Positions 1-64,000 of a stretch of 64,000 nucleotides of DNA are shown here, piece after piece; positions within the stretch are counted from its first letter, which is position 1, and each line of letters begins with the position of its first letter. The DNA comes from Nocardia arthritidis (GTDB taxonomy: Bacteria > Actinomycetota > Actinomycetes > Mycobacteriales > Mycobacteriaceae): NCBI RefSeq assembly GCF_011801145.1, contig NZ_CP046172.1, positions 3,472,001 to 3,536,000 on the forward strand, in the 5' to 3' direction. The notes beneath the pieces were generated by a model that saw only the letters and a program-made list of their open reading frames with translations, was not told where the DNA came from and did no database searches. Made by a program: the position numbers and the translations under genes.

Positions 1-2
1 GC

Positions 3-65
3 GATCCCGGCGCGGATGCCGCCGAAGTGGTCGGCGGCGTGCGGGTATCGGTCACCAAGAACTGA
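3..65 (+). CDS. C-terminal end of an unidentified protein (cut by window start)
   Basis: Only the last 20 codons are inside the window, reading to a TGA at 63-65 and ending in Val-Thr-Lys-Asn. The frame has the expected high-GC third positions, and a strong hairpin follows 15 nt after the stop, so this is the end of a real gene. It is too short to assign a family. Confidence 0.55.
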   Translation, partial: DPGADAAEVVGGVRVSVTKN

Positions 66-80
66 GGTCGCTCGACTGAT

Positions 81-108
81 CGGGGCGGGGCCGATGGGCC
101 CCGCCCCG
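81..108 (+). terminator. GC-rich hairpin terminator
   Basis: A perfect 12-bp stem (81-92 with 97-108) closes a 4-nt loop just after the stop at 65. There is no T-tract, as is usual for intrinsic terminators in high-GC actinobacteria. Confidence 0.7.
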
Positions 109-144
109 ACCACGCCCGGTAAACCGAATACCTATGTGTTCAAA

Positions 145-241
145 GGTGAATAGAGGGTTCCCGCACCCCGTCTTCGAACTGTGCGTTGTCTGTACGGGGT
201 GCGCACCTGAGAGCCGGGGTGCGGCGTAATCCGCGAACCGG
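145..241. repeat. Dispersed ~97-bp repeat, copy 1
   Basis: This block matches 46401-46496 over nearly its whole length with scattered substitutions and one indel. CCGCACCCCG (161-170) can pair with CGGGGTGCGG (215-224), and CGCACCCCG (162-170) can alternatively pair with CGGGGTGCG (195-203), so two competing hairpins are possible. An open frame on the minus strand crosses it, but I see no ribosome binding site and read the element as non-coding. Apart from this repeat, the CRP site and the leader hairpin, I see nothing else in 66-697. Confidence 0.7.
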
Positions 242-430
242 GAGCACGGCCGACCCGGTCCCGCTCGGTGGGAACGAGACCCGCCTGCCAGCGCACCACG
301 CGCGTACCTCGGGCGATTAAGTCGTCGTAGTGGCGCAACCAGAACCGAACGCGCCGATTAGTCGGGAAGCCTGCCGATCAATCTCGCGGTCTTGCCGACG
401 ATTTCGGAGGGGTGACTAGCCTCCATTGAA

Positions 431-446
431 TGTGACATAGATCACA
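431..446. promoter_or_regulatory. CRP/GlxR binding site upstream of NlpC/P60 gene
   Basis: TGTGACATAGATCACA is an exact match to the TGTGANNTANNTCACA consensus known for GlxR of Corynebacterium and close to CRP (Rv3676) sites of M. tuberculosis. It lies 252 nt before the start of the cell-wall hydrolase gene. cAMP control of cell-wall hydrolase and rpf genes by these regulators is established in relatives. Confidence 0.8.
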
Positions 447-516
447 TGCTGAAAATTAGCTGAAACCTTGCCGGGTCGACCAGGTCGGCGGCACAATCGG
501 CAATGTTGCTCTTGTT

Positions 517-534
517 ACAGAAGTCTTCTTCTGT
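517..534 (+). other. Small leader hairpin
   Basis: ACAGAAG (517-523) and CTTCTGT (528-534) form a perfect 7-bp stem with a 4-nt loop in the presumed 5' leader of the NlpC/P60 gene. Its function is unknown. Confidence 0.35.
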
Positions 535-697
535 GATAGGAGTTATTTCTCGTGCCGTGCCTGATCTGAAAACTGCTGTGCCAGGCGGGGTTTCGCCGGC
601 CCGGCCACCCCGTTCGGTCCGACGATGTGGTCCGCCTCGGGTGCCGCCGGGGATGCCGGAGAGTAGCCCTCGGTCGATTGACGGAAGGGGCGAGCAG

Positions 698-1249
698 ATG
701 CCGACTCGATCCGCGCGTAAGCCGCTGCGCCGCATCGCCATCGGATTCCTGGTCGCGACGGCCGCGACGCTGGTGCTGGCCGGGCCCGCCTGGTCCGATA
801 CCGGCAGCGCCTCCGGCAGCGGCGGTTCCGGCTCTGGCTCCGGTTCGGGTTCGGGCTCCGGCTCGGGCAGTTCCAGCGGCTCGGCCGCGCTGCCGCTGCC
901 GAGCAGCGCCGGGCTCGGCGCGCTCACCGCCGCATCGACCCAGACCGGTAAACCGTATCGCTGGGGCGGCATCGGCCCGGACGCATGGGACTGCTCCGGC
1001 CTGGTGCAGTGGGCGTTCCGGCAAGTGGGCGTCCAGATTCCGCGCACCACCTGGCAGCAGGCCAAGGCCGGGGCCCCGGTGCCGTTCGGTGCGCTCTCGC
1101 CGGGCGATGTGGTGATACTGAACGAGGACGCCTCACACGTCGGCATCTACGCGGGCTTCGGCCAGGTGCTCAACGCCTACGACTGGGGCGTGCCGGTCGG
1201 TCTGACCCCGCTCAGCCAGTTTTTCATCTACACCATTCGGCGGTTCTGA
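698..1249 (+). CDS. Secreted NlpC/P60 peptidoglycan endopeptidase
   Basis: This 183-residue exported cell-wall hydrolase is expected to cut stem peptides of peptidoglycan. The ATG at 698 has GGAAGGGG 7 nt upstream and is followed by a typical signal peptide (Arg-rich start, hydrophobic segment, Ala-x-Ala-like end near residue 31). An upstream in-frame ATG at 503 would place the signal internally, so I reject it. A Ser-Gly tract of about 25 residues separates the signal from a single NlpC/P60 domain. The catalytic Cys is in DCSGLV and the His in SHVGIYAG; the third polar position appears to be Asn in NAYDWG. The linker resembles RipA/Rpf-associated hydrolases but no second domain is present. 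A perfect CRP/GlxR site lies upstream. Confidence 0.88.
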   Translation: MPTRSARKPLRRIAIGFLVATAATLVLAGPAWSDTGSASGSGGSGSGSGSGSGSGSGSSSGSAALPLPSSAGLGALTAASTQTGKPYRWGGIGPDAWDCSGLVQWAFRQVGVQIPRTTWQQAKAGAPVPFGALSPGDVVILNEDASHVGIYAGFGQVLNAYDWGVPVGLTPLSQFFIYTIRRF

Positions 1250-1354
1250 GACCTGTCCGGCGCCTCCGCCGGGAAATCCTGCGATGAATCGGATACCTTG
1301 CACGGCACGGCAGTACGGCTGCGTGATGATGAGGATGATGAGGGAACAGTGCGT

Positions 1355-2275
1355 ATGCGCTTGATGCCGAGTACGCTCGGCGTGCTGGTGCTCGCCGCGG
1401 TACTCAGCGGTTGCGGCGGCGGCGACAAGAATGATGCCGGTGATCTGAAACCCGGTGTGATCAAAGGCTTTTCAAATCCGGAGAGCGTACTTGTCGCCGG
1501 TGACAAGTACGTCGTCTCGAATATGGGCGCGCAGCAGGATCCGGTCGCCAAGGACGGCGACGGCTTCCTGTCCCTGCTCGATGCCACCGGCAAGGTGATC
1601 GAGCAGAAGGCGATGCCGAAGGCGGGCGATCCGCCGCTGAACTCGCCGAAGGGTATGGCGTTCGTGGACAACAAGGTCTACGTCGCCGATGTCGATCGGG
1701 TGGTCGGCTACGACCTGAACACCCGAGGGCAGGTGTTCGAGGCGAAGATCGACGGCGACGCCCCGACCGAGCTGAACGATATCGTGTTGCTGGACAACAA
1801 GACCCTGCTGGTGACCGACACCCTGCGCAGTTCGGTCTACCAACTCGACCTGGACGGCAAGAAGTTCGCGACGCTCACCAGCGGGGTGCCCGGCGCCAAC
1901 GGCATCGCGCTGGAGAAGTCCGGCAAGATCGCATACGTCAACGGCGACGGCGCGCACAACGAGGGCGGCGATCTGTTCCGGCTGGAGCTGGGCAAGGCGC
2001 CGCTGTCGCCGAAGAAGATCGGCGGCGTGCACGGGCTGCTCGACGGCATCGCGGTGCTGTCGGACGGCAATATCGCTGTCTCGGACTGGGTTTCGTTCGA
2101 CAACCCGGTGCCGGGCAAGGTGACCGTCTACAAGGCCGACGGCACCGAGGTCGCGAAGGTGAAGCTGCCGGACAACGTGCGCGGCCCCGCCGATTTCACG
2201 CTCGACAAGAGCGGGAAGTACCTGTTGATCCCGGCGATGACCGACAACGTGGTGCATATCGTTCCGACGCCGTAA
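1355..2275 (+). CDS. Lipoprotein with SMP-30/NHL-like beta-propeller
   Basis: This is a 306-residue predicted lipoprotein. I take the ATG at 1355, with GAGGG about 10 nt upstream; an in-frame GTG at 1349 and an ATG at 1298 are alternatives but 1298 would bury the signal peptide. The lipobox VLSGC near residue 20 is followed by a Gly/Asp-rich linker. The rest contains repeated YVV-, VYVADV-, LLVTDT- and IAVSDW-type strands about 40-45 residues apart, typical of six-bladed SMP-30/gluconolactonase-like propellers. No catalytic role can be assigned; a surface binding or scaffold function is equally possible. It converges on galU with a shared terminator. Confidence 0.7.
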   Translation: MRLMPSTLGVLVLAAVLSGCGGGDKNDAGDLKPGVIKGFSNPESVLVAGDKYVVSNMGAQQDPVAKDGDGFLSLLDATGKVIEQKAMPKAGDPPLNSPKGMAFVDNKVYVADVDRVVGYDLNTRGQVFEAKIDGDAPTELNDIVLLDNKTLLVTDTLRSSVYQLDLDGKKFATLTSGVPGANGIALEKSGKIAYVNGDGAHNEGGDLFRLELGKAPLSPKKIGGVHGLLDGIAVLSDGNIAVSDWVSFDNPVPGKVTVYKADGTEVAKVKLPDNVRGPADFTLDKSGKYLLIPAMTDNVVHIVPTP

Positions 2276-2296
2276 CAGGCTGACGCACAACGTATT

Positions 2297-2334
2297 CCGC
2301 GCGATTCGCCGGATGGTTCCGGCGAATCGCGCGG
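2297..2334. terminator. Bidirectional terminator between convergent genes
   Basis: A perfect 16-bp stem (2297-2312 with 2319-2334) and 6-nt loop sits between two stop codons facing each other (2275 and 2339), so it can serve both transcripts. Confidence 0.85.
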
Positions 2335-2338
2335 CGGC

Positions 2339-3238
2339 TCAACCGAGCTCGGTGGCCAGTTGGCGCAGCAGCGGTCCGTACTGCTGATGCGCCAGTGCCG
2401 AGGCGAACTGGGCGACGAGGTAATCGGCCGGATTGCCGGTGTCGTACCAGCGCCCCTGGATCACCTGGCCGAACACCGCGTGATCGGCCGCGTACGCGTT
2501 GATCGCGTCGGTGAGATACACCTCGCCCGTTCGGTGTTCGTACCAGCGCTTGGTCTGGATTCGCAGTTCCTCGATGATGCCGGGGGTGACCACATAGCCG
2601 CCGATGGCGGCGAAATTCGACGGCGCGTCCTCCGGCTTCGGCTTCTCGCGCAGGCCGCTGATGCGCAGCAGCCCGCTGCCGAGATCGTCGGCGACCACCG
2701 GAACGCCGTAGCGCTGGGATTCGCTGGGGTCCATCGGCATCAGCGCGAGCACCGGACCGCTGGTGCGCTCGTACGCATCGATGAGCTGCTGGGCTCGCGG
2801 GGTCTCGGCGACGAATACGTCATCGGGCCACAGCACCAGCATCGGCTCGTCGCCGAGGTGGCGCGCCGCGTTGAGCACCGGGGTGCCGTTGCCGTACGGG
2901 CCGTGCTGGTCGAGGTAGGTGATGTGGCCGAGCCGGGACAGCTCGCCGACCTCCTCGACCGCGTCGGCGTATGCGGTCTTGCCGTCCGCGCGCAACTGTG
3001 CGACGAGTGCGGGGTTCGGGCGGAAGTGGTCCTGGATCAACGACTTTCCGCCGCTCACCACGATGGTGATATCGGTGATCCCGGAGGCGACCAGCTCGCG
3101 TACCGTGTGCTCGATCACCGGTTTGTCGCCGACCGGTAGCATCTCTTTGGGGATGGCCTTGGTCAGCGGGAGCAACCGGGAGCCGATACCGGCGGCCGGG
3201 ATCACGGCCTTGCGGATCTTCATGCGTCCGATCATCAC
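2339..3238 (-). CDS. galU: UTP-glucose-1-phosphate uridylyltransferase
   Basis: GalU makes UDP-glucose from UTP and glucose-1-phosphate, feeding cell-wall polysaccharide, glycogen and trehalose (OtsAB) synthesis in the cytoplasm. The N-terminal nucleotide-binding signature AAGIGSRLLPLTKAIPKEML and the KPVIEHTVREL segment are intact. WPDDVFV and RYGVPVV and the late GRWYDTGNP match the family from end to end, and the length (299 residues, or 294 if the internal MKIRK start at 3223 is used) is normal. Neither ATG has a good Shine-Dalgarno. The gene is divergent from dinB with an 81-nt gap. Confidence 0.93.
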   Translation of the reverse strand: MMIGRMKIRKAVIPAAGIGSRLLPLTKAIPKEMLPVGDKPVIEHTVRELVASGITDITIVVSGGKSLIQDHFRPNPALVAQLRADGKTAYADAVEEVGELSRLGHITYLDQHGPYGNGTPVLNAARHLGDEPMLVLWPDDVFVAETPRAQQLIDAYERTSGPVLALMPMDPSESQRYGVPVVADDLGSGLLRISGLREKPKPEDAPSNFAAIGGYVVTPGIIEELRIQTKRWYEHRTGEVYLTDAINAYAADHAVFGQVIQGRWYDTGNPADYLVAQFASALAHQQYGPLLRQLATELG

Positions 3239-3307
3239 ATATACGCGGAAGCTTCAACTTGGATCCCCATCACACTCGTGTGTACGGATTCTGTCAGTGT
3301 CCGCGCG

Positions 3308-3313
3308 TAGATT
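3308..3313 (+). promoter_or_regulatory. -10 element of a likely leaderless dinB promoter
   Basis: TAGATT lies 6 nt before the GTG start at 3320 and no Shine-Dalgarno is visible, so transcription probably begins at or next to the start codon. Confidence 0.4.
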
Positions 3314-3319
3314 TCGGGT

Positions 3320-4684
3320 GTGACCACCGATGATGCGATAACCGCGGCCCGCCGCTGGGTGTTGCACATCGATATGGACGCGTTCTTCGCCTCGGTAGAG
3401 CAGTTGACCCGGCCGACGCTGCGCGGGCGGCCGGTCCTGGTCGGCGGTACCGGCGCGCGGGGTGTGGTGGCCGGCGCGAGCTATGAGGCGCGGGTATTCG
3501 GTGCCCGCTCCGCCATGCCGATGCATCAGGCGCGCAGGCTGGTCGGGGTCACCGCGGTGGTGGTGCCCGCCCGCGGGTCGGTGTACGGCGCGGTGAGCGC
3601 CCAGGTATTCGATGCGCTGCGCTCGCGAATTCCGGTGCTGGAGACGCTGTCCTTCGACGAGGCGTTCGGCGAGCCCGCGGAATTGGCCGGGGCCACCGCG
3701 GGGCAGGTGCACCGGTTCTGCGAGGAGTTGCGCGCGGTGGTGCGCGAGCGCACCGGATTGGTCGCCTCGGTCGGCGCGGGCACCGGCAAGCAGCTGGCCA
3801 AGATCGCCTCGGGACTGGCGAAACCCGATGGTATACGGGTGATTTCACCGGTCGAGCAGCAGCGGCTGCTGGCCGGGCTGCCGGTGCGCAAGCTATGGGG
3901 GATCGGCCCCGTCGCCGAAGGCAGGCTGCGCTCGCTCGGCATCGAGACGGTGGGCGCGTTCGCGGCGCTGCCCGAGGCGGAGGCGGTCTCGATCCTGGGC
4001 GGCAGCGTCGGCGCCGCACTGCACCGGCTGGCCCGCGGCATCGACGACCGCCCGGTCGCCGAGCGCGCCGAGGCCAAGCAGATCAGCGCCGAAACCACCT
4101 ACGAGCACGACATCGTCACGCTCGCGCAGCTGCGCCCGGCGATCGAGGCGATGGCCGGGGCCGCGCACCGCAGGCTCGGCAAGGACGGGCGCGCGGCGCG
4201 CACCGTGGTGCTGAAGCTCAAGAAGTCCGATATGTCCATTGTCACCCGATCGTTCACCCTGCCTTACGCGACAACCGATCTGGCCACGCTCACCACCGCG
4301 GCGCTGCGGTCGGCGATCGATCCGGCCGAACTGGGTCCGGTCCGGCTCGTCGGGGTCGGCTACGGCGGGCTGTCCGCGGTGCGGCAGGAATCACTGTTTC
4401 CCGAGCTGGATCAGGATCCGCTATCGGAAGGTGAACTGCCGCAGCCCGATTCGGGTCCGGGCGGATTGATCGCCGCGCCGCAGGTAGCGGACGCGAGCCG
4501 GGTCTGGTATCCCGGAATGGATGTCGCACATCCCGAATTCGGGCACGGCTGGGTACAGGGTGCCGGACAAGGTGTTGTGACGGTCCGATTCGAGACCAGC
4601 TCGACAGGGCCGGGCCCGGCGCGTACGTTCGCAGCCGACGACATCAGTTTGTCGCGGGCGGATCCGCTCGGCAGTCTGCGCTGA
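3320..4684 (+). CDS. dinB: DNA polymerase IV (Y-family translesion polymerase)
   Basis: DinB performs error-prone bypass synthesis at stalled forks. The first catalytic aspartate is in [12 protein letters not shown] (about residue 17) and the second acidic pair in [10 protein letters not shown] (about residue 114). [13 protein letters not shown] is the helix-hairpin-helix thumb motif. QESLF at about residues 355-359 matches the sliding-clamp binding motif. A further ~95-residue tail contains a [11 protein letters not shown] segment seen in DinB1/DinX-type proteins of this order. In M. tuberculosis dinX (Rv1537) precedes lspA; here the order is kept but with about 15 kb of other genes between. 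Confidence 0.92.
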
Positions 4685-4779
4685 CGGGTAGCCTGGGTAC
4701 CTCGTGCAGCGCTGCCGTTCGGGTGGTTGCTGCCTGGTGTGACCGAAACGTACCTACTCCGAACGCAAAGGACGAGCAG

Positions 4780-5277
4780 TTGAAGAAGACTGGACGCATC
4801 GCTATCGCCGGCCTGGCCATCGTCGCCGCCCTGAGCATGACCGCCTGTGGCAGCGACGACAAGAAGAGTGACGCCAAGCCGACCAAGGCGACCACCAGCG
4901 TCAAGGCGTCTGCTTCGAACCCGAATCTGCCGCCGACCCCGACCGTCGCCCAGCTGAACGAGGAACTGCAGCGCGCGCTCGACCCGAACGTGCCGGTCGC
5001 CGAGAAGCTGGAGATGGTGCAGGGCGCCCAGGCCGATCCGGACCTGCCGGGCCGCCTCGCCGAGGCGTACAAGCAGACCGGCGCGTCGGTGGTCGTCACC
5101 GACGTCACCGCATTCGGCGACACCGTCAACGCGAAGGCCAAGCTCACGCTGAACGGCCAGGAGAACGTCGCCGACGTGCCGTTCGTCGCCGAGGACGGCA
5201 AGTGGAAGGTCCAGAAGGCGTGGGCCTGCCAGATCCTGTCGCTGGCCAACGTGCAGTCGAAGGCCTGCGCCGCCTGA
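4780..5277 (+). CDS. Mtb12-like (low-molecular-weight antigen) lipoprotein
   Basis: This 165-residue protein is predicted to be exported and lipid-anchored. I choose the TTG at 4780 because AAAGGA lies 7 nt upstream and the next residues (LKKTGRIAIAGLAIVAAL) form a clean signal peptide ending in the lipobox MTAC at about residue 22. An Asp/Lys-rich then Thr/Ser linker leads to a domain running from PTVAQLNEELQ to the end, with VPFVAEDGKWKVQKAWACQI, typical of the Mtb12/CFP-2 family. The two late cysteines could form a disulfide. Members are abundant secreted antigens of unknown biochemical role. A strong terminator follows. Confidence 0.8.
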   Translation: MKKTGRIAIAGLAIVAALSMTACGSDDKKSDAKPTKATTSVKASASNPNLPPTPTVAQLNEELQRALDPNVPVAEKLEMVQGAQADPDLPGRLAEAYKQTGASVVVTDVTAFGDTVNAKAKLTLNGQENVADVPFVAEDGKWKVQKAWACQILSLANVQSKACAA

Positions 5278-5287
5278 TTCCGGTGTG

Positions 5288-5321
5288 GTCCGGCTCATCG
5301 TTCGGTATCGGTGAGCCGGAC
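5288..5321 (+). terminator. Intrinsic-type terminator hairpin
   Basis: GTCCGGCTCA (5288-5297) pairs perfectly with TGAGCCGGAC (5312-5321) 10 nt after the lipoprotein stop. Confidence 0.8.
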
Positions 5322-5429
5322 TGCCGGAAATTCTCAGCTTTTCCGAAAGTTCCTGTTGGCGTGCGGTTTTGCCGCGTTTTTGTGAGCCCGATCACCGTAG
5401 CGTGGTATTTGGGCCCGATGTCGTACCGC

Positions 5430-5435
5430 TAACAT
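5430..5435 (+). promoter_or_regulatory. -10 element, probable leaderless start of the arabinosyltransferase gene
   Basis: TAACAT lies 8 nt before the GTG at 5444 and no ribosome binding site is present. This supports the GTG rather than the longer reading frame that opens at 5369. Confidence 0.45.
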
Positions 5436-5443
5436 CTGCTGCC

Positions 5444-8400
5444 GTGGCTGACACGATGGTGTGGGCGGGGCAGCCGTCCGTCGAGGACTCCGAACACGGT
5501 ACGGCAGATAACGATAGACGTGGGGGATGGGCTCGACGGGTCGCGATCATCGCGGGCCTGCTCGGATTCGTGCTGGCGGCAGCGGTGCCGTTCCTGCCGG
5601 TGCGCCAGGAGGCGGCGAGCGTCGACTGGCCGCAGGCGGCCAATGCGGTGAATGTCGAATCGCCACTGCTTTCCTATGCGCCACTTGATCTTTCGATGCA
5701 GGTGCCGTGCTCGGCGCTGACCGCGCTCGCGGCGTCCGGCGGCACCGTGCTCTCGACCATCCCGCGGCAGTCGGCGGATGTCGAACGCTACGGCCTCGTC
5801 GTCAAGGTCGTCGCGGACACCGCGGAGCGGCCCGGCCGGGTCGATGTGGTCTCGCGCAATACGCTGCTGTGGTCGGCGCCGCTGAGCGCGGTGCGCGACC
5901 AGGCGTGCGGACTCGCGATCGATATCTCCGCCGCGAACGCCACGGTGTCAGTAACAGGCGGCGGCCCAACGGATTCCGGCAAGGTGACCGCGGGTGATCT
6001 GCGGCCGCAGGTGGTCGGCGTATTCACCGAACTGACCGGCGCGGTGCCGCAGGGCATGCGCGTGCACATCGCCGTCGACTCCCGCTTCTCCACCTCGCCG
6101 ACGCCGCTGAAATTGGCGGTGATCGTGCTCTGCCTGATCGCGACCGGCGCCGCGCTCGTCGCGCTGCACCAGCTCGACCGGCTCGACGGCCGCCGCACGC
6201 GGCGTTTCTTGCCGCAGCGCTGGTGGCGGCTGCGCCCCACCGACTGGGTGGTTTTCGCGACGCTGCTGGTCTGGCATTTCATCGGCGCCAACACCTCCGA
6301 CGACGGCTACATCCTCGGCATGGCGCGCGCCTCGCAGAGCTCGGGCTATATGTCGAACTACTACCGGTGGTTCTCGGTGGACGAGGGCCCGTTCTACACG
6401 CCGTACACCGACATCATCTCCTGGCTGGCGCGGATCTCGACGGTGAGCCCCTGGGTGCGGCTGCCGACCCTCGCGGTCGCGGTGCTCACCTGGTGGGTGA
6501 TCAGCCGCGAGATCCTGCCGCGGCTCGGTAATGTCTTCCGGCGCAACAAGATCGCGGTGTGGACCGCCGCCCTGGTATTCCTGGCGTTCTGGCTGCCCTA
6601 CAACAACGGCCTGCGCGCCGAGCCGTACGTGGCCTGCGGTGTGGTGCTCACCTGGGTGTCGGTCGAGCGGGCCATCGCGACCAGGCGGCTGCTGCCCGCC
6701 GCGCTCGCGGTGATCATCGCGGCGCTGACGCTGACCGTCGCGCCGTCGGGCCTGATCTGTATCGGCGCACTACTGGCCGGGGCGCGCAGCCTGACCCCGG
6801 TGCTGCTGCGGCGGGCCAAGGACGTCGGCTACCTGGCGCTGCTGTTACCGCTGCTCGCGGCCGGATTCGTCATTCTGACCATCGTTTTCGCGGATCGCAC
6901 GCTCGGCGCGGCGCTCGAGATGTTCTACGTGCACAACCGAATCGGGCCCGGCGACACCTGGTTCGCGGAATACCTGCGCTACCAGTATCTGATCCAGCCC
7001 AACGGCGACGGCTGGCTCACCCGCAGATTCGGCGTCTTCGTCATGCTGCTCGGCCTGGTGGTCTGCGCGGCGACCATGCTGCGGCGCGGCGGTCATATAC
7101 CGGGCACCGCGCCGGGGCCGTCGCGCCGGGTGGTCGGCATCACCCTGGCCGCGATGGTGCTGCTGATGTTCTCGCCGACCAAGTGGAACCACCAGTTCGG
7201 CGTCTTCGCCGGACTGGCGACCTGTGTCGCCGCGCTGACGGCCGTCGCGGTCGGTCCGGCGGTGATGCGTCCACTGCGCAACCGGGCGCTGGTCGCCGCG
7301 GCCGTATTCTTCGCGCTCGCACTGACTTTCACCGCGGCGAACGGCTACTGGTACGCGTCGGCGTGGGGTAACCCGTGGTGGGACAAGCCGCCGTCATTCC
7401 ACGGAAAGGGTTTCTCCACCGGGTTTTTCGGGCTGTCGGTGCTCGCGCTGCTGGTCGCCGGATGGTTCCACATCCGTCCCGAATCGCGGCCGCGGCCGGA
7501 TTCCCCGGCAGGCCGGATCATGCGTACCCCGGTGCTGGCGGTGACCGCGGCGGCCATGGTGGTGTTCATGCTGCTTTCCTTCGCGAAAGCCGCTGTGGCG
7601 CAATATCCGTCGTATTCGCTGGCGCAATCCAACGCGGCCGCGGCGGTTTCCGGCGGTTGCGGTATGGCCGACAAGGTGCTGGTGGAGCCGGATACCAACG
7701 CCTCGATGCTGCGCCCGCTCTCCGGTGATGTCGGCACCGCGCTCGGCCGCACCGAATCCACCGGGTTCGGGCCGAACGGTGTTGCGCCGGTACTGGTTTC
7801 GGACGAGGTCGAATCGACCACCGGCCGCGCGAATTCGGTGTCGAGCGATCCGGACCAGCTGCGCGACGCGGCCAAATCGGCGGGGTCCGGATCGGATACC
7901 TCGCACGGCAGCGGCATCAACGGCAGCACCGTATCCCTGCCGTTCGGGCTCGATCCGGCGACGACGCCGGTGCTCGGCAGCTACCACGACGGCGACCAGA
8001 CGCCGGCCTCATTGATCAGCGACTGGTACCGGTTGCCGAACGAGGTGAACGGCAGCCGCGGCCAGATCGTCGCGATCGCGGTGGCGGGCCGGATCCATTC
8101 GGTGGATGCCGAGGGCGTCGTGCATCAGGGACAGAATCTGGAGCTGGAATACGGTAGGTCGCAACCGAATGGCGAGGTCACCGCGCTGGGCCGGACGGTG
8201 CCGATCGATATCGGTCCGTCGCCGATGTGGCGCAACCTGCGGGTCCCGCTGAACCGGTTGCCCGGCGACGCGGACGTGGTGCGGTTGGTCGGCGAGGACA
8301 AGGATCTGAGCCGGGACCAGTGGTTCGCGGTGACGCCGCCGCGGGTGCCGCAGACGAAAACGCTGAACAGCCTGCTCGGTTCGAAGACACCGGTGCTGCT

Positions 8401-8740
8401 GGACTGGGCCGTCGGCCTGCATTTCCCGTGCCAGAACCTGGTGCCGACGCACGACGGCGTCTCGGATCTGCCCAGGTACCGAATCCTGCCGGACCGCAAC
8501 GGCGCGACCATCACCAACCTGTGGGAGGCGCACGACGGCGGCGGCCCGCTCGGCTGGACCCAGCTGTTGTTCACCTCGCGCCAACTGCCCTCGTACCTGG
8601 ACGAGAAATGGAACCGGGACTGGGGTTCGATCGAGCAGTTCGTGCCCATCGACGCGACGGCCGAACCGGCCAGGGTGACGGTGGATCAGGTGCGCCGCTC
8701 GGGCGCCTGGGCGCCGCCGCACACCATCCTCGACTGGTGA
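5444..8740 (+). CDS. Arabinosyltransferase of the EmbA/B/C family
   Basis: Emb proteins are polytopic GT-C enzymes that add arabinofuranose from decaprenylphosphoryl-arabinose to arabinogalactan or lipoarabinomannan on the outer face of the membrane; they are the ethambutol targets. This protein has 1098 residues, the family's usual length, from the GTG at 5444. One N-terminal membrane segment, an extracytoplasmic domain of about 170 residues, then about a dozen membrane segments precede a soluble C-terminal carbohydrate-binding half. The acidic catalytic pair is in NTSDDGYILGMARAS, near residues 285-286, followed by NYYRWF. Only one emb gene is here, away from the usual emb cluster; I cannot tell EmbA, B or C apart by eye. 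Confidence 0.92.
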   Translation: MADTMVWAGQPSVEDSEHGTADNDRRGGWARRVAIIAGLLGFVLAAAVPFLPVRQEAASVDWPQAANAVNVESPLLSYAPLDLSMQVPCSALTALAASGGTVLSTIPRQSADVERYGLVVKVVADTAERPGRVDVVSRNTLLWSAPLSAVRDQACGLAIDISAANATVSVTGGGPTDSGKVTAGDLRPQVVGVFTELTGAVPQGMRVHIAVDSRFSTSPTPLKLAVIVLCLIATGAALVALHQLDRLDGRRTRRFLPQRWWRLRPTDWVVFATLLVWHFIGANTSDDGYILGMARASQSSGYMSNYYRWFSVDEGPFYTPYTDIISWLARISTVSPWVRLPTLAVAVLTWWVISREILPRLGNVFRRNKIAVWTAALVFLAFWLPYNNGLRAEPYVACGVVLTWVSVERAIATRRLLPAALAVIIAALTLTVAPSGLICIGALLAGARSLTPVLLRRAKDVGYLALLLPLLAAGFVILTIVFADRTLGAALEMFYVHNRIGPGDTWFAEYLRYQYLIQPNGDGWLTRRFGVFVMLLGLVVCAATMLRRGGHIPGTAPGPSRRVVGITLAAMVLLMFSPTKWNHQFGVFAGLATCVAALTAVAVGPAVMRPLRNRALVAAAVFFALALTFTAANGYWYASAWGNPWWDKPPSFHGKGFSTGFFGLSVLALLVAGWFHIRPESRPRPDSPAGRIMRTPVLAVTAAAMVVFMLLSFAKAAVAQYPSYSLAQSNAAAAVSGGCGMADKVLVEPDTNASMLRPLSGDVGTALGRTESTGFGPNGVAPVLVSDEVESTTGRANSVSSDPDQLRDAAKSAGSGSDTSHGSGINGSTVSLPFGLDPATTPVLGSYHDGDQTPASLISDWYRLPNEVNGSRGQIVAIAVAGRIHSVDAEGVVHQGQNLELEYGRSQPNGEVTALGRTVPIDIGPSPMWRNLRVPLNRLPGDADVVRLVGEDKDLSRDQWFAVTPPRVPQTKTLNSLLGSKTPVLLDWAVGLHFPCQNLVPTHDGVSDLPRYRILPDRNGATITNLWEAHDGGGPLGWTQLLFTSRQLPSYLDEKWNRDWGSIEQFVPIDATAEPARVTVDQVRRSGAWAPPHTILDW

Positions 8741-8811
8741 CGTTTGACCTGAAGATAAGTTGAGGTTGCAGCATGGTGGTCGTCCGAAGCCACGAAAACC
8801 GAAGGGCCACC

Positions 8812-9246
8812 ATGCTGTTCACCGACGCCGAATTCGAATACCTGAACACCCAACTGCTCGGCCGCCTGGCGACCGTGCAGTCGAACGGCACACTGCAGGT
8901 CAGTCCCGTGTCGTACCGATACAACGAGCAGACCGGCACGATAGACATCCGCGGCCTGTACATGTCGCGCAGCCAGAAGTTCAAAAACGTCGCCGCCAAC
9001 GGCCGAGTCGCATTCGTCGTCGACGACCTGCCGTCGATCCAGCCGTGGCGGGTACGCTGCCTGGAAATCCGTGGCCGCGGCGAAGCGCTCACCGCGCCAA
9101 CGGATTCCGCGTTCGAGCCGGACTCTAACGTGGACGGGGCGATCATTCGGATCCATCCGGAGAAGATCATCGGCTTCGGGATCGATGATCCGGACCGGGA
9201 TCCGCACGAGCTGGAGCCGAATATTCGTAAGGTGCCTGCGGTTTGA
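8812..9246 (+). CDS. PPOX-class F420-dependent flavin/deazaflavin oxidoreductase
   Basis: This 144-residue split-barrel protein has the F420-type signature of the pyridoxamine-phosphate-oxidase-like family: GRLATVQSNGTLQVSPVSYRY near the start, DIRGLYMSRSQKFKNV, then RVAFVVDDL and RVRCLEIRGRGEAL. Such proteins reduce diverse substrates with F420H2 in actinobacteria; the substrate here is unknown. The ATG at 8812 has GAAGGG 5 nt upstream, which makes it preferable to the in-frame ATG at 8773. It stands alone between the Emb gene and the convergent Rpn array. Confidence 0.8.
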   Translation: MLFTDAEFEYLNTQLLGRLATVQSNGTLQVSPVSYRYNEQTGTIDIRGLYMSRSQKFKNVAANGRVAFVVDDLPSIQPWRVRCLEIRGRGEALTAPTDSAFEPDSNVDGAIIRIHPEKIIGFGIDDPDRDPHELEPNIRKVPAV

Positions 9247-9257
9247 GGGGTGGCCGA

Positions 9258-9818
9258 CTACTCGGTGAAGACGTCGTCGAGGGTGGCGACGCTGAGGATG
9301 CGGCCAGTCCACGCTTCCAGTTGACCCAGGTTCGCTGCCTGAACTGTATCGGTGATGTGTTCGGGCAGAGTTCCGAACTTCACTGTCAGCAGGTCTAGCA
9401 GCGCCTCGGCTCGACCCTCGGCTTCCGCTTTGTCTGCGGCCCAAGTCTCGATCAGATTCTTCGCTCTGACATGCGCCTCGGCCCAAGCGCTGACTTCTTC
9501 TTCGCCGTAGATGATGTGTTCGAAGTTGCCGCCGATTAGGAATCGGTCCGTCCAGGTTTGGATCTGTTGTGCATCTGACCATCGGATATCGGCATCAAGC
9601 CAGAAGGGTAGTGGGCCGAACTTTATTAGCATCAGCGCCTCCAGAAGACGACTGTCGGCGCAAGGGAAAGGCTCGATCGGTGTCTGACTGTCGAGGATTT
9701 CGGCAAAATCAGGGTTGTTCGCGAACCGGCCTACCCATGTCCGCACCTGCTCTGTGTCTGCTGCGCGGACGCGGTGGATGGTCGATGCAGACAGTGGGCC
9801 AAACCTCAGCGTCAACAT
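9258..9818 (-). pseudogene. Tandem Rpn C-terminal units (degenerate array, distal part)
   Basis: The frame encodes three successive, diverged copies of the Rpn C-terminal unit, recognisable by the repeated pattern [KR]FG.LP, then .[DA]..Q...WT.RF/I, then an acidic end. The last unit ends TLDDVFTE, almost the same ending as the nuclease at 10460 (TLEDVFTQ). The middle unit also carries an odd EEEVSAWAEAHVRAKN segment. No nuclease domain precedes it. The frame stays open upstream past 9818, where CCGAGCCAAGGAG recurs near 9904-9916 as in the other units, but no convincing start follows. It may be a translated multi-unit protein or a relic; I lean to relic. Confidence 0.5.
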
Positions 9819-9973
9819 CGCGAGCAGAATCTCGGAATCGGTACGATCTGTGGAACCGCATGTGGCACAAAGCTTTTCAGTGTTAGGGAAAGCGATCTCC
9901 TTGGCTCGGGAGGCTTGACGATCGAGGACATGCTCGAGAGTAGCGGCTGTCGGTCGCCGACAGCACCAGATTT

Positions 9974-10207
9974 GCGGTCGAAGATGTCCGCAAGGGTCTT
10001 GGAGTCCAGAAATCGGTCCATCCAGGTCTCGAGCTGGTCGGGGCGGCGGTGCCCGACGGTGTTGGTGACTTCATCGGGTCGCGGCCCGAACGTCCGGGCC
10101 AGAAGTCGAAGCAACACAGATCCGAACTTCTCTTACAGCAGGTCGAGCAGCGTCTCGGCACGCTCTTCGATGCGCCCTTCGGCGAGGAGCCGGTCAGCGG
10201 TGGTCAT
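9974..10207 (-). pseudogene. Broken standalone copy of the Rpn C-terminal unit
   Basis: An ATG at 10207 preceded by AAAGAGG starts MTTADRLLAEGRIEERAETL, almost identical to residues of the full nuclease. An in-frame TAA at 10133-10135 stops it after 24 codons. The same frame then continues with recognisable unit sequence (RPDQLETWMDRFL and TLADIFD). The conserved start region and the single stop suggest recent loss, or survival only as a 24-residue peptide. Confidence 0.6.
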
Positions 10208-10235
10208 GGTGGCCTCTTTGGCTCGGGGCGGCAAC

Positions 10236-10436
10236 CTACGGAGCGAAGACCTCTTCGGGAGAGGCGGCATCGATGATCCGGTCCGTCCAGGTCCGCATTT
10301 GCTCTGGAGTCGCAGTGTCGATGAGGCGGGTGAACTGGTCGGGCACCGATTTGAACTTCAGGGCCAGCTGTCGACGGAGAGTGTCGGCGCGTCCTTTGGC
10401 TTCGCCTTTGGCGAGGAGTCGGTCAGCGGTGGTCAC
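10236..10436 (-). CDS. Standalone 66-residue Rpn C-terminal protein (RpnS-like, predicted antitoxin)
   Basis: GTG at 10436 has a perfect AAGGAGG (plus-strand 10442-10448) 5 nt upstream, and the gene starts 23 nt after the nuclease stop. The 66-residue product begins VTTADRLLAKGEAKGRADTL and ends EEVFAP. It is collinear and about half identical with the last 66 residues of the nuclease. In E. coli, short proteins made from internal starts in rpn genes (RpnS) bind and block the toxic nuclease (RpnL). By analogy this separate gene may encode an immunity partner or decoy; that is inference. It has no nuclease motif of its own. Confidence 0.7.
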   Translation of the reverse strand: MTTADRLLAKGEAKGRADTLRRQLALKFKSVPDQFTRLIDTATPEQMRTWTDRIIDAASPEEVFAP

Positions 10437-10459
10437 GAGGGCCTCCTTGGCTCGGGGAC

Positions 10460-10660
10460 CTATTGAGTAAAGACGTCCTCGAGGGTGTCGGCGTGCAGGA
10501 TGCGGCGAGTCCATATCCGCAATTGATCTGGGTCTGCTGCGTGAACTCTGTCGGCGATATCGGCGGGCACGGATTCGAACTTGTCTTGCAGCTGGTCGAG
10601 TAGCGTCTCGGCGCGCCCTTCGATGCGTCCTTCGGCGAGGAGCCGGTCAGCGGTGGTCAA
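10460..10660 (-). CDS. Intragenic C-terminal ORF within the Rpn nuclease gene (predicted RpnS-like product)
   Basis: Inside the nuclease gene and in the same frame, a TTG at 10660 is preceded 5 nt upstream by CAGGAGG (plus-strand 10666-10672), a strong Shine-Dalgarno that coding alone does not require. Initiation here would give 66 residues (LTTADRLLAEGRIEGR to DVFTQ). This is the same length as the separate downstream gene, which has the same surrounding bases but a GTG start. This nested arrangement matches the intragenic antitoxin design described for E. coli rpn genes. Confidence 0.55.
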   Translation of the reverse strand: MTTADRLLAEGRIEGRAETLLDQLQDKFESVPADIADRVHAADPDQLRIWTRRILHADTLEDVFTQ

Positions 10661-11431
10661 GAGGGCCTCCTGGGCTCGGGGACCGAGTTGGTCGGCGATG
10701 GGTTGCAGGTCCGCAACAGTGATATCGCTGACCCTAATAATGTAGTGCATGATGGTGACGAGATCGTCGTAGCCGCGGGGGCTGGAATTGATTGCGCGCA
10801 GATCCGTCATCAGTGGAAACAACATGTTTCGGTGACGACTGCCGGGGGCTTTCGTGTGCAGCACCAGCATGACTCGGATCACGGGTGTCAGATCGCGGGC
10901 GAGCAGAGTAGGCAGGTCGAGCGCCGCGACGTCATCAAGCAGGAACTGGAAGTGCGGTACATAAGGGCTCAAAGCCGTTCGCATCTCCGGGTCCAGGTCG
11001 AATAACTCGGCGAACTCGGTGTGGGTGTTCCAGCGACGGCCTTTGTGACTGCTGTGCACCACCAGCGGGATCACCGTCGGCAACGTTTCGGCGTTCGGAT
11101 TCGTATCTCGGTGGTGCTCCCAGATATCGACCATGTACCCGAGCAGCCGCAGCGGCATGAGCTTGTCGGTGCTGCTTTGGTGTTCGATCAGTATGTAGAT
11201 GTAAGCATCGTGGCCAGCCAGGCTGGTCCGGTACAGCACGTCGGCCTGGCGGCCCCGCAGGTTGTTCTTGACGAAGCTGGCCGATTGCAGTTCCAGCCCA
11301 GCCCAATCAATGCGCGCGGCAACGGCTTTCGGCAGGACTGCCTGTAGCTCGCTTGCGGCGTCGGCAGGTCGGCTCATGACCTGACGGAAGTAGGAGTCGT
11401 GCGGATTCGGGGGTGACGCGGACACACTCAT
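10460..11431 (-). CDS. Rpn family PD-(D/E)XK recombination-promoting nuclease / putative transposase
   Basis: This 323-residue protein starts with HDSYFRQVMSRPADAASELQ, the Rpn hallmark. The nuclease core follows: aspartate in GRQADVLYR, then YILIEHQSS, giving the D...ExQ form of the PD-(D/E)XK site at about residues 60-90. Family members in E. coli (RpnA-E) cut DNA, raise recombination and can act in phage defence. The ATG at 11431 is only 2 nt from AAAGG; the GTG two codons on (11425) has better spacing and may be the true start. The gene begins 28 nt after the ADP-ribosylglycohydrolase stop and is likely co-transcribed. Its final 66 residues are repeated several times downstream. Confidence 0.85.
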   Translation of the reverse strand: MSVSASPPNPHDSYFRQVMSRPADAASELQAVLPKAVAARIDWAGLELQSASFVKNNLRGRQADVLYRTSLAGHDAYIYILIEHQSSTDKLMPLRLLGYMVDIWEHHRDTNPNAETLPTVIPLVVHSSHKGRRWNTHTEFAELFDLDPEMRTALSPYVPHFQFLLDDVAALDLPTLLARDLTPVIRVMLVLHTKAPGSRHRNMLFPLMTDLRAINSSPRGYDDLVTIMHYIIRVSDITVADLQPIADQLGPRAQEALLTTADRLLAEGRIEGRAETLLDQLQDKFESVPADIADRVHAADPDQLRIWTRRILHADTLEDVFTQ

Positions 11432-11459
11432 AGCCTTTCGGTCGGCCGAGCGGGACAGG

Positions 11460-12380
11460 TCAGGCGTTCCTGGTGGCGATGCGTACGGCGAGGGTGACGA
11501 GGTCGTCGCCGCGCAGACCGGGGTAGCCGTGCAGTTTCTTGCGCCACTGTGCGGGGACGGCGCGTGCGCCCCAGCGGGCGCCGAGCAGTCCGCCAGCGAT
11601 GGCGGCGGTGGTGTCGGTGTCACCGCCTGCGCGGACGCACTTCTCGAGTGCGGCGGCGAGTTGTCCTGGGCCGGACGGGTCGGTGTTGGTGATGGCCCAC
11701 CATGCCGTTTGCAAGGCGTGCACTACCCAGCCGTTCTTCGGAAACAGTTGGGGCCGACCGGTTTCGGCCTCGTCGAGGCGCGGGAGCCAGTAGTCGGCGG
11801 CGGGGGAGGTCGCGGCGTATTCGCGGACGCCGTCGAAGGTGCCGTGCAGTACCGCGTGCCGGATGGCGTATGTCCAGATCTTGCATGCCTCGGTGGCGTG
11901 CTCGTCGTAGTGGGTGAGCATGCCGATGGCGCCCGCCATCCTGACGCATTCGTCCGCGTCGCGCAGGTAGGCGACGGCGACCGGCGCTGTCCGCATCAGC
12001 GAGCCGTTGCCGCCGGTCAGACCGGTCAGCGACATGGCGCGAGCCCACATATCCGCGGCGGATTGCGGACGCACCTCCAGCACCGTGCGGGTCTGGTTGC
12101 CGATGTCCTTCGGTCGTGAATCCCACCAGCGGACGAATCCGGCCGCGACGGCGTCGGGATCGATACCCGGTCCGGGTTCCGCGGCCAGCGCGACGGCCAC
12201 CGCCATCGATGTGTCGTCGGTCCATTCGCCGGGCTCCCAGCGGAAGGCCCCGCCGCCGATCATATCGATCGCGAGATCCGGGTCCGGATTGGTGAATTCG
12301 TAGCCCGCCCCCAGTGCGTCACCCGCCGCTGTGCCGAGCAGTACGCCCGCGGCGCGGTCCAGCTGTGCGTCGTCCAGCAT
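11460..12380 (-). CDS. ADP-ribosylglycohydrolase family protein
   Basis: The 306-residue protein matches the ARH/DraG fold. The metal-binding pattern is [14 protein letters not shown] near the N-terminus and [20 protein letters not shown] near the C-terminus, with [13 protein letters not shown] between. Enzymes of this family remove ADP-ribose from arginine or other side chains, or from nucleic acids. I take the ATG at 12380, which has GGGAGGGG about 7 nt upstream; the longer frame to 12746 lies over the promoter of the divergent ATPase gene. It is the first gene of an apparent operon with the Rpn nuclease, so a role in toxin control or defence is possible but unproven. Confidence 0.88.
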
Positions 12381-12479
12381 TGATTTCCCCTCCCATTTCC
12401 TGCCGCCGGCCGCCAATGTACCGCGTGCAACACTCGCTGCCGAGTTGCTGTGCTGCGCGATGCAACCACAACCGATAGC

Positions 12480-12485
12480 TAGGCT
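12480..12485 (+). promoter_or_regulatory. -10 element, probable leaderless start of the P-type ATPase gene
   Basis: TAGGCT lies 7 nt before the ATG at 12493, with no Shine-Dalgarno. Confidence 0.4.
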
Positions 12486-12492
12486 TGCGATC

Positions 12493-14904
12493 ATGTCGAT
12501 AACTGTGCAGGCCTCGGGGGCGACCGGACTCACGGCGGCCGAGGTCGAACAGCGCCGCCGCGACGGGCTCACCAACGACATCCCCGACCGAGCCAGCCGC
12601 TCGGTGCGAGATATCGTCCGGGCCAACGTCTTCACCAGGATCAACGCCATCCTCGGCGTGCTGTTCGTGCTGGTACTGGCCACCGGATCGATCGTGGACG
12701 GAATGTTCGGCCTGCTCATCATCGCGAACAGCGGGGTGGGCATCATTCAGGAGATCAGGGCGAAGCGGACCCTGGACCAGCTGGCCATCGTCAGCCAGGC
12801 CAAGCCGACGGTGCGCCGCGATGGCGCCGCGCGGGAGGTGCCGCCGAAGGAGGTGGTGCTCGACGACATCATCGAACTCGGGCCGGGCGACCAGATCGTC
12901 GTCGACGGCGTCATCGAGGAATCGGCGCAGCTCGAGGTGGATGAATCGCTGCTCACCGGTGAGGCCGACCCGATCGATAAGACCGTCGGCGCCACCGTGA
13001 TGTCGGGTAGCTACGTGGTCTCCGGATCCGGTGCGTACCGCGCGACGAAGGTCGGCAAGGACGCGTACGCGGCCAAACTCGCCGATGAGGCGAGCAAATT
13101 CACGCTGGTGCATTCGGAACTGCGCACCGGTATCGACAAGATCCTGAAGTTCATCACCTACCTGCTGATACCCGCGGGTCTGCTGAGCATCTACAACCAG
13201 CTGTTCTCCAGCGGCGAGTCGTGGCGGCCCGCGCTCACCGGCATGATCGCCGCGCTGGTGCCGATGGTCCCCGAGGGGCTGGTGTTGATGACCTCGGTCG
13301 CGTTCGCGGTCGGCGTCGTGCGACTGGGGCGGCGCAAATGCCTCGTCCAGGAGTTGCCCGCGATCGAGGGCCTGGCCCGGGTCGACGTGGTGTGCGCGGA
13401 CAAGACCGGCACGCTCACCGAGAACGGCATGCGGCTCAGCGAGATTCGCGCGCTCGGCGACGGCGATCCGGACCTCGCGCGAAAGGCGTTGGCCGCCATG
13501 GCCGCCGACGATCCTCGGCCCAATGCCAGCGTGCAGGCCATCGCGGAGGCGCTGCCGGACGGGCCGGGCTGGTCGCGCACCGCGAACGCGCCGTTCTCCT
13601 CGGCGAAGAAATGGAGCGGCGTCTCCTACGGCGACAACGGCAACTGGCTGCTCGGCGCGCCGGACGTGCTGCTCGACCCGGGCTCCGAAGATGCCCGTGT
13701 CGCAGAGGAATTGGGCTCCTCGGGACTGCGCATCCTGCTGCTGGCACGCGGTGACCGCCCGGTCGACGCGGCCGACGCGCCGGGCCGGGTGACACCGGCC
13801 GCGCTGGTGGTGCTGGAGCAGAAGGTGCGGCCCGATGCCGGTGACACGCTCGAATACTTTGCCCAGCAGAATGTTTCGATCAAGGTGATCTCGGGTGACA
13901 ATGCCGTCTCGGTCGGCGCGGTAGCCTCGTCGCTGAACCTACCCGGCGGCGACCATGCGGTGGACGCGCGCGAATTGCCGGAGGACCAAAGCGAACTCGC
14001 GGATGTACTGGAGCGCGAGACCACCTTCGGCCGGGTGCGCCCGGACCAGAAGCGGGCCATGGTCGCCGCGCTCCAATCCCGCGGTCACACCGTGGCCATG
14101 ACCGGTGACGGTGTGAACGACGTGCTGGCGCTGAAGGATTCGGATATCGGCGTGGCGATGGGTTCGGGCAGCCCGGCGACCAGGGCGGTGGCGCAGATCG
14201 TGTTGCTGGACAACAGGTTCGCCACGCTGCCGTATGTGGTGGGCGAGGGCCGCAGGGTGATCGGCAATATCGAGCGGGTCTCGAATCTGTTCCTCACCAA
14301 AACCGTCTATTCGGTATTGCTCGCGTTTCTGGTCGGCGCGGCGGGTGTCGGGTCGAAGATCTTCGGCTACGACCCGCTCGGCTATCCGTTCCTGCCGAGG
14401 CATGTGACGATCGCGGCCTGGTTCACCATCGGCATCCCGGCGTTCATCCTGTCGCTGGCGCCGAACAACGAGCGCGCCCGCAGCGGATTCGTTTCCCGCG
14501 TCATGCGTTTGGCGATTCCGTCGGGTGTGGTGATCGGCGTGTGCACGTTCGTCGCCTACCTGTTCGCCTATACCGGGAAGGACGCGACCGAGTCGGAGAA
14601 GGTGCAGGCGGGCACCACGGCACTGATCACCCTGATCATGATCGCGGTGTGGGTGCTTGCCATCGTGGCGCGGCCGTATGTGTGGTGGAAGGTCGTGCTG
14701 ATCGGTGCGTCGGTGGCCGCGTATGTGTTCTTGTTCACGGTTCCGTTCACCAAACATTTCTTCAAACTGGATCCGTCGAACGCCGGGCTGACGGCGGCCG
14801 CATTCGCCTGTGGCGCTGTGGGAATCGTGTTGGTCGAGGTGGCGTGGTGGGTGGGCGCGCGCATCACCGGCGCGGAACGGCATCCCACACCGGGCGGTAT
14901 GTGA
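12493..14904 (+). CDS. ctpE: Cation-translocating P-type ATPase, CtpE-like
   Basis: This 803-residue integral membrane pump has all core P-type features. The actuator motif is LTGEADP (about residue 155), the phosphorylated aspartate is in [10 protein letters not shown] (about residue 303), and the hinge is [21 protein letters not shown] (from about residue 537). Cytoplasmic domains are flanked by two N-terminal membrane pairs and six C-terminal segments. The length and the [18 protein letters not shown] stretch recall M. tuberculosis CtpE, reported as a calcium-uptake ATPase. No heavy-metal-binding N-terminal domain or CPC motif is present, which argues against copper or cadmium. The substrate assignment rests on resemblance only. 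Confidence 0.82.
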
Positions 14905-14991
14905 GCAAACTCGCGTGCTCGTCCAGCAACTGGACAACTGACCCGGCACGCCGCGAGATGCCTTGTGCGAAGCGCTGATTCGGGGTTGGAG

Positions 14992-14997
14992 TACCTT
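14992..14997 (+). promoter_or_regulatory. -10 element before phzF-like gene
   Basis: TACCTT lies 8 nt before the ATG at 15006; no ribosome binding site is seen, so a leaderless mRNA is likely. Confidence 0.4.
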
Positions 14998-15005
14998 CTC
15001 CCACT

Positions 15006-15836
15006 ATGGAGGTACTGCTGCACCAGATCGACGCATTCGTCGATGGCCCCTTTTCGGGCAATCCGGCCGCGGTGATGCCGCTGCCGTCATGGCTGCCGGA
15101 CGAGTTGCTGCAAAACCTGGCCGAGGAGAACAACCTCGCCGAAACCGCCTTCTACACCTCCCAATTACCGCCCGAGGCGGGCGGCCCGCCGGGTGACTGG
15201 CCCGCCTTCCACCTGCGCTGGTTCACCCCGACGGTCGAGGTGAACATGTGCGGTCACGCCACCATGGCGACGGCGGCGCAGGTGCTGGAGGATATCCACC
15301 CCGGCGCGGACCGGGTGAGCTTCTACACCCGCAGCGGCTGGTTGCACGTGGACCGCACCGACGACGACGAGTACGTGCTCGATCTGCCCGCGCTGGAATC
15401 GACCGAGGTGGAGCCGAATCCGCAGCTGGTCGCCGCGCTCGGGGTGCGCGCGGTGCGCGCCTACACCGGGTTCGACGAGGTGATCGTCCTCGGCACCGAG
15501 GCGGAAGTGCGTGCCGCACAACCGAATTACTCCGCTTTTCCGCCGATACCATTCGATGCGGTGATCACCGCGCCCGGCGACACCGTCGATTTCGTCTCCC
15601 GGGTCTTCGGGCCGGATCTCGGCGTTGTCGAGGATCCGGTCACCGGGTCGGCGCACGCCCAACTGGTTCCCCTGTGGGCCAAGGAATTCGGCCGTGCCGA
15701 ACTGCTCGCGCGCCAGTTGTCCAGGCGCGGCGGAACCCTGCGCGGCGAACTGCACGGCGACCGGGTGCTGCTCATCGGGCGCTGCCGTCGCTACCTCGAT
15801 GGCGTTGTGACGCTGCCGGATCAGGGTGGCGAGTAA
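15006..15836 (+). CDS. PhzF-family epimerase/isomerase-like protein
   Basis: This 276-residue protein has the duplicated diaminopimelate-epimerase fold. Diagnostic segments are QIDAFVDGPFSGNPAAVMPL at the start, ENNLAETAF with the expected catalytic glutamate (about residue 45), LRWFTPTVEVNMCGHATMATA, and near the end GVVEDPVTGSAHAQL. Only the phenazine-pathway PhzF has a defined reaction; most homologues, including this one without other phenazine genes nearby, have unknown substrates. It stands alone between the ATPase and a regulator read toward it. Confidence 0.85.
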   Translation: MEVLLHQIDAFVDGPFSGNPAAVMPLPSWLPDELLQNLAEENNLAETAFYTSQLPPEAGGPPGDWPAFHLRWFTPTVEVNMCGHATMATAAQVLEDIHPGADRVSFYTRSGWLHVDRTDDDEYVLDLPALESTEVEPNPQLVAALGVRAVRAYTGFDEVIVLGTEAEVRAAQPNYSAFPPIPFDAVITAPGDTVDFVSRVFGPDLGVVEDPVTGSAHAQLVPLWAKEFGRAELLARQLSRRGGTLRGELHGDRVLLIGRCRRYLDGVVTLPDQGGE

Positions 15837-15880
15837 GCCCAGCATCGCGTAGCCATTCGATGCGGGGTGGCGGTCGGGGA

Positions 15881-16414
15881 TCAGTCCGGATCCGCCATCG
15901 GAAACAGGATGGGGCTCAACAGATATCGAGCCCTGTCCGGTGTGTACTCGTTGGCGAGCACCGGCAGGATGGCCTCGCGCATCCTGGTGACGAGAGTATT
16001 CAGCTCGTCGTCGTCGAGCCAGATGGCGTGCTGCCGGTAGCCGACGGAATCCTTTGCCGGATCGGCATTTTCGCTGTCGAGGTAGGCGTTGAACTCGGCG
16101 AGCAGGCCGGCCATCGCCGCCGGGAAACCGCGGCGGTGGTCCTCGGGGGTGAGCCGGGCCGCGGTTTCCTGGTCGATGCTCGCGCGGTCCTGGCGTAGCC
16201 GGTAGGTGCGCTCCACCGCGCCACGGACCCGCTGCTCCCCGGCGACCTCCAGCACCTCACCGCTGGTGAGCAGGTCGACGTGGCGGTACACCGTCGCCTT
16301 CGAAACATCCGGCAGGCGCGCGCAGAGCTGCGCGGTGGTGAGCATCCTTCCGCCGCGCAACGCATGCACGATGCGCAGGCGGACCGGGTGACCCAGCAGT
16401 TCCAAGATGTCCAT
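15881..16414 (-). CDS. Winged helix-turn-helix (ArsR-like) transcriptional regulator
   Basis: The 177-residue protein opens directly with MDILELLGHPVRLRIVHAL, an ArsR-like first helix, followed by LTTAQLCARL and the recognition helix SKATVYRHVDLL. A wing and an alpha-helical C-terminal half follow without metal-binding CxC motifs. The ATG at 16414 has AAGG 8 nt upstream. It is divergent from the hydrolase gene across only 36 nt, which contain a long palindrome, so it very likely represses itself and the hydrolase. The inducer is unknown. Confidence 0.8.
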   Translation of the reverse strand: MDILELLGHPVRLRIVHALRGGRMLTTAQLCARLPDVSKATVYRHVDLLTSGEVLEVAGEQRVRGAVERTYRLRQDRASIDQETAARLTPEDHRRGFPAAMAGLLAEFNAYLDSENADPAKDSVGYRQHAIWLDDDELNTLVTRMREAILPVLANEYTPDRARYLLSPILFPMADPD

Positions 16415-16435
16415 TGTGCAACCTTCTCATACCTG

Positions 16436-16463
16436 CTACCTTTCTCAAATATGAGAAAGGTAG
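16436..16463. promoter_or_regulatory. Palindromic operator between regulator and hydrolase
   Basis: Perfect 12-bp arms CTACCTTTCTCA and TGAGAAAGGTAG (4-nt centre) overlap the ATG of the hydrolase at 16451. A second, partial half-site ACCTTCTCAT lies at 16421-16430 over the regulator's own ribosome binding site. Confidence 0.7.
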
Positions 16464-17383
16464 ATAGTCCCGATAGCTTCACCGAACGCGATATCACCCT
16501 CGGCGACGGGGATCGACAGGTCGCCGGAACGTTGACCGTGCCGCGCGGCGCCGGACCGCATCCGGGTGTCGTATTGCTCAGCGGCGGTGCGCCTTTCGAC
16601 CGCGACGAGACGTCGGGGCCGAATAAGCCGCTACGGGATCTGGCATGGGGACTGGCCGAGCAGGGCGTCGCCGTTGTGCGGTTCGACAAGGTCACCTACA
16701 ACCGCCTCGAGCTGTATCAGCGCCCCGATTTCACGCCGACGCAGGAGTATGTGCCGCATGCGGTCGCGGCCGTGCGACTGCTTCGGAGCGAGGAAACCGT
16801 GGATCCCGCACGGGTTTTCGTCGCGGGCCACAGCATGGGCGGCAAGTTCGCGCCGCGCGTCGCCGCGACCGAACCGGCGGTGGCGGGCCTGGTGCTGCTC
16901 GCCGCAGACGCGGAACCGATGCAGCGCGCCGCCGTTCGTGTCTTCCGCTATTTCGCCGAAAAGGGGCTGCTCGGGATCACCGAGGACGCCGTGGCCGCGG
17001 TCGAACGGCAGGCCGCCGCGGTCGAGAGTCCGAACCTCTCGCCGTCGACACCGCCCGCCGAACTGCCGTTCGGCTATTCCGGTGGGTATTGGCTGGATCT
17101 GCGTGAGTACGACCAGGTTTCGACCGCGGCGGCGCTCGATCGGCCGATGCTTGTGCTGCAAGGCGAGCGGGACTATCAGGTCACCGTCGACACGGATCTC
17201 GCGCTATGGCGAAAGGGTCTCGCGCATCGCGACAACGTGACGTTTCGGGTGTACCCGGCCGATGATCACTGCTTCTATCCGGGTGAAGGTCCGTCGACCC
17301 CCGCCGACTACGAGTCGCCACATCAGGTCGATCCGGCGGTCATCGCGGATATCGCGCATTGGCTCAGGTCGGGTGAGCTTTGA
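16451..17383 (+). CDS. Alpha/beta-fold hydrolase
   Basis: This 310-residue cytoplasmic protein has a beta-sandwich-like N-terminal segment (ERDITLGDGDRQVAGTLTVP) before the alpha/beta core. The nucleophile elbow is GHSMGG (about residue 129), the acid is probably Asp in LQGERDYQV, and the catalytic His is in YPADDHCFYPGEG. No signal peptide is present. It resembles the esterase/dienelactone hydrolase-like group; the substrate is unknown. The start codon lies inside the shared operator, so repression and initiation are directly coupled. Confidence 0.8.
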   Translation: MRKVDSPDSFTERDITLGDGDRQVAGTLTVPRGAGPHPGVVLLSGGAPFDRDETSGPNKPLRDLAWGLAEQGVAVVRFDKVTYNRLELYQRPDFTPTQEYVPHAVAAVRLLRSEETVDPARVFVAGHSMGGKFAPRVAATEPAVAGLVLLAADAEPMQRAAVRVFRYFAEKGLLGITEDAVAAVERQAAAVESPNLSPSTPPAELPFGYSGGYWLDLREYDQVSTAAALDRPMLVLQGERDYQVTVDTDLALWRKGLAHRDNVTFRVYPADDHCFYPGEGPSTPADYESPHQVDPAVIADIAHWLRSGEL

Positions 17384-17394
17384 TCTCCTGATGA

Positions 17395-17443
17395 GTGATG
17401 AGCGGAAAAGCATCACCCATCGCATCACTGTTTGATGTAGAGT
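17395..17443 (+). promoter_or_regulatory. Promoter/operator of the mazEF-like pair
   Basis: Two inverted repeats are present: GTGATG/CATCAC (17395-17400 with 17411-17416) and CATCA/TGATG (17423-17427 with 17433-17437). A -10-like TAGAGT (17438-17443) sits 7 nt before the ATG, indicating a leaderless, autoregulated toxin-antitoxin operon. Confidence 0.5.
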
Positions 17444-17450
17444 CTGATGC

Positions 17451-17780
17451 ATGAGCAGGCGGACGACTTTGACATTGACTGATCGTGAGGAGGAGGCACT
17501 CGCGGTATTCGCAGATAAGCGGGGGCCGGAGTGGGTGTTGTTGCAGTTGATCGCCGCCGAGCTCGGTTATGAACTGACCGAAACATCATCGGAGGCAACA
17601 GTTTTGCGAGTGTTGATGGCGGCTGGACTGCAGCAACTTCGGGATCGGATTCTGGATCGCGGCTATGAGCAGATGGCGCGAATGATGGAGGAGGATGAGG
17701 AGTTCAAGGACTGGCCGGCGGAGTCGGCGGAATTCCTGCGTCAGTACGCGGAAGACGTCGATCGGGACATGCCCGCATGA
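17451..17780 (+). CDS. Antitoxin of a MazEF-like pair
   Basis: This 109-residue acidic protein opens with SRRTTLTLTDREEEALAVFA, a beta-strand then helix like ribbon-helix-helix antitoxins. A long helical and Glu/Asp-rich tail (MARMMEEDEEFKDW) is suited to wrapping a toxin. It overlaps the toxin gene by 4 nt (ATGA), the usual coupling for such pairs, and lies first. The family assignment rests largely on this context and on the toxin next to it. Confidence 0.7.
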   Translation: MSRRTTLTLTDREEEALAVFADKRGPEWVLLQLIAAELGYELTETSSEATVLRVLMAAGLQQLRDRILDRGYEQMARMMEEDEEFKDWPAESAEFLRQYAEDVDRDMPA

Positions 17781-18094
17781 CGGCGCCGCTCCGTGGTCAG
17801 GTATACCGCGTTGATGTCGGTCATGGTCTCGAGCCGTGGCTGATCGTGTCGAACAATCGGCGTAACCGAACACTGTCGGATGTGCTGGCTGTCCGGATTT
17901 CGACGTCGAGCAAGCATGCGGAGTTGCCTACCTGGGTACCGCTCTCGGCCGCTGATCCGGTGGTCGGTTACATCGTGACCGACAATTTGGAACGAATACG
18001 GCGCAGTGTTCTCGGTCCCATTGTGGGGACTGCTGCGCCCTCGACAATTCTGGCAGTCAATGCTGCGCTCAAGACAGTCTTGTCCATTCCTTGA
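17777..18094 (+). CDS. MazF/PemK-type endoribonuclease toxin
   Basis: The 105-residue protein matches the MazF fold: PLRGQVYRVDVGHGLEPWLIVSN at the start corresponds to the conserved RG.V..VD......RP.lvvsn strand pair. Later segments are the RISTS.. loop, a VPL strand and YIVTDNLERI. MazF toxins cut mRNA or tRNA at short sequences and are held by their antitoxin. The usual Arg-Pro of the N-terminal loop is replaced by EPW, and whether activity is kept cannot be judged by eye. Confidence 0.78.
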   Translation: MTAPLRGQVYRVDVGHGLEPWLIVSNNRRNRTLSDVLAVRISTSSKHAELPTWVPLSAADPVVGYIVTDNLERIRRSVLGPIVGTAAPSTILAVNAALKTVLSIP

Positions 18095-18114
18095 CCGTGC
18101 GCGATCTACTGAAA

Positions 18115-18819
18115 TCACTTATCCGGAACTGGGCCGTTATCGGGTCCCGGCGTGGCCGTCTCGGTCCATTCCGGCAGTAACGGAACGATCGCGAAGCGGT
18201 CCCAGACAGCATCGGCGGGGAGTGCCTGGACCGCGCGAATTCCGTTCTGTGCGGCCAACTCTCGCAGGCGGGGGAGTTGGCCGCGGACCACGAGCCCCGG
18301 GGTGCATGCGCAACCCGCCCGGAGGCGAGCCGCGGTGACGGCGACGGTTCGGTCGATGCGCTCGTTACCGCTCGGCGGGCGGACGGTCAGCAGGCTCGCC
18401 GCGGCATCCGCGGCGGCCACGGCGACCGCGTCACCCGCCGGGACCGGGATACCGAGCACCGGGGTTTGAACCCCGGGAATAGGGACGTGCTGGATGACCT
18501 CGGAGATCCGCAGGCCGCCGCTGTGCGCCGGAATCTGCTGCGGCGTCACATAATCGGTGAACGAGACCAGCGCCCAGTGCTCATCGGCGTCGGTGCCGTT
18601 CAGCGAATCCTTGGCCCGGACAAGGTAATCCGCGATCCGCTCACCGCGGTCCGGGCCGAGCCGGTCGGTGGACACGCCGCCGTTCTTGGGCGGTATGAGC
18701 ACCCCGAGCAGCACGATGAGCACCACCAGCGCCGCGGCGCCGACACCGATGACGATGCGGCGCAGCGGATTCGTCCGAGGGGCCGACGGCTCCTCGGACG
18801 CCGCCAGTTCCTCAGGCAT
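18115..18819 (-). CDS. Single-pass membrane protein of unknown function downstream of rluD
   Basis: The 234-residue protein starts [14 protein letters not shown] and has one membrane segment ([22 protein letters not shown], about residues 20-41). About 190 extracytoplasmic residues follow, with a Cys-Ala-Cys pair. The ATG at 18819 overlaps the rluD stop by 8 nt, so it is the third gene of an lspA-rluD operon. Longer reading frames here are rluD shadows. I do not recognise the domain. Confidence 0.7.
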
Positions 18820-19738
18820 TGCGCAGCACGTCCAGCGCGTGCTCCAGATCCGCCGGATACTCGCTGGTGATCTCCAGATAACGCCCGTCGGCCGGATGCT
18901 GGAAGCCCAGCGAACGGGCATGCAGCCACTGCCGTTCCAGCCCCAGCCGCTCCGCCAGACGCGGATCCGCACCGTAGGTGAGATCGCCGCAGCACGGATG
19001 CCGGATCGCGGAGAAATGCACCCGGATCTGATGCGTCCGGCCGGTTTCCAGATGGATATCGAGCAGACTCGCCGACTGGAACGCCTCGACGGTGTCGTAA
19101 TGGGTGATGCTCGGCCTGCCGTCGGCGGTGACCGCGAACTTCCAGTCGTTGCCCCGGGCCCGGCCGATCGGTGCATCGATGGTGCCGCTGCTCGGATCCG
19201 GATGTCCCTGCACCAGCGCGTGATACCGCTTATCGATGGTGCGCTGCTTGAACGCGCGCTTGAGCACCGTATACGCGTGTTCGGACTGCGCAACCACCAT
19301 CACACCCGAGGTGCCGACATCGAGCCGGTGCACGATGCCCTGCCGCTCGTGCGCGCCCGAGGTGGAGATGCGGTAACCCATCGCCGCCAGACCGCCGACC
19401 ACGGTCGGGCCCGACCAGCCGACGCCGGTGTGCGCGGCGACGCCGACCGGTTTGTCCACCGCGACGATATCGTCGTCGGCGTAGAGGATCTTCATACCCT
19501 CCACCGGGGTGGCCTCGATGGTCAACTCCCGCTTGGGTTCCGGGAATACGACCTCCAGCCAGGCGCCCGCGGCGAGCCGGTCGGATTTGCCCGCGGCGAT
19601 GCCGTCGAGCTGCACCGAACCCTCCTCGGCGAGCGCGGCGACGGCGGTCCTGGACAGCCCGAGCAGCCGGGAGAGCCCGGCGTCGACGCGCATCCCGTCG
19701 AGCCCGTCGGGCACCGGCATGGTCCTGGTTTCCCTCAC
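18812..19738 (-). CDS. rluD: RluD-type 23S rRNA pseudouridine synthase
   Basis: This 308-residue enzyme isomerises uridines in rRNA. An S4-like RNA-binding segment ([23 protein letters not shown]) precedes the catalytic domain. The catalytic aspartate is in [10 protein letters not shown] (residue 140). [15 protein letters not shown] and GDLTYG are standard family motifs. The GTG at 19738 overlaps the lspA stop (GTGA), giving translational coupling, and the length equals what I recall for Rv1540 of M. tuberculosis. Confidence 0.92.
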
Positions 19739-20352
19739 GCCTGCACCTCGCCAGCGGCCTCGCTCTTCTCGTCGCCGCGCCCGGTGCGGCTGCCATCCGG
19801 TTCGAAACCGAATACGGTCAGCGCGACGAGCAGGATCGCACCGCACACGATGGACGAGTCGGCCACATTGAACACCGGCCACCAGCCGACCGAGATGAAA
19901 TCGACGACGTGCCCCTGCAGCGGGCCGGGCGCACGGAACAGCCGATCGATGAGATTGCCGAGCGCGCCGCCGAGCACCATGCCGAGCCCGACCGCCCACC
20001 ACAGCGACCGCAGCCGCCGGGCGATCCTGATCACCCCGAACACCACCGCGGCCGCGATCAGCGTCAGCAGCCAGGTCATGCCGGTGGCCATGGAGAACGC
20101 CGCACCCGGATTGCGCACCAGGGTGAACCGCACCACGTCACCGATCAGATGAACCGGGTGCTGTGGCGTCAGCCGCGCGACGGCGATCGTCTTGGTGAGC
20201 AGGTCGAGGCCGAGCAGCACGGCGGCAACGATCAACAGAATGGGCAGCCGCTTAGGCGGCTGCGCCGTCTCCACGGCGGGTTCGACGGTGTTCTCCTCGG
20301 GCGGCCGGTCGTCACTCACACCCACCATCATCGCTCGAGCGGCGTGGGTCAT
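19735..20352 (-). CDS. lspA: Lipoprotein signal peptidase II
   Basis: LspA cuts signal peptides from prolipoproteins such as the several lipoproteins encoded in this window. Four membrane segments are visible. The catalytic aspartates are in HVVDFI and NVADSSI (about residues 150 and 165), and NPGAAFS and [13 protein letters not shown] are conserved loops. An N-terminal Pro/Glu-rich extension and a charged C-terminal tail are typical of actinobacterial forms. The exact start among several near 20310-20352 is unclear. Confidence 0.92.
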
Positions 20353-20400
20353 CCCGCGGTGGTCGCCCGCATGTCCCAGGTGTTACTCAGGAACCGGTCG

Positions 20401-20406
20401 TAATCT
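20401..20406 (+). promoter_or_regulatory. -10 element of leaderless lipoprotein gene
   Basis: TAATCT lies 7 nt before the GTG start at 20414 and no Shine-Dalgarno is present. Confidence 0.45.
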
Positions 20407-20413
20407 GTGAGCC

Positions 20414-21361
20414 GTGACGGTGTTGTCTTCCCTCCACACACCCCGGAAAACCCGTTCCGGGGTGCTCATGATCGTGCTGGCGCTCGGGCTGTCGGCCTTC
20501 GGCGCGGGCTGCGGCGACGGGAGCGAGGCGCGGACGTCGAGCGACAGCACCGAACCGCTCGGCGTCGGCAAGGAAGTGACAGTACCGATTTCGGTGGCGG
20601 TGGCGACCGTGGTGCAACCGGGCGACGAACCGCGCGAGCTGCTGCGGCCGCGCTATCCGGAGGGCACGGTGCAGCAGGTGACGCTGCGCACCGACCACAA
20701 GATCTCCCAGCAGATCAACGATCAACCGGTACAGGATTATTCGACGCCCGCGCTCACCATCCCGATGACGGCCAAGGCGGGCGCCGACGGCGTCGACTGC
20801 ACCCTCGGTGCGGTCTCGACGCCGGATCCGTCGCTGAACAAGGCGTTGACCGCCGCCGACGGCTCGCGGGCCGGCTTCGATATGAGCGAGCTCGGCGCCA
20901 TCACCGCGCTACGTCTGGCACCGAATCCGGATACCTCGAATTCCGCGCGTGCCGCCCTGGAACAGGCCTTCTACCAAGCGGTTTACCAGTCGATCGCGTT
21001 CCCGGACGAACCGCTCGGCGAGGGTGCGGTGTGGACGGTGCGCCAGGAGGTGTCCGGCGGTGTGACCCTCGACCAGGTGACCACCGCGACGCTCACCAAG
21101 CGCGACGGCGACCGGTTGACCATCGAACTGAATGTCACACAGAAGCCGAAGTCCGCCGTGTGGAATCTGCCGAACAATGCGGGCGTGCTGGATATCAACG
21201 ACTACGTGATGCAGGGCAGCGGCACCATCATCGTGGATCTCGGCCTGCCGCTGCCGATTTCCGGGTCGATCACCGTTGGCGGCCACCAGTCCTACCGGGA
21301 TCCGCAGAGCGCCGCGGTGCTGCAGCAGACGATCGACACGCAGGTGACGTGGAACGAGTAG
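20414..21361 (+). CDS. Lipoprotein, DUF6263-like
   Basis: The 315-residue protein starts at GTG 20414 and has a signal peptide with a lipobox-like FGAGC near residue 33. The mature part contains an LRYRYPEGT-like strand (LLRPRYPEGTVQQVTL), MTAKAG and a VWTVRQEVSGGVTLDQVTTATLTKRDGDR module. This pattern fits the DUF6263 group of actinobacterial lipoproteins, whose function is unknown. It overlaps the next lipoprotein gene by 13 nt. A 549-residue frame opening at 20407 runs across it and is a shadow except for its last part. Confidence 0.65.
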   Translation: MTVLSSLHTPRKTRSGVLMIVLALGLSAFGAGCGDGSEARTSSDSTEPLGVGKEVTVPISVAVATVVQPGDEPRELLRPRYPEGTVQQVTLRTDHKISQQINDQPVQDYSTPALTIPMTAKAGADGVDCTLGAVSTPDPSLNKALTAADGSRAGFDMSELGAITALRLAPNPDTSNSARAALEQAFYQAVYQSIAFPDEPLGEGAVWTVRQEVSGGVTLDQVTTATLTKRDGDRLTIELNVTQKPKSAVWNLPNNAGVLDINDYVMQGSGTIIVDLGLPLPISGSITVGGHQSYRDPQSAAVLQQTIDTQVTWNE

Positions 21362-22056
21362 CCCGCGCCTGCGGTGTGCTGCTCGTCGCGCTCACGCTGG
21401 CCGCATGCGGTGGTAAGCAGCAGGCGGATCAGGTGAAACTGCCGCCCGTCGGTCCCGCGGTGCCCGCGGCGACGGCATCCGGCCTGCCGATCGGCGATTC
21501 GGAGCGGCTGCGCGGCCTGCTGCTCGGCGTCACCGATCTACCGCCCTCGTTCACGGCGCTGCCCGACCCGAATTCCGATCTCTCGCTCGGCGGTCTGGCG
21601 CCGACCACACCCGCCGAATGCGCGAAGGTGCTCTCGCCCTTGGCGAGTCAGACCTCCGGTGCGCTGGCGCATGCGGCGGTCCAATATATGGGGCCCGATT
21701 TCGCCGGAATCGATATCGACGCCGCGAGCTATTCGAACGAACTGGTAGGCCAGGCCTTTTCGCAGGTGCAGGCGGTGATCGCGCGCTGCACACGCTATTC
21801 GGGTACCGACGGCAACAAACCCATCGACTACCGGATCGGCGGGCTCACCCAACCGTCGGCCGGTGACGCGGTGACCGGATTCCAGGTGCGTTCGGTCAGC
21901 GACGATGTGGCACTCACCTCATCGGTGGCGATCGTGCAGGTCGGAGCCACGCTGACCCAAATCGTCGTGTCCGCGCGGCAACCGCTCGATCCCGGAGTGC
22001 TCGCCGATCTGACGGCGGCGCAGGTACGTAAGCTGCGCGGGTTCGCCGGGCCATAG
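21349..22056 (+). CDS. Second lipoprotein, unknown domain
   Basis: A GTG at 21349, inside the end of the upstream lipoprotein gene, starts VERVARACGVLLVALTLAACGG, a short signal peptide with lipobox LAAC (Cys about residue 20). The 235-residue product continues with GLLLGVTDLPPSF, an AECAKVL segment and a second Cys in IARCTRYSG. The two mature cysteines probably form a disulfide. The layout recalls mycobacterial sensor-like or LppX/PknH-type extracellular domains, but I cannot name a family. Confidence 0.68.
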   Translation: MERVARACGVLLVALTLAACGGKQQADQVKLPPVGPAVPAATASGLPIGDSERLRGLLLGVTDLPPSFTALPDPNSDLSLGGLAPTTPAECAKVLSPLASQTSGALAHAAVQYMGPDFAGIDIDAASYSNELVGQAFSQVQAVIARCTRYSGTDGNKPIDYRIGGLTQPSAGDAVTGFQVRSVSDDVALTSSVAIVQVGATLTQIVVSARQPLDPGVLADLTAAQVRKLRGFAGP

Positions 22057-22218
22057 GGCGCGTCATCGAAGTCCCATCCGGCGCCTCCGCGGTCCAGCTC
22101 GACGCCTGGCCGCGTTGTCGTCGTCGCCGATACAACCCCGGTATCGGCTCCTCCTCCGCCTTGCCAGGCGACGAGCTGGACCGCGGATGCATCCGGCTGG
22201 ACTTCGGGGACGCGCCCT
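22055..22218. repeat. Long imperfect inverted repeat (fold-back element or terminator)
   Basis: AGGGCGCGTC (22055-22064) mirrors GACGCGCCCT (22209-22218). TCCGCGGTCCAGCTCG mirrors its complement with one central mismatch before a further 8-bp match, and GCCGATAC (22126-22133) mirrors GTATCGGC (22141-22148) at the tip. Together they give two arms of about 80 nt, mostly paired. It fills the whole gap between convergent genes and its left end overlaps the stop at 22054-22056. Confidence 0.75.
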
Positions 22219-22220
22219 GG

Positions 22221-22652
22221 TCAGCCCGCGACGATCGAATCGCCCTGGACGCGTACGGGTTTCGCGGCGAGCGGCTTCGGGGCCGGGCCGTTCGCGACGG
22301 ATCCGTCCAGGTGGTATCTGCTGCCGTGACACGGGCAGTTGATGGTGCCGTCGGTCACCGCGTTCACCTTGCAGCCCATATGTGTGCAGGTGGTGGACAG
22401 TCCGACGAACTTGCCCGCGGTGGGTTGGGTGATCACGGTGTCGCCCTTGATGATTCCGCCGCCGACCGGAACGTCGGCGGTTTTGGCGAGTGCGTTGTCG
22501 CCCGGCTGGGCGACGGGGGAGGTCGCGGGAGCGGTGGCCGGGGTGTCGTTTTTGCCGTAGGTAGTGCACGCGGTGAGCGCGGCGGCCGCGGCCACCGCGC
22601 CGGCGCCCGCCACCACGGCGGTGCGGCGATTCATGGTCGGGTCGACTGTCAT
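22221..22652 (-). CDS. Tat-exported Rieske [2Fe-2S] lipoprotein
   Basis: The 143-residue protein carries both Rieske cluster boxes: CTHMGC and, 15 residues on, CPCHGSRYHLDGS, which together supply two Cys and two His ligands. The N-terminus MNRRTAVVAGAGAVAAAAAL has a twin-arginine motif and is followed by the lipobox LTAC, so a folded, cluster-loaded protein is probably exported by Tat and lipid-anchored outside. It may act as an electron carrier for the membrane protein encoded just upstream. The ATG at 22652 has GGAGC upstream; the ATG at 22634 is an alternative. It is third in a three-gene operon. Confidence 0.88.
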   Translation of the reverse strand: MTVDPTMNRRTAVVAGAGAVAAAAALTACTTYGKNDTPATAPATSPVAQPGDNALAKTADVPVGGGIIKGDTVITQPTAGKFVGLSTTCTHMGCKVNAVTDGTINCPCHGSRYHLDGSVANGPAPKPLAAKPVRVQGDSIVAG

Positions 22653-22667
22653 CGTTATTTGCTCCGA

Positions 22668-23249
22668 TCAGAAGGTGAGGCCGTTGTGTTCGAAGAACCA
22701 GGCGGCAGAGCTGAGCCAGATGCCGGTGAGCCCGGCGAGCACCAGCCCGCCCGCGACCGGGACGACCCAGCCGGGCAGGCGCCCGCGGGTGAGCAGCAGC
22801 ATTTTGGCGACGAACGCGCCGTAGAAGAAGCAGCCGAACAGCGAGTGGAGTAGGACGCGCGGGTTGTAATCCTGAAAACCCAAGGCGTACAGGCAATGTA
22901 TCGCGACGGGCACGCTGATCAGCACAGCGAGCCGTCCGGTCCACACGTGTGCGGCGCCGATCCAGGACGGTGCGCGGAAGTTCGGGATCCTGCCGTAAAT
23001 CGCCAGGGCGGAGGCCAATTGGGCGAGGCCGAGTACGAGAACCGCGGTGGCGAGCCAGGTTTTGACCGCGAGCGGGCTGGAGAAACCCGCGAGGTTGATC
23101 GAGAAGTACCGTGGCTCATGGACTTTCGCGTAGACGCCGAGCGCGACCGCGGCGGCGGCGCCGATGAGCACCGGGATGACGATCGCCAGGGCCGAAATGT
23201 TGTTCCGGGCCGTTGGTGCGTTGCGGTCAACCGACACTGTCACCACCAC
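22668..23249 (-). CDS. DUF6529-like polytopic membrane protein (possible heme-binding)
   Basis: The 193-residue protein has five hydrophobic segments. Histidines lie in AAHVWTGR, AIHCLYALG and LLHSLFGC, at positions that could ligate heme between helices, as in small b-type cytochromes. The set resembles the DUF6529 family. The gene starts within the last 23 nt of the preceding gene and ends 15 nt before the Rieske gene. A membrane redox partner for the Rieske protein is a reasonable but unproven role. Confidence 0.7.
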   Translation of the reverse strand: MVVTVSVDRNAPTARNNISALAIVIPVLIGAAAAVALGVYAKVHEPRYFSINLAGFSSPLAVKTWLATAVLVLGLAQLASALAIYGRIPNFRAPSWIGAAHVWTGRLAVLISVPVAIHCLYALGFQDYNPRVLLHSLFGCFFYGAFVAKMLLLTRGRLPGWVVPVAGGLVLAGLTGIWLSSAAWFFEHNGLTF

Positions 23250-23886
23250 TTACTTTTGTCGCGGTTATCTTGTGGCCGTTGATGATCGCCGTGCCGTCCG
23301 GGGCGAGTACGGGTGCCGGGGATGTGCCGCCGTCCGCGGTGCGCTGGACACCGGTGACCCGGCCGTTCGCGTCGACGATCCAGCTCTGCCGGGAATTGTC
23401 GGTGCGGTTGACGTACAGCCCGGCGGGGGAATTGACTGGCGCCGCAGTGAAATCCCATTGCTTCCCGGCGAGGGCGAGTATCCCGTGTACGGCGGTGCCG
23501 TCGTAGCTGCCGTAGAGTTTCGCGTTGTTCCAACCGGTCAGGTGCACGGCGCCGTTGGTCGCGCCGCCCTGTAGCCAGGATTCGACGGTTTTGCCGTCGC
23601 AGACGTAGGCGGTGACCTTGTCGTCCTTCACCGCGATCGAGACGGTCAGCGGTGCTCCGGTCGTGGTGCCGACATAATCGGCCTTGGCGGGGAACGGGAT
23701 CGCGGCCGGAGTGGTGGGCGGGATGCTGGTCGCGGGTGCTGCCGCGGTGGTCGTCGGCGCGGCGGTCGAAGGCGCGTACGGGTTCGCCGCGGGCGTCGGC
23801 GTGTCCTTCGACATGTCGACGGCCAGCAGGATCGCACCGAACAGCACCACTGCCGCGAGTGTCAGCAGTGGTCCGAGACGTTTCAT
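23227..23886 (-). CDS. Membrane-anchored exported protein, first gene of the Rieske operon
   Basis: The 219-residue protein has one N-terminal membrane segment (LLTLAAVVLFGAILLAVD). A Thr/Ala/Pro-rich linker of about 45 residues leads to a compact domain with VTAYVCDGKTVESWLQGG, GYDGT-like and AVNSPAGLYVNR segments. No cofactor motif is visible apart from one Cys. It overlaps the DUF6529-like gene by 23 nt and its role in the module is unknown. Confidence 0.65.
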   Translation of the reverse strand: MKRLGPLLTLAAVVLFGAILLAVDMSKDTPTPAANPYAPSTAAPTTTAAAPATSIPPTTPAAIPFPAKADYVGTTTGAPLTVSIAVKDDKVTAYVCDGKTVESWLQGGATNGAVHLTGWNNAKLYGSYDGTAVHGILALAGKQWDFTAAPVNSPAGLYVNRTDNSRQSWIVDANGRVTGVQRTADGGTSPAPVLAPDGTAIINGHKITATKVSGGDSVG

Positions 23887-24061
23887 ACAGGTCTCCCTCG
23901 ATGGGCGGCCGTCGATGGCTCAGGCATTACGCATTGTGTACGGGGAAATATGACCCGCCGGTTCAATCGCGTGTTCGCGGCGTGGCGTGTCGGGCTGCTT
24001 CAACCGGCTTCGGCCGCGGCTACCGCACGATACGATTTGCCATCGAACGAGAGGGGGAGTC

Positions 24062-24661
24062 GTGAATTATCCACTCGGCCACGGTATATATCCACCGCCC
24101 GGCCCACCGGTGAACGGGCAGCCGGGTTTTCTTCAACCCCAAGGCTTTTCGGTTCAGATGGCGCCGGTCCAGCCGAGCGGTGTCACCGCGAAGGCCGCCG
24201 GTTATCTCGGTCTGCTGGTGATGGCCTTCGCGGTGGTGGGCGCGGTCATGACGGCGAATGCGACGGATGCGCTGCGCACGGCCGCGATCGACGCGGGCCA
24301 GGAGATCGCGGACCGAACCGCCCGGACCCTGTACACCATCGCGATCGTGGAGGCCGTATTCGGCATGCTGTGGTTTGTGGGCTCGATGCTGCTGCTGAGC
24401 CGCAGGTCCGGCGGCCGCCTGCTGCTGGTCGTGCTGTCGTGCGTGGGCTGCGTCGGCTGTGTCATCGGCATGATCGGCGGCTCGCGCGACGGGGTTTCGG
24501 TCAGCCCGGCCGTTGGGATTCCCGGCCTGGCCCTGCTGTTGTTGATCTTGATCTTCGCATTGTCGTCGTCGACCACCCGATGGCTGTCGGCCGCCCCGCG
24601 AGCGGTCCACGCCCCACCCGCCCAATACCAGCCGCCCCAGTATCCGCAATACCCTCGGTAG
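24062..24661 (+). CDS. Four-segment membrane protein with proline-rich ends
   Basis: GTG at 24062 follows the strong site GAGGGGGAG. A TACGAT hexamer near 24028 could be its -10. The 199-residue product has a cytoplasmic-like Pro/Gly-rich head (YPPPGPPVNGQPG), four hydrophobic segments, one containing CVGCVGCV, and a tail rich in Pro, Gln and Tyr (PPAQYQPPQYPQYPR). Similar proteins are common in Nocardia but have no defined function. Confidence 0.65.
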   Translation: MNYPLGHGIYPPPGPPVNGQPGFLQPQGFSVQMAPVQPSGVTAKAAGYLGLLVMAFAVVGAVMTANATDALRTAAIDAGQEIADRTARTLYTIAIVEAVFGMLWFVGSMLLLSRRSGGRLLLVVLSCVGCVGCVIGMIGGSRDGVSVSPAVGIPGLALLLLILIFALSSSTTRWLSAAPRAVHAPPAQYQPPQYPQYPR

Positions 24662-24674
24662 CGGAGGTGAAATT

Positions 24675-25085
24675 ATGCCGCAACTACTACAGACGGTGCT
24701 GGATACTACCGACGCGCGAGAACTCGCCGAGTTCTACCGGCAATTACTGGATTTGGTCTACCGGCCCGGTGACGAGCCGCCGCAACCGGGGCATGACGAC
24801 ATACGCGGCCGTGACTGGCTGGTGTTGACAACCCGAGATGGATTGCGACGGTTGGCCTTTCAGCAGGTCGATCATCTTCCGTCGAGCACTTGGCCGGATA
24901 ACGAAGTGCCGCAACAGCTTCACCTCGATATGACGGTGGGTTCGCGGGCGGAACTCGATGCCGAGCACGGCCGGGTCCTGGAGTTGGGCGGCCGTCTGCG
25001 CTGTGACCGCGGCGACGATCCCGACGAGCCGCTACGCGTGTACGCCGATCCGGCGGGCCATCCGTTCTGTCTCTTCGTCGGCTGA
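24675..25085 (+). CDS. VOC/glyoxalase-like protein
   Basis: The 136-residue protein has the vicinal-oxygen-chelate fold: VLDTTDARELAEFYRQLLDL near the start, QQLHLDMTV in the middle and VYADPAGHPFCLF at the end. It has a good site (GGAGGTGA, 5 nt before ATG 24675) and follows the membrane protein by 13 nt. The substrate is unknown; many of these are antibiotic-binding or resistance-like proteins. Confidence 0.82.
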   Translation: MPQLLQTVLDTTDARELAEFYRQLLDLVYRPGDEPPQPGHDDIRGRDWLVLTTRDGLRRLAFQQVDHLPSSTWPDNEVPQQLHLDMTVGSRAELDAEHGRVLELGGRLRCDRGDDPDEPLRVYADPAGHPFCLFVG

Positions 25086-25086
25086 C

Positions 25087-25479
25087 TCACCAACTGTCGT
25101 CATCATCGTCATCGTCGAACAGGTCGCCCGCGATGTCCTCGATGGCGCCCGCCGCGAGCATGCCGCCGCCGACACCGAGCGCGATTTGGGCTGCGCCGGT
25201 GAGGAAGTCGCCGCCGGAGCGACGGGGCGGAGCGGCGGCGGGTGCGGGCTGGCGCTGCGCGGACTGCTGTAGCTGGGCCACCTGCTGCTGGAGCTGGCCG
25301 ATCGCCTGCTCCTGCCCGATCAACAGCTGCGCCATCGCGTAGAGCGCCCCAGGCGTCTGCTGGACTCGCTGCTGAATCAGCGCCTCCACCTGTGGGTTTC
25401 GCGGGCCGGACTGCGCGGCGTGCTGGGCGACCTTCTGGAAAAGCGCATCGATAGCCTGTTGCTCTTGTGGGTTCGTCAT
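25087..25479 (-). CDS. DUF2076-family protein with polyaspartate tail
   Basis: The 130-residue protein starts TNPQEQQAIDALFQKVAQHA as in DUF2076. A Gln-rich coiled region (LQQQVAQLQQSAQRQ), a Pro/Ala linker, a Gly-rich segment GAAQIALGVGGGMLAAGAIED and a run of eight aspartates before a final Ser-Trp follow. The function is unknown. TATAAA 7 nt before the ATG suggests a leaderless mRNA. It ends 1 nt from the VOC gene on the other strand. Confidence 0.75.
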   Translation of the reverse strand: MTNPQEQQAIDALFQKVAQHAAQSGPRNPQVEALIQQRVQQTPGALYAMAQLLIGQEQAIGQLQQQVAQLQQSAQRQPAPAAAPPRRSGGDFLTGAAQIALGVGGGMLAAGAIEDIAGDLFDDDDDDDSW

Positions 25480-25533
25480 ACAGCCGTTTATACCGCCGGA
25501 TCCGCTCGGCGTCCTGGCCGCAGGACAGCACGG

Positions 25534-26466
25534 CTAGCACGCGCGATGTGGTTCGGTCATCCGGTGTGCGAGCAGGAAACGCATGAGGTCGCGCTGGATT
25601 TCGATACCGATCTCGTCCTGTACCAACCGAGCTCCGTACACGTGTTCGGCGAGTATCGGCGTGGTGAATTCCGCTATAGCGCAACCTTTTCGGCTGTCGT
25701 AATGCTCGATCTGCAACGGCTGCGGGCTGCCCGGCGCCAGCGGGCGGGTTTCGGTGCCGGTCGGCTGGGTCGGTGCGGAGCCCGGATCGGCGAGATTGTC
25801 GGCGGCAAGCCACTGTTCGATATTCACCCGCCCGATGACGTAGTTGCTCATCTCGTCGAACAGGGTTTGCAGAAAGTATGCGGGGACCGGTCGTGCGCGC
25901 TCGCCCATGGCGTCGACGACGACCTGACCGCCGCCCTGTTTCAGGAAGGGAGCACCCGCCATCGGTGCGATCGCCGCGTACAGGTCGGGATAGAGCGCGC
26001 CCATATTGGTGGTCATGGCCCCGCCCGCGGAGTATCCGCCCAGGTAGATTCGGGTTCGGTCGAGCCGCAATTCGTCGGCGAGCGCGGTGGTGATTCCAGC
26101 GATGATCGCCGGTTCGCCCTGATCGCGCCGCGTGTTCTCCGGTTTGTCCCAACCCCAGCAGCCGTTCTCGGCCACCGCGTTGTCCTGAAGCGGGTAGGCG
26201 AGGACGAAACCCATTTCGTCGGCGACGCGGGTGAGCGAGAATCCGCTGGGCTCCGGGGCGGAGAGGGGATCGTCGCAGCCGTGCAGATAGACCATCAAGG
26301 GTTTGCCCGCGGTGTCGCCGGGCGGTAGATAGAGGTGGTAGCACCTGGTGCCCGCGGCGTTGGTGAAGCAGCGCTTGTCCACTCGGGCATCGGCCGTCGG
26401 CGCCCAGACCGTGATGGTGACGAGGGCGGCGACGACGGCGAGCACGCGCCCCGGGTTGATTCGCAC
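25534..26466 (-). CDS. Secreted PHB-depolymerase-like esterase
   Basis: The 310-residue protein has a signal peptide (VLAVVAALVTITVWAPTADA, cleavage near residue 28) and the extracellular polyhydroxybutyrate depolymerase/feruloyl esterase fold. KPLMVYLHGCDD forms the oxyanion region and GGYSAGGAMT the Ser nucleophile elbow (about residue 145). NGCWGW and the late KGCAIAEF cysteines probably form disulfides. The preference for polyester, short ester or other substrate is not visible. There is no close partner gene. Confidence 0.82.
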   Translation of the reverse strand: MRINPGRVLAVVAALVTITVWAPTADARVDKRCFTNAAGTRCYHLYLPPGDTAGKPLMVYLHGCDDPLSAPEPSGFSLTRVADEMGFVLAYPLQDNAVAENGCWGWDKPENTRRDQGEPAIIAGITTALADELRLDRTRIYLGGYSAGGAMTTNMGALYPDLYAAIAPMAGAPFLKQGGGQVVVDAMGERARPVPAYFLQTLFDEMSNYVIGRVNIEQWLAADNLADPGSAPTQPTGTETRPLAPGSPQPLQIEHYDSRKGCAIAEFTTPILAEHVYGARLVQDEIGIEIQRDLMRFLLAHRMTEPHRAC

Positions 26467-26501
26467 GGGTCGAATGCTAGCGATTCTCAGCGTATTTCGA
26501 T

Positions 26502-26546
26502 GCGATGAACCCGGCCCGGTATCGCCATTCGGGCCGGGTTCATCGC
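26502..26546 (-). terminator. Terminator after acs
   Basis: A perfect 17-bp stem (26502-26518 with 26530-26546) and an 11-nt loop begin 10 nt downstream of the acs stop on the minus strand. Confidence 0.85.
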
Positions 26547-26556
26547 GGGTGCGGGA

Positions 26557-28482
26557 TCACCCGCGGGCGATGGCCTCGAAAACCTTGGGGTCCACCAGGG
26601 TTGAGGTGTCGCCGAGTTCGCGTCCTTCGGCGACGTCGCGCAGTAGGCGGCGCATGATTTTGCCGCTGCGGGTTTTGGGGAGTTCGGGGACGATGTGGAT
26701 TTCGCGGGGTTTGGCGATGGGGCTGATGTCGCGGGAGACCTGTGCTTTGAGTTCGTCGATGAGTGCGGTGCCGGTGTTGGTGGTTTCGGCGGTGAGGATG
26801 ACGAAGGCGACGATGCCCTGTCCGGTGGTGGGGTCGCTGGCGCCGACGACGGCGGCTTCGGCGACGCCGGTGTGTCCGACGAGTGCGGATTCGACCTCGG
26901 CGGTGGAGATGCGGTGGCCGGATACGTTCATCACGTCGTCCACCCGGCCCAGCAGCCAGAGTGCGCCATCCGTATCGAGTTTCGCGCCGTCGCCCGCGAA
27001 ATACCAACCGGTGGCGGCGAAGCGCTCCCAGTAGGTCTCGTGGAAGCGGCGCATATCGCCCCAGATGCCGCGCAGCATCGACGGCCACGGCCGGTCGAGT
27101 ACGAGCAGACCCGAACCGCCGGCGGGGAGTTCGCCGCCGTCCTCGTCGACTATCCGGGCCGAGATGCCGGGCAGCGGTGCCATGGCCGCGCCGGGTTTGG
27201 CGGCGGTGACGCCGGGCAGCGGGGAGATCATGATCGCGCCGGTCTCGGTCTGCCACCAGGTGTCCACGATCGGGGTTCGGTTGCCGCCGATCACCTCCCG
27301 GTACCAGCGCCAGGCTTCAGGGTTGATCGGCTCGCCGACCGAGCCGAGGAGACGCAGCGAGGACAGGTCGTGTGCGTCCGGAATCTCCCTGCCCCACTTC
27401 ATGAACGTTCGGACGAGCGTCGGCGCGGTGTAATAGATTGTGACGCCGTACTTTTCGATGATCTCGAAATGCCGGTGCTCATTCGGGGAATTAGGTGTCC
27501 CCTCGTAGACCACCTGCGTCGTCCGGTTGGCCAGCGGTCCGTAGACGATGTAGCTGTGCCCGGTGACCCAGCCGATATCGGCGGTGCACCAGTAGACATC
27601 TTGTCCCGCTTTGTGATCGAAGACGTAGTGATGGGTGTAAGCGGCCTGGGTCAGGTAACCACCCGAGGTGTGCAGGATGCCCTTCGGCTTACCGGTGGTC
27701 CCGGAGGTATAGAGGATGAACAGCGGGTGTTCGGCATCGAATGCCTCGGCCTCGTGCGTAGCGGAGGCCTCGGCCACCGTCTCGTGCCACCACAGATCGC
27801 GGCCCTCGGTCCATGGCACCTCGATACCGGTGCGCCGCACCACGAGAACGTGCTCTACCGGCGAACCGGGTTCTCGCAGTGCGGCATCCACTGCGGCTTT
27901 CAGTGGTGCGGGGGTGCCGCGTCGCCATTGGCCGTCGGTGGTGATGACCAGGCGGGCCTGGGCGTCGTCGACGCGTTGGCGCAGGGCGGTGGGGGAGAAT
28001 CCGGCGAAGACCACCGAATGGGTCAGTCCCAGTCGGGCGCAGGCCAGCATCGCCACGATCGCCTCGGGCACCATCGGCATATAGATCGCGACCCGGTCGC
28101 CGGCGTGCAGGCCGAGTTCGGTCAGGTAGTTCGCCGCCCGCGAAACCTCGTGCAGCAGTTGGGTGTAGGTGATGTCGCGGGAATCGCCGGGTTCGCCCTC
28201 CCAGTGGATGGCGACCTGATCGCCGTGCCCGTCGAGCACGTGCCGGTCCACACAGTTGTAGGCGACGTTGAGTTTGCCGTCGACGAACCACCGCGCCACC
28301 GGCGCCCCGGACCAGTCCAGCACCCGCGACCACGGCTGATGCCAATGCAACCGGCCCGCCTGCTCTGCCCAGAACGCATCACGATCGGCGGCCGCGCGAT
28401 CGTACAGCGCCGCATCGGCATTGGCGTGCGCGGCGAATTCGGCGCTCGGCGGATAGGTGGCCGGGGCGGTGGTGCTGGTCAA
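26557..28482 (-). CDS. acs: Acetyl-CoA synthetase (AMP-forming)
   Basis: Acs converts acetate, ATP and CoA to acetyl-CoA. The AMP-binding loop is TSGTTGKPKG. DTWWQTETGAIMISP and GWYFAGDGAKLD are core motifs, and PKTRSGKIMRRLLRD carries the catalytic lysine commonly controlled by acetylation. The 641-residue length is normal. The TTG start has AGGAGG 8 nt upstream. It lies 57 nt after actP on the same strand and so probably belongs to the DUF485-actP-acs operon. A propionate preference cannot be excluded by eye. Confidence 0.93.
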   Translation of the reverse strand: MTSTTAPATYPPSAEFAAHANADAALYDRAAADRDAFWAEQAGRLHWHQPWSRVLDWSGAPVARWFVDGKLNVAYNCVDRHVLDGHGDQVAIHWEGEPGDSRDITYTQLLHEVSRAANYLTELGLHAGDRVAIYMPMVPEAIVAMLACARLGLTHSVVFAGFSPTALRQRVDDAQARLVITTDGQWRRGTPAPLKAAVDAALREPGSPVEHVLVVRRTGIEVPWTEGRDLWWHETVAEASATHEAEAFDAEHPLFILYTSGTTGKPKGILHTSGGYLTQAAYTHHYVFDHKAGQDVYWCTADIGWVTGHSYIVYGPLANRTTQVVYEGTPNSPNEHRHFEIIEKYGVTIYYTAPTLVRTFMKWGREIPDAHDLSSLRLLGSVGEPINPEAWRWYREVIGGNRTPIVDTWWQTETGAIMISPLPGVTAAKPGAAMAPLPGISARIVDEDGGELPAGGSGLLVLDRPWPSMLRGIWGDMRRFHETYWERFAATGWYFAGDGAKLDTDGALWLLGRVDDVMNVSGHRISTAEVESALVGHTGVAEAAVVGASDPTTGQGIVAFVILTAETTNTGTALIDELKAQVSRDISPIAKPREIHIVPELPKTRSGKIMRRLLRDVAEGRELGDTSTLVDPKVFEAIARG

Positions 28483-28539
28483 CGCGATTTCCTCCTGCTA
28501 TCGAAAGGTCAAGGGTGACAACTTGTTACCGCGAACAGG

Positions 28540-30177
28540 TCAGTGCGCCACCGCCTTCTCGGCGCCCACGCCGGTGAGCGCGCGCACCTCCATTTCGGCC
28601 TCCCGGTCCGGATCGCCGGCCTTGCCGCCGAGGTAGGTGCCGATAATGCCGAGTACGAAAGCCAATGGGATGGAGACGATTCCGGGGTTCGACAGCGGGA
28701 ACCAGTCGAACTTCGCATGCGGCAGCATGGCGGTGGCGTTGCCGGAGACGGCGGGGGAGAAGACGATGAGCACGATTGTCGAGATCAGGCCGCCGTACAT
28801 GCTCCACAGCGCGCCGGTGGTGTTGAACCGCCGCCAGAACAGCGAGTACAGGATGGTCGGCAGGTTCGCCGATGCCGCGACCGCGAAGGCGAGCGCCACC
28901 AGGAAGGCGACATTCTGCCCGTTGGCCAGGATGCCGAGCGCGATGGCGAGCACGCCGATGATCACCGCGGTGATCCGGGATACCCGGACCTGTTCGCGCT
29001 CACCGGCATTGCCGCGCTTGACCACATTGGCGTAGATATCGTGCGCGAACGAGGTGGCCGCGGTGATGGTGAGCCCGGCGACGACGGCGAGGATGGTGGC
29101 GAACGCGACGGCGGAGATGATGCCGAGCAGTACGACGCCGCCCAGTTCGAAGGCGAGCAGCGGGGCCGCCGAGTTCTGGCCGCCCGCGGCGGCGAGGATG
29201 CGATCCGGGCCGACGATGGCCGCGGCGCCGTAGCCGAGCACGAGGGTGAACAGGTAGAACGCGCCGATCAGGCCGATGGCCCAAACCACCGAGCGCCGAG
29301 CCTCTTTCGCGGTGGGCACGGTGTAGAAGCGCATCAGCACATGCGGCAGGCCCGCGGTGCCGAGCACCAGGGCGATGCCGAGCGAGACGAAGTTCAGTTT
29401 CGAGGTGCCGTTGGCGCCGTACTGGGCGCCCGGCGCGAGCACGTCGCGGGCGGCCACGCCCTTGGTCTTCGCGCCGTGCACGGCGTCCTGGGCCGAGCCG
29501 AGGATGTCGGAGAAGTTGAAGCCGTACTTGGCCAGCACCAGCACCGTCATCAGGGCGGCGCCGGTGATCAGCAGCGCGGCCTTGATGATCTGCACCCACG
29601 TGGTGCCCTTCATGCCGCCGACCAGCACGTACACGATCATCAGCACGCCGACGACGGCGATGACGACGGCCTGCCCGGACTTGCTGGACACGTCGAGCAG
29701 CAGCGCGACCAGACCGCCCGCGCCCGCCATCTGCGCCAGCAGGTAGAACAGGCAGACGGCCAGGGTGCTGAAGGCGGCCGCGGTGCGCACCGGACCCTCT
29801 TTCAGCCGGAAGCTCAGCACGTCGGCCATGGTGAATTTGCCGGTGTTCCTGAGCATTTCGGCCACCAGCAGCAGGGCTACCAGCCAGGCGACGAGGAAGC
29901 CGATGGAGTAGAGGAAGCCGTCGTAGCCGTATACCGCGATCGCCCCGGCGATGCCGAGAAAGCTTGCGGCGGAAAGGTAATCGCCCGAGATGGCGATGCC
30001 GTTCTGCGGCCCGGAGAAGCCGCGCCCGCCGGTGAAGTAATCGGCGGCGCTGGCATTGCTGCGGCTGGCCCGGATCACCACCACCAGGGTGAGCGCGACG
30101 AACAGCGCGAAGATCGCGATATTCGCCACCGGATTGCCGACTTTGGTCGCGGCGGCGAGGTATTCGGTATGGCTCAT
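28540..30177 (-). CDS. actP: Cation/acetate symporter
   Basis: This 545-residue sodium-solute symporter family protein has about 13 membrane segments. ISGDYLSAASFLGIAGAIA and GTAGLPHVLMRFYTVPTAKEARRS are characteristic of ActP-type monocarboxylate carriers. The ATG overlaps the DUF485 stop by 4 nt, the standard yjcH-actP pairing, and acs lies downstream, which supports acetate uptake for activation. Confidence 0.92.
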   Translation of the reverse strand: MSHTEYLAAATKVGNPVANIAIFALFVALTLVVVIRASRSNASAADYFTGGRGFSGPQNGIAISGDYLSAASFLGIAGAIAVYGYDGFLYSIGFLVAWLVALLLVAEMLRNTGKFTMADVLSFRLKEGPVRTAAAFSTLAVCLFYLLAQMAGAGGLVALLLDVSSKSGQAVVIAVVGVLMIVYVLVGGMKGTTWVQIIKAALLITGAALMTVLVLAKYGFNFSDILGSAQDAVHGAKTKGVAARDVLAPGAQYGANGTSKLNFVSLGIALVLGTAGLPHVLMRFYTVPTAKEARRSVVWAIGLIGAFYLFTLVLGYGAAAIVGPDRILAAAGGQNSAAPLLAFELGGVVLLGIISAVAFATILAVVAGLTITAATSFAHDIYANVVKRGNAGEREQVRVSRITAVIIGVLAIALGILANGQNVAFLVALAFAVAASANLPTILYSLFWRRFNTTGALWSMYGGLISTIVLIVFSPAVSGNATAMLPHAKFDWFPLSNPGIVSIPLAFVLGIIGTYLGGKAGDPDREAEMEVRALTGVGAEKAVAH

Positions 30178-30518
30178 GCCCGGCCCCCTTCGATTTCGGC
30201 GCGGATGGCCGCGGCTCGCGGATCGAGCTCCCGGTTCGCGAAACGGACGTAGAGCCCGGTGATGACGAAGGTGGAAACGAACTGCCCGAGGCCGAGCAGC
30301 AATCCGGCATTCACGTCGCCGAACACCTTGGTGGCCATGAAGTCGTGCGCGTACGCGCCGAGCAGCACGTAGCTCAGGTACCAGACCAGGAACAGCGCGG
30401 TCATCGGGAATACGAAGCGGCGCAGTCGATCGCGCAGCTGCTGGAATTCCGGGCTCGCCTGCACGGCGCGGAAATCCTCTGGTCGGGTCGGGGTGCCGCC
30501 GACATCGGTACTGGTCAT
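30174..30518 (-). CDS. DUF485 membrane protein, ActP partner
   Basis: The 114-residue protein has two membrane segments (FPMTALFLVWYLSYVLLGAY and GLLLGLGQFVSTFVITGLYV) and a C-terminal charged tail, as in YjcH/DUF485 proteins that accompany acetate symporters. SPEFQQLRDRLRRFVFPMT is the family's opening. AGGA lies 7 nt before the ATG. It is the first gene of the actP-acs operon. Confidence 0.9.
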   Translation of the reverse strand: MTSTDVGGTPTRPEDFRAVQASPEFQQLRDRLRRFVFPMTALFLVWYLSYVLLGAYAHDFMATKVFGDVNAGLLLGLGQFVSTFVITGLYVRFANRELDPRAAAIRAEIEGGRA

Positions 30519-30630
30519 GCTGAGTCCTAGCGTGTTACTTGGCTCTGTCCGGGCCGACGGTAACCAGCCTCCTATGAGGAATTGGTGATGTGGCGCGGGT
30601 CACTCCGCCGAAGGCGCCGGTTCTGCGGTG

Positions 30631-30662
30631 AACGGTCGGTGGGCGGCGACGAACGGTCGGTC
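30631..30662 (-). promoter_or_regulatory. Tandem LytTR-type response regulator sites before DUF485-actP
   Basis: Two identical 11-bp direct repeats (GAACGGTCGGT at 30631-30641 and 30652-30662; minus strand ACCGACCGTTC) have a 21-bp period. Read on the minus strand they contain ACCGTTCGT and ACCGTTCAC, which resemble the AlgR/LytTR consensus ACCGTTCGTC, with the tandem spacing these regulators use. They lie 113-144 nt upstream of the DUF485 start; a LytTR regulator is encoded about 2 kb away. Confidence 0.65.
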
Positions 30663-30667
30663 CGAGA

Positions 30668-32416
30668 TCACCGGGAGCGCAGGCCGCGTTCCCGGTCCGC
30701 GCCGAGGCCGAGCCGTTCCGGGGCGTGCATGCGCACGAAGACGCGGCGCACCGTGCGCGCGCCCTGTCGCCTGGTCACCAGGCTGACCAGCACCATTGTC
30801 GCGAAGGCGAGTGGAACGGTGATCGCGGCGGGATAGCCGAGCAGCGCGGCGGGCCAGCCGTCACCCACCTCGGAGGCGAAGCCGCCCGCCACCGACACCG
30901 CCGTCGCGCCGCCGGCCGTGAGCCCGCCCGCCGCCATTCCGGCCGCCGCACCCGCCGCGGTGAGCCCGCGCCACCAGATGCCGAGCACCAGTAGCGGACA
31001 CAGCGTCGACGCGGCGACGGCGAAGGCCAGCCCGACCGTGCGGGACAGGTCGAGCGAGACGACGGTGACCGAAAGACCCAGCGGCACAACGCCCGCGGCG
31101 ATGGCGGCCAGCCGGAAGTCGCGGATCCGGCCGCGCAGCACATCGGTGCTGAGCACGCCCGCGATGCTGACGAGCAGTCCGGACGAGGTGGACAGGAATG
31201 CGGCGATCGCGCCCGCCGCGACCAGCGCGGCGAGCAGTTGACCGGGCAGTCCGCCGAGCACCGAGCCCGGCAGCAGTACGACGGCGGCGTCGGAGGTGCC
31301 GGTGATGAGCAGTTGCGGCACATACAGTCTGGCGAATACGCCCAACAGGATCGGGAAGAGATAGAACAGCCCGACCAGCGAGATCACCGCGAGCGCGGTG
31401 GTGCGGGCCGCGCGCCCATCGGGATTGGTATAGAACCGCACCAGCACATGCGGCAGCCCCATCGTGCCGAGGAAGGTCGCGATGATCAGCGAATACACCT
31501 GGTACATAGGGTGTTTGCCGCCGAAGCCGTTGCCGGGGGCGAGCCAGCTCGCGCCGTCGGCCGGTGCGCCCGCGACCACCGGGACGGTCGCGCCCGCGTC
31601 CAGCGTGAGACGGGTGCCCGCCGCGAGCTCGTGCCGTCCGGGGGTGAGCAGTTCCGGCCCGTCGACGGCGCGGTGGTCGAGTGTTCCGGTGATCGAAACC
31701 GGTTGTGCCGCACCGACCCGCACGACCACGTCGGTGGTGACATCCACCGTGGTGCGCGCGGTGACCACGGGCGGCGCCGGCGCGCCGAGGTCGCGGTCGG
31801 CGGCCAGGAAATAGCCGAGCAGCACCAGTGCGGGCACCGCGACCGCGGTGAGCTTCAGCCAGTACTGGAACGCCTGCACCAGCGTGATCGAGCGCATGCC
31901 GCCGCCGGCCACATTGCCGATCACGATCGCGCCGACCGCGGCCGCGCCGACCCACTTCGGCAGGCCGAGCAGTATGTGCAGCGTCAAACCGGCGCCCTGG
32001 AACTGCGGAATCAGGTACACACCGCAGATCAGCACCACGACGACCGCCGCGACCCTGCGCAAACGCGTTGAGCCCAAGCGGAATTCGGTGAAATCGGGCA
32101 CCGTGTACGCGCCGGACCTGCGCAGCGGGGCCGCGACGAACAGCAGCAGTCCGAGATAGCCCGCGGTGAAGCCGAGCGGATACCACAGCGCGTCGGCGCC
32201 GTATTTCGCGATCAGCCCGGCGACGCCGAGAAATGATGCGGCCGAAAGGTATTCACCCGAGATGGCGGCGGCGTTCCAGCGCGGACCGACGCTGCGCGAC
32301 GCGACGAGGAAATCGGAGGTGGTGCGCGCCAACCGAACCCCGTACGCGCCGATCGCCACGGTGGCCAGCGCCGCGACCACCGATCCCGCGACGGTGAAGG
32401 CGGGCGCCGCGCTCAT
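30668..32416 (-). CDS. Second sodium-solute symporter (ActP-like)
   Basis: The 582-residue carrier has the same core as ActP (ISGEYLSAASFLGVAGLIA; GTMGLPHVLVRFYTNPDGRAARTT). It also has an unusual loop of about 90 residues after the sixth segment, rich in beta-type sequence (VVVRVGAAQPVSITGTLDHR), that is probably extracytoplasmic. It is the last gene of the sensor kinase operon, with its ATG 1 nt after the upstream stop. Organic acid uptake is likely; the precise substrate is open. Confidence 0.85.
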   Translation of the reverse strand: MSAAPAFTVAGSVVAALATVAIGAYGVRLARTTSDFLVASRSVGPRWNAAAISGEYLSAASFLGVAGLIAKYGADALWYPLGFTAGYLGLLLFVAAPLRRSGAYTVPDFTEFRLGSTRLRRVAAVVVVLICGVYLIPQFQGAGLTLHILLGLPKWVGAAAVGAIVIGNVAGGGMRSITLVQAFQYWLKLTAVAVPALVLLGYFLAADRDLGAPAPPVVTARTTVDVTTDVVVRVGAAQPVSITGTLDHRAVDGPELLTPGRHELAAGTRLTLDAGATVPVVAGAPADGASWLAPGNGFGGKHPMYQVYSLIIATFLGTMGLPHVLVRFYTNPDGRAARTTALAVISLVGLFYLFPILLGVFARLYVPQLLITGTSDAAVVLLPGSVLGGLPGQLLAALVAAGAIAAFLSTSSGLLVSIAGVLSTDVLRGRIRDFRLAAIAAGVVPLGLSVTVVSLDLSRTVGLAFAVAASTLCPLLVLGIWWRGLTAAGAAAGMAAGGLTAGGATAVSVAGGFASEVGDGWPAALLGYPAAITVPLAFATMVLVSLVTRRQGARTVRRVFVRMHAPERLGLGADRERGLRSR

Positions 32417-32417
32417 C

Positions 32418-32786
32418 TCAATCCTCGGCCAGCTCTAGGAAATCCTGCTCGTTGCGCTCGGCCAGCCGCACGTACAGGAGCCCGGCCAGCGCGAGCACCG
32501 GATAGGCCGCGAACCCGAGCGCCAACCACGGCAACCGAATCCCGAACAGCGCAACCGAACCGAGCCCGCCCAATGCGAAAACAACTGGCAGCGAGCACAG
32601 TACGAACACAATCAGCAGGCCGAGCCGTAGCGCGAGCCCGAGTTGCGCGCGAATCAGCCCGCTCAGCAACGCCTCGCCGATCTCGGTCTGCTCGGCGACC
32701 TCGGCCCTGGTCCGCACCCGCCGCGCGCCGCGCCGCTCGGCGAGCACCACCCGCTGCCGCGCCGGGCGCTGCTGCGGGCCGGTCAC
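32418..32786 (-). CDS. Small membrane protein between response regulator and symporter
   Basis: The GTG at 32786 overlaps the response regulator stop (GTGA). The 122-residue product has a basic cytoplasmic head, two membrane segments (GLLIVFVLCSLPVVFALGGL and LPWLALGFAAYPVLALAGLL) and an acidic tail. By size and place it is a DUF485-like partner of the symporter, though the sequence is distant. Confidence 0.72.
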   Translation of the reverse strand: MTGPQQRPARQRVVLAERRGARRVRTRAEVAEQTEIGEALLSGLIRAQLGLALRLGLLIVFVLCSLPVVFALGGLGSVALFGIRLPWLALGFAAYPVLALAGLLYVRLAERNEQDFLELAED

Positions 32787-33559
32787 CGCTGCGTCCAGGT
32801 TTGCCGAGGTCCGTGCACCAGACGCTGTTTCAGCTCGCGCACCTGCCGCCTGCTCACCGGCAGCTCCACCGGCCCGGCCGAACCCTCGCCGCGCAGGCAC
32901 ACCACCGTCCCGGTGCCGACCGTGCGCAGCCCGGTGACCAACCGCAACGCGACCAGGTACGACCGGTGCACGCGCAGGAATCCCGCGTCCTGCCAGCGGG
33001 ATTCCAAGGCGGACAGCGGGATCCGCACCAGATGTGAGCCTGCCGCGGTGTGCAGCCTGGCGTAGTCGCCGTCGGCCTCCACCCAGCCGACGCTGGACCG
33101 GTGCACCAGCGTGGTGACCCCGCCCAGTTCGACCGGGATCACCTCGTTCGAATCGGACTGCGATGCAACGACATTTGGCGGTAGGGCGGTGGCGATGCGG
33201 CGCACCGCCTCGGCCAATCGCCGCTCCCGCAATGGTTTCAGCAGGTAGTCGACCGCGCCGAGATCGAAGGCGGTCACCGCGTGGTCGTCGTGCGCGGTGA
33301 CGAACACCACCGCGGGCGGATTCGCGAATTCGGACAGGATTCCGGCCAGCTCCATACCGTCGAGGCCCGGCATGTTGATATCGAGGAATACCGCGTCCAC
33401 CGGATGCGCCCGGAGCAGTCGCAGCGCGCTGGTGGCATCGCCGGCCGCGTGGATCTCGCCGACGCCGGCCTGTGCGCGCAACAGGTAGACCAGCTCGTCC
33501 AGAGCGGGTTTCTCGTCGTCGACGGCCAGCACGCGCAGGCCCGATTTGCCGGTATCCAC
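32783..33559 (-). CDS. LytTR-family response regulator
   Basis: The 258-residue protein has a receiver domain: VLAVDDEKPAL (acidic pair), the phosphoacceptor Asp in VFLDINMPGLDG and Lys in YLLKPLRERRL. An 18-residue linker leads to a LytTR DNA-binding domain (VGWVEADGDYARLHT to HRSYLVAL and VSRRQVRELKQRL). The GTG at 33559 is the best in-frame start. It lies 20 nt after the kinase gene. Tandem LytTR-like sites before DUF485-actP are probable targets. Homologous systems in other bacteria respond to pyruvate or other carboxylates. Confidence 0.9.
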   Translation of the reverse strand: MDTGKSGLRVLAVDDEKPALDELVYLLRAQAGVGEIHAAGDATSALRLLRAHPVDAVFLDINMPGLDGMELAGILSEFANPPAVVFVTAHDDHAVTAFDLGAVDYLLKPLRERRLAEAVRRIATALPPNVVASQSDSNEVIPVELGGVTTLVHRSSVGWVEADGDYARLHTAAGSHLVRIPLSALESRWQDAGFLRVHRSYLVALRLVTGLRTVGTGTVVCLRGEGSAGPVELPVSRRQVRELKQRLVHGPRQTWTQR

Positions 33560-33579
33560 AGCCGGTTCATCGTACGGCG

Positions 33580-34740
33580 TCAGGCCCGAATACCCGCACG
33601 GAACTTGGGGACTCGCATACTCACCTTGGTGCCCGCGCCCGGCGCGGTCTCGACAACCAGCCCGTAATCGTTGCCGAATGCTGCGCGCAGCCGGTCGTCC
33701 ACATTGGCCAGCCCGATATGCGCCGACTCCGCCGCGTCCAACGCGCCGGAGCGCAGCAGCTCCGGATCCATGCCCACGCCGTCGTCCTCGACGCTGATCA
33801 GGCAGTCGGTGCCGGCGTCGGTGGCGATGATGCTCACCGTCCCGCCGCGCGCCGCCCCCGCCAGCCCGTGCCGAACCGCGTTCTCCACCAACGGTTGCAG
33901 CGCGAGGAACGGCAAGACTACGCCGAGCACCTCCGGCGCGATCCGCAGCCGCACGTGCAGCGCATCGCCGAAACGGGCCTGCTCCAGCGCGAGATACCGT
34001 TCGATATTGCGCAATTCGTCGGCGAGCACGGTGAATTCGCCTGCCGCCCGGAAGGAATACCTGGTGAAATCGGCGAATTCGAGGATGAGCTCGCGGGCCC
34101 GGTCCGGATCGGTGCGCACGAACGAGGCGATGGTGTTCAGCGCGTTGTAGATGAAATGCGGGCTGATCTGTGCCCGCAGCGCCCGCACCTCGGCCCGGTC
34201 CAGCCTGGCTCGCGACGCGTCGAGTTCCGCTAATTCCAGCTGGCCGCAGGCGTATCGGGCCACCTCGGCCACCGCGCCCAGCCGGCCCGGACCCGGCCGC
34301 CCGGTGGTCACCACACCCAGAACACCTGATACGCCGCCATTTTCGATGAGCAGCGGTTGGGCTATCACGGTGCGGACGCGTTCGCCAGGCCCGGACACCA
34401 GCACCGGGCGGCCGCCGGCGATGGCCCGCGCGGCGGCGTCGGTGAAGTATTCGGTCAATTCCGCGTGCGGTCCGTCCCAGGCGAGCAGCGTCGCGTCCGG
34501 ATCGGCGATGCCGAGCGCCTCGGCCCCGGTGAGCGCGCGCAGATGCGGTGCGGCCTGCCCGGCGGAATCCGCGGTGAGCCCGCGCCGCAGCGGCACCGCC
34601 GCCAGCGACGCGGTGTGCAGGGTGGCGTGCACCGCGCGCTCGGCCGGTGTCGTCACCACGCGCCGGGTCCGCCGCCACATGAACAGGGCGCCCGCCAACA
34701 GCGCCGCCGCCGCGGCCGCGGCGAGCGCGGTCGCCGTCAT
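33580..34740 (-). CDS. LytS-type sensor histidine kinase
   Basis: The 386-residue protein starts at ATG 34740 with one membrane segment, then a GAF-like sensor region (AQPLLIENGGVSGVLGVV). The kinase domain has the LytS-family phosphoacceptor box RAQISPHFIYNALNTIASFVR (His near residue 205) and an ATPase part with PLVENAVRHGL and EDDGVGMDPELL. The single segment and cytoplasmic GAF suggest an intracellular or membrane-proximal signal. It is the first gene of the kinase, regulator, small membrane protein and symporter operon. Confidence 0.88.
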   Translation of the reverse strand: MTATALAAAAAAALLAGALFMWRRTRRVVTTPAERAVHATLHTASLAAVPLRRGLTADSAGQAAPHLRALTGAEALGIADPDATLLAWDGPHAELTEYFTDAAARAIAGGRPVLVSGPGERVRTVIAQPLLIENGGVSGVLGVVTTGRPGPGRLGAVAEVARYACGQLELAELDASRARLDRAEVRALRAQISPHFIYNALNTIASFVRTDPDRARELILEFADFTRYSFRAAGEFTVLADELRNIERYLALEQARFGDALHVRLRIAPEVLGVVLPFLALQPLVENAVRHGLAGAARGGTVSIIATDAGTDCLISVEDDGVGMDPELLRSGALDAAESAHIGLANVDDRLRAAFGNDYGLVVETAPGAGTKVSMRVPKFRAGIRA

Positions 34741-34757
34741 CGGCGGTCCAGCGGCGC

Positions 34758-34969
34758 GTGCATGGGTGGCATTATCGCGTGCTGCTGCCGATCGGCGTCG
34801 TCGACGTGAAAGTGGCGGCGCTGGACGATGATTGGTCGGCCCTGAAATTCCTGTGGCGCAAACGGAAATAGCCGACCGTCGCGACGCGCCGGTGATCTTC
34901 GCCACCGACACGCCGGGCACCTGTGCCACCGCCGCGCGCCTGGCGAAAGCAGTCGGTGCGGCCCCCTAG
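34758..34969 (+). other. Two short overlapping coding-like frames before dnaE1
   Basis: A GTG at 34758 opens 37 codons (ending [10 protein letters not shown], stop 34871). A second frame from GTG 34853 opens 38 codons (with [20 protein letters not shown], stop 34969). Both have high-GC third positions like real genes but no ribosome binding site. They may be the frameshifted tail of a lost gene. I do not recognise the sequence. Confidence 0.25.
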
Positions 34970-35016
34970 AATCGGTCCAGCCAACCCCCGTCGCGACCTT
35001 GGGAGGAAGGACAGTC

Positions 35017-38000
35017 TTGGCAGCCTCGTCCGGATCGTTCGTTCACCTGCACAACCACACCGAGTACTCGATGCTCGACGGCGCTGCGAAGATCACGCCC
35101 CTGTTCAAGGAGGCGAATCGGCTCGGCATGACCGCCGTCGGCATGACCGACCACGGCAATATGTACGGCGCGTCGGAGTTCTACAACTCGGCCAAGAAGC
35201 AGGGCATCAAACCGATCATCGGCATCGAGGCCTACATCGCGCCGGAATCCCGCTTCAACACCAAACGCGTCCTGTGGGGCGATCCGAGCCAGAAGGGTGA
35301 CGACGTCTCGGGTTCGGGCGCCTACACCCATATGACGATGGTCGCCGAGACCGCGACCGGACTGCGCAACCTGTTCAAGCTGTCGAGCCTGGCCTCCATC
35401 GAGGGTCAGCTCGGCAAGTGGGCCCGCATGGACGAGGAGATCATCGCCCAATACGCCGAGGGCATCATCGCGACGACGGGCTGCCCATCGGGTGAGGTGC
35501 AGACCCGCCTGCGGCTGGGGCACGAGCGTGAGGCGCTGGAGGCCGCGGCCAAGTGGCAGGAGATCTTCGGCAAGGAGAACTTCTTCCTCGAGGTGATGGA
35601 TCACGGGCTGTCCATCGAGCGCCGGGTGCGCGAGGGGCTGCTGGAGATCGGCCGCAAACTCGATATTCCGGCGTTGGCCACCAACGACTGTCACTACGTG
35701 CACGAATCCGAGGCGGCGAACCACGAGGCGCTGCTGTGCGTGCAGACCGGCAAGACGCTGTCCGATCCCACCCGCTTCAAATTCGACGGCTCCGGCTACT
35801 ACCTGAAGTCCGCCGAGGAGATGCGGGCGATCTGGGATGCGGAGGTGCCGGGCGCCTGCGACAACACGGTGCGCATCGGCGAGCGGGTGCAGTCCTACGA
35901 CGATGTGTGGAAGCACCACGACCGGATGCCGATCTTCCCGGTGCCGGAGGGCGAGACGCAGGCCACCTGGCTGCGCAAGGAGGTTTTGCGCGGGCTGGAC
36001 CGGCGGTTCCCGGACGGCCCGCCGCGCGAATACCTGGATCGCGCCGACTACGAGCTCGGCGTCATCATCGAAATGGGTTTTCCCGCCTACTTCCTCGTGG
36101 TCGGTGACCTGATCAGCCATGCGCGCGAGGTCGGCATCAGCGTCGGACCCGGTCGCGGTTCGGCGGCCGGTTCGCTGGTCGCCTACGCCATGGGCATCAC
36201 CAATATCGACCCGATTCCGCACGGCCTGCTGTTCGAGCGATTCCTGAACCCGGAACGCGTCTCGATGCCCGATATCGATATCGACTTCGACGATCGCCGC
36301 CGCGGTGAGATGGTCCGCTACGCCACCGAGAAGTGGGGCAGCGACCGAGTGGCCCAGGTGATCACCTTCGGCACCATTAAAACCAAGGCGGCGCTGAAGG
36401 ATTCGGCGCGCGTCCAGTTCGGCCAGCCGGGTTTCGCGATCGCCGACCAGATTTCCAAGGCGCTGCCGCCGCCGATCATGGCCAAGGACATTCCGCTCTC
36501 GGGCATCATGGATCCCGAGCACGAGCGGTACAAGGAGGCCGCCGAGGTCCGCGAGCTCATCAATACGAACCCGGACGTCAACAAGATCTACGAGACCGCG
36601 CGCGGACTGGAGGGCCTGATTCGCAACGCCGGTGTGCACGCCTGCGCGGTGATCATGTCCTCCGAACCGCTGATGGACGCGATCCCGGTGTGGAAGCGGG
36701 CGCAGGACGGCGCGATCATCACCGGCTGGGACTACCCGTCGTGTGAGGCCATCGGCCTGTTGAAGATGGACTTCCTCGGCCTGCGCAACCTCACCGTCAT
36801 CGGTGACGCGCTGGTCAACATCAAGGCGAACCGCGGCATCGATCTGGACCTGGACCACCTGCCGCTGGACGATAAGCCGACCTACGAATTGCTTTCCCGC
36901 GGTGACACTCTCGGCGTCTTCCAGCTCGACGGTGGCGCCATGCGCGATCTGCTGCGGCGCATGCAGCCCACCGGCTTCGAGGATATCGTCGCCGTGCTCG
37001 CGCTGTACCGCCCCGGTCCGATGGGCATGAACGCGCACAACGACTACGCCGACCGCAAGAACGGGCGGCAAGAGGTCAAGCCGATCCATCCGGAGCTCGA
37101 GGTACCGCTGAAGGAGATCCTGGCCGACACCTTCGGCTTGATCGTGTACCAGGAGCAGATCATGCAGATCGCGCAGAAGGTGGCCGGGTACTCGCTCGGT
37201 CGAGCCGATATTCTGCGCCGCGCCATGGGTAAGAAGAAGGCCGAGGTCCTGGAGGCCGAATTCGAGGGCTTCGAGAAGGGCATGCTGGAGAACGGTTTCT
37301 CCAAGCCCGCGATCAAGGCGCTGTGGGACACGATTCTCCCGTTCGCCGGTTACGCGTTCAACAAATCGCATGCCGCCGGCTACGGTCTGGTGTCGTTCTG
37401 GACCGCCTACCTCAAGGCCAACTATCCGGCCGAATATATGGCGGGCCTGCTCACCTCGGTCGGTGACGACAAGGACAAGGCCGCACAGTATCTGGCCGAC
37501 TGCCGCCGCCTCGGCATCACCGTGCTGCCGCCGGACGTCAACGAATCCGAGCAGAACTTCGCCTCGGTGGGCGACGACATCCGGTTCGGGCTCGGCGCGG
37601 TGCGCAATGTCGGCGCGAACGTGGTGTCCTCGATCATCGCCGCGCGCAAGGAGAAATCGAAGTTCACCGACTTCTCCGACTATCTGAACAAGATCGACGC
37701 GCTGGCCTGCTCCAAGAAGGTCACCGAATCCCTCATCAAGGCAGGCGGATTCGATTCGCTCGGGCATCCCCGCAAGGGGCTGATGCTGGTGCACTCCGAC
37801 GCCATCGATGCGGTGATGTCCACCAAGAAGGCCGAGGCGATGGGTCAGTTCGACCTGTTCGGCGGGTTGGACGACGCCGACGACTCGATCACCTCGGTGT
37901 TCAACGTCAAGGTGCCCGATGACGAGTGGGAGGCCAAGCACAAGCTGGCGCTGGAACGGGAGATGCTGGGCCTGTACGTATCCGGGCATCCGCTCAACGG

Positions 38001-38568
38001 TGTCGAACACGTACTCGCGGCGCAGTCCGACACCCAGATCCCGGCCATCCTGGAAGGCGATATCAAGGACGGCACCCAGGTGACCGTCGGCGGCATCCTC
38101 GCCGCGGTGAACCGGCGCATCAACAAGAACGGATTGGCTTGGGCGTCGGCGCAATTGGAGGATCTGTCCGGCGGTATCGAGGTGCTGTTCTTCCCGCAGG
38201 CCTATTCGGTGTACGGCATGGACGTGGTCGAGGATGCGGTGGTGCTGGTGAAGGCGCGCGTCTCGGTGCGCGACGACCGCATCTCGCTGATCGCCAACGA
38301 CCTTGCGGTGCCGGATCTTTCGGCCATCGGCGTGGCCAAGCCGCTGGCCGTCACCATGCCGACCCGCATGTGCACCCCCGACAAGGTGAGCGCCCTCAAA
38401 CGCGTCCTGACCAGCCACCCGGGCACCTCCGACGTGCACCTGCGCCTCGTCGGCGCCGGTGAGAAGACCCACCTGCTGAAACTCGATGACCGCCTGCGCG
38501 TTTCGCCGTCCTCCGCCCTGATGGGCGACCTCAAGGCGCTGCTCGGCCCCGGCTGCCTGGCCAGCTAG
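35017..38568 (+). CDS. dnaE1: Replicative DNA polymerase III alpha subunit
   Basis: DnaE1 is the chromosomal replicase and in this order also carries PHP-domain proofreading. The TTG at 35017 is preceded by GGGAGGAAGG at 6 nt. The 1183-residue product opens with the PHP motif [19 protein letters not shown]. The polymerase active site is [12 protein letters not shown] (about residue 417), followed by a [19 protein letters not shown] region just before it, a helix-hairpin-helix region and a C-terminal OB fold ([18 protein letters not shown]). The length matches M. tuberculosis DnaE1. A strong terminator follows. Confidence 0.95.
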
Positions 38569-38579
38569 CCGCGATTCGG

Positions 38580-38614
38580 CAACGGCCCCCCCATCCATGG
38601 ATGGGGGGCCGTTG
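38580..38614 (+). terminator. Terminator after dnaE1
   Basis: CAACGGCC... at 38580 pairs with ...GGCCGTTG ending at 38614 through a C-run/G-run stem and a CCATGG tip. There is one unpaired C on the left arm. It begins 12 nt after the dnaE1 stop and also lies 15 nt after the convergent MFS gene's stop. Confidence 0.8.
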
Positions 38615-38628
38615 TGGCACAGGGCGAT

Positions 38629-39807
38629 CTAGTTGGCGAGAGCGGGTTCCGGGGCCGCCGGGGCCGAATTCCGGTGCAGCGCTTGGCTCCACCTGAGGGT
38701 GCCGATCGCGGCGATGCCGAGGACCACACCGATCCAGGCGGTGGCGGGGTAGCCGAGGCCCGCGCCGATGGCCAGTCCGCCGAGCCAGGGGCCGACGGTG
38801 ATGCCGACGTTGAACGCGGAGGTGTTGAAGGCGGTGCCCAGGGTCGGTCCGTCGGCGGCCAGCGCGAAGATGCGGCTGTTCAGGGTCGGGTTGACGCCGA
38901 AACCGAAGGCGCCCAGCAGGAATGCCGCCAGCACGGCGGTCACGGCGTACTGCCCGGTGAGCGCGAGCAGCACCGAAGTGCCGATCAGGCCGGCGAATCC
39001 GAGGTAGAGGGTGCGGACGGGATGTGTGTCCGCGGTTCGCCCGCCGATGGCGATGCCGAGCACCGCGCCGACACCGTAGATCGTGAGCACCACGGGTACC
39101 CAACCGGCGGCGAGCCCCGTCGTCTCGGTGAGCAGCGCGCCGAGATAGGTGAAGGTGACCATCAGGCTCGCGATCTGCAGCGCGGTGGTTCCGTAGTGCA
39201 GCCACACCCGCGGATTCACCAAGCTACGCAATTCCCTGCGCAGATCCGGGATTTCGGCGGCGCGGGCGGCCGGGATCCTGGCCAGCACACCCAGCATGGC
39301 CAGCGCGGACAGCGCGGCGACGGCCCAGAACGCGGCGCGCCAACCCCAGTGCTGGCCGATGACCGTACCCGCGGGCAATCCGATGATGGTGGCGACCGTC
39401 AGCCCGCCCGCCACAATGCCCATGGCCCGTCCGCGCTTGTTCGGCGGCGTCAGGCTGATGGCCGTGGCGGCGCCTACCGCCCAGAACCCGGCATAGACGA
39501 AGGCGGCGATCACCCTGGTACCGAACAGCACCCAGTAACTGGAGGTCAGCGCGCCGATGACATGGGCGATGACGAATACCGCGAGAAATCCCAGCAGTGC
39601 GGTGCGGCGCGACAGCCGCAGCGTCGTCGCGGCGAGGACCGGCGCGCCGACCAGCATGCCCAGCGCGAACGCCGAGACCAGCAGTCCGGCCTGTGGTACG
39701 GAAACGCCCAGGTCGCTTGACATTTCGGTGAGGATCCCGGCGAGCATGAGCTCGGATGTGCCCTGGGCGAAGATGGCCAGGCCCAGGACGTAGACGGCGA
39801 CGGGCAT
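38629..39807 (-). CDS. MFS efflux transporter, Cmx/CmrA-like (chloramphenicol type)
   Basis: The 392-residue protein has 12 membrane segments of the DHA1 drug-efflux type. The opening MPVAVYVLGLAIFAQGTSELMLAG and the first-loop to third-segment sequence AGLLVSAFALGMLVGAPV recall Cmx/CmrA chloramphenicol exporters of Corynebacterium and Rhodococcus. It lies downstream of a TetR gene and behind an operator shared with it. Actual drug specificity is not visible. Confidence 0.8.
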   Translation of the reverse strand: MPVAVYVLGLAIFAQGTSELMLAGILTEMSSDLGVSVPQAGLLVSAFALGMLVGAPVLAATTLRLSRRTALLGFLAVFVIAHVIGALTSSYWVLFGTRVIAAFVYAGFWAVGAATAISLTPPNKRGRAMGIVAGGLTVATIIGLPAGTVIGQHWGWRAAFWAVAALSALAMLGVLARIPAARAAEIPDLRRELRSLVNPRVWLHYGTTALQIASLMVTFTYLGALLTETTGLAAGWVPVVLTIYGVGAVLGIAIGGRTADTHPVRTLYLGFAGLIGTSVLLALTGQYAVTAVLAAFLLGAFGFGVNPTLNSRIFALAADGPTLGTAFNTSAFNVGITVGPWLGGLAIGAGLGYPATAWIGVVLGIAAIGTLRWSQALHRNSAPAAPEPALAN

Positions 39808-39821
39808 CGAATACCTCTCTA

Positions 39822-39843
39822 TTTTGGACAGATTGGTTCAAAA
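39822..39843. promoter_or_regulatory. TetR operator O1 before the efflux gene
   Basis: This 22-bp imperfect palindrome has arms TTTTGGAC and GTTCAAAA. It matches the palindrome at 40483-40504 and lies 15 nt upstream of the efflux gene start. Confidence 0.65.
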
Positions 39844-39891
39844 TGAACCGATGGGAAAGCGGCGGCGCTGCCGCATCTCGTCAGGGAGTGA

Positions 39892-40464
39892 TCAGAGGCA
39901 CCGCAGTGCGGTATCGGCGATGGCGGCCAACGTCTTTCGATCGGCGCCACCGCGCGCGGCGACCCGCAGGCCGCTGATCGTCGCGATCACGAAGTGCGCG
40001 AGATCCCTTGCGGGCCTGCTTTTGTCGATTTCACCGAGGCGCTGGCCCGCGGTGATCGCCGCGGTGAGCGCGGTGAGCCTGCGCTCGTGGTCGTCGCGCA
40101 GCGCGGCGGCGATATCGTCGTCGCGCGGGCCGAGTTCGACGATGGAATTGACAACGAAGCAGCCCATCGGATCGTCTTCCGGCGCCTCGACGGCCCAGTG
40201 CAGGATGGTCCGGATTTTGTCCTTGGCCGGTTCGGGGCCGTCGAGCAGTTCGAAGGTTCTCGCGTTCTTGCTGTCCATATACCGGCGCAGCGCCCGCGTG
40301 AACAGCTCGTGCTTGCTGACGAAGGTGTTGTAGATGCTGCTGCGGCCCAATCCGGTCGCGGCGCAGAGATCCTGCGTCGAGGTGCCCTCGTAACCCGCGG
40401 TCCAGAACGCGCGCATCGCCGCATCGACCGCTCGGTCCTCGTCGAATGCCTTCGGGCGTGCCAT
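39892..40464 (-). CDS. TetR/AcrR-family repressor
   Basis: The 190-residue protein has an N-terminal TetR helix-turn-helix (AFWTAGYEGTSTQDLCAATGLGRSSIYNTFVSKHELF) and a C-terminal helical ligand domain with DDPMGCFVVNSIVEL. The first ATG (MARPKAF at 40464) is preferred because an operator precedes it. Matching 22-bp palindromes flank the gene, so it probably represses itself and the efflux pump. Confidence 0.88.
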   Translation of the reverse strand: MARPKAFDEDRAVDAAMRAFWTAGYEGTSTQDLCAATGLGRSSIYNTFVSKHELFTRALRRYMDSKNARTFELLDGPEPAKDKIRTILHWAVEAPEDDPMGCFVVNSIVELGPRDDDIAAALRDDHERRLTALTAAITAGQRLGEIDKSRPARDLAHFVIATISGLRVAARGGADRKTLAAIADTALRCL

Positions 40465-40482
40465 GGGTGACACGCTAACACG

Positions 40483-40504
40483 TTTTGGATTGATCAGTCC
40501 AAAA
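40483..40504. promoter_or_regulatory. TetR operator O2 before the repressor gene
   Basis: Arms TTTTGGA and TCCAAAA surround TTGATCAG, giving a near-perfect 22-bp palindrome 19 nt upstream of the repressor start. Confidence 0.7.
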
Positions 40505-40507
40505 ATG

Positions 40508-41125
40508 CTAATTCGCGACCGCGACACCCTGGGTCTGCGCGCCGAAGACGCGCGGCGAGCCCTCGCCGTAGAACTGCTCGACCTCGCGCAATTCGAATCC
40601 GGCCGCCTCGATCATCACGCGGATCCGACGATTGAGGTGGCAGCCGCCCGCGATCGTCTTCTGCACCGGGTTCAGCCGGTTCTGCCAGACCTGCACCGAA
40701 TGATCCGGCGCCAGGCCGTGCTCGATGAAATGCAGCGTGCCGCCGGGCTTCAGCACCCGCCGGACCTCGGCGAGCGCGGCCCCGGCATCCGGGATGGTGC
40801 ACAGGGTCCAGGTGGACAGCGCGCAGTCGAAACTGTTATCCGGAAACGGCAGTCGCTGTCCGTCCAGGCCGGACCGCTCGACCGGAACGCGTGACGCCGC
40901 GACGCGCTCGGCCGCGAGCCGCCAGCCCAGATCGGCCGGTTCCACCGCGCTCACCGATTCGACGGCGGCCGGGTAGAACGGGACGTTGAGTCCGGAGCCG
41001 AAGCCGATCTCGACCACCTTGCCGTGCAGACCGGCGCAGACCTGCGCGCGCAGCGGTTCGTGATATTTCGCCCCGCAGCACAGTTCGACGAGGCGGGGGA
41101 CAACATGGTCGTCGTAGAGGCCCAT
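40508..41125 (-). CDS. Class I SAM-dependent methyltransferase
   Basis: The 205-residue protein has motif I KVVEIGFGSGLNVPFYP, an acidic ribose-binding motif around AVEPADLG, and DCALSTWTLCTIPDAGAAL then LKPGGTLHFIEHGLAP, as in UbiE-like and arsenite-type methyltransferases. It lacks the Cys triad needed for arsenite, so a small-molecule substrate is more likely. The ATG at 41125 or GTG at 41140 may be the start. It is divergent from treZ. Confidence 0.82.
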   Translation of the reverse strand: MGLYDDHVVPRLVELCCGAKYHEPLRAQVCAGLHGKVVEIGFGSGLNVPFYPAAVESVSAVEPADLGWRLAAERVAASRVPVERSGLDGQRLPFPDNSFDCALSTWTLCTIPDAGAALAEVRRVLKPGGTLHFIEHGLAPDHSVQVWQNRLNPVQKTIAGGCHLNRRIRVMIEAAGFELREVEQFYGEGSPRVFGAQTQGVAVAN

Positions 41126-41151
41126 GCCGTCCACTGTGACATGCTGGCCCG

Positions 41152-42891
41152 GTGACTGTCTTCGAGGTTTGGGCGCCGCGGGCGGACCGGGTCCGGATCG
41201 AACTCGACGGTGTCGTCCATCCGATGACATGTCACGGCGAGTGGTGGCGGGCCGAACTCCCGGCCGCGCCCGGCGCCCGCTACGGCTATCTGCTCGACGA
41301 CGATCCGGCCGTGCTGCCCGATCCGCGCTCGCCCCGGCAACCCGACGGCGTACACGGCCGGTCCGCGGTGCACGCGCTCGATCCGGCGGGCTGGACCGAC
41401 GCCGGGTGGACCGGGCGCCCGCTGGCCGGATCGGTCTACTACGAGCTGCACATCGGAACCTTCACGCGGGCGGGCACTTTCGACGCGGCCGTGGAAAAGC
41501 TGGACCATCTCGTCGAATTGGGCGTGACGACGGTCGAACTCATGCCGGTGAACGCGTTCAACGGCGCATGGAACTGGGGTTACGACGGCGTGCTCTGGTA
41601 CGCGGTGCACGAGGCGTACGGCGGTCCGGATGGCCTGCAGCGCTTCGTGAATGCCTGCCACGCGAAGGGTTTGGCGGTGGCGCTGGACGTGGTCTACAAC
41701 CACCTCGGGCCGTCCGGGAACTACCTGCCCCGCTTCGGGCCCTACCTCAGCGATGGCCGGAATACCTGGGGGCAGAGCGTCAACCTCGACGGGCCGGGTT
41801 CGGATACCGTGCGCCGCTTCATCATCGACAACGCGCTGCGCTGGTTCCGCGACTTCCACGTGGACGCGCTGCGGCTCGACGCCGTGCACGCACTCGCCGA
41901 CCACCGCGCCATCCACCTGCTCGAACAGCTGTCCACCGAAACCGACCGGCTGGCAGCGCAACTCGGCCGCCCGCTGACCTTGATCGCGGAGAGCGACCTG
42001 AACGATCCGCGGCTGATCACCCCGCGCGCCGCGGGCGGCTACGGCCTGGCCGGACAGTGGAACGACGATATGCACCACGCCGTGCACACCGCCGTCTCCG
42101 GTGAAAGGCAGGGCTACTATGCCGATTTCGGCTCGCTGGACTGCCTGGCCACCACGCTGACGCGCGGATATTTCCATGCCGCAACGTATTCCAGTTTCCG
42201 CGGGCGCATCCATGGACGGCCGTTGAACACCAGCGCGATACCCGGCAGCGCCCTGCTGGCCTACACGTGCAATCACGACCAGATCGGCAACCGGGCACAG
42301 GGTGATCGTCCCAGCGCCTACCTCACCGACGGTCAGCTGGCGGTCAAGGCGGCGCTGGTGCTGCTGTCGCCGTATACGCCGATGCTGTTCATGGGGGAGG
42401 AGTGGGGTGCGCGAACGCCGTTCCAGTTCTTCACCGCGCATCCGGAACCCGAATTGGCCGCCGCGGTCGCCGAGGGGCGCAGGGCCGAATTCGCCGAACA
42501 CGGTTGGCCGCCGGGCGATGTGCCGGATCCGCAGGACCCGGCGACCTTTCGGCGATCGAAACTGGTGTGGTCCGAACCGGCCGATCCGCGCGGCGCGCGG
42601 CTGCTCGCCTGCTATCGCGCGCTGATCGCATTGCGGCGCAACAGGTTCGAGATCACCGATCCGTGGCTGCCCGATGTCCGCGTCGAATACGACGATGCCG
42701 CGCGCTGGGTGGTGCTGTATCGCGGGCCGCTGCGATTGGTCTGCAATCTGTCGGCCGAATCGGTGGTCGTGCCGGTGGCCGGCCGCGTCCTGCTCGCCTG
42801 GGATTCGGTCGTTACCGAATCAGACAGTGAGGTCAAGCTGGCTGGGCATAGTTTCGCGGTGCTGGACACCGGCGAGCTTCCGATCGGCTAA
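41152..42891 (+). CDS. treZ: Malto-oligosyltrehalose trehalohydrolase
   Basis: TreZ releases trehalose from the maltooligosyl-trehalose made by TreY. The 579-residue protein has an N-terminal early-set domain (FEVWAPRADRVRIEL). The GH13 motifs follow in order: DVVYNHLGPSGNY, LRLDAVHAL (nucleophile), LIAESDLND (acid) and CNHDQIGNRAQGDR. The FMGEEWGARTPFQFFTAH segment is typical of TreZ. The start is GTG without a clear ribosome binding site. In M. tuberculosis treZ, treY and treX are adjacent; here treZ is on the opposite strand about 13 kb from treX-treY. Confidence 0.95.
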   Translation: MTVFEVWAPRADRVRIELDGVVHPMTCHGEWWRAELPAAPGARYGYLLDDDPAVLPDPRSPRQPDGVHGRSAVHALDPAGWTDAGWTGRPLAGSVYYELHIGTFTRAGTFDAAVEKLDHLVELGVTTVELMPVNAFNGAWNWGYDGVLWYAVHEAYGGPDGLQRFVNACHAKGLAVALDVVYNHLGPSGNYLPRFGPYLSDGRNTWGQSVNLDGPGSDTVRRFIIDNALRWFRDFHVDALRLDAVHALADHRAIHLLEQLSTETDRLAAQLGRPLTLIAESDLNDPRLITPRAAGGYGLAGQWNDDMHHAVHTAVSGERQGYYADFGSLDCLATTLTRGYFHAATYSSFRGRIHGRPLNTSAIPGSALLAYTCNHDQIGNRAQGDRPSAYLTDGQLAVKAALVLLSPYTPMLFMGEEWGARTPFQFFTAHPEPELAAAVAEGRRAEFAEHGWPPGDVPDPQDPATFRRSKLVWSEPADPRGARLLACYRALIALRRNRFEITDPWLPDVRVEYDDAARWVVLYRGPLRLVCNLSAESVVVPVAGRVLLAWDSVVTESDSEVKLAGHSFAVLDTGELPIG

Positions 42892-43013
42892 CGGCGTACC
42901 GCACTGTCGGTAATATGAAGCGGTGCAATATATCTCGGTCGGATAACGTTGTATTATCAACTGTCCGGGACAGGTTCATTGCCCGATCTCGCGTCCGCGA
43001 TTACCGTGGAGAG

Positions 43014-44234
43014 ATGAGCAATGACGCTGTGCCAGGGGTCGGCGGGTACGCCGCCGCCGAATTCGCCCCGCTGGTCCGCGCTTTCGCACGGGCCTTCGGT
43101 CATCGCCGCGGTGCGGGCGGCGCGCTGGCCGTGCACCGGCACGGGGTGCCGCTCGTGCATATCTGGACCGGTAGCGCGGGCGCCGGGCCGTGGACCGCCG
43201 ACACGGGGGCCATCATCTTCTCCGCGACGAAGGGCGTCACCGCGACCGTCATCCACCGGCTGGCCGACCGCGGGCTGCTCGACTACGCCGCACCGGTGGC
43301 CGAGTACTGGCCGGAGTTCGCGGCCAACGGTAAGGCGCGAATCACGGTGCGGCAGATCATGACCCACAGTGCCGGGCTCGGCTCGGTCGGCGCGCTGGCG
43401 ACGAGCGCGGCCGAGGTGCTCGACCACCGGCTCATGGAGGAGCGCCTGGCCGCCGCGAAACCGGATCGCCTGCTCGGCACGCCGTCCTATCACGCGCTCA
43501 CCTACGGCTGGCTGCTCGCGGGCCTGGCCCGCGCCATCACCGGGCGAGGCATGGCCGAACTCTTTCGCACCGAGATCGCCGAACCGCTCGGCACAGACGG
43601 CATCCACCTCGGCCGTCCGCCCGCCGCCTCCGCCACCACCTATGCCCCGCTGGCCGGAACGCAGCTGAGCTCGATCCGGAATCCGCTGGTCGCGCAGGTG
43701 CTCGGCCGGACGCACCTGGTGCCCGGCGCGGCGGGCGCGGCCACCAGGGCGCTGTTCCTACCCGGCCTGGAGGCGATCCTGGAGAGCGCCGAACCGGCGA
43801 TCCTGGACACCGAACTCGGCGCGGGCAACGGCGTCTGCACCGCGGACGGTCTGGCCACCATGTACGGCGCGGTCGCGACCGGTATGTACGAGGGCAGGCA
43901 GTACCTGAGCCCGGCGACGCTGCGGGCGATCGGCAAGGTCGAGACCTATCGCCTCGACCGGGCGCTGTTCTACACGCCGATGATGTGGCGTCTCGGCTAC
44001 CACTCGTTGCCGATTCCGGGCGCCCGCACCGGATTCGGGCATGTCGGCCTCGGCGGATCGTTCGGCTGGGCCGACCCGCGGCTCGGTCTGTCGGTCGGAT
44101 TCGTGCACAACCGGCTCTCGGTCGGGCTGCTGCCGTTGGATATGTCCGCGGCCGCGTGGATCCTGCCGCTCGCGGTGCGCGGGTTGCGCAGCGCGCGCCG
44201 GGCCGAGGCCACCGAGGCGCGCCGCGCGGCCTGA
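43014..44234 (+). CDS. Serine hydrolase with class C beta-lactamase fold (EstB/LipP type)
   Basis: The 406-residue protein has the SxxK motif in IIFSATKGVTATVI (Ser near residue 71), a YxL-type second motif in SYHALTYGWLLAG, and a late GHVGLGGSFGWADP segment. There is no signal peptide, which argues for an intracellular esterase or peptidase rather than secreted beta-lactamase. The ATG at 43014 follows GGAGAG closely. An imperfect palindrome CTGTCCGGGACAG (42961-42973) lies in its 122-nt upstream gap. The gene ends 1 nt from ilvA on the other strand. Confidence 0.82.
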   Translation: MSNDAVPGVGGYAAAEFAPLVRAFARAFGHRRGAGGALAVHRHGVPLVHIWTGSAGAGPWTADTGAIIFSATKGVTATVIHRLADRGLLDYAAPVAEYWPEFAANGKARITVRQIMTHSAGLGSVGALATSAAEVLDHRLMEERLAAAKPDRLLGTPSYHALTYGWLLAGLARAITGRGMAELFRTEIAEPLGTDGIHLGRPPAASATTYAPLAGTQLSSIRNPLVAQVLGRTHLVPGAAGAATRALFLPGLEAILESAEPAILDTELGAGNGVCTADGLATMYGAVATGMYEGRQYLSPATLRAIGKVETYRLDRALFYTPMMWRLGYHSLPIPGARTGFGHVGLGGSFGWADPRLGLSVGFVHNRLSVGLLPLDMSAAAWILPLAVRGLRSARRAEATEARRAA

Positions 44235-44235
44235 C

Positions 44236-45591
44236 TCAGGTCAGGTAGCGGTACGCGGGCGAGCCCGGCTCCAACCGTTCGCACTGGATCGGGGACGCGT
44301 CGATCCGTTGCAGCAGCGCGGCGAGCCCGTCCGGGGCGCCGAGTTCGATACCCACCAGCGCCGCACCGGTTTCCCGGTTGTTGCGCTTGACGTACTCGAA
44401 CATGGTGATGTCGTCGTCCGGGCCCAGCACCTCGTCCAGGAAGCGCCGCAGCGCGCCCGGCTCCTGCGGGAAGTCGACCAGGAAATAGTGCTTGAGCCCC
44501 TTGTGTACCAGCGAGCGCTCGATGATCTCGCCGTAGCGGGACACGTCGTTATTGCCGCCGGAAACCAGGCACACCACCGTCGAACCGGGTTCGACCCGGA
44601 TCTCCGCGAGCGCGGCGGTGGCCAGCGCGCCCGCCGGTTCGGCGATGATGCCCTCGTTCTGGTAGAGCTCGAGCATGGTGGTGCAGATGGCGCCCTCGTC
44701 CACCTGCATCATTCGGAAAGCGCCTGCGCCGCTGGGTGATTCGGTGGCGGTGAGCAGCGGCAGCGAGGCGTGCGAGACCACTCGGCCGCCGAAGCGGGAC
44801 ACCGCGGCGTAGGGCACCGCGCCGATCCGGCGCACCGCGGCGCCGTCGACGAACGGATCGATCTCCGGCAGCGTCACCGGGCCGCCCGCGACCAGCGCCG
44901 CCGTCATCGAGGCCGCGCCGGCCGGCTCGACGCCGAGAATGCCGGTGTGCGGGGCCCTTTCGCGCAGATAGGTGCCGATGCCCGCGAGGCAGCCGCCACC
45001 GCCGACCGGGACGACCACCAGATCCGGTGCGGCGCCGAGCTGTTCCAGGATTTCGGCGGCGATGGTGCCCTGGCCCGCGGCGGTGCGGACATCGTCGAAC
45101 GGCGGCACCATGGTGGCCCCGGTGCGCTCGACATCGGCGGCCGCCGCGGCCGCCGCGGCATCGTAGGTTTCGCCGACCGCGATGAGCTCGACGAATTCAC
45201 CGCCGTGCACCCGGATGCGGTCGCGCTTCTGCTTGGGTGTCGTGGCCGGGACGTAGATGCGGCCCTTGATCCGCATCGCGTGGCAGGCGAAGGCGACGCC
45301 CTGCGCGTGATTGCCCGCGCTGGCCGTCACCACGCCCGCGGCCCGTTCCTGCTCGGTGAGCTGGACCACCAGGTTGTACGCGCCGCGCAGCTTGTAGGAG
45401 CGGACTACGCCGAGATCCTCGCGTTTGAGATAGATTTCGGCGCCGGTCAGCTTCGAGAGCCGGTCGCTGCGCTGTAGCGGGGTCGGCTCGATAATGTCGG
45501 CGATTCGCTTGGCGGCAGCATCGATCTCGTCCGCGCTCAGCGCGGGACGGGATGTGGACAGTGCGTCGAGGAGATCAAGCGGATCGGACAC
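44236..45591 (-). CDS. ilvA: Threonine dehydratase (biosynthetic type)
   Basis: IlvA deaminates threonine to 2-oxobutanoate, the first step to isoleucine. The PLP lysine is Lys67 in RSYKLRGAYN. ASAGNHAQGVAFA and VGGGGCLAGIGTY are the phosphate-binding and active-site loops. A single C-terminal ACT-like domain (HYFLVDFPQEPGALRRFLDEVL) gives a 451-residue short form. The start is GTG. In M. tuberculosis ilvA (Rv1559) neighbours a Ddn-like gene, as here. Confidence 0.93.
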   Translation of the reverse strand: MSDPLDLLDALSTSRPALSADEIDAAAKRIADIIEPTPLQRSDRLSKLTGAEIYLKREDLGVVRSYKLRGAYNLVVQLTEQERAAGVVTASAGNHAQGVAFACHAMRIKGRIYVPATTPKQKRDRIRVHGGEFVELIAVGETYDAAAAAAAADVERTGATMVPPFDDVRTAAGQGTIAAEILEQLGAAPDLVVVPVGGGGCLAGIGTYLRERAPHTGILGVEPAGAASMTAALVAGGPVTLPEIDPFVDGAAVRRIGAVPYAAVSRFGGRVVSHASLPLLTATESPSGAGAFRMMQVDEGAICTTMLELYQNEGIIAEPAGALATAALAEIRVEPGSTVVCLVSGGNNDVSRYGEIIERSLVHKGLKHYFLVDFPQEPGALRRFLDEVLGPDDDITMFEYVKRNNRETGAALVGIELGAPDGLAALLQRIDASPIQCERLEPGSPAYRYLT

Positions 45592-45642
45592 CCGAAATAT
45601 GCTGCCACCCGCCGCGCGGCCGGGGCGCGGCGGGTGGGCCGG

Positions 45643-46077
45643 TCAGCGCGGGGTGAGTACGAAAACCGGGATCTGGCGATCGGTCTTCGTCTGGTAGTTC
45701 GCGTAGTCGGGCCAGGCCTCGACGGCGCGCTCCCACCACAGCGCCTTCTCCTCGCCGAATACCTCGCGGGCGGTGTAATCCCTGGTCACCGCGCCGTCCT
45801 GGAGTTCGACGTGCGGTTCTTTCTTGATGTTGTAGTACCAGACCGGATTCTTCGGTGCGCCGCCGAGCGAGGCGACGACGGCGTATTCGCCGCCGTGTTC
45901 CACCCGCATGAGCGCGGTCTTGCGCAATTTGCCGGTCTTCGCGCCGACCGTGGTCAGCACGATCACCGGCTTGCCCTCGTGTGTCCCGCCCTCCGCGCCG
46001 CCGGAGTTCTCGATGGCCTCCGCCTGCTCACGGGCCCAATCCGACGGCGACGGTGCGTACTCTCCTTTAAGTGGCAT
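45643..46077 (-). CDS. Ddn-like F420-dependent nitroreductase family protein
   Basis: The 144-residue split-barrel protein matches the deazaflavin-dependent nitroreductase group: [57 protein letters not shown] and a final [18 protein letters not shown]. Ddn itself activates pretomanid with F420H2; this gene corresponds in place to Rv1558. I take the ATG at 46077; an AAAGGAG just inside the gene leaves some doubt. It is divergent from a small membrane protein gene. Confidence 0.88.
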
Positions 46078-46160
46078 GGACGCCGTAACGTTGCCGGAAT
46101 CACAGATATTCCCGGCAAAGTTGGGTGGACCGAACTTTTCCGTCCGCATATCCTCTATTG

Positions 46161-46358
46161 ATGGCAGTGGTTCACCCAGAAACGGTTGACATCGCGGGCA
46201 CCGCGTGGCCGACATACAAGCTCGAGGCATTGGCCGCGGGCGTGGTGAGCTGCCTTGTTCTCGCGCTGATCACCGGGTCGATGGAGATAGCGGTGCTGGC
46301 CGCGGCCGGGGTCGCCGCAGTGCGGTGGATTGTCGGGGCGGTGGCGCGGCGTCGTTAG
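46161..46358 (+). CDS. Small two-segment membrane protein
   Basis: The 65-residue protein [20 protein letters not shown] has two hydrophobic segments ([18 protein letters not shown] and [19 protein letters not shown]) and a basic end. TATCCT at 46149-46154 lies 6 nt before the ATG, pointing to a leaderless mRNA. The function is unknown. Confidence 0.6.
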
Positions 46359-46400
46359 GGCGTTGGGCTTTCGGGGGATCGGCGGGGTGGGTCGGTGGTA

Positions 46401-46496
46401 GGTGAAATGAGGCTGCCGCACCCCGTCTTCGAACCGTGCATTGGGTGTACGGGGTGTCCACTTTCGAGCCGGGGTGCGGCGTTATCGACCAACCGG
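46401..46496. repeat. Dispersed ~97-bp repeat, copy 2
   Basis: This is the partner of 145-241 in the same orientation. The outer pairing arms CCGCACCCCG and CGGGGTGCGG are kept, while the middle G-run motif has diverged to CGGGGTGTCC. It sits between the small membrane protein and the LuxR gene. Confidence 0.7.
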
Positions 46497-46511
46497 TAGC
46501 GGCGGATGCGT

Positions 46512-49202
46512 TCACTCCGCTTCGAGCGGTAGATCGCTGAGTTCGCCGCGCGACACCACACCCAGCTTCGGGTACGCCTTGTAAAGGTGATGCCCCACCG
46601 TTCGCGGGCTCAAGAACAACTGCGCCGCGATATCCCGGTTCGACAGGCCCTGTGCGGCCAGCCGGACGATCTGCAACTCCTGCGGTGTGAGCTTGGCCAG
46701 CACGCCGTTCGCCGGTTTGGGGGTGGCGCCGACGCCGAGGGCGGCGAGTTCGGTGCGGGCGCGGTCGGCCCACGGGGCGGCGTCCAGGCGGTCGAAAGTT
46801 TCCATGGCGAGCTGTAATTGGACCCTGGCGTCGGTTTTGCGTTTCGCCCTGCGCAGCCATTCGCCGTACAGCAGTTGCGTTCTGGCCTGTTCGAACGGGC
46901 GGCCGCCGAGCCGCAGCGCCTCCTGGAAATGGGTATCAGCCGCGCTGTCGGGTGCGGTGAGCGCGCGGCAGCGGGCTGCCGTGGCGGCTATCCAATCCTG
47001 TTGTGCCGCTTCGGCCCACGCCGACAAGCGGATGAGCGCGTCGCCCGCGCGGGCGGAATCGCCGAGGCGCACCGCGGATTCGACGAGATCGGGCAGTGTC
47101 CGCGCGCCGATGACGTGGTGGCGGGCCGGTTCGACGGTGAGCGGTGCGAAGCGGGACAGCGCGCTTTCCACCCGGCCGTAGCCGAGGTCGAGCAGGCCGA
47201 GCGCGGCGTGCGCCCACGGTGCGCCCGCGGCGGCGGTACCGCCGAATTCCTCGGCCAGCGCGCGGCCTGCCAGGTCGTGGCAGTCGGTTTCGCGGCCTTC
47301 GAGCGCGGCGAGATAGGCCAGGAAGCTGCACAGCTGACTGACCCACTGTCCCTGTCCGAGGTCCTCGGCGATGCGCAGACCCTCCGCCGCGGCGATCCCG
47401 GCCTCGCAGGGGCGGCCGAGGAACAGTTCGGCCTCGGCCCGGAAGAACAGCAGCGTCGGCAGCGGCGAAAGTCTGCCCTGCGCACGGCATTCCGCGAGCA
47501 GCGCGCGGGTCAGCTCGGCGACCTGATCGTCCTGGCCGACGGCGAGGCCGATACCGCACATCTGCACCAGATCGCGCGGGCTGTCGGCGCCGTTGGCGCG
47601 GGCCGCCGCGGCGGCGTCGCGCAGGTCGGTGACGAAGCGGGCCTCGATGCCCGCGACCAGGTAGCGGGCGATCGGCGTCATCGGATCGGATTGGGGCAGC
47701 GGCAATTCGGTGAGCCGGCCGGTCACCTCGGCGAGTTCGGTCGCGCCCAGATACCAGGCGGCGTGCGCGGCTTGGACGAGCATGCGTGCAGCCCTTGCCG
47801 GATCGCTTTCGCGCACCGACTCGGCGCCGGCCAGCAGCAGTCGGTGTGCCGAAAGGTGTTTGCCCGCTGCGAATTCCGCGGTCGCCATGACCACATCGAG
47901 CCGGGCGGTGACGGCCGGGTCGGCGGTTTGCGCGGCGGTTCGTTCGGCCAGCTCCCTGGCTCGCTCCAATTGTCCGGCCTCGCCCGCGGTTTCGGCGGCG
48001 AGCAGCAGCCTGCGCACCCGGGCCGCCGGATCGGTGCTGAGGCTGGCGGCGCGCTCGTATGCGGCGACGGCGCCGGAGTAGCCGCTGCGACCGCGGGCCC
48101 GGTCGGCGGTGTCTTCCAGTGCGGCGGCGGCGTTTTCGTCCGGGCCGGTGGCCGCCGAGGCCAGCTGCCAGGCGCGCAGGTCGGCGTCGGCGGGCGCGGT
48201 GAGCGCGTCGGCGAGTGCGCGATGTGCCGAAATCCGTTGGGCCAGTGGCGCGCCCTGATAGATCGCGGAGCGCAGCAGCGGATGCCGGAAAGTCAAGGTG
48301 CGTCCGTCGGTGCGCACCAGCCCCGCCGACTGCGCCGGTTCGAGATCGGCGAGCAGGACTCCCATTTCGGCGCCCGCCAGCAGCGTCGGGCCGAGCTCGT
48401 CGGTGCCCGCCGCGGCGGCCAGCACCAGCAGCGTTCGGGTGGCGGCGGGCAGGCGGCCGACCTGACCGTTGAACGCGACGAGCAGACGCTGGGTCAGCGG
48501 CAGCGGATTCGGGCCGGAGTTCGGCGCCTCCGCCGCCAGCAGCGCCGGAAGTTCGAGCAGCGCAAGGGGATTGCCCGCGGCCTCGACCAACAGCCGGTAA
48601 CGCAGCGCGGGCGCGAGATCGGGTGCGCGCTCGTCGACCAGCGCCGCCGCCGACTCCTGGCTCAACCCGCCGACGCGCAGTTCGGGCAGTCCCGGCGCGG
48701 GGAAATCGGTGGCCCCGGCGCGGGTCGCGAACAACATCACCACACCCTCGTCGGCCAGCCTGCGCGCCACGAACAGCAGCGTTTCCGCAGTGGCCCGGTC
48801 CAGCCAGTGCGCGTCGTCGATCACGCACAGCAGCGGACCCGCCGCCGTCTCCTCGGCGAGCAGCGAGAGCACCGCGAGCCCGACCAACATCCGGTCCCCG
48901 GGGTCCCGGTGGGCCAGGCCGAACGCGCCGCGCAGCGCGTCCCGCTGCGGGCCGGGCAGCGAGTCGAGCAGGTGCAGTCCGGGTCGCAGCAGCAGATGCA
49001 GTGCGGCGAAGGGCAATTCGGCCTCGGATTCGATCCCGGTGCTGCGTACGGTCGGGAAGCCCTGTGCGGCGGCGTATTCCAGCAGCGCGGTCTTGCCGAC
49101 ACCCGGCTCGCCGCGCAGTACGAGCACCCCGCTGCGCCCCTCCTTCGCTCCCTCGAGCAGGCGATCGATTCGTTCTTGTTCGGCCTGTCTTCCGTGGAGC
49201 AT
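46512..49202 (-). CDS. Large ATP-binding LuxR-family regulator (LAL type)
   Basis: The 896-residue protein starts with an AAA/STAND ATPase: Walker A GEPGVGKT at residues 31-38 and Walker B LLCVIDDAHWLD. About 500 residues of helical, TPR-like repeats follow, and the C-terminal LuxR helix-turn-helix is LTPQELQIVRLAAQGLSNRDIAAQLFLSPRTVGHHLYK. Such regulators activate transcription after binding a sugar, polyketide or other ligand. No target cluster is adjacent, so the regulon is unknown. The C-terminal arm PKLGVVSRGELSDLPLE is slightly unusual (YPKLG for the more common ..KLG.). Confidence 0.9.
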   Translation of the reverse strand: MLHGRQAEQERIDRLLEGAKEGRSGVLVLRGEPGVGKTALLEYAAAQGFPTVRSTGIESEAELPFAALHLLLRPGLHLLDSLPGPQRDALRGAFGLAHRDPGDRMLVGLAVLSLLAEETAAGPLLCVIDDAHWLDRATAETLLFVARRLADEGVVMLFATRAGATDFPAPGLPELRVGGLSQESAAALVDERAPDLAPALRYRLLVEAAGNPLALLELPALLAAEAPNSGPNPLPLTQRLLVAFNGQVGRLPAATRTLLVLAAAAGTDELGPTLLAGAEMGVLLADLEPAQSAGLVRTDGRTLTFRHPLLRSAIYQGAPLAQRISAHRALADALTAPADADLRAWQLASAATGPDENAAAALEDTADRARGRSGYSGAVAAYERAASLSTDPAARVRRLLLAAETAGEAGQLERARELAERTAAQTADPAVTARLDVVMATAEFAAGKHLSAHRLLLAGAESVRESDPARAARMLVQAAHAAWYLGATELAEVTGRLTELPLPQSDPMTPIARYLVAGIEARFVTDLRDAAAAARANGADSPRDLVQMCGIGLAVGQDDQVAELTRALLAECRAQGRLSPLPTLLFFRAEAELFLGRPCEAGIAAAEGLRIAEDLGQGQWVSQLCSFLAYLAALEGRETDCHDLAGRALAEEFGGTAAAGAPWAHAALGLLDLGYGRVESALSRFAPLTVEPARHHVIGARTLPDLVESAVRLGDSARAGDALIRLSAWAEAAQQDWIAATAARCRALTAPDSAADTHFQEALRLGGRPFEQARTQLLYGEWLRRAKRKTDARVQLQLAMETFDRLDAAPWADRARTELAALGVGATPKPANGVLAKLTPQELQIVRLAAQGLSNRDIAAQLFLSPRTVGHHLYKAYPKLGVVSRGELSDLPLEAE

Positions 49203-49221
49203 GTCCCCAACCGTAACGGGA

Positions 49222-49392
49222 TCAGGACCGGCCCGCGCGCTTGACCGCGGTCGCGACCACGGTGACCTCGGCCGCCGGAATGTCGTACGCGCCGAGCCCG
49301 GTGACGAACCAGTACAACTCGGCGTTGTCCCGGCAGAACACGGCCACCGACAGGTTCGTCACACCGGTGGTCGCGAGCGTGCCGTGCACCAG
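49222..49392 (-). pseudogene. C-terminal remnant of an Lrp/AsnC-family regulator
   Basis: The last ~55 codons of an AsnC-type ligand-binding domain remain: VHGTLATTGVTNLSVAVF then CRDNAELYWFVTGLGAYDIPAAEV and a VTVVATAVKRAG end, stop at 49222. Upstream of about 49392 the frame continues without Lrp character because it runs antisense through the neighbouring remnant. The DNA-binding half is missing. Confidence 0.7.
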
Positions 49393-49393
49393 C

Positions 49394-49627
49394 AACCTCG
49401 GCCCGACCGCTTGGCAGATCGCCGACGTGGCGGCGGGGCGGCTGGATCTGTTCTGGCAGTTCGGCGTGGATCCGGCCAATCTGCTCGGCCCGGCGCTGGT
49501 GGCTCGCGAGGCGGGCGCCTCGGTGCGCACCTGCGCCGGTGCGCCGTGGACGCCGGATGCGGACAGTTTCCTCGTCGGACCGTCCGGTCTGGTTTCGCTC
49601 GCCGTACGCGCTCTCGCACCGGCGTGA
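49394..49627 (+). pseudogene. C-terminal remnant of an inositol-monophosphatase-like protein
   Basis: NLGPTAWQIADVAAGRLDLFW, LLGPALVAREAGASV and a DSFLVGPSGL end match the last third of the IMPase/SuhB family. All metal-binding motifs of the N-terminal part are absent. Homology begins at about 49394-49397, directly where the opposite-strand Lrp remnant begins. Confidence 0.65.
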
Positions 49628-49704
49628 GACGGCTTGTGCCATAAGCCCGTTTCGGCGCGTGTCATTTACTGGATGAATAGCTAGCGGCTACTAAAGTTCA
49701 CGGC

Positions 49705-50313
49705 ATGCCGTCCAATCGCATGAGGGCGATCCTGGTCACCGCGTGTGCCGCCGTCGCCGGTGCGTGCGCGGTGGTGGCCGCGGTACCGGCGCGCGCGGAG
49801 ATCATCACCATGCCGCCGCACGAGCGCAGCTTCGTCTCGCCGAACAACGCGATGCACTTCATCGTCGGGGCCAAGGGGGAGAAGATCAACCGGATCGCGC
49901 CGCTGAACCAGGTCGGCACCAGCCGGGAGGCGCTGGTCACGGTGATCGGCTACAGCATCGCCCAGGGTGCGTCCGGCGGCAAGCTGCGGGTGGGCTACCA
50001 CGTCGGCTGCGCGGTGACCATCGGCGCGGGCACGCTCGGCGCGACGCCCGACCTGGTCATCGGCCAGCAGCCCAGCTTCAATCCGAATCCCGTCGCGACG
50101 ATCAACCTCACCCCCGGTGAGATCAAGGAGATCGCGCTGATGGACAAGGATCTGGTACCCGGCAAGCTGACCCAGCTGAGCGTGCGCGATTTCCATATCG
50201 TCGTCAACGCGTGTACCGGCCCCGTCACCCTGCGGGAGTACACGTATGCCGACGTCAAATCCCCCGAGGTGGACGACTCCGCCGCGGTATTCGGCGACCC
50301 GACCTGGCTCTGA
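49705..50313 (+). CDS. MspA-family outer-membrane porin
   Basis: The 202-residue protein has a signal peptide ending VPARA (about residue 31). The MspA fold is seen in KLRVGYHVGCAVTIGAG, PVATINLTPGEIKEIAL, VRDFHIVVNACTGPVTLREYTYADV and the typical end DSAAVFGDPTWL. MspA octamers form water-filled channels in the mycolate outer membrane, so the gene supports a mycolic-acid-containing host. The two conserved cysteines are present. The ATG at 49705 has no strong ribosome binding site. Confidence 0.9.
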   Translation: MPSNRMRAILVTACAAVAGACAVVAAVPARAEIITMPPHERSFVSPNNAMHFIVGAKGEKINRIAPLNQVGTSREALVTVIGYSIAQGASGGKLRVGYHVGCAVTIGAGTLGATPDLVIGQQPSFNPNPVATINLTPGEIKEIALMDKDLVPGKLTQLSVRDFHIVVNACTGPVTLREYTYADVKSPEVDDSAAVFGDPTWL

Positions 50314-50409
50314 GGACCGGAATCCCGATTAACACCCGGCGTCCCCGTGCGATGAATCGAGTAGTTCGGTACGCACGTCACGCGGTGTGTCCTGCGGGAG
50401 GATGGGCTC

Positions 50410-51534
50410 ATGAAACGCCTGGTTGTTTGCTGTGACGGCACCTGGAAAGCGGAGTCGAGCACAACGGTTTCCAACATCATCAAGATCGCCGAGACGGTCG
50501 CCTTCGACGCGAAGGGGCCGTTGGGGCAGCGCATTCAGCAATGGGTCAGCTATGTGTCGGGGCCGGGTGCGCGCGGATTCCTGGCCGATCGGTTGATGGG
50601 TGGCGCGTTCGGGCTCGGGTTGGATGCCAATCTTTCCGCGGCCTACTGGCATCTGGCGTTGAACTGGGAGCCCGGCGACGAGATCTACATCTTCGGTTTC
50701 AGCCGCGGCGCGTACACCGCGCGCAGCCTGGCCGGGTTGATCCACCGGGTCGGGCTGCTGACGCCCGCGGCCATGATCGGCGGCGAATATCCGAACGCGC
50801 TGCGGATCTACCGCTGGCCATTACCCGCCGACGGCGTGGAACCCGCAGCGTGGCGGGATTTCCGTGAGCGCCACTGCCAGCATCCGATCAAGATCGACTT
50901 TCTCGGTGTCTTCGACACTGTCGGCGCGCTCGGGGTGCCGGGCCTCGGCGCGTTCCGGCGCGGCTTCCACGACGTGCGACTCACCCCCAATGTGCACTGC
51001 GCGCGCCAAGCCCTGGCCATCGATGAGCGCCGCCGCATCTTCGAGCCCTGCCTGTGGGAGGTGCCGGTGGTGCCGAATATCAAGTACAGCAAGCGAATCG
51101 AGCGGGTCAAGCAGGTCTGGTTCGAGGGCGTGCACAGCGATATCGGCGGCGGCTACCGCGAATGCGGGCTCTCGGATATCACGCTGCGCTGGATGATTCG
51201 GGAGGCCGAGGAGGTCGGGCTGGTCTTCGACGTGGACCGGCTGAACCATCTGGCCGCCGAATGCCGAGCCAAGGACCGCCACCTACATCTGCACAACTCG
51301 CTCTCGGCGGCCTACCGGGTGCTCAACCTCATGCGCGCCATGCGGCATCCGAGAAACCGGCGCTTCCAACGGGATTCGTGGCGGCGGCTGTGCCTGCCGA
51401 CCGATCGGTGCGTCCGCATCGCCTCCAGTACCCAGGATGTGCGCGACTACGCCCCGCCCAACGTGCGCAGCTGGCGCGACGAATTGGACGGCGCATTCCC
51501 CGAAGAACTCATCGAGAAGACCGAACTGGCCTGA
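50410..51534 (+). CDS. DUF2235 (Tle1-like) alpha/beta hydrolase domain protein
   Basis: The 374-residue protein starts KRLVVCCDGTWKAESS and has the nucleophile elbow IFGFSRGAYTARSLAGLI (Ser near residue 99). LGVFDTVGALGVPG supplies the probable acid and VWFEGVHSDIGGGY the probable His, all as in DUF2235, the fold of type VI phospholipase effectors. No secretion system is nearby and no signal peptide is present, so a housekeeping lipase-like role is as likely. GGAGGAT lies about 9 nt before the ATG. Its last 88 nt overlap the convergent peptidase gene. Confidence 0.87.
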   Translation: MKRLVVCCDGTWKAESSTTVSNIIKIAETVAFDAKGPLGQRIQQWVSYVSGPGARGFLADRLMGGAFGLGLDANLSAAYWHLALNWEPGDEIYIFGFSRGAYTARSLAGLIHRVGLLTPAAMIGGEYPNALRIYRWPLPADGVEPAAWRDFRERHCQHPIKIDFLGVFDTVGALGVPGLGAFRRGFHDVRLTPNVHCARQALAIDERRRIFEPCLWEVPVVPNIKYSKRIERVKQVWFEGVHSDIGGGYRECGLSDITLRWMIREAEEVGLVFDVDRLNHLAAECRAKDRHLHLHNSLSAAYRVLNLMRAMRHPRNRRFQRDSWRRLCLPTDRCVRIASSTQDVRDYAPPNVRSWRDELDGAFPEELIEKTELA

Positions 51535-52685
51535 GCCGCAAGGCGATTGATCGACCCAGCGAGCAGCGCGGTGCGATCGGTGACATCGGCCAGCGCGATA
51601 TGCTCGTCACGGGCGTGCGCACCGCCGCCGGTGGCGCCCATGCCGCAGATCACCGGGCGCCCGAGCGCCGCGATCAGGTTGGCGTCGCTGGCGCCGCCGA
51701 CCGGCGGGTGGGTGAGCGGCCCGCGCAACCGCCGCGCGACGGCGTCGACGAGCTCGAACAACTCGCGGCTCGCCGGAGTCGTCACCATGGGCGGGCGCCG
51801 CCAGCCGCCGGAGATATCCAGCCGCACGCGCGGATCCGGCGGTTGCAGCCGCGCGAAAACCCGGTCCATGCGCGGTATTTCGGCCGGATCGGCGATTCTG
51901 ACGTCCACCTGGCATTCGGCGTGGCCGGCGACCACGTTGCGGGCCGAGCCGCCGCCGATCAGCCCGACATTGACGGTGGTGCCCCGCTGCGGATCCGCGG
52001 CGTCGAGCAGTTGCCGGATGACATCGGCGAGCGCGTGGATCGCGCTGGCGCCGCGGGTCGGCTCCAGCCCGGCGTGCGCCTCCACGCCCGTCGCCGAAAT
52101 CGTAAAGTCGCCGGTGCCTTTGCGTTCCGTCTTCACCGCCCAGCCGGCGCCGCCCGGTTCGGTCACGAAGGTCGCGATCGCGTCGGTGGCGGCCCGTTCG
52201 ATATGGGGCCGGGACGCGGGCGAGCCGATCTCTTCGTCGCCGGTGAGCAGCAATCGCACTGTCGGCCGCGGCAATTCGAGGCTTTGCAGCGCCCGCACCG
52301 CCCAAACGCTTTGGGCGATACCGAATTTCATATCGAAGATGCCGGGGCCGGTGGCCCGGTCGTCTTCGACGGAGAACGGTCGCGCGGCCAGGGTGCCCAC
52401 CGGCCAGACGGTGTCGTAGTGGCAGACGATGAGCACGACGTTCGTGCCGTCGCCGGGCACGATCACGTCCAGGGCATCGCCGTATCGCGCGAGCCGGTGG
52501 CGGGTCGTGTAGACGGGGCCGAGTCGTTCGGGCAGCCAGGCGGTGAGCTGGTCCGCCATCGCGTCGAGCAATGCCTTGTCGCCGCTCGGTGTTTCGGATT
52601 CGACCAGGGTGCGCAGGTCGGCGATGAGTTCGCTGTTGTGCTCGTCGATCCAGGACACGAGGTCGGGTAGCGGATCGGAGGTCAC
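51447..52685 (-). CDS. M20-family metallopeptidase (AbgB/CPG2-like)
   Basis: The 412-residue enzyme has the zinc ligands in order: CHYDTVW (His), GIFDMKFG (bridging Asp), LTGDEEIGS (Glu pair), VTEPGG and GGGAHARDEH (His). A dimerisation domain sits between. The GTG at 52685 has AAGGAG upstream. It follows the AbgT-like transporter by 30 nt, so it may cleave imported p-aminobenzoyl-glutamate or a related amide. The last ~29 residues run antisense into the DUF2235 gene, suggesting the original stop was lost or that the overlap is recent. Confidence 0.88.
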   Translation of the reverse strand: MTSDPLPDLVSWIDEHNSELIADLRTLVESETPSGDKALLDAMADQLTAWLPERLGPVYTTRHRLARYGDALDVIVPGDGTNVVLIVCHYDTVWPVGTLAARPFSVEDDRATGPGIFDMKFGIAQSVWAVRALQSLELPRPTVRLLLTGDEEIGSPASRPHIERAATDAIATFVTEPGGAGWAVKTERKGTGDFTISATGVEAHAGLEPTRGASAIHALADVIRQLLDAADPQRGTTVNVGLIGGGSARNVVAGHAECQVDVRIADPAEIPRMDRVFARLQPPDPRVRLDISGGWRRPPMVTTPASRELFELVDAVARRLRGPLTHPPVGGASDANLIAALGRPVICGMGATGGGAHARDEHIALADVTDRTALLAGSINRLAAQASSVFSMSSSGNAPSNSSRQLRTLGGA

Positions 52686-52715
52686 GTTCGGTTCTCCTTG
52701 ATAGTTCGGGTGCGG

Positions 52716-54284
52716 CTACGAGACGGGTGCCCCGGGTCCGAGCGGAATACCCAGCCAGTACCAGGCCAGGAAGATCAGCAGCCAGACCACTAGGTCGACC
52801 ACGGCGAGCGGCAATACCAGCGACATCAGGGTGCCGATCCCGGCCGTCGGCCGGTAGCGGCGGATGAAGCCGAGCGCCATCACGAAGTACGGGCTCATCG
52901 GCGTGATGCTGTGCACCGGCGCGTTGGCGATGCGGAACAGCGCCATCGTCGTCTCGGGGTGGATGTGCAGCAGCATCAGCATCGGCACCAGGATCGGCGC
53001 GACCAGCGCCCACATGGCCGAGCCGCTGGTCAGCAGCAGGGTCATCGCGCTGACCAGCAGCACGACGCCGATGAAGATCAGCACCGGGCTCGCGCCGATA
53101 TTCTTCAGCAGTTCGGCGCCGTGGATCGAGATGACCGAGCCGAGGTTGGTCCACTGGAAATAGGCCAGGAACTGCGAAATGGTGAAGAACAGCACCAGCA
53201 CGGGCGCCAGTTCCTTCAGGCCGCCGACCATCATGTCCGGCAGATCCCGCGAGGTGCGGATCTTGCCGATGACGATGCCGTACACCGTGCCGATCACGAT
53301 GAAGAAGAACATCAGGAAGACCGCGACACCCTCCATCAGCGGCGAGTTCACGATCGCGCCGCCCTTGCCGCGCAACGGCGAACCGTACGGCAGCACCGCC
53401 AGCGCCAGTGCGACCAGGAAGATCGCCCCCGAGGCCAGCGCCCAGCGCATCCCCTTGATCTCGAGCGCGGACACGGACATGTCCGGCAACTCCTCGGCGT
53501 CGGTCGATTCCGGTTCCTCGGCGTTCATCACCGCGACCCGCCGCGCGACCACCAATTCGGTGACGACGGCGATGGTCACCGCGAGCACCAGCGAGGACAC
53601 CACGGAGAAGTAGTAATTGGAGGTCGGCGTGACCACATAGGACGGATCGATGGTGTGCGCCGCCGAGGTGGCGATGCCCGCGAACACCGGATCCGCGGGG
53701 ATCAGCACCGGGCTGATGTTGTGCGCGCCGCCGACCGCGACGAAGGCGACGACCGCACCGAGCACCGGACTCCGGCCGACCGCGCGAAAGGCGACCATCG
53801 CGAGCGGGATCATCACCACGAATGCCGCATCGGCCGCGACCTGGGCGAACATACAGACCACCGCGACCGCGAGGCTGACGTACCGGGCGGGCACCCTGGC
53901 CAGCGACGCGCGCATCAGCGCGGCGAGCAGCCCGGTCTTATCCGCGACCGCGACGCCGAGCATGACGACGACGATCAGGCCGAGCGGCGGGAAGTTGACG
54001 TAGTTCTTGATCAGGTCGCCGATCATCATGTGCAGGCCGTCGCCGGAGATCAGATTCCTGACCTCGACGCGTTTGCCGCTGCCCGGCGTGATGGCGGAGA
54101 CATTGAAGGTCGCGAGCAGCCAACTGGCCAGGACCACCACCGCGGTCAGGATCACGAACAGCCAGAACGGATGTGGCAGTTTGTTGCCGACCCGCTCGAT
54201 CGAGGCCAGCGCGCGCTGCAGCACCGAGGTCTGACGGTTGGTTGGTGTGTCGATCGTCGGTGTGCCGACGGCGGGTTCAGTCAT
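52716..54284 (-). CDS. AbgT-family transporter
   Basis: The 522-residue carrier has about 12 segments and AbgT hallmarks: KLPHPFWLFVILTAVVVLAS at the start, VAADAAFVVMIPLAMVAF, VGGAHNISPVLIPADPVFAG and NAPVHSITPMSPYFVMALGF. Known members import p-aminobenzoyl-glutamate or export sulfonamides using the proton gradient. The ATG at 54284 is preferred over the longer frame to 54419, which would cover the divergent promoter region. A peptidase gene follows and a divergent Lrp gene flanks it, giving an abg-like set. Confidence 0.88.
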   Translation of the reverse strand: MTEPAVGTPTIDTPTNRQTSVLQRALASIERVGNKLPHPFWLFVILTAVVVLASWLLATFNVSAITPGSGKRVEVRNLISGDGLHMMIGDLIKNYVNFPPLGLIVVVMLGVAVADKTGLLAALMRASLARVPARYVSLAVAVVCMFAQVAADAAFVVMIPLAMVAFRAVGRSPVLGAVVAFVAVGGAHNISPVLIPADPVFAGIATSAAHTIDPSYVVTPTSNYYFSVVSSLVLAVTIAVVTELVVARRVAVMNAEEPESTDAEELPDMSVSALEIKGMRWALASGAIFLVALALAVLPYGSPLRGKGGAIVNSPLMEGVAVFLMFFFIVIGTVYGIVIGKIRTSRDLPDMMVGGLKELAPVLVLFFTISQFLAYFQWTNLGSVISIHGAELLKNIGASPVLIFIGVVLLVSAMTLLLTSGSAMWALVAPILVPMLMLLHIHPETTMALFRIANAPVHSITPMSPYFVMALGFIRRYRPTAGIGTLMSLVLPLAVVDLVVWLLIFLAWYWLGIPLGPGAPVS

Positions 54285-54433
54285 GCCGTGTGTCCACTCT
54301 CTTCTGGTCCGGTCGTACTGCTCGACCTGACCGGCACCCGGGTCGGCGAACCCCGGAATTATCCCGAGGCGGCGGACCCGCCCACCGCGATGGCGATGCG
54401 GTGGTTGTTTGTGCCACAAATTAGTTTGATGAT

Positions 54434-54449
54434 GATGACATGTGTCATC
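54434..54449. promoter_or_regulatory. Palindrome in the abgT/lrp divergent region
   Basis: GATGACA TG TGTCATC is a perfect 16-bp palindrome between the divergent transporter and Lrp genes, a probable regulator site. The rest of 54285-54504 holds the promoter described separately and nothing else I can name. Confidence 0.5.
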
Positions 54450-54469
54450 TGGTAGGTCAACGACGGTGG

Positions 54470-54498
54470 TTTAGACCGGAATTATTGCGGTCTATGAT
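54470..54498 (+). promoter_or_regulatory. Promoter with embedded operator for the double-Lrp gene
   Basis: TTTAGA (54470-54475) and TATGAT (54493-54498) form a -35/-10 pair with 17-bp spacing, and the ATG follows 6 nt later, so the mRNA is probably leaderless. TAGACCG/CGGTCTA (54472-54478 with 54488-54494) is an inverted repeat spanning the spacer, as expected for autorepression. Confidence 0.6.
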
Positions 54499-54504
54499 CG
54501 ACCG

Positions 54505-55560
54505 ATGCCGAATAACCTGGTGCCCGCGGCGGAGCTGCCGCTCGACGATGTCGATCTCGACCTGGTCGCGGCGCTGCAACTCGCGCCCCGGGCGCCGGTC
54601 AATGTGCTCGCCGAGGTGATCGGCAGCTCCCCGAGCACCATCACCCGCCGGATGACCCGGCTGCGCGAGGAAAATCTGCTGCGCGTCATCGGCCGCCTCG
54701 ACTGGCCGCTGTTCGCCACCGCCTACCCGCGCCTGGTATGGCTGCGCTGCCTGCCGGGGCAGGTGCACGAGGTGGCCGCCCGCATCGCCGAGCTGCCGCA
54801 GGTGCAGACCATCATCGTCACCACCGGCAGCGCCGATCTGTATTGCTCGGTGTATCCGCTGATCGGCACCGACGTCCTCGACCTGCTCACCAGGCGGCTG
54901 CCCGGCCTGCCCGGCCTGGTCTCGGTCGAGTCGCAGTTGGTGCTGCGCGCCGAAAAGGTCGGGCACTCATGGCGATTGCCTCGGCTCACCCGGGCGCAGG
55001 AGACGCAGTTGAGCGCGCACGGCGTGCGGATCACCGAGCCGCGCGCCACCCGGTTGAGCGAACTCGGTGAGCTGGAGTTGCGCGCGGTGGAACTGCTCGC
55101 CGCCGACGGCAGGGTCTCGGCTGCCGAGGTGGCTCGCGAACTCGATATCAGCAGGTCCGCCGCCTACCGGCTGACCCAGTCGCTACTGGAGAGCGGAACG
55201 GTATCGCCGCGCGTCGAGATCGAACCCGCCGCGCTCGGCCACCGCCTGGAGGCGATATTCGCGCTGACCGCCGAGCCGAGCGCGATCCCGGAAATCCTCG
55301 ACCGGCTCGGCCGTCACCCCTCGGCTCGCCTGGTCGCGATGGTCGCGGGTTCGGCCTCCGTCGTGCACACGGCGGTCTTCCGCGACGAGCAGGAACTCGC
55401 CGAATTCATCACCGCAGAACTCGGCGGCTATCCCGGCATCACCGCGGTGGACACCCGCATCGCGGTGCAGGTGGTCCGCCGCTACTGGATGACCCGCGAC
55501 GGCGCCTACCTGGGCGCACCCGTGCCGGGTTTCCCGACCCGGCTGCTGCGGCCCGCCTGA
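54505..55560 (+). CDS. Duplicated Lrp/AsnC-family regulator
   Basis: The 351-residue protein contains two Lrp units in tandem. The first has LDLVAALQLAPRAPVNVLAEVIGSSPSTITRRMTRL and an AsnC ligand domain (VQTIIVTTGSADLYCSVY). The second has LRAVELLAADGRVSAAEVARELDISRSAAYRLTQSLLE and a weaker ligand domain. Such double Lrp proteins usually control a neighbouring transport or catabolic operon. It is divergent from the AbgT-peptidase pair and is the likely regulator. Confidence 0.87.
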   Translation: MPNNLVPAAELPLDDVDLDLVAALQLAPRAPVNVLAEVIGSSPSTITRRMTRLREENLLRVIGRLDWPLFATAYPRLVWLRCLPGQVHEVAARIAELPQVQTIIVTTGSADLYCSVYPLIGTDVLDLLTRRLPGLPGLVSVESQLVLRAEKVGHSWRLPRLTRAQETQLSAHGVRITEPRATRLSELGELELRAVELLAADGRVSAAEVARELDISRSAAYRLTQSLLESGTVSPRVEIEPAALGHRLEAIFALTAEPSAIPEILDRLGRHPSARLVAMVAGSASVVHTAVFRDEQELAEFITAELGGYPGITAVDTRIAVQVVRRYWMTRDGAYLGAPVPGFPTRLLRPA

Positions 55561-55563
55561 GCG

Positions 55564-57992
55564 TCAGCGCACCAGCAGGGCGACCGGCAGCCGGGCGAAC
55601 AGCTTCTCCAGCCGGGCCCGGCCCTGGAAGGTGTGGCCGGTGAGCCGGTCGGTCCAGTTGCCCTCGGGCAGATCCAAAGTCGTATCGCCCCAACCGGATT
55701 CGCCCAGCCCGACGCTGTGCCTGGTGGCCGCCACCAGCACCTCCGGCTCCGAGCCGACCCGGCCGCGGGCATAGGCGACCAACCTGCCCGCGTGCTCGCC
55801 CGACGCGAACAGCGGCAGGTAGCTGCCGCCGACGAAGCAGTCGGGCCGCTCGCGGCGCAACCACAGCGCGTACGCGACGATCCACATCTTGGCCGCGCCC
55901 GTGGTATCCAAAGCCGGTGTGCCGGTGAGGGATTGCAGCAGACCCGCACGAGCCGCGAAATCCACCGGGCGGCGATTGTCCGGGTCCACCAGCGAATCCT
56001 CCCAGAGCTCGCAACCCTGGTAGATATCCGGGATACCGGGACCGCAGAGCTGAAGTAGCTTCTGCGCCAAGGCATCCGACCAGGCGTGCGGGGCCAGCTC
56101 GTGCACCAGGTCGCCGATCTCGATGCCGACCGGGCCGTCGATCACCGCGTCCAGCCAGGCGTGCACGGCCGACTCGAACTCCGAATCCGGCTCCTCCCAA
56201 GAGGTGTGCACGCCGGCCTCGCGAATCGCCTTCTCCGCGAACATATGCAGTCGCTCACGCAGACCCGGCACCGAGGAGGCGGGGCGGCCGTCGGCGGGCC
56301 AGACGCCGAACATGTTCTGCAACAAGAACAGCGAGGTCGCGCCGTCCGGGCTCGGCAGGGTCTCGTGCCAGGATTCCACCGCGCGCGCCCAGGTCTCGGC
56401 GACCTGCGACAGCACGCCGATGCGGGCGCGCACATCCTCGCCACGCTTGGTGTCGTGGGTGGACAGCGTGGTCATGGTGGCGGGCCAGCGCTGCGCGCGC
56501 TCACTGTTGGCGAGGTGGAATTCGTTGAGCGAGTGGCCGAATCGGGCCGGATTGCCGCCGACCTCCTGCAGTGAGACCAACCTGGCCGCCTGATAGAACA
56601 TGGTGTCCTCGACGGACTTCGCGGTGATCGCGCCGCAGACCTGGCTGAACCGCATCGCGGTCTCGCCCTCCGCGGCCAGCGCGGCCACCAGCACGCTCAG
56701 CGGTGCGGTGAGTTCGCTGTTGCGCTTCTCCACCTCCGCGATCACCGCGCCGGTCATCCCGGCCAGCGGCGCGTAGTCGACGCGATAGACCGGCATGAAG
56801 GCGAGCACCTCGATGGTCGCGTTGGTGAGCGCCATCGTGTCGAAACTCTCCGCGCCCGCATCGCGTTTGATCGCGGCCACCAGCCGCCTGATCTCCGGGG
56901 CCAGCAGGTTCTCCGCGACCGCCCGCTTGATCCGGTGCTCGGTCTCGCCGATCCAGGCGCGGTCGCTGCCGTGTCCGGCGAAGCGGCGGGACAGTTCGGT
57001 GAGCGTCTGCTCACCGGCCGGATCGATCAGCACGCCGCCGACGTCGGCGAGCGCGTCGTATCCGGTGGTGCCGTCGACCGGCAGGGTCGCGTCCAGCGGT
57101 TCCCGGTTGGCCAGGATCTTCTCGACAAGTAGTAGCCGGTGCGGGCCGATGATCCGGCGCAGCCGTGCCAGATAGGTTGCGGGATAAGACAATCCGTCCG
57201 GATGATCGATCCGCACGCCGTCGATCAAGTCATGTTCGCACCAGGCGGCCAGCTCGCGATGGGTGATGTCGAAGACCTCGGGATCCTCCTGACGGATCGC
57301 CGCGAGGCTGCTCACCGCGAAGAACCGGCGGTAGGTGCACACGCCGGCCTTCCAGCTCACCAGGCGGTAATGCTGCTTGTCGTGTATGCGCAGCGCGTTG
57401 TCGCCGTCGGTGCCCGGCGCGATCGGGAAGCGCAGATCGTGCAGCGCCAGCATGGGTTCCGGGCCGCTGCGGTCCACCGTCAGCGCGGCGGGATCGTTCT
57501 CGCCCTGCAACACCGGCAGCGCCAGCCTGCCGCCCGCGCCGTTGCCCGGGCTCCAGTCGATATCGAAGTAGTGCGCGAACGCCGACTCCTTGCCGTTGCG
57601 CAAAACGTCCCACCACCAAGGGTTCTGGCGCGGATCGGCGACCCCGACATGGTTGGGCACCAGGTCCACGATCAGGCCCATACCGCGGCTGCGCACCTCG
57701 TCGGCCAGCGCCTTCAACCCGAGCGGCCCGCCGAGCGCGGCCGCGACCGTTGTCGGATCGGTGACGTCGTAGCCATGCGTCGAACCGCGCGCCGCGGTGA
57801 GGATCGGCGACAGGTACAGATGCGAAATGCCCAGCTGCTGCAGGTATTCCGCGATCGCGCGGGCCTCGGTGAAGGTCAGCGCGTCGGGGCGCAATTGCAG
57901 CCGGTAGGTGCTGCGCACGGTGGTCGGCCGGGCCGGCTTGCGGCGCAGGGACATGGCTTCGGTGAGATGTGTCTCGTTCATAGTCGTGTCGG

Positions 57993-57996
<4 letters not shown>
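55564..57996 (-). CDS. treY: Malto-oligosyltrehalose synthase
   Basis: TreY converts the reducing end of maltodextrins to an alpha,alpha-1,1 bond, giving maltooligosyl-trehalose for TreZ. The 810-residue protein has the GH13 motifs [48 protein letters not shown] (nucleophile), VEKILANRE (acid) and [14 protein letters not shown]. The ATG at 57996 overlaps the treX stop (ATGA); an in-frame ATG at 57981 or the MSLRRK start are alternatives. It is the second gene of a treX-treY operon. Confidence 0.94.
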
Positions 57997-60116
<2,120 letters not shown>

Positions 60117-60174
60117 GCTACGACAGTAGCGGCAGCGGCGGTCCGGCTCGTGCGGGTGGTTGTGGACGGGCGCG

Positions 60175-61125
60175 TCAGCTGGGCTCCGGTACCCGGATCA
60201 AGGACTTTCGCCAGGTCTGGCCGATCAGGTCGACGCCCCAGCTGTGATGCGGGGTGGACTCCACCAGTTCGAATCCGGCGCGCTGGTAGATGTGCCGGGC
60301 CGAGGCGAGCACGTCGTTGGTCCACAGGACCATATCGCGGTAGCCGACCTCGGTCGCGAAGTCCAGGCAGGCGTCGACCAGCGCCGAGCCGACGCCGAGG
60401 CCGCGGGCGCTCGGTTCGACCAGCAGCAGGCGCAGGCGTGCGGTGGTGTCATCCTCGCGGACGCAGAAGACGCTGCCCGCGGGACGGCCGCCCACCTCGG
60501 CGATCCAGGCGCGCTCCAGCGCCGGATCGCGATTGTCGAGGTAGTCGGCCAGGATGCGCGCGATGAGTGCCTCATATGTTGCGTCCCAACCATATTCGGC
60601 CGCGTAGAGGGCGGCGTGGCGCTGCAGCACCCAGCCGTACTCGCCCGCCTGCGGCTCGCGCAGGGTGAACGCGGGCGCGGACGCGGCGGCGGGACGGTCC
60701 AGGATGTCCTGGATGGTCCGCATGGCGGCGAGGAGTTCGGTGCGGTCCGCGGGCGGGTGCGCCCCGAGTAGTTTCCCGACGTCGGCGCTGGAACGCCGGT
60801 TCAACAGGGCGAATTCGGCGCGGCCACGACTGGTGAGGCGCACCTCCTGCCGGCGCGCGTCGGTGCTGGAGCGGCCGCTCTCGATCAGGCCGCGCTGTTT
60901 GAACCGGGTGAGAATGCGGCTGAGATAGCCGGGATCGAGGCCGAGTTCCTGGCGCAGCCGGATGGTTTCGGTGGATCCGGAACTGGCCAGCTCGAACAGG
61001 ATTCGGGCCTCGGTGAGCGAGTAATCGGTATCCACCAGACCCGCGCCGAGCACCCCGATGACGCGGGTGTATCGGCGGTTGAAGGCGCGGACGGCGGCGA
61101 TATCGGTGGCGGCGACGGCAGTCAC
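60175..61125 (-). CDS. MarR-GNAT fusion protein
   Basis: The 316-residue protein joins a MarR winged helix (about residues 1-145; [44 protein letters not shown]) to a GNAT acetyltransferase (about 155-316; [26 protein letters not shown] is the acetyl-CoA loop). Such fusions are common in actinobacteria; whether acetylation controls DNA binding or acts on another substrate is unknown. The GTG at 61125 has AGGAG 5 nt upstream, and a palindrome lies just before it. Confidence 0.88.
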
Positions 61126-61139
61126 GGCGACTCCTATTG

Positions 61140-61154
61140 TTTGACTGAGTCAAA
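61140..61154. promoter_or_regulatory. MarR-type operator
   Basis: TTTGACTGAGTCAAA is a perfect palindrome 14 nt upstream of the MarR-GNAT start, the expected place for autoregulation. Confidence 0.6.
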
Positions 61155-61214
61155 GGATATGCCGCGGCGGCGCATCTTGGTGGAAATTCGCCCGCCGCGC
61201 AGCTCGACTGGTAA

Positions 61215-61231
61215 CTTGAACGCCGTTCAAG
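61215..61231. promoter_or_regulatory. BioQ-type operator before bioA
   Basis: CTTGAACGCCGTTCAAG is a perfect palindrome containing TGAACNNNGTTCA, close to the BioQ motif of Corynebacterium and Mycobacterium. The same palindrome with a different centre precedes bioF. Confidence 0.75.
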
Positions 61232-61253
61232 CGGCGCTACCACGAGGATTCCT

Positions 61254-62537
61254 GTGGCATTGACTCCGGACGAAATCTCCGCCATCGACGCCAAACACGT
61301 CTGGCACCCATACGGTGGATTTCCCGCAAGTACCGAACCGCTGGTCGTCGCGAGCGCGGCGGGCACCAGGCTCACCCTCGCCGACGGTCGCGAGCTGGTG
61401 GACGGCATGAGCTCCTGGTGGGCGGCCATCCACGGCTACCGCCACCCCGTGCTGGACGCGGCGCTGGCCGAACAGGCGAAGAAGATGAGCCACGTGATGT
61501 TCGGCGGGCTCACCCACGAACCGGCGGCCCGGCTCACCGAACTGCTCGTCGAGCTCACGCCCGCCGGACTGGACAAGGTCTTCCTCTGCGACTCGGGTTC
61601 GGTCTCGGTCGAGGTCGCGGTGAAAATGTGCCTGCAATATTGGCGTTCGCTCGGCGAGTCCGGCAAGCGGCGGATGCTCACCTGGCGCGGCGGCTACCAC
61701 GGCGACACCTTCACCCCGATGAGCGTCTGCGATCCGCAGGGCGGCATGCACTCGCTGTGGACCGACATCCTGGCCGAACAGGTTTTCGTGCCGCGGCCGC
61801 CGCGCGATTTCGACGAGGCGTATGTCGCGGAGCTGGAGCGGGCCTTCGCGGCGCACGCGCACGAACTCGCGGGCGTCATCGTCGAGCCGATCGTGCAGGG
61901 CGCGGGCGGAATGCGCTGGCATCACCCGCATTACCTGAACGAGCTGCGCAGGCTGTGCGACGAGCACCGGGTGCTGCTGGTATTCGACGAGATCGCCACC
62001 GGATTCGGCCGCACCGGAACGCTTTTCGCGGCCGACAGCGCCCGGGTGAGTCCGGACGTGATGTGTGTCGGCAAGGCCATCACGGGCGGATATCTGTCGC
62101 TGGCCGCCGCGCTGTGCACATCGCGGATCGCCGAAACCATCAGCGCCGGGCACGGCGGCCTGATGCACGGGCCGACGTTCATGGGTAATCCGCTCGCCTG
62201 CGCGGTCGCCGTCGCCTCGATAGAGCTACTGCGACAACGGGATTGGCGCGCCGAGGTGGCGCGCATCGAATCGGAGCTCACCGTGGGGCTCGAGCCGGTG
62301 CGCGACCTACCCGGCGTGGCGGACGTGCGGGTGCTCAGCGCGATCGGGGTGGTGGAGCTGGACCGTCCCGTCGATATGCGGGTGGCCACCGAAGCCCTTG
62401 TCGCCGAAGGGGTTTGGCTGCGGCCCTTCCGGAATCTGATCTACACGATGCCGCCGTTCGTCAGCGATTCGGCGGATATCGCCACCATCGCCCGCGGCAT
62501 ATCCGCGGCGGTCCGAGCAGTGGGGATGTCATCTTGA
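61254..62537 (+). CDS. bioA: Adenosylmethionine-8-amino-7-oxononanoate aminotransferase
   Basis: BioA transfers the amino group of SAM to KAPA, giving DAPA in biotin synthesis. The 427-residue PLP enzyme has [44 protein letters not shown] (PLP Asp) and [10 protein letters not shown] (PLP Lys near residue 274), then [14 protein letters not shown]. The start is GTG with GAGGA about 6 nt upstream. An operator lies upstream, and its stop codon overlaps the operator of bioF. Confidence 0.95.
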
Positions 62538-62549
62538 ACGATGTTCAAG
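62533..62549. promoter_or_regulatory. BioQ-type operator before bioF, overlapping the bioA stop
   Basis: CTTGAACGATGTTCAAG has the same arms as the site at 61215-61231 and abuts the -10 element TAGGCT, so it probably blocks an internal promoter for bioF-bioD. Confidence 0.75.
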
Positions 62550-62555
62550 TAGGCT
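62550..62555 (+). promoter_or_regulatory. -10 element of an internal bioF promoter
   Basis: TAGGCT lies 8 nt before the GTG at 62564, without a Shine-Dalgarno, suggesting a leaderless bioF-bioD mRNA. Confidence 0.45.
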
Positions 62556-62563
62556 GCCGAGCT

Positions 62564-63718
62564 GTGACTATGGATCCGCTGAGCTGGTTGGATGAGCGCG
62601 CGGCCGAGCGCAGGACCGCCGGGCTGCGCCGGGAACTGCGGCCGCGCCGCGCCGAAACGCCGTCGATCGACCTGGCCTCCAACGACTATCTGGGGCTGGT
62701 GCGGCATCCGGAGGTGATCGCGGGCGCGATCGCCGCCGTACACCGCTGGGGTGTGGGTTCGACGGGATCGCGCCTGGTCACCGGCACCACCACCGAACAC
62801 GAACTGCTCGAGCGCGAACTCGCCGATTTCGTCGGGGCCGAGGCCGGGCTGGTCTTCGCCTCCGGCTACGCCGCCAACCTCGGCGCGGTGACCGCGCTGG
62901 CCGGGCGCGGCGCGCTGGTCGTATCCGATGCGGGCAGCCATGCCTCGCTGGTGGACGCCTGCCGGTTGTCCAGGGCGCGGGTCGAGATCGCGCCGCACCG
63001 CGATGTCGCGGCCGTCGACCGGATGCTGGCCGCGCGCACCGAGGAGCGGGCGCTGGTGTTGACCGATTCGGTATTCAGCGCCGACGGCGACCTGGCGCCG
63101 CTGGCCGACCTGCACCGGGTGGTGCGGGCGAACGGCGCGGTGCTCGTCGTCGACGAGGCACACGGGCTCGGCGTGCGCGGCAGCGGCGGGCGCGGGCTGG
63201 TGCACGAGGCGGGCCTGGCCGGTGAACCGGACTTGGTGATCACCGCGACACTGTCGAAAGCCCTTGCCGCACAAGGCGGTGTCGTGCTGGCGGATGCCCG
63301 GGTGCGTGCGCACCTGATCGACGCGGCCCGCACCTTCATCTTCGACACCGGTCTGGCCCCGGCCGCGGTCGGCGCGGCGCGGGCGGCGCTGCGGCTGCTG
63401 CGCCGAGACCCGGGCATGGCGGGGCGGGTGCTGGACAGGGCGGCCGAGATCGCGCGCATCGCCGGTGTGGCACAGCCGGATTCGGCGGTGGTCTCGGTGG
63501 TGCTCGGCGAGGCGCAGGTCGCCTACGATGCCGCGCAGGCCTGCCGGGCCAAGGGTCTGGACGTCGGCTGTTTCCGGCCGCCGTCGGTGCCCGAAGGCAC
63601 GTCGCGGCTGCGGCTCACCGCGCGGGCGAATCTCACCGACAGTGAAATCGACACCATCGCAACGGTTTTGAATGAAGTGCTGGCCTCGGCCCGCGGATTG
63701 GATGTGGTGCACGCATGA
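62564..63718 (+). CDS. bioF: 8-amino-7-oxononanoate synthase
   Basis: BioF condenses pimeloyl-ACP (or CoA) with alanine. The 384-residue PLP enzyme has [49 protein letters not shown] and [13 protein letters not shown] with the PLP lysine near residue 231. The GTG at 62564 or ATG at 62570 is the start; the longer frame from 62243 overlaps bioA in another frame. The stop overlaps bioD by ATGA. Confidence 0.94.
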
Positions 63719-64000
63719 GTTTGCTGTTCGTCACCGGAACCTCGACCGAGGTCGGCAAGACGGTGGTCACCGCGGCGGTGGCGGCCGCCGCGCGCGCGGC
63801 CGGGCGATCCGTCGCCGTCTGCAAACCCGCGCAAACCGGTGTCGCGCCCGGAGAACCCGGCGATCTGGCGGAGATCGAACGGCTCACCGGGATCGGCGGC
63901 GGCTTGGAACTCGCCCGGTATCCCGAACCGCTCGCGCCGGACACCGCAGCGCGTCGCGCGGGGATGCGCGAGCTGACCTTGGCCGAAACAGCCTCGGCCA
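63715..64000 (+). CDS. bioD: Dethiobiotin synthetase (cut by window end)
   Basis: The first 95 codons are visible. [21 protein letters not shown] contains the P-loop GTSTEVGKT and is followed by [20 protein letters not shown], as in BioD, which closes the ureido ring of dethiobiotin using ATP and bicarbonate. Translation is probably coupled to bioF. The remaining part lies outside the window. Confidence 0.93.

Follow-up and report, generated by a model that had tools for sequence, protein, structure and literature searches.

A probable gene-within-gene Rpn nuclease system in Nocardia arthritidis with downstream copies of its predicted antitoxin segment

Introduction

Why should a toxin gene be followed by copies of its own 3′-end? 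In E. coli, the intragenic toxin-antitoxin system RpnL/RpnS is accompanied by separate downstream rpnS genes, as in rpnE-ypaA and rpnC-rpnCS (Zhong et al., 2023, PMC10327210). The main idea, that an antitoxin segment is copied downstream, is already published for E. coli, and the reason for such copying is not settled in that paper. The same question is raised by an rpn locus in the window, which here means the whole 64-kb stretch of Nocardia arthritidis DNA that was analysed. New in the present analysis are copies at 26 of 95 Nocardia loci, loci with several copies, mismatched repeat registers, toxin ends that match a relative's copy, and orphan copies lacking a nuclease.

Results

The rpn gene and its internal start

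The features of the locus are as follows.

10460..11431, reverse strand: rpn gene (RpnL), PF04754 nuclease domain plus C-terminal unit
10666..10679, reverse strand: U1 leader, CCGAGCC plus Shine-Dalgarno CAGGAGG
10460..10660, reverse strand: U1, own C-terminal unit, predicted intragenic RpnS of 66 codons, TTG start at 10660-10658
10442..10455, reverse strand: U2 leader, CCGAGCCAAGGAGG
10236..10436, reverse strand: U2, intact separate copy of 66 codons, GTG start, 23 nt past the rpn stop, repeat length equal to that of U1
10213..10226, reverse strand: U3 leader, CCGAGCCAAAGAGG
10133..10207, reverse strand: first part of U3, a broken copy with ATG start and a stop after 24 codons
9977..10117, reverse strand: second part of the U3 unit, a profile match
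9896..9909, reverse strand: fourth leader, CCGAGCCAAGGAGA, not followed by a start codon where the other units have theirs
9258..9818, reverse strand: open frame of three fused units (U4, U5 and U6), Pfam match to DUF4351

The rpn gene scores far above the curated cut-off for PF04754 (E 2.5e-45, 155 bits against a cut-off of 21) and is the sole match to this family across the 10-Mb genome. D64, E83, H84 and Q85 are invariant among 28 aligned Rpn proteins including that of the window, and D64 together with E83-H84-Q85 presumably represents the conserved D and E-x-Q of the PD-(D/E)XK core. An ordinary transposase was considered for PF04754 and rejected, since this reading is disputed in what the E. 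coli paper argues (PMC10327210) and the gene is single-copy here. Any anti-phage role would be an inference; the PADLOC-DB anti-phage models (library of 2023) gave 0 matches for four proteins.

The first-pass annotation had proposed an internal ribosome binding site and start within this gene, and CAGGAGG-5 nt-TTG indeed lies in frame at 10672-10658, opening a 66-codon C-terminal product, U1, which may be translated in this strain. U1 is predicted to be helical, with four helices (pLDDT 93.8) and a long first helix (H3-28). The fold of RpnA-S (PDB 7TH0) has three helices. Foldseek with the U1 model returned no significant PDB match, 7TH0 being absent among the 11 matches listed, and the unit profile matches 7TH0 (RpnA-S) weakly, over residues 1-15 only (E 0.65).

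The RpnS-type nature of the start is borne out by the genus. In an alignment of 87 C-termini, from which four of 91 were omitted for odd length, the column of the internal start holds a start codon in all 87 Nocardia rpn genes (42 ATG, 44 GTG and one TTG). Val in this column is encoded by GTG in 44/44 cases, against 42% of Val elsewhere in these genes; likewise, the Lys codons under the Shine-Dalgarno sequence are AAG in 73/73 and the Glu codons GAG in 83/84, against 67 and 54% elsewhere in the same genes. This synonymous conservation supports selection on an internal ribosome binding site (AAGGAG) and an in-frame start before the C-terminal domain, so that an intragenic start is backed across an actinobacterial genus at the codon level, a kind of evidence for which expression data are not needed. 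Spacing falls on one four-residue ladder in 92 of 93 own units, reflecting a variable repeat number in the RpnS first helix.

The downstream array in the window

Besides the gene's own unit, five downstream copies of the C-terminal unit (DUF4351-like) lie behind rpn, all with profile matches, so the array is longer than first reported. The only intact separate gene among the five is the first, U2, whose start (AAGGAGG-5 nt-GTG at 10448-10434) carries a consensus Shine-Dalgarno sequence and whose unit match extends over 10242-10433. As had been described, it is about half identical to U1 (52%, 66 codons each). For the third unit, the reported AAAGAGG-5 nt-ATG is present at 10219-10205, but a TAA that had gone unnoticed interrupts the frame after 24 codons; unit matches cover 10115-10207 and 9977-10117, and a 114-nt block at 10115-10228 is 88% identical to its U1 equivalent. 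U4 (9723-9875, beginning upstream of the ATG of the frame 9258..9818), U5 (9531-9650) and U6 (9264-9434) all lie in a single open frame (9258-10070), and past the fourth leader the position homologous to the other starts holds no start codon.

The CCGAGCC block shared before the ribosome binding sites, also noticed at first pass, was confirmed. Taken together with the Shine-Dalgarno sequence (CCGAGCCMARGAG), it occurs four times in the window, all within the array, and none of 100 shuffles contained a match, which rules out chance occurrence. A discrete duplication boundary at CCGAGCC is contradicted, since across the genus the homology between own unit and copy upstream of the start varies from 0 to 127 nt (maximum in L073).

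The E. coli paper notes that in some species the annotation given to stand-alone RpnS genes is DUF4351 (PMC10327210). In the window, the fused frame 9258-9818 passes the PF14261 (DUF4351) cut-off of 25 bits with 31.6, U1 (16.4 bits) and the second part of U3 (16.0 bits) match weakly below it, and U2 alone has no Pfam match. No close ortholog of the array was present among 100 loci, the nearest nuclease domain being 63% identical, and the flanking PPOX gene, taken as a synteny anchor, has relatives of at most 58% identity in 40 genomes.

Copies across the genus

A search of relatives for rpn genes followed by unit arrays, suggested at first pass, was productive. Among 125 PF04754 matches listed, 24 that were weaker or truncated were not taken as loci themselves, and 18 unit matches with iE >1e-3 were excluded before counting. 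At the 101 rpn loci, 43 same-strand downstream unit matches were found at 29, some copies being split in two, against one match upstream of rpn and one on the other strand. Three loci (L094, L143 and L144) without an in-frame own unit were left out of the own-plus-copy counts; their downstream match is probably their own displaced end. Of the 95 Nocardia rpn loci whose own unit is in frame, 26 thus have a downstream copy, and five loci have two or more.

Where the match reaches the unit start, ATG or GTG is kept in 27/27 copies and a Shine-Dalgarno-like motif 4 nt or longer in 22/27, so that these copies appear translatable. dN/dS between own unit and copy is below 1 in all 24 computable pairs (0.07-0.98), and is 0.58 over 57 codons for U2 in the window. 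The nearest unit lies in the same locus for 17 of 25 copies, with near identity in L085 (98%) and L153 (99%); the frame of the L153 copy also contains the remains of another nuclease domain. The copies vary in how long they are, how they are spaced and how far the homology reaches upstream, and some are damaged or start-less: one is truncated (L079), one has stops (L129), and two lack a homologous start (L116 and L125).

Units also occur alone. Thirty unit loci that are not near a strong Rpn match were inspected (one more runs off its contig). For 21 of the 30, no nuclease domain could be detected within 1.5-2 kb, and ATG or GTG stands at the homologous codon in 19 of these 21. The sample is biased toward intact copies, since its loci were located by match score and then chosen visually among the matches listed. 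Two genomes (G007 and G112) carry an orphan unit and no PF04754 match. A genus-wide tally of units (125 of 150 genomes) was set aside, as it includes many weak matches that may be other helical proteins.

Repeat register of copy and toxin

Neutralisation by RpnC antitoxin is reported to require equal repeat numbers (PMC10327210). In Nocardia, 4 of 25 copy-toxin pairs are equal in repeat length, against 4.12 expected by permutation; the pairs omit copies that are truncated, contain stops or fall short of the unit start. Equal lengths are no rarer than chance, which gives no hint that mismatch is selected. In an E. coli sample of only 27 regions, against 5,426 complete genomes, 0 of 19 distinct pairs are equal (0/11 for rpnE/ypaA, with the difference in L172 judged by eye after its anchor failed, and 0/8 for rpnC). 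Eight of the 11 rpnC regions were measured (K-12 is without a copy, L294 is frameshifted and L296 unread), and 0/8 of their copies begin at the codon homologous to the RpnC internal start.

A separate copy thus rarely matches the repeat length of the neighbouring toxin, a testable regularity in two phyla, although matching is reported as necessary for neutralisation. Since repeat lengths differ and the published matching rule is taken to hold, most copies are predicted not to neutralise their neighbour, so that extra immunity is less favoured than a repertoire of interchangeable C-termini. In the window, U2 is in register with U1, and extra immunity could therefore still apply there.

Probable exchange of C-termini, from comparison of related loci

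From before its unit through the flank, L068 is collinear over 4.2 kb with the downstream copy and flank of L113 at 93.6%, against 76.9% for the same region versus the L113 own unit, while the nuclease parts of the two loci match at 88%. The own rpn frame of L113 is short (236 aa), with the nuclease domain partly missing, and a sister relation between its own unit and its copy is rejected (AU p 3.8e-5). The L097 own unit is nearer to the L089 copy (88.3%) than to the L089 own unit (82.7%); a tree placing own with own is rejected for this pair (AU p 0.023), and the grouping of L097 with the L089 copy, absent from the best tree, is not rejected (p 0.295). Tests for L070/L074 (p 0.12) and for L068 with the own-lineage (p 0.088) are not decisive, and the L131 units form their own clade. 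In E. coli L173 and L174, rpnE bears the tail of ypaA at the place of ypaA. Both synteny and sequence comparison of related loci thus support swapping of C-termini, although tree tests are mixed. The direction of exchange is ambiguous, because an incoming end may instead have pushed out the previous one.

Discussion

The locus is probably, with some reserve, an RpnL/RpnS gene-within-gene system whose downstream copies form, above all, a repertoire of alternative C-termini. One gene would yield the full-length nuclease RpnL and, from the internal TTG, a 66-residue antitoxin RpnS; this antitoxin segment, together with leader and ribosome binding site, would have been copied downstream repeatedly, leaving U2 as an intact separate gene and the other four copies broken or fused without a start. 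Such duplication into separate genes had been proposed at first pass and is supported here. Recombination between copies would join the nuclease domain to a downstream unit, changing toxin and internal antitoxin together so that the pair stays matched; exchange may be the selected function. Copies with another four-residue repeat number would mostly be poor antitoxins for their neighbour, and, if translated, may give protection in advance from the toxin variant that would arise from them. If this is true, the copies are parts for changing specificity and not spare antidotes. The proposal of a reservoir of C-terminal cassettes, also raised at first pass, thus gains from synteny and sequence, less so from trees. 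Against this repertoire stand the equal repeat lengths of U1 and U2, the state of the other four window copies, which resembles neutral debris, the damaged or start-less copies at other loci, a frequency of equal repeat lengths no lower than chance, the 17 of 25 copies nearest to a unit in their own locus, the short rpn frame of L113, the indecisive tree tests and the ambiguous direction of exchange. A further step is rather speculative, namely that the arrays allow register switching, copies in another register immunising the cell beforehand against the variant that recombination would create; the toxin C-terminus could then change in one step without self-poisoning, and orphan units that outlived their nuclease would be this kind of immunity with the toxin gone.

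The rival explanations and the preferred one are not all mutually exclusive. The possibility that the internal start and the units mean nothing and are just normal coding sequence is practically negligible: TTG is a weak start codon, and no promoter-like (sigma-70) site was detected in 9000-11900 (0.4 expected by shuffling), so that a promoter of U2's own was discarded, but the 87/87 start codons with their synonymous conservation and the profile matches to all five copies speak against this. Neutral debris, with a recombination-prone 3′-end duplicating in tandem and the copies decaying without function, is not a likely account, yet it fits the broken or start-less U3-U6 and the damaged copies elsewhere, the variation among copies, and the weak constraint on U2; it is opposed by the starts and Shine-Dalgarno-like motifs kept in the genus, by orphan units that persist while the nuclease domain is lost, and by the dN/dS values below 1, which partly reflect constraint on the own unit. 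Similarly tentative is displacement, in which each separate copy is a former toxin C-terminus pushed downstream by a recombined new end, as with the orphan tips of Rhs/CDI toxins. Pre-start rpn sequence upstream of some copies (up to 127 nt) and the L113 copy, which is not the sister of the L113 own unit and whose sequence is the toxin end in L068, agree with it, but the near-identical pairs L085 and L153 are plainly local duplications.

Two immunity readings are unlikely. U2 may act as an additional antitoxin against the same RpnL, translated on its own, as first proposed; its intactness, its position 23 nt from the rpn stop, its consensus Shine-Dalgarno sequence and its repeat length suit this, as does the detection of ypaA protein in E. 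coli (PMC10327210). As a general explanation, this extra immunity is weakened by the register counts in the genus and in E. coli, by the rule reported for RpnC (PMC10327210), and by the mere 52% identity of U1 and U2. Separate and orphan units may instead guard against other Rpn toxins, resident or incoming, much like orphan immunity genes, and this seems equally improbable: the 21 of 30 unit loci without a nuclease nearby, 19 of which keep ATG or GTG, and the two genomes with a unit and no PF04754 match point to it, but the orphan sample is biased to intact copies, the window's genome has a single rpn gene, and RpnA and RpnB antitoxins gave no cross-protection in the case reported as tested (PMC10327210).

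The Nocardia system resembles E. coli RpnL/RpnS in its PF04754 nuclease gene with an internal start for a C-terminal protein, in variable-number four-residue repeats after the first residues, in a separate downstream copy, and in the loss of the copy when the nuclease part fuses to it. In the window it differs in having five downstream units instead of one, three of them fused in one frame, a DUF4351-like second half, a TTG internal start and an actinobacterial host.

Rhs/CDI toxins have tandem arrays of toxin tips with displaced tips and orphan immunity genes. The likeness lies in alternative C-termini in tandem behind one toxin gene and in recombination within a common upstream segment as the means of exchange. 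Unlike in Rhs/CDI, there is no secretion, and the C-terminal unit here is itself the predicted antitoxin, toxin and antitoxin changing together.

The unit array behind rpn

The gene at 10460-11431 is the sole match to the nuclease family PF04754 in the host genome, a single contig of 10.0 Mb. Searched with a profile for the C-terminal unit of Rpn, the predicted antitoxin RpnS, the window shows five more units downstream of rpn and on the same strand, which bears out the tandem array of the first-pass annotation and extends it beyond the two copies counted there.

Features of the rpn locus in the window (U1, the unit of the rpn gene itself; U2 to U6, downstream copies)
10460-11431, minus strand, rpn gene, PF04754 match
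10242-10433, minus strand, U2, unit profile match
10115-10207 and 9977-10117, minus strand, U3, split in two, unit profile matches with a TAA within
9896-9909, minus strand, fourth leader, preceding U4 to U6, Shine-Dalgarno present
9723-9875, minus strand, U4, unit profile match
9531-9650, minus strand, U5, unit profile match
9264-9434, minus strand, U6, unit profile match

The description of the copies as separate genes holds for U2, an intact frame of 66 codons with a GTG start and AAGGAGG at 5-nt spacing, 23 nt from the rpn stop, but not for U3, whose frame ends at a stop after 24 codons. U4 to U6 lie in one common open frame, and a start codon is absent at the homologous place behind their leader (9896-9909), its Shine-Dalgarno notwithstanding. 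Matches to CCGAGCCMARGAG in the 64-kb window are the four leaders only, with none in 100 shuffles. GC content is 57-64% across 9.0-11.5 kb versus 63-70% in the remaining 500-base windows of 5-16 kb, which is in line with a horizontal origin without proving it. Besides copies of a single unit there are frames in which two or three units are fused (window 9258-9818, and the relatives' loci L074 and L120). U1 (10463-10660) has a sub-cut-off match to Pfam HSBP1 (PF06825; 21.2 bits, cut-off 28.6), probably a coiled-coil likeness; its structure model is confident and helical, and comparison of this model with the RpnA-S structure gave no match.

The internal start in Nocardia

Zhong et al. (2023; PMC10327210) describe an intragenic antitoxin, RpnS, in E. 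coli and C. difficile. PF04754 matches were found in 73 of 150 same-genus genomes, and 100 rpn loci were fetched, making up with the window the best 101 of the 125 matches listed; 91 C-termini were complete, and the alignment took in the 87 whose length was usual. At the column where the window has TTG, all 87 carry a start codon (44 GTG, 42 ATG and 1 TTG), the sole TTG being the window's own. Val at this column is GTG in 44/44, whereas GTG makes up 42% of Val codons elsewhere in these genes; in the Shine-Dalgarno stretch Lys is AAG in 73/73 (67% elsewhere) and Glu is GAG in 83/84 (54% elsewhere), counts given without a probability for sequences that share ancestry. The plainest explanation of this codon pattern is selection on AAGGAG and the start codon, and the predicted RpnS-type start within the nuclease gene is thereby supported, in agreement with the intragenic RpnS of PMC10327210. 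Before the Shine-Dalgarno, odd-looking codon use is also seen (Leu as CTC in 67/76, Arg as CGA in 29/38); an additional nucleotide signal may reside in the leader, and many non-coding leaders of copies retain it.

Downstream copies and orphan units in relatives

A profile built from the 87 units was run over all frames of the 101 loci. Same-strand downstream matches number 43 at 29 loci, some copies giving two matches; elsewhere there is a single upstream match, which falls within another Rpn frame, and a single match on the opposite strand. An in-frame own unit is present at 95 loci, 26 of which also have a copy, and five have two or more (L074, with three, two of them fused; L120, with two, fused; L131; L149; the window). 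All 27 copies that have an own partner and reach the unit start begin with ATG (15) or GTG (12), and 22 of them follow a Shine-Dalgarno-like motif 4 nt or more in length. Impairment is seen in L079 (truncated) and L129 (containing stops), and the copies of L116 and L125 have no start at the unit-start position. Between own unit and copy, dN/dS is 0.07-0.98 in 24 computable pairs and 0.58 in the window.

Orphan units were sampled at 31 loci distant from strong Rpn matches, 20 of them chosen by eye among the matches listed; at L043 the contig breaks off immediately upstream, which leaves 30. Nuclease remnants were found at nine, and at 21 no nuclease domain lies within 1.5-2 kb. ATG or GTG occupies the homologous codon in 19 of these 21, many with AAGGAGG, although the score by which they were found favours intact frames. 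Two genomes (G007, G112) contain an orphan unit and no PF04754 match. Units with Shine-Dalgarno and start and no detectable nuclease domain nearby include L037, L344, L057, L060 and L327, among others; L037 and L344 have two in tandem, the second of L344 without a start at the homologous codon.

Exchange, register and the role of the copies

Swapping of C-termini, proposed from the window, is supported by some comparisons. In two E. coli regions (L173, L174) the separate copy is absent and rpnE ends with the tail of ypaA, 40 bp ahead of yfaU, the same place as ypaA; a fusion of the rpnE-ypaA type is already mentioned in PMC10327210. L068 (N. kruczakiae) and L113 (N. mikamii) match at 88% in the nuclease part; beginning ahead of its unit and running through the flank, 4.2 kb of L068 then match the downstream copy and flank of L113 at 93.6%, versus 76.9% for the own unit of L113. 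The own rpn frame of L113 is short, part of the nuclease domain being missing. The unit of L097 is 88.3% identical to the copy of L089 versus 82.7% to the own unit of L089. Grouping own with own is rejected for L097/L089 (AU p 0.023), as is a sister relation of own unit and copy in L113 (p 3.8e-5), but L097 and the L089 copy form no clade in the best tree, the tests for L070/L074 (0.12) and for L068 with the lineage of own units (0.088) are not significant, and 17 of 25 copies have their nearest unit in the same locus. The L131 units form a separate clade. Either direction would fit, promotion of a copy to the toxin's end or displacement of a former end by an incoming one.

RpnC-L is blocked only by RpnC-S of equal 4-residue repeat number, according to PMC10327210, and register was measured as the spacing between the start and the F conserved in the KFG motif. 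A four-residue length ladder fits 92/93 own units and 24/25 copies in Nocardia. If a separate copy were a second antitoxin of the adjacent toxin, register matching would be predicted; the copy has the length of the own unit in 4/25 Nocardia pairs (permutation expectation 4.12), so that mismatch is not in excess of chance either. Own unit and copy are 98% identical in L085, yet the copy is one repeat shorter, and 99% identical in L153, yet it is one repeat longer. In 16 E. coli rpnE regions (K-12 and 15 of 60 matches listed among 5,371 records), 13 have a ypaA-like downstream copy, and none of the 11 distinct combinations is equal in length, one difference having been judged by eye; eight of the 11 rpnC regions retrieved were measurable, all distinct, and none has a copy equal to RpnC. 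Neither these samples nor the 25 Nocardia pairs give a sign of copies held in register with the adjacent toxin. The pair with U2 is among the four that match, so U2 could still act as antitoxin to the adjacent toxin; the extra immunity proposed earlier is possible in the window and is not supported in general. At the rpnC loci (L287-L293, L295), the offset is not a multiple of four in 6/8, a difference that gaining or losing repeats could not by itself bring into register.

RpnL (the full-length nuclease) and RpnS from one gene, the pattern established in E. coli, fits the window locus. For the separate copies we infer, with moderate confidence, a stock of alternative C-termini for the Rpn toxin, from which a single recombination would switch toxin and internal antitoxin at once; this reading fits the exchange events as well as the absence of register matching and is placed first. 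Debris without function fits U3 to U6. The basic layout, rpn followed by a free-standing rpnS copy, is already published for E. coli (PMC10327210). Judged by the titles and abstracts of the papers listed, mostly open access, none beyond the preprint of Zhong et al. (2023) and Kingston et al. (2017; PMC5350276) deals with multi-unit arrays, with register mismatch of separate copies or with rpn in Nocardia.

Neighbouring genes

An ADP-ribosylglycohydrolase gene (11460-12380; PF03747, E 3e-57) adjoins rpn upstream on the same strand. At 8806-9246 lies a PPOX-class F420-dependent oxidoreductase gene (TIGR04023, above cut-off), with six matches in the host genome, itself counted; across 40 genomes its best relatives do not exceed 58% identity.
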